In this document: piece after piece, positions 1-20,600 of the stretch
How positions within the stretch are numbered: position 1 is the first letter of the stretch
How the letters are laid out: each line of letters starts with the position of its first letter
Source of the DNA: a virus
Length of the DNA stretch: 20,600 bases
IMG/VR virus record: IMGVR_UViG_3300042298_002298
Coordinates: 1-20,600 of that record
Reading direction: 5' to 3' (one strand)
Notes under the pieces: model-generated
The model's input: only the letters and a program-made list of their open reading frames with translations
The model's database searches: none
What the model was told of the DNA's origin: nothing
Made by a program: the position numbers and the translations under genes

Positions 1-603
1 CCGCCGGAAGACCAGAACCCGTCAGGGTGATGCTGGCACCAGTGGACGAACCCGTCGCGGTGTAACTAAACGCCGTGTCTTCCACCACGCCCACGCAACG
101 GACCGGGAGGACCGTGGTGACCGGAGTGGCAGTCGGAGCAAGAACCGCATTCTTGGAGTTACCCGTGTTCACGTCGCCCGTGTTGTTCACCATCGACAGG
201 TTTGCACCGATCATGGCGACAGCGCCAGAAGCCATCGTGGTTCCCGACGAACAGACAGCGACCTTGAAGACGGTGTCCGGATCATCAGCCACATAGGCAA
301 TCGCATCGCCAGCCAGCGTTGAAGCAGGCCAGTACTGCGAGAACCGCTTCTGCTTCGTCACGGGGTCCGTGTAAGAGCAGCCCAAGAAAATACCGTCAAA
401 CTGCGCCGAGGCTGTGCCCGTGGACACATCAGCGCGAGTCACAGAACCACGCAGCACCTTCACGAAATCGCCGTAGAAGATGTTCGTGGCATAACCATAT
501 TGAACCGGCAGGGCACGGGTCGAACCCGCGAACACCTGTCCGCCGATCAAGTTGATCGGCTTCAGCCCGTAGGGGGCCGAAACATTCGTTCCAGAAGCCA
601 TTT
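1..603 (-). CDS. Phage virion structural protein, head or decoration type (partial)
   Basis: The reverse strand is open from an ATG at 603 region (start codon complement at 601-603) to the window edge, so the C-terminus is missing. The visible ~200 residues begin MASGTNVSAPYGLKPINLIG and continue with a GDFVK segment, then GIFLGCSYTDP and a QYWPAS segment followed by DDPDTVFKV. This pattern of an N-terminal YGLKPINLIGG and small beta-rich segments is what I associate with a family of structural proteins lying just downstream of scaffold in podovirus-like genomes. It may be a major capsid-associated or decoration protein; I cannot decide which. A GAGG ribosome site lies 7-8 bases upstream of the ATG. 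A GTTTAAAC octamer (621-628) sits in the 40-base gap to the preceding gene. The late position in the head operon fits a virion component. Confidence 0.75.
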
Positions 604-642
604 GAATTACCTCACAAAAAGTTTAAACAGATTGATTGTAGA

Positions 643-1089
643 TCAACCACGTCCAAAGGTTGTGCGCGTTGAACGCTCCGGGTTAAGGAGCGGCATGCGC
701 GGGTCATTTTCTCGCAGATAACTGCGATCAACGCCTTCGATCTGTCTGTCCGAAACTTCTTGGTAGTACTTCTGTCTGGCCTTCATCTTCTCTTCAGGGG
801 CCTTGCAAAGCAGCAAGCCACCGACTTCGACGTTTCCTTTGAACTGGGAATTGATGTCGGAGAGGATCTTCAACTCAGGATGATCTTCTGCCTTCACAGG
901 TTCCCAGCCCTCGCGGAATTGGCGAGAGACGTTGGTGTTGTCTGCGAGTCCACGCGAAGAGGTTCGAATCCAGCGAAATACCCAGCCATCTTTCGGCTCA
1001 GGGACCGGAAGCGATGATTGCGGCAACCAAGTATCGTTGGGACGAGCCTCGGCCTGCCGGTCTACACGAATATTGCGCTCATTAGCCAT
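643..1089 (-). CDS. Conserved phage head-cluster protein of unknown function
   Basis: This 148-aa soluble, polar protein has no membrane segment or signal peptide. It contains DGWVFRWIRTSSRG near residue 35, a REGWEPVKAEDHPEL stretch around residues 58-72, VEVGGLLLCKAPEE around 91-104 and RENDPRMPLLNPER near the end, finishing in TTFGRG. I recognise this arrangement as typical of an uncharacterised protein found between scaffold and capsid genes in podovirus-like genomes, so a role in head assembly or the virion is inferred. The ATG at 1089 overlaps the end of the upstream scaffold-like gene by 8 bases, with GGAGAG in that gene's tail acting as the ribosome site, so the two are translationally coupled. 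Confidence 0.85.
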   Translation of the reverse strand: MANERNIRVDRQAEARPNDTWLPQSSLPVPEPKDGWVFRWIRTSSRGLADNTNVSRQFREGWEPVKAEDHPELKILSDINSQFKGNVEVGGLLLCKAPEEKMKARQKYYQEVSDRQIEGVDRSYLRENDPRMPLLNPERSTRTTFGRG

Positions 1090-2068
1090 TTGAACTCTCC
1101 TTAATGAGTTGTTTGGCGTACTGCTCGGGGGTTAGGCCAAGTCTCTTAGCGAGAGAAACTTGTGTGGCAGACAGTTGGATTTTGCGCGGTTTCGCACCAT
1201 TGCTTCGGTTGGAAGGGGCTACTACCGTGGAGGGGGGCTTTTGGTAAGGGGTGGATGTGACCTGCACATCGTCCGAACCAAAGTAGTCTGGGAAGTGCGA
1301 ACGCATGGTAGCGTCGATTTCTTGGAAGTACTCCTCCGTCTCAGGCTGTACGCCCTTGAATCGGACCAGTTCTTCGTGAGTGGCATAGGCCAGAGCGGTC
1401 ATCTTCAGGTGCTTCGGATCTCCGAACCACGGATTCCGCTGTGTCCATGCAACGGTCTTTTCAGTCACCTTGGGTGCTTGAGGTGCCTGATAAACCGGCT
1501 GTTGAACCGCCATTTCTTGCGGTTGGGGTTTGGGTCGAGACTGAAGGGTACGCTCGTACTTTTCAGCCTCCCGAAACTCCGTCTGTGCGTTCAACAGACT
1601 TTCTTGAGCGGCGATAATCTTTTCAGCATCGCCTTGCTCGTAGGCTTCCTTGTATCGGAATTTGGCTTGCTCAAGGGCGATACTCGCCTTGGATTTGATC
1701 TGCTGAACAAGGGCACTCTCACCGCGCTGGATGAGGTTCTCGTACTGCTGATTCTTTTGTGCAAGTTGCTGTGCGAACTGGATCGCTTCCTCACGCATAC
1801 GCTCCGCAGCCTCACGCTGACGGCGCTCCTCGTGCTGTTCGTACTTCAACTTGTTGATGCGGTCGCGGACCTTCTTGCCGTAAGACGACAGTTCCTCATC
1901 GGTTTCCTCTGAGGCTTCGGCTGCGCGAACCGGCTTTTTCGGGGTGTCATCGACAATTTCCAGTTCCACCTCATCGGTGGGAACCGGCTTTTCTCCCTGC
2001 TCAGGCGCACCCACCTGATAGGAAACCCCGAAGAACTTATCTTCCTTTGATGTCTGTAACTCGCTCAT
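1082..2068 (-). CDS. Scaffold-like head assembly protein
   Basis: A 328-aa, highly charged protein. Residues ~25-60 are acidic (ELEIVDDTP, SEETDEEL). Residues ~65-165 form a long predicted coiled coil rich in E, K, R, Q and A. A Pro/Gln linker follows (QSRPKPQPQE to APQAPK). Then comes a compact segment with WTQRNPWFGDP, a YATHEELVRFKG motif and MRSHFPDYF around residues 205-270. The last ~35 residues are a basic helix (SLAKRLGLTPEQYAKQLI). An acidic N-terminus, central coiled coil and basic C-terminal helix are what scaffolding proteins use to recruit coat protein. Its place after portal and before the virion protein supports that role. The start ATG overlaps the GroES-like gene stop (ATGA), implying coupled translation. 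Function is inferred from composition and position. Confidence 0.8.
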   Translation of the reverse strand: MSELQTSKEDKFFGVSYQVGAPEQGEKPVPTDEVELEIVDDTPKKPVRAAEASEETDEELSSYGKKVRDRINKLKYEQHEERRQREAAERMREEAIQFAQQLAQKNQQYENLIQRGESALVQQIKSKASIALEQAKFRYKEAYEQGDAEKIIAAQESLLNAQTEFREAEKYERTLQSRPKPQPQEMAVQQPVYQAPQAPKVTEKTVAWTQRNPWFGDPKHLKMTALAYATHEELVRFKGVQPETEEYFQEIDATMRSHFPDYFGSDDVQVTSTPYQKPPSTVVAPSNRSNGAKPRKIQLSATQVSLAKRLGLTPEQYAKQLIKESSNG

Positions 2069-2412
2069 ACTTTCACCACGCCCCTTGGATCTTCGACTAC
2101 GGCTTCTACGCTGTCGTCGTTGATTAAACGGAACTCTTTGCCATGAACCTTAAAGCGCGTACCGGAGTAGGATCTCATCATGATCCAATCTCCCTTTTTA
2201 CAGTACGGTCCTGTGGGGAATCGCTCTTGGGATTGGTATGCATCAGGCCCCATCTCTAGGACGAACCCGACGATGCTTCCGATTTCTTCGGCTTGAAGAG
2301 TCTGGGAAGCCTTGATAATCCCGCCTTCGGTCTTCTCCTCAGGGTCAGGAAGTGCAATGAGCAGTTTGTAACCAGTGGGTTTCGGTAACTGACTCGCTAG
2401 TTTTTCAGACAT
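2065..2412 (-). CDS. GroES-like co-chaperonin (Cpn10 family)
   Basis: The 115-aa protein from ATG 2412 aligns by eye with the Cpn10 fold: PTGYKLLIALPDPEEKTEGGII at the N-terminus matches the conserved P...R/KLLV...PEEKT.GGI pattern, with GSIVGFVLEMGPDAY, then KKGDWIMMRSYSGTRFKVHGKEFRLINDDSVEAVVED matching the GD.V.....G......G.E......DI.A end. The mobile-loop region (EKTEGGIIKASQTLQAEE) is present. GroES caps GroEL during folding of substrate proteins; phage copies such as T4 Gp31 adapt GroEL for coat protein folding. Placement between portal and scaffold suggests the same job here. An in-frame GTG four codons upstream (2424) is less likely because AGGA lies correctly 5' of ATG 2412. Confidence 0.9.
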   Translation of the reverse strand: MSEKLASQLPKPTGYKLLIALPDPEEKTEGGIIKASQTLQAEEIGSIVGFVLEMGPDAYQSQERFPTGPYCKKGDWIMMRSYSGTRFKVHGKEFRLINDDSVEAVVEDPRGVVKV

Positions 2413-2428
2413 ATTTCCTCGCACCGGG

Positions 2429-2468
2429 ATTTAAACGTGCCCGGAGTCACGCGCACCGCAAAATGCGG
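2429..2468 (-). other. Short intergenic hairpins with an ATTTAAAC octamer
   Basis: The gap between the 66-aa gene and the GroES-like gene holds two small inverted repeats. CCGCA (2456-2460) and TGCGG (2464-2468) form a 5-bp stem with a 3-base loop. CCGGG (2424-2428) and CCCGG (2440-2444) enclose ATTTAAAC (2429-2436). Neither is followed by a T tract on the leftward strand, so these look like mRNA structure or a protein site rather than a terminator. Confidence 0.45.
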
Positions 2469-2474
2469 AGATGT

Positions 2475-2675
2475 TTAATCGTCATCAATTTGCTTTGTTA
2501 AGTCAAGTAGTTCTCGCTCTGCTAAGGCGAGGCCATGTATGACACCGCAGCAACGCTTGTAATCCGCATAGTCAACGCAGGCACCGCCTGCGATGTGATC
2601 CGCCATCTCATTCATCTGATCGCGGATGGACTTACGGAGGTAATCAGCGAGATTTTGGTGGCTGGCGTTCTGCAT
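2475..2675 (-). CDS. Small phage protein of unknown function, 66 aa
   Basis: A 66-aa, largely helical protein (LADYLRKSIRDQMNEMADHIAGG, then CVDYADYKRCCGVIHGLALAERELLDLTKQIDDD). It has an acidic end and a Cys-Cys pair in the middle, with no known motif or membrane segment. Its ATG lies inside the portal gene's last 32 bases in another frame, the usual compact phage arrangement. Small helical proteins are often found directly after portal genes and may be virion or assembly accessories, but nothing in this sequence fixes a function. Confidence 0.7.
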   Translation of the reverse strand: MQNASHQNLADYLRKSIRDQMNEMADHIAGGACVDYADYKRCCGVIHGLALAERELLDLTKQIDDD

Positions 2676-5115
2676 TCAGAAGTTCCCGTGCAATCTGTAC
2701 GCCCAACTTGGCCCCTTCGACCTGATCTCGCGAGGCAATTTCCTTGCTCTGGAGTTCGGCTTGGGTGTTGGTGCTGGCGATCTGGACACCGAGACGCGCA
2801 CCTTCGATGCGCTCTTGGGCCTTGAGTCTTTCCTGCTCGGACTGCATACGCATCTGAGCCTTCTGCATATCGGCCTGAATCTTGGCCATGTCGGCCTGTG
2901 CCTTCTGCTGAATCTCTTGTGCGCGGAGTTGCAGTTTCTGCATTTCCATTTGGAGAACCGGATCTTGGGCTTCTTGCATTTGCTTCTGCATCTGGGCCTC
3001 GGCCTGATCGCGTTGGAGCAACTGGGCTGCAGCCGGTGCGACCAACTGGGAAATGCGGTATTCCACATCTTCCGGCAGCGGTTCCCCCGGCGGAGGCAGT
3101 TTGACCCCGAGTTCCTTTTCGATCTCCATGCGGTATTTAAATGCCAGATGCTCGGCCATGTGGGCCGCAACGGCACCCTGCATGGCTTGGGCATTCGGAG
3201 ACTGACCGATCATTTCCTGCAGTTTCGGATCTTGCAGGAAGGACATGTGGGTCTGGATGTGAGCCTCATGATCCTGATAGATGAACGCCTTGATCGGCTG
3301 GTTGTTCAACACTCTCATGTTCTCGGTGACCGGGTCGGTCGGCGGAACTTCCTCTGGTGTTTGAACAATCTGCGCCGCATCAGCAATTCCCAGAGTGTCC
3401 AGCATCTGACGATGCAGGAGCGGCATGTTGTACATCTGCGGGGCCGTGCCTGCTAATTGCAGTGCGGCTTGGTACTTCATGATTCTTTGGGCCATCGTAC
3501 CGGCATTCGGGTCCGAAACCGGAACGATATCGATCCGATCATCAAAGTCCTGAGCGGTCAGTTGTTTACCCGGAATGTCGTAGGGATATTCCTGAGGACC
3601 GTAGTCTTTAACGAGGTTGGCAATAATCTTGAGTTCTTTCTTCATCGATGCGTGTAAACGCGCTTGAACTGCGCTTTGCACCTTCATCGATCTTTCCAAC
3701 AAGGCAAGGGTGGTTCCCACCGGAGCCTCGTTGTTCATGTCCGCCACCTTCATGTCGGACTGGGAAGCAAACCTGCGCCCCTCTTCGACGATGTTCCCGA
3801 GCAATTGATAGAGAACCGTCGAAGGTTCTTTGTACGGGAGGAAGGTGATGTTTTCGCGTAGGGTTCCAGACGGAATGTCAACGTCACGGAACTCACCCGG
3901 CATGATGGGTGTATCGTCGCCTTTGATCCGGAGTCCGCGAGTTTTCAATCCGCCCGGAAGGTTAGACAAGGTTCCCGCATCGACCAATTGGCGGAGGATG
4001 GAGGTGGCGGATTTTGCCAAGCCACCGACGATGTGAACCAAACCAAAACCATAGAAGCCGAGTCCCGGCAGATAAACATAATGAACAAAATGCTGGCGGC
4101 GCTTCTTGAGCGGATCGCCTTCGTACCAGTTACGTCTAATGGAGAGAATCGTTCGGGAACCCTTATCAATCGTAATAACATAGGGCAAGGCAATCCCTGA
4201 GGGTTCCCCGTCAATCGTGTCTTCAAATCCCGGCAGATCGTAATCGATCATCATCTCAAGGAGCGTATAGCGACCATCTAGATCAATGGCCGCATCTCCG
4301 TTCATCTTGTCGTACTTCTTCTGGATATCGCTGATATCCGGAGTCGGCTCCGGTAACTCCACATCCACATAGAAGCCCGAGACCTGAAGTTTGCGAACTT
4401 CATTCGGGGTCTTCTTCATGACATGCGTAGCACGTTCGCAGGTGTACAGATCCGGGGTTCCATACGAAACCACGAAATCCTCTGCGGGAACGAAGATGGA
4501 AGTGGGTCTTCCGAGATTCGGATCAAAGTACGCTTTGCGGAAAGCCGATCCGGCAATCGCCAATGAGAACAGCATCTTCTCCGTTTCGGATCGATACTCG
4601 CTCATGTTCTCGGTCAGGAGATAGTTTAAATAGTCCTGAACGCGCATGGCCTGTTGCATACGCTCTGGGGTCTGTTGACCCAGGATCTTTGTTTCAACGG
4701 GGCCTTTAGCCGGGAAGATTTCCTGAATCGACTGCGCTTGGAAGCGGACGACGGCCTCTGAGAGCATCGGGTGGAACACGCCACAAGCGCCATCCCATGG
4801 CTGGGTTCGCTGTTCGATCTTCAATCCCAAAAGATCCAGACCTTTCATGTAGGTCTGTTCCCATTCTTTACGGGAATCTTTGTCTGCATCAAACAAGGCC
4901 ACCAGTTCCGTGGCCATGTTCGATAGGGTGTTGTCGTCGAGATACTGGGCTAGGTTGTCATCATGGGCGGCGGCTTGCTGCTCGGGTCCGAGTTGCAATT
5001 CCATCCCACCATCGGGAAGTTCCACCATGATGGAATCGTCCTCCGGTGGGAGAACCGAGATTTCCATCCCCTGCCCTTGGGTTATGAAGGGCATCAATGC
5101 ACGATCAACCGCCAC
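2644..5115 (-). CDS. Phage portal (head-tail connector) protein
   Basis: An 823-aa protein, long for a portal but normal for podovirus-like large portals. Residues ~60-130 hold KDSRKEWEQTYMKGLDLLGLK, WDGACGVFHPMLSEAVVRFQAQSIQEIFPAKGP, a segment typical of this portal class. The middle carries the wing/stem core (FVHYVYLPGLGFYGFGLVHIVG and later helices). The last ~170 residues are a long Gln/Met/Ala-rich helix with repeats such as KAQADMAKIQADMQKAQ, likely the internal barrel. Portals form the dodecameric ring through which DNA enters the prohead and to which tail proteins bind. The gene starts at GTG 5115 behind AAGGAG with a 7-base spacer. It lies directly downstream of the terminase and a small basic protein, the standard packaging order. 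ATTTAAAC (leftward strand) occurs in codons for Tyr-Leu-Asn at 4624-4631. Confidence 0.92.
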   Translation of the reverse strand: MAVDRALMPFITQGQGMEISVLPPEDDSIMVELPDGGMELQLGPEQQAAAHDDNLAQYLDDNTLSNMATELVALFDADKDSRKEWEQTYMKGLDLLGLKIEQRTQPWDGACGVFHPMLSEAVVRFQAQSIQEIFPAKGPVETKILGQQTPERMQQAMRVQDYLNYLLTENMSEYRSETEKMLFSLAIAGSAFRKAYFDPNLGRPTSIFVPAEDFVVSYGTPDLYTCERATHVMKKTPNEVRKLQVSGFYVDVELPEPTPDISDIQKKYDKMNGDAAIDLDGRYTLLEMMIDYDLPGFEDTIDGEPSGIALPYVITIDKGSRTILSIRRNWYEGDPLKKRRQHFVHYVYLPGLGFYGFGLVHIVGGLAKSATSILRQLVDAGTLSNLPGGLKTRGLRIKGDDTPIMPGEFRDVDIPSGTLRENITFLPYKEPSTVLYQLLGNIVEEGRRFASQSDMKVADMNNEAPVGTTLALLERSMKVQSAVQARLHASMKKELKIIANLVKDYGPQEYPYDIPGKQLTAQDFDDRIDIVPVSDPNAGTMAQRIMKYQAALQLAGTAPQMYNMPLLHRQMLDTLGIADAAQIVQTPEEVPPTDPVTENMRVLNNQPIKAFIYQDHEAHIQTHMSFLQDPKLQEMIGQSPNAQAMQGAVAAHMAEHLAFKYRMEIEKELGVKLPPPGEPLPEDVEYRISQLVAPAAAQLLQRDQAEAQMQKQMQEAQDPVLQMEMQKLQLRAQEIQQKAQADMAKIQADMQKAQMRMQSEQERLKAQERIEGARLGVQIASTNTQAELQSKEIASRDQVEGAKLGVQIARELLNAERQPPKSR

Positions 5116-5126
5116 GTCGAATCTCC

Positions 5127-5369
5127 TTAGAGATCGGTGAATTTGCCGCCTTTCTTAGCAGCGCCCATTCCTCGTGCTACACCCTTGGTTCCACCAAAGG
5201 AACCGCCTTCATAGGTGCGACCACCGCCGTACATCTTCGCGGCGCGTTTGGCACCAGCCACCATCACTGGTTTGCCAATGCCCGACATCTTACCTTTAAG
5301 TTTGTCCTTCGGCTGCTTGCGGCTCTTGGGAGCCTCGGCCTTGTCGGACATTTCAGTGCGACCTTTCAT
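5127..5369 (-). CDS. Small Lys/Gly-rich protein between terminase and portal
   Basis: An 80-aa very basic protein. The first half is Lys/Arg/Ser rich (APKSRKQPKDKLKGK) and the second is Gly rich (YGGGRTYEGGSFGGTKGVARGMGAAKKGGK). It has no hydrophobic segment and looks unstructured, so nucleic acid or virion binding is possible but unproven. Its ATG at 5369 shares a base with the terminase stop codon (TAATG). A second ATG six codons later (5351) has AGG about 10 bases upstream and could be the true start. It is in the packaging operon, so involvement in head assembly is inferred from position only. Confidence 0.75.
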   Translation of the reverse strand: MKGRTEMSDKAEAPKSRKQPKDKLKGKMSGIGKPVMVAGAKRAAKMYGGGRTYEGGSFGGTKGVARGMGAAKKGGKFTDL

Positions 5370-6868
5370 TAGTAATACTCCACTTTGCGTCTATAGACGG
5401 GTTCATCTTGAGCATCTGACTGCAGAGAAATAAATCCTCCACGCCGATATCTCAGAAGAGCCTGCGTTCCTGAGTCTACATAGTCATCATGCTCCCCGGC
5501 GGGAAATGATGCAAATTCTTCTACGACTTCCTCAGCAAATCGGGTCTGCGGTCTCCAGATCTTTCCACTCGCGAAGAGATCCGCCACCGCATTCACACGA
5601 GCAATCTTGTCATTACCCCGAGAGGGGGTGTATTCGGCGACTGGTATACCCATCGCCCTTAATTCAAAAATCAAAGGGGTTCCAGCAGCCTTGGCTTCGA
5701 CGATCAAGGTCTCGGGTTTCCAGTATTGATAGAGTTCGTACGCCCGTTTCTTCAGGGTCGGGAACTCCATCTTCTCCTTCAAGGCATCCATCAGGATGAG
5801 ATTCGGTTGCATGACCCCATTCTGGTCTGGATGGTAGAAAACCCCCCAAGTGGTACAGGCGGAGTAGTCGGCGCGTTCCTTTTTGAGGAAGGCGGTGTCC
5901 CATGACTGGATCAAAAACTGACACTGCGGTGGGTTTCTTTCTTCCCAGACCTTCCACCACTCGCGTTTAATCAACGCACCTTCTTCGGAGGTGGGATCTT
6001 GCTGGTACTGGGCCTGCCATTTGTGGATGGGGATTTCGTTGCGGATGGCTTCTAGTTCTGGGAGGGGCCAGAACTCTGGCCAGAGGGGTTGACCTGAGGG
6101 CATGATCGCTGGGAACTCAATCACCTCCCATTCATCGACCCCTTCTCGCATGGCAGAGGCTTTTAGCACCTGACCCACCAAGTCTCTTTTGGACCAACGG
6201 GTACAAATGACGACAATGGCCCCACCCGGCTGGAGACGCTGACGAGGACCGGAGGTGTACCACTCGTAAGCATGGTCAAAGACGGTCGGATCAGCGGACT
6301 GACCCTCCTGTTCATCATGGGGATCGTCAATGATCAGCAAATCGGCACCCTTTCCGGTCACCGCACCGCCGATACCGATAGCGAAATACTCCCCACCCTT
6401 GGAAGTACTCCAGCGACCGGCTGCTTTGGAATCAGCCCGGAGTCCAACATCCGGAAAAACGCTGTGGTAGTCCTCAGAATCCACTAAGTTTCTGACTTTT
6501 CTACCAAAACCTACCGCGAGTTCTGCAGTGTGTGAGGTCTGAATGACCTTTTTGTGTGGGAACCTGCCCAAAAACCACGACGGAAAGAGATATGACCCGA
6601 ATTCTGACTTGGTATGCCGAGGCGGCATGCAGATGATGAGCCTTTTCAACTTACCCGAGGCGATTTCCTCAAACTTCTCACCCATGATCCGGTGATGTCG
6701 CCCCGAAATGAACCCCGGCCACATCCTTTGCACGAACGGAATGAACCTTTCCCGACACTCTTCCTTGGATTTAGCAGATTCGTACTCGTCTAGGAGTTTC
6801 AGAATCTCTTTTTGCTGATCAAACGGTAACTGTTTGACTTTATTCAGGATTTCGGGAGTGATGTTCAA
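5369..6868 (-). CDS. terL: Terminase large subunit (packaging ATPase-nuclease)
   Basis: A ~499-aa protein that drives ATP-powered DNA packaging into proheads and cuts the concatemer. The ATPase half shows the adenine/P-loop variant MPPRHTKSEFGS near residue 85 (Walker A-like, as in MPPRHGKS terminases) and Walker B DLLIIDDPHDEQ near residue 180, with a coupling TRWSKRD segment later. The nuclease half shows RNase H-fold acidic positions in QSWDTAF, VEAKAAGTP and HDDYVDSGTQALL. The reading frame can extend to a TTG at 6883, but a TGAGG ribosome site lies 9 bases before TTG 6868, so I favour that start; neither is ATG. A strong leftward promoter lies at 7043-7071, giving a leader of about 170 bases. 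Confidence 0.93.
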   Translation of the reverse strand: MNITPEILNKVKQLPFDQQKEILKLLDEYESAKSKEECRERFIPFVQRMWPGFISGRHHRIMGEKFEEIASGKLKRLIICMPPRHTKSEFGSYLFPSWFLGRFPHKKVIQTSHTAELAVGFGRKVRNLVDSEDYHSVFPDVGLRADSKAAGRWSTSKGGEYFAIGIGGAVTGKGADLLIIDDPHDEQEGQSADPTVFDHAYEWYTSGPRQRLQPGGAIVVICTRWSKRDLVGQVLKASAMREGVDEWEVIEFPAIMPSGQPLWPEFWPLPELEAIRNEIPIHKWQAQYQQDPTSEEGALIKREWWKVWEERNPPQCQFLIQSWDTAFLKKERADYSACTTWGVFYHPDQNGVMQPNLILMDALKEKMEFPTLKKRAYELYQYWKPETLIVEAKAAGTPLIFELRAMGIPVAEYTPSRGNDKIARVNAVADLFASGKIWRPQTRFAEEVVEEFASFPAGEHDDYVDSGTQALLRYRRGGFISLQSDAQDEPVYRRKVEYY

Positions 6869-6883
6869 GACTGAAAACCTCAA

Positions 6884-7278
6884 AATGCAGGGACAATAGC
6901 CCCCGTTTCAGCATATTCTGGAGCATTCTACACCCAGCCCCCTCACTCCTCACCACCCTATCTCGGGGGGGACACCCTTTGGAGTGTCCCTACCCACCAC
7001 TGACCAACTCAGGGTGTATCCATTTCTCTAAAAACTGTTCCGATTTTAGCATATTTAATCCCGAAAGTCAATATGTAGAGGGGAATTTTTATAAAAAAAT
7101 TTTACAGACTGGGACTCCCCCACCACTATCTATCAAAATCTCCGGGGAACCACTGGAACTACCCCGATCTATAGAACAACAAGGGGTAGGGGGTGTGTTG
7201 CGTGGAAGCAACACATTACAAAAGTACAGCATCGTGGGAGCGGAATCGCATGTATACGAGCGATGCAGCGTCACGTCG
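6884..7278. other. Non-coding spacer between terminase genes, candidate packaging site
   Basis: About 395 bases without a credible gene. It contains several inverted repeats: GGGACAC/GTGTCCC (6969-6975 and 6984-6990), ACCCC/GGGGT around 7161-7186, and an 8-bp stem TGTGTTGC/GCAACACA (7194-7201, 7208-7215) with a 6-base loop. An AT-rich block at 7082-7103 includes an AATTTTTATAAAAAAATT run. Terminase recognition sites often lie in or beside terS, so this non-coding, structured gap is a candidate pac or cos region; this is inference. Confidence 0.5.
7043..7071 (-). promoter_or_regulatory. Sigma-70-like leftward promoter for terL
   Basis: On the reverse strand TTGACT (7071-7066) is followed after exactly 17 bases by TAAAAT (7048-7043). 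A TGC directly before the -10 gives an extended -10 element. It points to the large terminase gene 170 bases away and lies downstream of a terminator-like structure after terS, so terL and the head genes can be transcribed independently of terS. Confidence 0.7.
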
Positions 7279-7343
7279 AAAAAGGGGGGTCGGCACCTCG
7301 CTTTTCGCCTCGTTTACACGGCGACTTAACCCCGACACCCCTT
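7279..7343 (-). terminator. Leftward terminator-like stem after terS
   Basis: On the reverse strand a 12-position stem, AAGGGG-T-GTCGG pairing with CCGAC-C-CCCCTT (one mismatch), is followed by TTTTT. The long loop contains a second small stem (CGCC/GGCG at 7306-7309 and 7320-7323) presenting GTTTACAC (7312-7319) in its loop. It starts a few bases after the terS stop codon. The long loop is unusual, so efficiency is uncertain. Confidence 0.6.
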
Positions 7344-7349
7344 GCAGAA

Positions 7350-7898
7350 TCAATGAGTTACGGCGGAACTCGCAGCGTCATCATGCGAATCGGCTACGTT
7401 TACACGCTCCAAAGGCGCTGCGTCCTGCACTGGAACCGCTGCGGAAGCCTGAGGATGCACCGAAGGCTGCAGCATAGACGCTAGCCTTGCCTCCAGTTCA
7501 GCCGCTACCAATGTCGAGGGACGCTCACGGTGATCTTCGACAACGTCCCGATACAGGCCGCATGCCTTGCCCAGTAGTTCAGCGGCTCGCAACTGGGAAC
7601 TGGTAGCAGACTCGTCACCCTTCGACCACTTGCGGAGCAGGGAGACCAGCATGTCGCGATCTGAAACGGTTGTGACCTCAGATATCCTGCGCTTTTCAGC
7701 CGCTAGCGCCTCCATGCATGCCTTGACCTTGCCGTCCACCATCAACTCTGCCGCACGTCGCTGCACACTGGCGGGCTTCATGTTCTCTGCGTCATACGAG
7801 TTGCGATAAGCCTCAGCGATACCCATCCCGTTGATGACATTCTCAGCGAATTTCCGCTGTTTTGCAGTCAACCCGTATTCATCTGTCATGCCTGCCAT
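7350..7898 (-). CDS. terS: Terminase small subunit (DNA recognition)
   Basis: A 182-aa protein. Residues ~8-70 read YGLTAKQRKFAENVINGMGIAEAYRNSYDAENMKPASVQRRAAELM, matching the N-terminal helix-turn-helix of the Terminase_2 type small subunit (LT.KQ..F......G....AYR..Y......S....A..L). The middle is helical (oligomerisation) and the last ~50 residues are Ala/Pro/Val-rich and likely flexible. Small subunits bind the packaging site and feed DNA to the large subunit. Unlike most phages, terL does not follow directly: a 0.47 kb non-coding gap separates them. An ATG three codons into the frame (7889) is an alternative start; no convincing ribosome site decides between them. Confidence 0.87.
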   Translation of the reverse strand: MAGMTDEYGLTAKQRKFAENVINGMGIAEAYRNSYDAENMKPASVQRRAAELMVDGKVKACMEALAAEKRRISEVTTVSDRDMLVSLLRKWSKGDESATSSQLRAAELLGKACGLYRDVVEDHRERPSTLVAAELEARLASMLQPSVHPQASAAVPVQDAAPLERVNVADSHDDAASSAVTH

Positions 7899-7940
7899 TG
7901 TGCATTCTGCCCTTGTTTTACCGTGTAATTGCTAATCTTT

Positions 7941-7961
7941 GATCATGTATAGACCATGATC
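7941..7961. promoter_or_regulatory. Operator-like perfect dyad GATCATG-N7-CATGATC
   Basis: GATCATG (7941-7947) and CATGATC (7955-7961) are perfect inverted repeats around TATAGAC. A related GATCATG recurs at 8071. Dyads of this size in a divergent promoter region usually bind a dimeric repressor. No repressor gene is identified in the window, so the ligand is unknown. Confidence 0.55.
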
Positions 7962-8100
7962 GCTCACCGAATCCTACCTTTTGGACTGTTTAACCGCAAA
8001 CTAAATTCGACCGAAAATCAGTGGCTTAGGTAATCTGTGGTCGTGTAAACGAAAAAAGTTGTAGACAAGTGATCATGAAATCGAATGTAATACGAACCAC

Positions 8101-8198
8101 GCGGCCCCCAGACAGCCGCAGCCGGTAGGCGAATAAGAGAGGTTCTGGTGCCGGATGAGCGCAAGCAGCCCGGCGGTTCCCACAAGGGGAATCCGGCC
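8101..8198 (+). ncRNA. Hairpin-rich region, possible structured leader RNA
   Basis: Three consecutive stems can form: GCGGC/GCCGC (8101-8105, 8115-8119); GCCGG/CCGGC (8150-8154, 8170-8174) containing an inner GC-GCAA-GC with a GNRA tetraloop; and TTCCC/GGGAA (8177-8181, 8187-8191) extended by GG/CC across a one-base bulge. I do not recognise a known riboswitch or sRNA. It lies upstream of the first rightward gene, so it could be a leader structure or a short RNA. Confidence 0.35.
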
Positions 8199-8302
8199 TA
8201 AAGCAGCGGTGTAGTCGTAGGGTTGAAGACGATGACCGACATCTCGCGAGTCGCCCGACAATGTGACGCTGCCCAATCTACCGGGAAGCCTTGATTCAGT
8301 AG

Positions 8303-8346
8303 AGCGCATTCACTGAGTGCGCTGCACTGAGTCAACCAACACTGAG
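8303..8346 (+). repeat. Iterated CACTGAG repeats and inverted repeat before first rightward gene
   Basis: CACTGAG occurs at 8311, 8325 and 8340, 14 and 15 bases apart; the first two extend to CACTGAGT. AGCGCA (8303-8308) and TGCGCT (8318-8323) form a stem around the first copy. The spacing is more than one helical turn, so binding by a tandem repressor or activator on nearly the same helix face is plausible. Confidence 0.55.
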
Positions 8347-8355
8347 GACACGACA

Positions 8356-8586
8356 ATGCGAATCGAACTGAACGCCGATGAACTTCTGAAGATCGCCATC
8401 GCCCTGAACAACGAGAGCATTCGACTGCTCGACCAACACGGTCAACTGCCTGAACTTTCGCCAGAACAAGACGAGGTTTGGAACAAGTACTTGGCGGTTT
8501 CGGGACTAGATCGAAAGGTTTCGGAAGCCTACCGCAAGGCCGACAAAAAGGAACGTCTGGAGCGTTCCTACCCCAAGGTTGCCTAA
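8356..8586 (+). CDS. Small unknown protein, 76 aa
   Basis: First gene of the rightward block. From ATG 8356, chosen because GAGGA lies 7 bases upstream, it encodes MRIELNADELLKIAIALNNES and a second charged helical region ending KKERLERSYPKVA. It is soluble, mostly alpha-helical and strongly charged; no motif is recognised. Its stop codon TAA is immediately followed by the first hammerhead ribozyme, so the message 3' end may be made by self-cleavage 26 bases beyond the stop. Early phage genes in this position often target host functions, but that is only positional inference. Confidence 0.75.
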   Translation: MRIELNADELLKIAIALNNESIRLLDQHGQLPELSPEQDEVWNKYLAVSGLDRKVSEAYRKADKKERLERSYPKVA

Positions 8587-8588
8587 CA

Positions 8589-8640
8589 GGTCGAAACCGC
8601 CGCGAGGCGGTCTGGCAGTCACGCTGCCACTGATGAGACC
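8589..8640 (+). ncRNA. Type II hammerhead ribozyme 1
   Basis: A complete self-cleaving hammerhead open at stem II. Stem II is GGTC (8589-8592) with GACC (8637-8640). The GAA core is 8593-8595, and A 8596 pairs with T 8611 as the A15.1-U16.1 pair. Stem III pairs ACCGCC (8596-8601) with GGCGGT (8606-8611) under a GCGA tetraloop. The cleavage nucleotide is C 8612 of GTC. Stem I pairs TGGCAG (8613-8618) with CTGCCA (8624-8629) around a 5-base loop. The core CTGATGA is 8630-8636. All invariant core bases are present. Type II hammerheads are known from bacterial and phage DNA. It starts right after the stop codon of the previous gene. Confidence 0.93.
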
Positions 8641-8659
8641 AACAACACTGGAGAGCAGC

Positions 8660-8824
8660 ATGAAAATCATTCTCGTCGCTTGTTTCCAATATCTCGCCAT
8701 GATCCAGATGGCCCTTGGCGTTCTGATCGTCGCCGAGTCTGGCGGTGTCGGCATCCCCTCGCTGATCGCGGTAGCAGCCGCGCTCGTTTGCCTTTTCTCA
8801 GCCAATGAGGTGTCCAAGTCATGA
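8660..8824 (+). CDS. Small membrane protein, 54 aa
   Basis: Starts at ATG 8660 behind GGAGAGCAGC. The sequence is MKIILVACFQYLAMIQMALGV followed by a short polar turn (AESGGVG) and a second hydrophobic stretch (PSLIAVAAALVCLFSANE), so two membrane helices are predicted with the ends in the cytoplasm. Function is unknown; size and topology resemble small phage inner-membrane proteins. It is the first of the three genes lying between the two hammerhead ribozymes and overlaps the next gene by ATGA. Confidence 0.72.
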   Translation: MKIILVACFQYLAMIQMALGVLIVAESGGVGIPSLIAVAAALVCLFSANEVSKS

Positions 8825-9066
8825 ACAGCGTCAAGCAGTACCCACCCGCGCACTTGCATGGTCAGGCCATGAGCATTCAGGTCGAACAGCGCCATGTCTA
8901 CGGGCAGATCAAGTACTACCCGCTCAACGAACTGGCATCACGCTTCGCAACCCTGATGAAGCAGAAGACGTTCGATGCCCAGAACCTTGAGGACATTCGC
9001 CGCATGGGTGTCGAGATCGACGTGCGAGTCCCCGGTTATTCCAACGATTATCTGGTCAGCATTTAA
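8821..9066 (+). CDS. Small unknown protein, 81 aa
   Basis: Begins at an ATG overlapping the previous stop (ATGA), indicating coupled translation. The protein (MNSVKQYPPAHLHGQAMSIQ... RHVYGQIKYYPLNELASRFATLMKQKTFDAQNLEDIRRMGVEIDVRV) has a beta-rich N-terminal half and a helical middle, with no transmembrane segment or recognised motif. The TAA stop codon is part of an ATTTAAAC octamer (9061-9068), which therefore sits just upstream of the next ribosome site. Second of the three genes between the ribozymes. Confidence 0.72.
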   Translation: MNSVKQYPPAHLHGQAMSIQVEQRHVYGQIKYYPLNELASRFATLMKQKTFDAQNLEDIRRMGVEIDVRVPGYSNDYLVSI

Positions 9067-9081
9067 ACGCAGGAGAAAATC

Positions 9082-9321
9082 ATGATCAAGTTGAGCGTAC
9101 CCAGACAGATGTACGAGACCCTTGAACTTGACTCGTCAAGAGTCCGCAACGGCTACAGCATGATCAACGAGGGCGGCTACACGTTCAGCGCCCCCGTAGA
9201 CGGTTGGAGACGGGCCATCGATACCTATCGCCTTCTCAGTTGGGAAGCGCCAGAGGAACAGGTGGAATCGTGCGTTCGCAAGGTCGAACAGTGGATCGCG
9301 TATCACGAGGCCGTTGAGTAA
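9082..9321 (+). CDS. Small unknown protein, 79 aa
   Basis: ATG 9082 follows AGGAGAA at good spacing. The protein (MIKLSVPRQMYETLELDSSR... WRRAIDTYRLLSWEAPEEQVESCVRKVEQWIAYHEAVE) is soluble with an amphipathic C-terminal half rich in Trp and Glu. No family is recognised. Its TAA stop is followed directly by CAGGTCGAAAC, the start of the second hammerhead, exactly the same junction as after the gene ending at 8586. Last gene before the ribozyme and the next promoter. Confidence 0.73.
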   Translation: MIKLSVPRQMYETLELDSSRVRNGYSMINEGGYTFSAPVDGWRRAIDTYRLLSWEAPEEQVESCVRKVEQWIAYHEAVE

Positions 9322-9323
9322 CA

Positions 9324-9402
9324 GGTCGAAACATCCCGCGCCTTCGGGCTTGATCGCCAACAGGCCGGGATGTCATGCCGTCATGCGGCATCTGACGAGA
9401 CC
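9324..9402 (+). ncRNA. Type II hammerhead ribozyme 2
   Basis: Same architecture as the element at 8589 but with a longer stem III. Stem II is GGTC (9324-9327) with GACC (9399-9402). GAA is 9328-9330. Stem III pairs 9331-9338 with 9366-9373 (8 bp, A 9331 opposite T 9373) and is capped by a 27-base apical part that can fold further (GCC/GGC). Cleavage base is C 9374. Stem I pairs ATGCCG (9375-9380) with CGGCAT (9386-9391) around TCATG. The core CTGACGA is 9392-9398. Stem I and III sequences differ from copy 1 while pairing is kept, i.e. compensatory variation, strong evidence for a functional fold. A promoter begins 17 bases later, so this ribozyme likely defines the 3' end of the first rightward operon. 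Confidence 0.93.
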
Positions 9403-9419
9403 GTCACCGTTTACACAAG

Positions 9420-9449
9420 TTGACTGCGACACAACGCAGCGTTTATACT
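9420..9449 (+). promoter_or_regulatory. Sigma-70-like promoter for the SprT-MoxR operon
   Basis: TTGACT (9420-9425), an 18-base spacer and TATACT (9444-9449). A GTTTACAC octamer (9409-9416) lies just upstream of the -35 box. The leader TTCGCAACAT followed by GGAGAACAG closely matches the one after the promoter at 11882, suggesting a shared promoter-leader module. Confidence 0.75.
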
Positions 9450-9482
9450 TCGCAACATACCGACAACATGGAGAACAGAATC

Positions 9483-10094
9483 ATGGTCAAATTCAACGAA
9501 CGCGAATCATGGCTTGCCGCCGCTGCAGTCATGCTGCAGCACGAGATTTTCCCCCTCGCCGGTATCGATCCGGTGTCATGGGAGCAGCGCAAGTATCGGG
9601 TCGCTTGCGGCTTCCCGATTGGCTATCGCGGCTCGCGCACCGGCAAGGTGACCTTGGGCCAAGCCTTCGACCCGTCGATCTCTGCAGACGGCACGTTCGA
9701 AGTGTTCATCAACCCGATTCTCGACAAGCCGGTCGATGTCATTGCGGTTGAGGCCCATGAACTGGCCCATGTCTGGGCCGGTATTCAGTGCGGCCATCGC
9801 GGCGAGTTCGCCCGTGTCTGCCGCGCCATTGGTCTGCAAGGCCCAATGACCGCAACGGTTCCCGGTGTCGAACTGCGCGGCAAGTTGGAGCGCATCGTCG
9901 ATCAACTGGGTGCGTACCCGCATGCCAAGGTTGACCCGAATGCCCGTAAAAAGCAGGGCACCCGCTTGCTGAAACTGCAGTGCGGTTCCTGCAACTGGAC
10001 GGCTCGTGTCTCTGCCCTGCAAGCGCACCGTTTACACGCTGCCTCGGCTTGCCCGGTTTGCAGCAGCATCAACTCACTCAACGTGGAGGGCTGA
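9483..10094 (+). CDS. SprT-like zinc metalloprotease-family protein
   Basis: 203 aa from ATG 9483, chosen because GGAG lies 9 bases upstream (an ATG at 9468 overlaps that site). Residues ~85-115 read EAHELAHVWAGIQCGHRGEF: HELAH is the HExxH zinc motif and the later His gives the third ligand, as in SprT/Spartan-type proteins. The C-terminus has a zinc ribbon, LQCGSCNW ... CPVC. SprT-like proteins cleave DNA-bound proteins or act in DNA repair; phage copies are common but poorly understood. It is followed 2 bases later by the MoxR-type ATPase, in one operon. GTTTACAC at 10030 is encoded as Arg-Leu-His with a TTA Leu codon. Confidence 0.83.
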   Translation: MVKFNERESWLAAAAVMLQHEIFPLAGIDPVSWEQRKYRVACGFPIGYRGSRTGKVTLGQAFDPSISADGTFEVFINPILDKPVDVIAVEAHELAHVWAGIQCGHRGEFARVCRAIGLQGPMTATVPGVELRGKLERIVDQLGAYPHAKVDPNARKKQGTRLLKLQCGSCNWTARVSALQAHRLHAASACPVCSSINSLNVEG

Positions 10095-10096
10095 TC

Positions 10097-11101
10097 ATGT
10101 CCAAGCGTACCTTCTCGCTCCCGCTGTCTGACAGCGACCGCTCGTACCTGAAAATGCATGCCGTGCGACAGGGCAAGTCGCCCAACGCACCGGACGATGT
10201 CCTGCTGTCGATCTGGAACGGGGTTGATCCTGCCCCGGTTCCTGCTGCGGCTCTGGATGCTGAGACCATCGAATCGATCCGCAAGGATGCCGTCGCTGCC
10301 GCTGTCGCTGCAGTCGAACAGCACCGCCCGGTTCGCATCGAAATCAAGCAGGGCGCTGAGATCAAAGTCCTGCCGAATGGTCACCGTCACCCGGTGTTTC
10401 CGGATGTACTGGCCTCGCTGTCCGTTCGCGAGAACGTCTATCTTGTCGGCCCTGCCGGTTCCGGTAAGACGACCCTCGCCTCGCAGTGTGCCGAAGCACT
10501 GGGCTTGCCGTTCTACAGCACTGGCGCTGTCGGCATGGCGTACCAGTTGCAGGGATTCATCAACGCCGAAGGCAAGTACATGGAGACTGACCTGTACCGC
10601 GCCTATGTGAACGGCGGCGTGTTCCTGTTCGATGAGATCGATGCCTCATCCGCACAGGCGCTGTTGGCCTTCAACGCGATTGCGGCCAATGACCTCGCTG
10701 CATTCCCGTGCGGCACGGTTAAACGCCATCCGGACTTCGTGATCATTGCCGCTGCGAACACTTGGGGTTCCGGTGCTGATGCCCAGTATGTGGGCCGCGC
10801 TCAACTCGACGCAGCCACACTCGACCGTTTCGCGTTCATCAGCATGGACTATGACGAGAAGTTGGAACTTGCCATCTCGCCCAATGACGAGTGGACGCGC
10901 TACGTTCAGGCATTCCGTCGCGCTGTCCGCGAGTTGAAGATTCGTGCGGTGGTTTCGCCTCGCGCATCGATCAAGGGCGGCAAGTTACTCAGCGCCGGTC
11001 TCAAGTGGGATCGCGTCGAGGAAATGCTTTTGCTGCGCGGCATGTCGCGCAATGACATCGACAAGATTCGCGAACAACTTCCTGCGAGGAAAGCAGCATG
11101 A
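10097..11101 (+). CDS. MoxR/CbbQ-type AAA+ ATPase
   Basis: 334 aa from ATG 10097, preceded by GGAGG at good spacing. The N-terminal ~110 residues are a helical, Ala-rich extension. The AAA+ module follows: Walker A GPAGSGKTTL near residue 120, Walker B GGVFLFDEIDAS near residue 175, sensor 1 AAANTWG near 215, and an arginine finger region LDAATLDRF near 240. The pore-like segment GAVGMAYQLQGF matches MoxR/CbbQ ATPases, which remodel or activate partner proteins, often ones with VWA domains. The downstream gene overlaps by 4 bases (ATGA) and is its likely partner. ACGGTTAAACG occurs within at 10715-10725. Confidence 0.9.
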   Translation: MSKRTFSLPLSDSDRSYLKMHAVRQGKSPNAPDDVLLSIWNGVDPAPVPAAALDAETIESIRKDAVAAAVAAVEQHRPVRIEIKQGAEIKVLPNGHRHPVFPDVLASLSVRENVYLVGPAGSGKTTLASQCAEALGLPFYSTGAVGMAYQLQGFINAEGKYMETDLYRAYVNGGVFLFDEIDASSAQALLAFNAIAANDLAAFPCGTVKRHPDFVIIAAANTWGSGADAQYVGRAQLDAATLDRFAFISMDYDEKLELAISPNDEWTRYVQAFRRAVRELKIRAVVSPRASIKGGKLLSAGLKWDRVEEMLLLRGMSRNDIDKIREQLPARKAA

Positions 11102-11877
11102 TTTACCGCTACAACGCTGACAGTTGGGATGAGTTCATCAACGACCTTCGCACCCGCAAAATCCACTGGCATGCCGATGGTTCAGAGTCCACGGGCAATC
11201 CAGAATGGTCTGGCTGCGAGGATTGGGATCAGGCCATGCGCTACGCTGTCACCGGCCATGCCGTTGCCCGTGCTGCCATGGAATCGGTCGCGGTCAAGGT
11301 GACCTCAGCACCGGAGCCGTTGTGGGATGTCGCCCCGGTGGGCGCGTTCCCCTGCATCCCGGCCTACGCTGCAGGGATTCCCGAAGACATGTTCGTCGCG
11401 ACCGATGACGCACCGCCTGTGTCGCAGCCGATTGTGCGGATCGCGGTCAACATGTCGGCCAATGCCAGTATCGATGCACAGGAGATCGTCAATCGCGGTG
11501 CGGCGCTCGTCACCCTGATCGACCGCATCCAGTTGAGCGGTCGTCGCGTGGAACTGATCGCCCTCAAGCACGGCTACTCTGGTGACAACAAGTTCGTCTG
11601 GAGCGTGACGGTTAAACGTCCTGAGGAGCCGGTCGATATGGATCGGATCGGTCTTGCCTTCGCGACCCCGATCATGCTGCGGCGGTTCTTCTTTCGGGTC
11701 ATGGAGTTCACTGTTCCGCATCGCGTCAGCGGCTACGGTTACTCGACGCACTTCAAAGACGAGTGCAACGACTTCCACCTCACCATCCCGGTGATCAGTG
11801 GCGGCGAGTACGCGACACCGGAACGTGCGAACCGCACCGTGCAGCAACTCTGGGAGAGGGCGGCGATTGCCGCCTGA
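11098..11877 (+). CDS. Partner protein of the MoxR-type ATPase (VWA-like?), 259 aa
   Basis: Starts with ATGA overlap to the ATPase gene. The first ~60 residues contain DSWDEFINDLRTRKIHW and a GCEDWDQAMRYAVTGH segment. A linker rich in Pro follows. From residue ~118, IVRIAVNMSANASIDAQEIVNRGAALVTLIDRIQLSGRRVELIAL resembles the first beta-alpha-beta of VWA-like folds and an uncharacterised phage family usually paired with MoxR ATPases (possibly DUF7192). The classic MIDAS DxSxS is replaced by NMSAN, so metal binding may be lost. Function is inferred from pairing: a substrate or effector switched by the ATPase. It ends just before the next promoter. Confidence 0.78.
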   Translation: MIYRYNADSWDEFINDLRTRKIHWHADGSESTGNPEWSGCEDWDQAMRYAVTGHAVARAAMESVAVKVTSAPEPLWDVAPVGAFPCIPAYAAGIPEDMFVATDDAPPVSQPIVRIAVNMSANASIDAQEIVNRGAALVTLIDRIQLSGRRVELIALKHGYSGDNKFVWSVTVKRPEEPVDMDRIGLAFATPIMLRRFFFRVMEFTVPHRVSGYGYSTHFKDECNDFHLTIPVISGGEYATPERANRTVQQLWERAAIAA

Positions 11878-11881
11878 CCCC

Positions 11882-11910
11882 TTGCACACTAACATCTAAA
11901 CAACTATACT
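11882..11910 (+). promoter_or_regulatory. Sigma-70-like promoter for the small-gene operon
   Basis: TTGCAC (11882-11887), a 17-base spacer and TATACT (11905-11910), about 27 bases before ATG 11938. The leader TTCACAACAT and GGAGAACAG match the promoter region at 9420. It overlaps only the last bases after the preceding stop codon. Confidence 0.78.
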
Positions 11911-11937
11911 TCACAACATTAGAACAGGAGAACAGAC

Positions 11938-12147
11938 ATGAGCCGTAAAATCGCCGTGATCTTAAACGAAGAACAGATTCGCTATCTCTGGGGTCACGCT
12001 ATTGAGATGGAAGACAAGGCAAAAGATGCGGGTCGCTCACATTCAGAGCGATTCTTTATTGAAATGCAGGAAGCACTCTTCAACGCAGAAGAGGACGCAA
12101 AGTTGGAGCGCGAGACTGAACTCAATTACGAGCGAGGTGCAGCATGA
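11938..12147 (+). CDS. Small unknown protein, 69 aa
   Basis: First gene after the promoter, ATG behind AGGAGAACAG. A soluble helical protein (VILNEEQIRYLWGHAIEMEDKAKDAG ... FFIEMQEALFNAEEDAKLERETELNYERGAA), acidic, no recognised motif. Its last codons encode RGAA within CGAGGTGCAGCATGA, which is both the ribosome site and the stop/start overlap for the next gene. The same 15-base junction recurs at the next gene boundary. Confidence 0.75.
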   Translation: MSRKIAVILNEEQIRYLWGHAIEMEDKAKDAGRSHSERFFIEMQEALFNAEEDAKLERETELNYERGAA

Positions 12148-12407
12148 ACGTCTCAGGCGTGACTGGATACATTCTGGATGAGGCCGAGGACACCGTGAAG
12201 CATCGCGGTCATGTGATTGACCTGACCTACGACTCGCTGACGTTGGTGGGCACGATGCAGCAACGCAAGACGCTGTTGTTTTTGACCAAGGCAGAAATAA
12301 TCACAGCGCCTTTCAAGTTCATCAAGTTTGAAGGGCATGAGGCTCTAGAGGCCGCGAAAGAATACATCGACGAGCAACTGCAGATTGACCAACGAGGTGC
12401 AGCATGA
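12144..12407 (+). CDS. Small unknown protein, 87 aa
   Basis: Coupled to the previous gene by ATGA overlap. Predicted mostly beta in the first two thirds (VTGYILDEAEDTVKHRGHVIDLTYDSLTLVGTMQQRKTLLFLTKAEIITAPFKFIKF) and a C-terminal helix (ALEAAKEYIDEQLQIDQRGAA). No signal peptide or membrane helix. Again ends in RGAA encoded by CGAGGTGCAGCATGA. No family recognised. Confidence 0.75.
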   Translation: MNVSGVTGYILDEAEDTVKHRGHVIDLTYDSLTLVGTMQQRKTLLFLTKAEIITAPFKFIKFEGHEALEAAKEYIDEQLQIDQRGAA

Positions 12408-12601
12408 TTCCTGAAACCATGAACGCTAGTGATATCGCATCAGCACTTGATGGTCTTCGCGCCAAGCGCAAGGCCGAGTCTGCGGACATGGCAATCGTCA
12501 TGGGACTTGCACTGGCATCGCACTTGGATGCCATTGGCATGAGCCGTGAGGCCGGTGAGGTTGAGGCAATCGTCAGTCGTGTTCTGGCGGCTGCAGCATG
12601 A
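12404..12601 (+). CDS. Small helical protein, 65 aa
   Basis: ATGA overlap with the gene before and the gene after. Sequence MIPETMNASDIASALDGLRAKRKAESADMAIVMGLALASHLDAIGMSREAGEVEAIVSRVLAAAA is almost wholly alpha-helical and Ala-rich. One moderately hydrophobic stretch (AIVMGLALASHL) is too short and polar for a clear membrane helix. A GAGG ribosome site lies in the preceding coding end. Function unknown. Confidence 0.7.
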   Translation: MIPETMNASDIASALDGLRAKRKAESADMAIVMGLALASHLDAIGMSREAGEVEAIVSRVLAAAA

Positions 12602-12798
12602 AGCGCGGCACGGTCTTCGAACACAAGCACTGGCTCGACAACAAGAACATGCCGCTGCTGTGCTATGTGACCTGTACGAGGGGCGGTTTGATTTACTACA
12701 CCGACTGGAACCCAGAGGGTGAGCAGTCAAACGGCAAGTGGTGGTTCGACTCAAAGGATTTAAACAAGTACGTTGGCAAAGTCTTGGAGGCAGCATGA
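12598..12798 (+). CDS. Small unknown protein, 66 aa
   Basis: Starts at ATG 12598 overlapping the previous stop. The protein (MKRGTVFEHKHWLDNKNMPLLCYVTCTRGGLIYYTDWNPEGEQSNGKWWFDSKDLNKYVGKVLEAA) is aromatic-rich and predicted beta-rich, resembling small SH3-like or OB-like folds common in phage, though no family is recognised. Codons for Asp-Leu-Asn near the end contain ATTTAAAC (12758-12765) with a TTA Leu codon. Confidence 0.74.
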   Translation: MKRGTVFEHKHWLDNKNMPLLCYVTCTRGGLIYYTDWNPEGEQSNGKWWFDSKDLNKYVGKVLEAA

Positions 12799-13001
12799 AA
12801 AAGTATGCAGTCCACAACACGGGTGAATGGGTGCGCGGTGCTGATGGTTCGTCCATGCGTGATGACCCGTCAGTGCATGAGTACGATTCGCTAGATGACA
12901 TGCATCCCTTCGACCGCAAGCAGTTCGAATGGATGCTCGACAACGGTCACATCGTGATCACCATGGGCGAGACCGTGTACCAGATACGGAGGGACGAGTA
13001 A
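12795..13001 (+). CDS. Small unknown protein, 68 aa
   Basis: ATG 12795 overlaps the previous stop (GGAGGCAGCATGA gives the ribosome site). An acidic protein: MKKYAVHNTGEWVRGADGSSMRDDP, then YDSLDDMHPFDRKQFEWMLDNGHIVITMGETVYQIRRDE. The end (HIVITMGETVYQIRR) looks like a beta hairpin. No motif recognised. Its TAA stop overlaps a 31-aa membrane ORF start (TAATG). Confidence 0.72.
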   Translation: MKKYAVHNTGEWVRGADGSSMRDDPSVHEYDSLDDMHPFDRKQFEWMLDNGHIVITMGETVYQIRRDE

Positions 13002-13096
13002 TGACTTGGGAACTGTTCTGGTTTGCGCTACCGCGCATGTTGTTATTGATCCCGATGTTTTACATTGCATGGAGGGTTGCGACATGGCAGGAATGA
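13001..13096 (+). CDS. Very small single-pass membrane protein, 31 aa
   Basis: An ATG at 13001 shares its A with the preceding TAA stop and opens a 31-codon frame ending TGA at 13096. The peptide MTWELFWFALPRMLLLIPMF then YIAWRVATWQE is a strongly hydrophobic helix with Trp at both ends and Arg inside the C-terminal side. It continues into the start of the next gene in another frame (13-base overlap). It would fill an otherwise unused 80-base gap in a region where genes are packed without gaps, which supports it being real. Role unknown; phage membrane peptides of this size occur among lysis and host-control genes. Confidence 0.55.
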   Translation: MTWELFWFALPRMLLLIPMFYIAWRVATWQE

Positions 13097-13278
13097 CTGA
13101 CCCCTACGTTGAGCAACTGGATGCTGAGTACCGCATGCTGAAGGTGGAACTAGAACGCGAGGTCAACAAGTTTGAATTGCTTCGGAAGCAGTACAACATG
13201 CGGACTCGACAACTGACCGATGACATCACCCGCAAATGGTTTGAAGTACAACGAGCAAAGCAGGAGAGCAGAGCATGA
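13084..13278 (+). CDS. Small coiled-coil protein, 64 aa
   Basis: ATG 13084 follows GGAGG at 13071-13075. The protein MAGMTDPYVEQLDAEYRMLKVELEREVNKFELLRKQYNMRTRQLTDDITRKWFEVQRAKQESRA is one continuous charged helix with a heptad-like pattern, suggesting a coiled coil. No known family. Overlaps the next gene start by ATGA. Confidence 0.72.
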   Translation: MAGMTDPYVEQLDAEYRMLKVELEREVNKFELLRKQYNMRTRQLTDDITRKWFEVQRAKQESRA

Positions 13279-13478
13279 ACCTTTCAGATATCGAATACTT
13301 GGAGCGCGAGGTCAAAGGTCTTCGACTTGATCCCGCTATTGCATACGCGATCATGCGGATACAACATGACCTGTCGAAGATGATGGAAAAGATTGATCGC
13401 ATTGACTCCGCACTGGCCGAGCATCAAAACCAGTTATGGGGTGGCGAGGAAGATGAACCAAACGGCCCACCGTTCTGA
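13275..13478 (+). CDS. Small helical protein, 67 aa
   Basis: Starts in ATGA overlap behind AGGAGAGCAGAGC. MNLSDIEYLEREVKGLRLDPAIAYAIMRIQHDLSKMMEKIDRIDSALAEHQNQLWGGEEDEPNGPPF: helices followed by an acidic disordered tail. No motif known. The stop TGA is directly followed by GG and an ATTTAAAC octamer before the next start. Confidence 0.72.
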   Translation: MNLSDIEYLEREVKGLRLDPAIAYAIMRIQHDLSKMMEKIDRIDSALAEHQNQLWGGEEDEPNGPPF

Positions 13479-13490
13479 GGTATTTAAACA

Positions 13491-13820
13491 ATGAACAACA
13501 GATTCTTTTTGAACCCGCAAGACGGGGAGATTTATCCAGAGTCTTGGTATCACCAACAGAACATCGATCTGGCTTGTGCCATCGAAGCAGTGACGATTGA
13601 GGGTGGACTCGCCTTCGATATTGTCCCTGAGAACTTGGAGCGCATGGAGTTTGCTGACGTAGCCGTGATCAGCCTGATCGCGGACTTCGCAAGGACTCTG
13701 GCGATCCGCGCCATGGAAACAGATGACGCAGAGGAGGCAGAGCAATGCGGATCAGTGGCGGCTTATGTGTCCCGAATCATGATGGACAAATTGTCGAACG
13801 CACCGATGACCAAGCACTGA
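13491..13820 (+). CDS. Unknown protein, 109 aa
   Basis: ATG 13491 is preceded by TGAGG and then an ATTTAAAC octamer (13482-13489) that occupies the spacer between ribosome site and start. The protein (MNNRFFLNPQDGEIYPESWYHQQNIDLACAIEAVTIEGGLAFDIVPENLERMEFADVAVISLIADFARTLAIRAMETDDAEEAEQ ...) is acidic and mostly helical after residue 25. No family is recognised. Its last 76 bases overlap the next gene in another frame, and since that gene has its own good ribosome site both appear to be used. Confidence 0.72.
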   Translation: MNNRFFLNPQDGEIYPESWYHQQNIDLACAIEAVTIEGGLAFDIVPENLERMEFADVAVISLIADFARTLAIRAMETDDAEEAEQCGSVAAYVSRIMMDKLSNAPMTKH

Positions 13821-13993
13821 CCTTCGCAGATTCGGACGGGAACCCCATGGTCTGGGTGTTCCCATGTCCGGGTCGCATCTGGAAGGATCGATGGGTCGCA
13901 TTCACCCACGGCGAAGCGTTTAAATACTGGAAAGGTTCCCGTGAAGAATGCATTGATTGGGCAAATAGTTTTACCAGAGGAGTGATAGCATGA
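13745..13993 (+). CDS. Unknown protein, 82 aa, overlapping its upstream neighbour
   Basis: ATG 13745 lies 11 bases after GGAGG in the preceding gene. The first ~25 residues lie in the overlap; the rest (ALTFADSDGNPMVWVFPCPGRIWKDRWVAFTHGEAFKYWKGSREECIDWANSF) is a convincing globular, Trp-rich sequence. An internal ATG at 13847 could start a shorter form, but it lacks a clear ribosome site. GTTTAAAT in the Phe-Lys codons (13918-13925). Function unknown. Confidence 0.65.
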   Translation: MRISGGLCVPNHDGQIVERTDDQALTFADSDGNPMVWVFPCPGRIWKDRWVAFTHGEAFKYWKGSREECIDWANSFTRGVIA

Positions 13994-14178
13994 AGAAGTT
14001 GATTCTGTTGATGGCTGCGTTAGTGGCGAGTGCTTCGGCTCATGCAGGTACAGCGTACCTGACTGGCGAGAAGGTTACTGGCATGACAAAGCAGTGCTTC
14101 TATGATTACCTTGGCAGTGAGTACACTCGGACTATCCGAGCGCACGAACTCTGTCCGTTGAGTATCCGAGTACGTTAA
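13990..14178 (+). CDS. Small secreted protein with signal peptide, 62 aa
   Basis: MKKLILLMAALVASASAHAG is a textbook Sec signal peptide with basic N-region, hydrophobic core and cleavage likely after AHA at residue 19. The ~43-aa mature part (GTAYLTGEKVTGMTKQCFYDYLGSEYTRTIRAHELCPLSIRVR) has two cysteines that could form a disulphide in the periplasm. Similar tiny periplasmic proteins are seen in phage genomes; function unknown, with host envelope modification or exclusion as possibilities. Last gene of the operon, overlapping its neighbour by ATGA and followed 60 bases on by a strong terminator. Confidence 0.75.
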   Translation: MKKLILLMAALVASASAHAGTAYLTGEKVTGMTKQCFYDYLGSEYTRTIRAHELCPLSIRVR

Positions 14179-14237
14179 AGTAATCCACCCTAGTCGCTGT
14201 CCAATCCCGTCAGTGCAAGACGGCGGCAAAGGAAGAG

Positions 14238-14271
14238 ACCCCGGCCTCCTTGAGAGCGCCGGGGTTTTTTT
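14238..14271 (+). terminator. Rho-independent terminator of the small-gene operon
   Basis: ACCCCGGC (14238-14245) pairs perfectly with GCCGGGGT (14258-14265) around a 12-base loop and is followed by seven Ts. It ends rightward transcription facing the leftward gene whose stop codon lies within the T tract. A small CCGTC/GACGG hairpin (14207-14211, 14219-14223) precedes it. Confidence 0.9.
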
Positions 14272-14734
14272 ATTTCAGTTCGTACCATTGCAGCAATGAT
14301 GGATCGATAGCATACGCATCGTAAGTTTCGTTGCGTTCGTAATCCTGCTGAGACACCACTGTCCACTGCCGACAGGTTTTGATTACGTCCACCACCGCAG
14401 TGCAGGAATGATCCCCGCTCACCAAAAAGAACACGTCGGGCTTCTTCGCAGCACGGTCATACGACCACTTGCTGCAGACCAGTGCGTAAGGGAATGGCCA
14501 CTTGCCCATCTCAAACTTACGCCTGAGTCCCTTCACCTCGCAACGCTTCCCGTTGACGATCAAATCCCCCTCGTCCGCATGCTCCAAACGATCTTCCCAT
14601 TTCAGTCGCAGATGTTTCTCTTGCAACTTCACCTCGTTGCCGCGACTCAGCAGCCAAACAGCCACGACCATCTCAGTCTTATGACTTTGTTTAAACCGTT
14701 CGATGAACGACTCATCCCAGTCTTGGCTGCTCAT
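14270..14734 (-). CDS. PD-(D/E)XK nuclease-like protein, 154 aa
   Basis: A small nuclease-fold candidate. Residues ~20-35 read KTEMVVAVWLLSRGNEV, matching the first helix (with Glu) of PD-(D/E)XK folds, and residues ~54-70 read DEGDLIVNGKRCEVKGLRR, matching the GDL...EVKG active-site pair (Asp and Glu-x-Lys). Such proteins cut DNA, for example Holliday-junction or restriction-like enzymes. It is coupled by an ATGA overlap to the primase-helicase gene, so a role in replication or recombination is likely. No specific family is named; the fold call rests on motif spacing only. Confidence 0.72.
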   Translation of the reverse strand: MSSQDWDESFIERFKQSHKTEMVVAVWLLSRGNEVKLQEKHLRLKWEDRLEHADEGDLIVNGKRCEVKGLRRKFEMGKWPFPYALVCSKWSYDRAAKKPDVFFLVSGDHSCTAVVDVIKTCRQWTVVSQQDYERNETYDAYAIDPSLLQWYELK

Positions 14735-16431
14735 AGGTCGATGTCATCCCACTCGTTGGTGAGCGCAGCGAAGTGAGCCTTGTCTGAGTAACGCCCCGTT
14801 GGGATGTCGTAATTCAATTCGACCATGCCAACCTTGCCGACCCATTTAAAACGGCACTTCCACACATGCACCTCGGTCTGGTTCCCTGCCCGGTGAACCG
14901 TCACACCCATGTCTGCCTTCGCAAACCATGCTGCACTGCCTGAGATGTGCTGTCCCTTGGGAGGGCCACTGTCTGGCAGTTGCTTTGCCGGGTGAGCAAC
15001 GAACCATGCATGTAGTTCATGCGATTTGCAGAACAGCACGATGTCAGTGAGCATTTTGCTAATGGCCTGATGCTCGGAGTCTGATCCGCTCATGTCGAGG
15101 TAGTTATACGGATCAATGATCAGACCACGCACACCCATACGCATGACCGCTTGCTTGGTGCGGTCGATGATGGACTGCACCGTACTCGGAGCGCCGTCAT
15201 GGGACTGCAGGAACACGAAGTGTTCATTCAGGAATGCCAGTGCATAGTCGCGCTCGTCTGCATCCATCCGGTTCTCACCGAAGAACGGTTTGCCGACCAC
15301 CTTCTCAGCCAGTTTGGCGATATGCATGTGAGGTGGATTCTCAAAACTCGCAATCGCAAACCGCCATCCCTTTTGCATAGCAATGTTGACGCAGATATGG
15401 TCGATCAACTCGGACTTGCCACTACCCGGCAGTCCAGTGAACACCGACAACTGTCCCGGCAGCACCGTGTACAGGGGATCAAGGGTTCCCAAGCCTGTGC
15501 TTGCCCCCTTCACCACCCCATCGTCGTACAGAGACAGGATCTGAGTCTCAAAATCAGCGGGGGAGTACACACCCTCTAGTGGGAGGGGTTTAGCGGCTAG
15601 GAAAGCCTCTCGTATGGCCTCAGCGCCATGTTTCTGGAGAGTCTCGTTCGCATCCTTGCAGGGGAGCGTGACCGTCCAACACTTGGCGCGTCCGATACGC
15701 CTCGCCAGTTCCTCAACGAGTGCCTGACCGGGTTCGTCTTGGTCTGGGATGAACACCACACGCTGCACAGACTCAATCAGTTCCCGTGACTCCCACACAA
15801 ACGAGTACTTGCCATCTTCCTTGGGGTCTACCTTGCGATCACTGATCTTCTGCGGTGCCCCGTTCGGGCAACCGATGGCAGGGATACCCGCTGCGGCCAG
15901 TGCGAGGACATCCATCTCGCCTTCGCAGATGACAAGGTCCGTCAGGTCTTTTGGCAGTTGGTTTAAACCAAAGAACGAGCGAGCAGAACCCTGCTGCGTG
16001 AACGCCTTGTCGCTGACCGATCTCCACTTGATCGCCTGAGGTGCGCGGGTGTCACCGTAGATGAACCCGATGGCATCTTGCTTGCCGCCTTCTGCGAAGT
16101 ACTTGTTCCCACCGACCAAGGGGTAGTCCTGAACCGCTTGCGGATCAATACCCCTGCTGAGTAGGAACTTCTCGACGATCTCCGGTTTTACCTCGGAAGG
16201 TGGATCAATGGGTGCAATGTTCTTGCTGCTGAGTTCTTTGACTTGGTACATGAAACGATCCCTTCTCACTGCCCCTGAGGTTCCACAGTGAAAGCATTGG
16301 TAAACCACTCGGTCGTTCTCGACCGTTATCCCCATCGACTTGATGTGGGACTTCTTCCTGTCGTCAGCACAGACGGGACAGCGGATTCGACTGTTATCGG
16401 ATTGCGATAACACAATCTGTTCTAGATTCAT
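14731..16431 (-). CDS. Phage primase-helicase (T7 gp4 / Twinkle type)
   Basis: About 566 aa. An N-terminal zinc motif (CPVC at ~residue 18 and CFHC at ~47) as in T7 gp4 primases. A TOPRIM region holds CEGEMDVLALAAAG near residue 168 and FIPDQDEPG near 225, the catalytic Glu and Asp-x-Asp. The helicase half has Walker A TGLPGSGKSELIDH near residue 330 and Walker B GVRGLIIDPYNYLD near 425, then a conserved His region VAHPAK. It makes RNA primers and unwinds DNA at the fork. The frame is open to a TTG at 16443, but GGAGAACAGT directly precedes ATG 16431, so that start is preferred. It is transcribed out of a very AT-rich palindromic gap. A 14-bp palindrome with GTTTAAAC is inside (15958-15971). 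Confidence 0.9.
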   Translation of the reverse strand: MNLEQIVLSQSDNSRIRCPVCADDRKKSHIKSMGITVENDRVVYQCFHCGTSGAVRRDRFMYQVKELSSKNIAPIDPPSEVKPEIVEKFLLSRGIDPQAVQDYPLVGGNKYFAEGGKQDAIGFIYGDTRAPQAIKWRSVSDKAFTQQGSARSFFGLNQLPKDLTDLVICEGEMDVLALAAAGIPAIGCPNGAPQKISDRKVDPKEDGKYSFVWESRELIESVQRVVFIPDQDEPGQALVEELARRIGRAKCWTVTLPCKDANETLQKHGAEAIREAFLAAKPLPLEGVYSPADFETQILSLYDDGVVKGASTGLGTLDPLYTVLPGQLSVFTGLPGSGKSELIDHICVNIAMQKGWRFAIASFENPPHMHIAKLAEKVVGKPFFGENRMDADERDYALAFLNEHFVFLQSHDGAPSTVQSIIDRTKQAVMRMGVRGLIIDPYNYLDMSGSDSEHQAISKMLTDIVLFCKSHELHAWFVAHPAKQLPDSGPPKGQHISGSAAWFAKADMGVTVHRAGNQTEVHVWKCRFKWVGKVGMVELNYDIPTGRYSDKAHFAALTNEWDDIDL

Positions 16432-16440
16432 ACTGTTCTC

Positions 16441-16545
16441 CAATAGTTATTATTCAAAAGATATTTATATATAAGATTCCTATAAAGATAGTTATAGATA
16501 TATCTATATAGATATATCTAGATATATATATTTATATATATCTAG
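16441..16545. other. AT-rich palindromic block, candidate replication origin
   Basis: About 105 bases almost free of G and C. It contains two identical 12-bp palindromes TAGATATATCTA (16495-16506 and 16509-16520) and a third, longer inverted repeat with 13-bp arms around TT (16518-16545), ending in CTAG. It lies upstream of the primase-helicase gene and the last bases form the RusA stop. Easily melted, palindromic DNA beside a primase gene is typical of phage origins and early promoters; function here is inferred. Confidence 0.6.
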
Positions 16546-16901
16546 GGAGGCAAGGAACGAACGGTGATTTGAGCGCGAGGATTGTCTTTGTCAAGACGAT
16601 GGAAGACGTGCTTCTCTTTGACTTGTCGGTCGTTCTCGTAGATCAATCCCTGCATAGCATCCAGTATCACACTCTCGTCGAGGTCTGGTCTACGGCTTGC
16701 GTACCAGATTGTGATCTCGACAGAGACATCACCTGTCATCAGTGGGAACACCTTCTTGCACTGCAATTGAAATGCAGCGAGATAGTCACGAGCCTTTTGA
16801 GATTTGATAAAAGCGGGGCGACCATTTAAACGCACAAGTTTACGACTATTCGCCTTGCTTGCTGGCTCACCAAACACAACAAAAGATACTTCACTTGACA
16901 T
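16542..16901 (-). CDS. rusA: RusA-family Holliday junction resolvase
   Basis: A ~119-aa RusA-like endonuclease. FGEPASKANSRKLVRLNGR near the N-terminus and RRPDLDESVILDAMQGLIYENDRQV around residues 70-95 carry the spaced Asp residues (PDLDE, LDA, ND) that coordinate metal in RusA, followed by a KDNPRAQITVRSL end. RusA dimers cut four-way junctions, freeing recombined phage DNA. The reading frame also has a GTG two codons upstream (16907); neither start has a clear ribosome site. The stop codon lies within the AT-rich palindrome. ATTTAAAC-type octamer in the Arg-Leu-Asn codons at 16824. Confidence 0.85.
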   Translation of the reverse strand: MSSEVSFVVFGEPASKANSRKLVRLNGRPAFIKSQKARDYLAAFQLQCKKVFPLMTGDVSVEITIWYASRRPDLDESVILDAMQGLIYENDRQVKEKHVFHRLDKDNPRAQITVRSLPP

Positions 16902-16949
16902 GATCACAATGCTAAACTGTCACTCGTTGATTTCCAAGAGGAGACCCTG

Positions 16950-17189
16950 ATGAAGATCGAAAAAAATGTTCCGCTGCCTTCGCGCATCGCGAACAGGGTT
17001 ACCGTAGGCCCGTTGCCACTGAAAGAACTACGTCCCGGTGACAGTATCCTGATCGATTGCAGCGACGATGAGATTGATCGTGTGCTGCATTCGGTGCGAG
17101 TCAGACTGTCGAGGTTCTCATCCAAGCACAAGGATTACAAGTTCAGCAGTAGCAAAGCCAAAGGTGGCGTGAGGATCTGGCGCAAATGA
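16950..17189 (+). CDS. Small basic protein, 79 aa
   Basis: ATG 16950 lies 7 bases after GAGGAG. The protein (MKIEKNVPLPSRIANRVTVGPLPLKELRPGDSILIDCSDDEIDRVLHSVRVRLSRFSSKHKDYKF ... GGVRIWRK) has a LRPGDSI segment, a helix and a C-terminal GVRIWR beta strand. It recalls small phage proteins of the DUF7303 type with GDSF and GVRVWR ends, but I hold that loosely. Basic charge suggests nucleic-acid binding. It is divergent from RusA and coupled by ATGA overlap to the nuclease gene. Confidence 0.72.
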   Translation: MKIEKNVPLPSRIANRVTVGPLPLKELRPGDSILIDCSDDEIDRVLHSVRVRLSRFSSKHKDYKFSSSKAKGGVRIWRK

Positions 17190-18064
17190 AACTCACCAAC
17201 AAGTTCGGATTGCCTGATCCTGTCGTCAAAGCATTGACGCGCAGTGAGTACAGCAAGGGCGAAAGTAATCGTTCGATTACACAACTCATCGATGCACCCC
17301 GTGTCCGCATCCTGCGGCAAGAACACTGGGATGAACTGACCGAAGATGTTTCGGAAAAGATGTGGGCTGTGTTGGGAACTGCTGCTCACAAGATGTTCGA
17401 AGAAACTGCCGATGACAAGCACATCAGCGAAGAGCGAATCTTCACTGAGATCGAAGGCTGGGTTGTCAGTGGTGCTATCGATGTCCAGAAGATCGAAGAC
17501 GACGGTGTCACGATCATGGATTACAAGACCACCTCTGTGTGGTCAGTGATCATGGGCAAGATCGAATGGGAGCGGCAGTTGAATTGTTATGCCGCACTCG
17601 TCCGTAGGGCCAAGGGTTCCAAGGTCAAAGCGTTGAAGGTCATTGCTATCCTGCGTGACTGGAGAGCGCGTGATGCCGAGGAGAAGCCCGACTATCCCCG
17701 TGCCCCCATCGTCGAAGTAGACATCCCGATGTGGAACGAGATGGATGCCGATGGCTATTTAAACGAGCGAGTAGCACTGCACCAGAAGGCGGAGTTCGAC
17801 CGGCTGACTGGGGCGGAACTGCCTGACTGCTCTGAGCAGGAGCGGTGGATCAAGGAATCCAAGTGGGCACTCAAGCGCAAGGGCCAGAAGAGGGCGGTCA
17901 AGTTGTTTGACAACGAAGCAGAAGCCCGTGCAGCCGTTGCAGATGGGATGGAGTTGGAGTTTAGGAGGGGCGAAGCAACCCGCTGTAATGCCAACTGGTG
18001 CCGTGTCAGCGCATGGTGTTCGCAGTTCCAGCGTGAACGCGAAGCCATTGAAGCAGGGTATTGA
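17186..18064 (+). CDS. RecB/Cas4-like PD-(D/E)XK exonuclease
   Basis: 292 aa. The motif series is clear: GTAAHKMFEE near residue 70 (conserved His), SGAIDVQKIEDDGVTIMDYKTTS around residues 92-115 (active-site Asp and D-x-K), and WERQLNCYAAL near 130 (QxxxY). This order is the RecB/Cas4/AddB nuclease family. The C-terminus has CNANWCRVSAWC, Cys spacing resembling the iron-sulphur end of Cas4-like nucleases, though the N-terminal fourth Cys is not obvious. Placed just before a Sak-like annealing protein, it probably makes the single strands that the annealer joins, as in lambda Red. It contains the gene's only TTA Leu codon within ATTTAAAC (17757-17764). Confidence 0.85.
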   Translation: MKLTNKFGLPDPVVKALTRSEYSKGESNRSITQLIDAPRVRILRQEHWDELTEDVSEKMWAVLGTAAHKMFEETADDKHISEERIFTEIEGWVVSGAIDVQKIEDDGVTIMDYKTTSVWSVIMGKIEWERQLNCYAALVRRAKGSKVKALKVIAILRDWRARDAEEKPDYPRAPIVEVDIPMWNEMDADGYLNERVALHQKAEFDRLTGAELPDCSEQERWIKESKWALKRKGQKRAVKLFDNEAEARAAVADGMELEFRRGEATRCNANWCRVSAWCSQFQREREAIEAGY

Positions 18065-18096
18065 TTGCTTGCTTATCGATACCAACTATGTACAAT
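18065..18096 (+). promoter_or_regulatory. Sigma-70-like promoter before the annealing protein gene
   Basis: Two overlapping TTGCTT boxes (18065-18070 and 18069-18074) precede a TATGTA (18087-18092) or TACAAT (18091-18096), each with 16-base spacing. The leader CTAAACAGGAGAACAG repeats the one at 11920. The promoter overlaps the stop of the nuclease gene. Confidence 0.6.
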
Positions 18097-18120
18097 GACA
18101 ATACTAAACAGGAGAACAGT

Positions 18121-18828
18121 ATGTCAGAGAAGCCTTTATCGCCGAGTTACGAAGACATTTGGCAGACACTCGTCAAGGTGGATGTATCCAAGCATGTCGA
18201 GAAAAAGAATGGCCTGTCCTATCTGAGTTGGGCATGGGCATGGGGCGTACTCATGGAGTACTACCCTCAGGCTCAGTATGAATTCCTTGATCAGGATACT
18301 TACTCCGATGGCACGGTCGCGATCACTTGCAAGGTCACCATTGGTGATTGCTGGCGAGTGATGTGGCTCCCGGTCATGGACTACAAGAACAATGCCATCC
18401 GCAATCCGGATGCACGAAAGATCAGTGACACCCGTATGCGCTGCCTCGTCAAGTGCCTCGCGATGTTCGGCTTAGGCCATGCCATCTATGCCGGTGAGGA
18501 TGTGGCGGCAGTCACCACACCGGACACCGAGGCTGAGGCGCCGCTCATCGACGAGACACCGGTTAAACAGAAGCCGAAGAAGGCCGTGTCCACCAAGCAG
18601 GGATTCACTGACATCCCTGACGAGGCCGGTGCAGAAGAGGTAGCAAAGAAGTTGTTGGAGTTCGCGAACAAGTTCTGCAGCGATACCGCTACGCTCAGAA
18701 AGTTCTGGAGCGAAAACAAACAGGTCATCGATATCTTGGACAGCCATTACAAAGCGCAGTTTGAGATGTTGAAGGCTGGGTTTACTGAGTTGAAGACAAA
18801 ACTGGAAGGAGCATCAACCAATGGCTGA
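18121..18828 (+). CDS. Sak/DUF1071-like single-strand annealing protein
   Basis: 235 aa from ATG 18121 behind GGAGAACAG. Residues 12-130 match the DUF1071-type Sak domain: YEDIWQTLVKVDVSKHVEKKNGLSYLSWAWAWG, then YPQAQYEF, RVMWLPVMDYKNNAI, and DTRMRCLVKCLAMFGLGHAIYAGED. The MRCLVKCLAMFGLGHAIYAGED segment is the Rad52-like strand-annealing core of this family. A Pro/Lys-rich linker near 150 leads to a helical C-terminal domain. It pairs homologous strands in phage recombination. Genes for nuclease and SSB-like protein flank it. GGTTAAAC (18561-18568) lies in the linker. Confidence 0.86.
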   Translation: MSEKPLSPSYEDIWQTLVKVDVSKHVEKKNGLSYLSWAWAWGVLMEYYPQAQYEFLDQDTYSDGTVAITCKVTIGDCWRVMWLPVMDYKNNAIRNPDARKISDTRMRCLVKCLAMFGLGHAIYAGEDVAAVTTPDTEAEAPLIDETPVKQKPKKAVSTKQGFTDIPDEAGAEEVAKKLLEFANKFCSDTATLRKFWSENKQVIDILDSHYKAQFEMLKAGFTELKTKLEGASTNG

Positions 18829-19096
18829 TTACAACCGCGATGATCGCAGCACCGGGGCGCTGTTCAAAGCAAAGGTTCGCAAGAACGACAAGTCCCCTGC
18901 TCTGCGTGGAGAACTGACGCTGACCAAGGCGTTGCTCAAGGAGTTGATTGAGGAAGCGAAGGTAGGCAACCCGATCAAGTTGTCCATCTCCGCATGGAAC
19001 AACACCTCCAAGGCAGGGAACCAGTACATCTCCCTGTCTGCACAGAAGTACGTTGAATACAAGAAGGAAGAGGCAGATGAAGAAACGCCGTTCTAA
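18821..19096 (+). CDS. SSB-like single-strand DNA-binding protein candidate
   Basis: 91 aa. ATG 18821 overlaps the previous gene by 8 bases with AAGGAG just upstream. The body (GALFKAKVRKNDKSPALRGELTL ... NPIKLSISAWNNTSKAGNQYISLSAQKYVEYKK) is a compact beta-rich sequence like small OB-fold or DUF736-type proteins. The end, EEADEETPF, is an acidic tail with terminal Pro-Phe like the SSB tip that docks partner proteins. Next to an annealer and nuclease, an SSB role is likely. Not a classical SSB by length, so this is inferred. Confidence 0.76.
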   Translation: MADYNRDDRSTGALFKAKVRKNDKSPALRGELTLTKALLKELIEEAKVGNPIKLSISAWNNTSKAGNQYISLSAQKYVEYKKEEADEETPF

Positions 19097-19292
19097 ATCT
19101 GAGCATATCCGTCAACTGTTTGCTGCAGGACTCACGCCCCGAGAGATCGTGGCGAAGACCAAGTACAGTTATCAGTTGGTGTACATCGTCTGTCGCGGTA
19201 AGGTGAAGACCAAGAAGGTTCTGAAGAAGGCAGACCCTCTTGAGAATCTGGTCCGCGAGTTTGTGAAGAGCGTTCAGAAGATCCTCAAGTAA
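19077..19292 (+). CDS. Small HTH DNA-binding protein, 71 aa
   Basis: ATG 19077 follows GGAAGAGGCAG inside the previous gene. MKKRRSKSEHIRQLFAAGLTPREIVAKTKYSYQLVYIVCRGKV contains a helix-turn-helix (HIRQLFAAGLTPREIVAKTKYSYQLVYIVCR), like resolvase/Tnp-type or regulator HTHs, flanked by Lys/Arg-rich ends. Probably a small transcription regulator or accessory DNA-binding protein; target unknown. It ends 7 bases before a terminator stem and overlaps its upstream neighbour by 20 bases. Confidence 0.75.
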   Translation: MKKRRSKSEHIRQLFAAGLTPREIVAKTKYSYQLVYIVCRGKVKTKKVLKKADPLENLVREFVKSVQKILK

Positions 19293-19298
19293 ACCAAA

Positions 19299-19332
19299 CC
19301 CGGCGGCATCACATGGTGTCGCCGGGATTTAA
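19299..19332 (+). terminator. Terminator-like stem after the recombination operon
   Basis: CCCGGCG (19299-19305) pairs with CGCCGGG (19320-19326) around an inner CAC/GTG stem, followed by ATTT. The T tract is short. The Ts are the first half of an ATTTAAAC octamer (19327-19334), so the motif is placed exactly at the terminator tail. Confidence 0.65.
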
Positions 19333-19343
19333 ACGGGGGCTTT

Positions 19344-19457
19344 ATGAGATGGATAATCGATTTGTTCTTTAAGGTTTTACGGGACAGCCGAAACGAAAGA
19401 GTCCATGTTCCACCGCCCAACTGGGCAGCAAAGCGCAGCGGGAGAGATTACTGGTGA
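19344..19457 (+). CDS. Tiny ORF, 37 aa, coupled to the glycosyltransferase gene
   Basis: ATG 19344 opens MRWIIDLFFKVLRDSRNERV followed by HVPPPNWAAKRSGRDYW and ends TGA at 19457, sharing GTGA with the next start. A hydrophobic N-terminal helix precedes a basic tail. The region upstream has only a weak GGGGG ribosome site. The stop/start overlap supports it being translated as a leader or small membrane peptide, with moderate confidence. Confidence 0.5.
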   Translation: MRWIIDLFFKVLRDSRNERVHVPPPNWAAKRSGRDYW

Positions 19458-20600
19458 GTAAATCTATTCAAGACTTGTTCAACGACTCAGTTCATCTGGT
19501 CGATAAGGACATGTTCGATGAAGCCGTCCACAATCTAGACATCATTATCAAACTGCATTCGCTGGTCGCATCGGCCTACTCATTGCGTGGCCGTGTCCAC
19601 TGGGAAATGAATCGCTGGGACAAGGCTCTCCACGATTTCGAAATGCTAATGCGACTAGACCCGAATAGTTCAGATGCGATCTGGACTATGGGCCTGATGA
19701 ACCTACAACTCGGTCGATTCGATACGGGCTGGAAGTTCTACGAGCATCGATGGGAGAGCGATGCATTCAAGTCTCCCAAACTCAAGACCAAACTCCCTCG
19801 TTGGGAACCCGGTAAGGGATACCAGAACGTCCTCGTCTGGTGTGAGCAGGGTATTGGCGATCAGATTCTGTATGGCTCATTGCTAGATGCACTGAGCAAG
19901 CAAGTCGATAAGGTCACGGTCATGCTGGACATCCGCCTTGTCGAACTATTTAAACGCGGTCTGCCACACATCCAGTTCCTAAGGCATGACGCACGGGTTA
20001 AGAACTCTGAGTACGACTCGCAGATTCCGATTGCCAGTATCGGCGAGTTCTTTATCAAGTCCTTCGACGATATTCCGAAGCATCGTTCCACCAACTTCTT
20101 GGTTCCCAACTACGACTATGCAGGGACGATCTCCAAGCAACTGAAGATTCGGGGCGATGAGTTCATTGTGGGACTGTCATGGGCTAGCACAGCCCCTCGC
20201 GTAGGCGAACACAAGAGCATTGCTCTGAAAGAACTGGAGCCGCTGTTCGATATCCCGAACACCCGGTTCGTGAACCTTCAGTACGGGAAAAACAAAGAAC
20301 AGATCGAACCGTTTGAAAAAGAAACGGGCAGGCGCGTTGATCAGACTCACGTCAATACCTTCTTTGATCTGGAAGGAATCGCTGCCACCATGCAGTGCTG
20401 CGATGTGGTGGTGTCATGCAGCAATGCCAACGTCCATATCGCTGGCGGCATGGGTAAGCCTGTCCTGATGTTCGATGCCAACAAACTCTGGTACTGGAAC
20501 GGCAAAGACGGGGATCGATCCCTGTGGTATCCCAGCGTCCGCATGTTTAACCGTAAGAACATGGTCGCCCCTTGGGACGATCAGGTTCGTGACATTACTA
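19454..20600 (+). CDS. TPR-glycosyltransferase-like protein (partial, runs off the end)
   Basis: GTG 19454 (overlapping the previous stop, with GGGAGAG upstream) starts a frame open to the window end, at least 382 residues. Residues ~40-105 are tetratricopeptide-like: AYSLRGRVHWEMNRWDKALHDFEMLMRLDPNSSDAIWTMGLMNLQLGRFDTGWKFYEHRWE. A catalytic-type domain follows with VLVWCEQGIGDQILYGSLLDAL, GLSWASTAPRVGEHKSIAL and a VVVSCSNANVHIAGGMGKPVLMF segment, the pattern of glycosyltransferase family 9-like (heptosyltransferase-type) proteins fused to TPRs. In phages such proteins could glycosylate virion or host surface; the substrate cannot be read from the sequence. ATTTAAAC in Leu-Phe-Lys-Arg codons (19948-19955). 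Confidence 0.82.
   Translation, partial: MSKSIQDLFNDSVHLVDKDMFDEAVHNLDIIIKLHSLVASAYSLRGRVHWEMNRWDKALHDFEMLMRLDPNSSDAIWTMGLMNLQLGRFDTGWKFYEHRWESDAFKSPKLKTKLPRWEPGKGYQNVLVWCEQGIGDQILYGSLLDALSKQVDKVTVMLDIRLVELFKRGLPHIQFLRHDARVKNSEYDSQIPIASIGEFFIKSFDDIPKHRSTNFLVPNYDYAGTISKQLKIRGDEFIVGLSWASTAPRVGEHKSIALKELEPLFDIPNTRFVNLQYGKNKEQIEPFEKETGRRVDQTHVNTFFDLEGIAATMQCCDVVVSCSNANVHIAGGMGKPVLMFDANKLWYWNGKDGDRSLWYPSVRMFNRKNMVAPWDDQVRDIT

Follow-up and report, generated by a model that had tools for sequence, protein, structure and literature searches.

The closest described systems are bacterial and phage hammerhead ribozymes of type II (PMC3088659; RF02276). Those clustered in prophages cleave in vitro and in E. 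coli, and transcript processing was proposed as their function (Perreault 2011, PMC3088659). What hammerheads do in the genomes of phages and bacteria is still called open in a 2017 review (PMC6155905). The locus described here resembles these ribozymes in the core, in the permutation that leaves stem II open and in its phage or prophage location, and also in that several copies flank single genes or short gene blocks (PMC3088659). Its two ribozymes, HH1 and HH2, feature a 4-bp stem II, a 17-nt stem-loop I and a one-pair tertiary contact, whereas the RF02276 type has a stem II of 2-3 bp and a pseudoknot formed by loop I with the 3' tail. The sTRSV (type III) and Schistosoma (type I) hammerheads share a conserved A-U contact in which an A at the end of the stem II loop, next to the helix, forms a Hoogsteen pair with U1.7 (PMC2553840). 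The contact A of those ribozymes lies inside the stem II loop while in the subtype found here, which has no such loop, it is the base before stem II and is often in or next to a stop codon.

The window is a stretch of 20,600 nucleotides of viral DNA (IMG/VR record IMGVR_UViG_3300042298_002298, positions 1 to 20,600). Genes for portal, terminase and primase/helicase proteins in the window support the phage operon setting given in a preliminary description made from the sequence alone. HH1 and HH2 bracket a block of three small genes and are likely to be cis-cleaving elements that punctuate and process a polycistronic phage mRNA between small-gene cassettes that can be exchanged. The relevant features are the following:

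8356..8586, + strand: upstream ORF of 76 aa, ending in TAA 8584-8586, two bases before HH1
8588, + strand: A11.5 of HH1, directly before stem II; predicted to form a tertiary contact with U1.7 (8619)
8589..8640, + strand: HH1, type II hammerhead ribozyme (sequence reading, covariation, MFE fold, subtype covariance model)
8589-8592 GGTC / 8637-8640 GACC, + strand: stem II of HH1, 4 bp, open
8593-8595 GAA and 8630-8636 CTGATGA, + strand: core of HH1, read directly
8596-8601 / 8606-8611: stem III of HH1 (A15.1 8596, CCGCC 8597-8601, GGCGG 8606-8610, U16.1 8611)
8602-8605 GCGA, + strand: GNRA loop on stem III of HH1
8612, + strand: C17 of HH1, cleavage expected between C8612 and U8613
8613-8618 TGGCAG / 8624-8629 CTGCCA, + strand: stem I of HH1, loop TCACG 8619-8623
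8660..9321, + strand: block of three small genes (8660-8824, 8821-9066, 9082-9321) bracketed by HH1 and HH2
9324..9402, + strand: HH2, the other type II hammerhead ribozyme; its stem III is longer and its core is CTGACGA at 9392-9398
9420..9449, + strand: sigma-70-like promoter TTGACT-18-TATACT, downstream of HH2
9483..10094, + strand: gene of a SprT-like protein (name as in phage records), next after HH2 and used as anchor for finding relatives

The upstream ORF and the three small genes have no Pfam or PHROG match. Comparison of the window DNA with named phages gave no near-identical DNA, and a distant 60-base search returned only short, chance-level matches. A non-coding stretch between divergent genes (8060-8340) lies ahead of the first gene of the operon. 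It is conserved at about 74-90% in some 25 relatives, some of them without ribozymes, and its consensus fold shows both-side changes in 10 of 54 predicted pairs and one optional domain. This stretch has no Rfam match and is a candidate for an undescribed structured RNA.

The sequence of HH1 makes up a full type II hammerhead ribozyme, with cleavage predicted after C8612. All invariant bases, the GUC triplet and the three stems that the preliminary description reported were found base for base at 8589-8640, and direct reading likewise gives the GNRA-capped stem III, the 4-bp open stem II and the start two bases past a stop codon (TAA 8584-8586) that it had listed. The NUH cleavage triplet is present with its A15.1-U16.1 pair (A8596-U8611, C8612), and both HH1 and HH2 carry the hammerhead core CUGANGA and GAA. 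Minimum-energy folding returns precisely the hammerhead (-24.0 kcal/mol, z -2.75), and both sequence and fold show the type II permutation, with stem II open and stems I and III closed by loops. A mechanical three-stem detector gave no match in 4.16 Mb of order-1 Markov sequence. The lack of any covariance-model match, named beforehand as one half of the evidence that would count against the ribozyme, holds at the Rfam gathering score, but the Rfam model describes a different, pseudoknotted subtype; a model of the subtype, built from 69 copies of which HH1 is one, does match HH1 with 76.3 bits (E 2.7e-21 in the window). That the message cut by HH1 is an early one, as was also proposed, is only plausible.

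HH2, which was absent from the preliminary description, starts two bases past TAA 9319-9321 and its predicted cut lies between C9374 and 9375. The opening TAACAGGTCGAAAC, as at HH1, recurs at 9319-9332 and belongs to HH2. The subtype covariance model scores HH2 with 26.1 bits (E 4.8e-6), with stem III misaligned. The long stem III was considered as a special domain and this idea was discarded, as the stem folds into an extended helix interrupted by an internal loop. When flanks are included (30 nt for HH1), the mean pairing probability of stem II drops to 0.25 in HH1 and to about 0 in HH2; since alternative folds compete for stem II in both, ribozyme activity may depend on context. Pairing is also possible between the HH2 core and the tail downstream of it (9393-9406, UGACG AGAC CGUCA). 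The resulting hairpin would block the ribozyme and was considered as a conserved switch, but its tail is kept in most, not all, close orthologues. The promoter-like site at 9420-9449 is the best of 5 such sites in 7900-14400, where 3.3 are expected by chance, and is conserved in relatives together with HH2.

Comparative evidence comes from pattern scans of IMG/VR, which matched at least 120 stretches and in which the mechanical detector identified 272 distinct copies among the matches listed. The collecting patterns fix the core, so that core conservation is not independent evidence, and the copies are related, so that their counts are not independent events. In an alignment of 68 distinct members of the subtype, compensatory changes occur in all three stems, and the covariation score of 0.700 (0.129 in shuffles, none of 500 reaching the observed value) lends support to the earlier reading of a type II hammerhead predicted to be cut after C8612. 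In all, 95.3% of cells are paired, compared to at most 42% in slid controls; for the stem cells the figure is 100%, and 13 of the 16 stem pairs vary, all 13 with both-side changes.

A tertiary contact between stem I and stem II is predicted for the subtype from the covariation of base 11.5, the one before stem II, with base 1.7, the first of loop I. These bases are complementary in 217 of 224 copies among the matches listed. Base 11.5 is nearly always A in the subtype with a 4-bp, loopless stem II. A scan of IMG/VR for copies with a non-A base before GGTC gave a single contig, whose copy has A at 1.7. The covariation was then tested prospectively by a scan conditioned on non-U at 1.7, pooled with the earlier copies: a U at 1.7 goes with A11.5 (192/192 of the copies listed), an A with U11.5 (24/31) and a C with G11.5 (1/1). 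This A-U to U-A swap fits either a Watson-Crick-type pair or two alternative geometries. Across the subtype, every loop I with a final U is accompanied by an A behind stem II (24/24), and where stem II is followed by U, loop I ends in A in 29 of 32 copies, suggesting that the last base of loop I and the base after stem II possibly form a second tertiary pair.

Rfam at its gathering scores finds nothing in the window. At a loose threshold RF02276 (Hammerhead_II) matches HH1 with 29 bits (gathering score 37; E 0.01 for 7.5 kb, 6.6e-6 against its own record) and does not match HH2. None of the copies with a 4-bp stem II in 12 scanned loci reaches the gathering score of this model, and the two matches that do in these loci are both in L140. 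The sub-threshold score of HH1 and the missing HH2 result from the model describing a form with a shorter stem II, of 2 bp in its consensus, and a pseudoknot. The collected copies separate into two groups. In the first, which includes HH1 and HH2, stem II has 4 bp and stem-loop I 17 nt; in the second, stem II has 2-3 bp and loop I is longer and pairs with the 3' tail. A loop I-tail pseudoknot was also considered for the first group and rejected: its complementarity is at the level of swapped tails, unlike in the long-loop group. HH1 and HH2 are assigned from their sequences to a sister subtype defined by the 4-bp stem II, the 17-nt stem-loop I and the absence of the pseudoknot. This subtype is common in IMG/VR, with up to about ten copies per contig. 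Three single viral contigs, L118 (G005), L140 (G009) and L131 (G006), carry 9-11 hammerhead matches. Gut Gastranaerophilales contigs (L386, L387, L395, L396 and others) carry pairs of the same subtype about 350-390 nt apart in many genomes. By eye, the gene that follows the second L396 copy resembles Mor, which hints at Mu-like prophages.

The position of HH1 and HH2 behind a stop codon is common in the subtype. The end of the stop lies at -3 to +2 of the first stem II base in 166 of 261 A11.5 copies, among the matches listed, and in 16 of 23 U11.5 copies, 13 of them at +2. When pooled, about 64% of 284 copies have the end of the stop within three bases of stem II or overlapping it, while random positions of the same loci fall in the -3 to +2 range in 21 of 1189 cases (1.8%). 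Because stops cluster at the stem II edge, the tertiary-contact base is often part of the stop codon or close to it. This arrangement could simply reflect compact packing, a structured RNA that must sit outside coding sequence being placed directly behind the stop without functional coupling, an explanation whose probability we set just short of even and which is compatible with processing of the mRNA. The gap on the 3' side just fits a ribosome-binding site (ribozyme to next start: median 21 nt, 10th percentile 13 nt) and some ORFs do enter the ribozyme. However, the stop side is tight even where there is room downstream, as at HH2, where the next ATG is 80 nt away. Judging by general ribosome footprints, a ribosome at termination would sit over both stem II and the GAA core, which opens an alternative in which cleavage is gated by translation: the stop codon abuts or overlaps the ribozyme's 5' edge, so the ribosome would cover stem II, G12-A14 and the contact base, the cut would occur only if the upstream gene is not translated to its end, and the ribozyme would sense translation termination. 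The tight spacing persists with downstream gaps of 41-80 nt (18/31) and where no start is found within 260 nt (13/18), UAG overlaps the ribozyme by 1 base in 42 A11.5 copies and by 2 bases in 12 of 24 U11.5 copies, and ORFs enter it by more than 5 nt in just 22 of 297 cases. Against such gating, spacing peaks at -2, 0, +1 and +2 with no single fixed register, and becomes looser beyond a gap of 80 nt (4/16), as mere closeness would give; we regard it as unlikely.

Relatives found around the SprT-like gene carry 0-4 ribozymes each, and sequence comparison places the changes in their gene content exactly at the ribozyme edges. In three of them (L234, L235, L240) HH2 and the 60 bases downstream are 95-100% identical to the window and the 60 bases upstream 28-65% identical (random 60-mers: median 35, 95th percentile 60); a different gene precedes HH2 and homology starts at A11.5. 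Homology is limited to the ribozyme on both sides in L265. In L236 and L263 a gene homologous to the one before HH1 also has a ribozyme behind it at an equal offset, but with different stems and different next genes. In other relatives the gene that follows HH1 is present with the ribozyme absent or decayed. Such breaks, and homologous upstream genes followed by ribozymes with different stems, would also be produced if the conserved GGTCGAAAC and CTGANGAGACC blocks served mainly as short shared sequences for cassette exchange, cleavage being secondary. Recombination alone requires neither the strict compensation in stems I and III nor the covariation of a distant tertiary pair, and we doubt that it is the main role. 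Some relatives (L457, L462) have decayed ribozymes or none, showing that the ribozymes are not essential. The decayed copies would fit hammerhead-like hairpins that lost activity or arose by chance, but all core bases are intact in HH1 and HH2, the E-value of HH1 is far from chance and HH2 orthologues are intact in several relatives, making this explanation very improbable for the window.

The stop-adjacent position, the gene-exchange joints and the structured ends expected from cleavage have their simplest reading in the processing of a long message into cassette-sized mRNAs. On transcription, HH1 and HH2 would each fold and cut once, after C8612 and after C9374, respectively. Elements of the type II form follow one another as stem II strand, hairpin III, cut, hairpin I, core and stem II strand, an order that would place the cut site between two complete hairpins, leaving structured ends on both products. 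The upstream mRNA would retain its stop codon and end in hairpin III with a 2',3'-cyclic phosphate, while the downstream mRNA would have a 5'-OH and hairpin I first. Every cassette would form its own mRNA unit, with structure at both ends and insulation from the adjoining units. End protection and insulation are effects generally expected of structured mRNA ends. RiboJ-type insulators, in which the sTRSV hammerhead and a hairpin are placed in synthetic 5' UTRs, give the downstream mRNA a 5'-OH and a 5' hairpin, the same downstream product as predicted for HH1 and HH2. The latter, unlike RiboJ, are natural, of type II and positioned behind a preceding gene, the upstream mRNA also being left with a predicted 3' hairpin. 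Structure, conservation, stop-codon position and gene-content breaks at the ribozyme edges are observed features of this system, from which we infer cleavage by HH1 and HH2 in the cell, end protection and insulation.

Ribozymes of the HH1 kind were already known. The stop-codon and cassette-joint regularities are new relative to the open-licence papers searched, in which no description of them was found, an earlier description elsewhere being possible. As the subtype is missed by the current Rfam model at threshold, annotations based on this model underestimate how abundant it is. Gating by translation termination would be the most interesting extension of the processing reading. In the broadest and rather doubtful form of this idea, phages would widely use a device that fuses the stop codon to the hammerhead's 5' edge; ribosome and ribozyme would compete for shared bases and the cutting of the operon would depend on termination, the ribozyme being also a standard cassette joint. 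The contact with the stop codon, the hairpin on each product and the change of gene content at the edges turn the role of hammerheads in phages and bacteria into concrete tests within a small phage operon.
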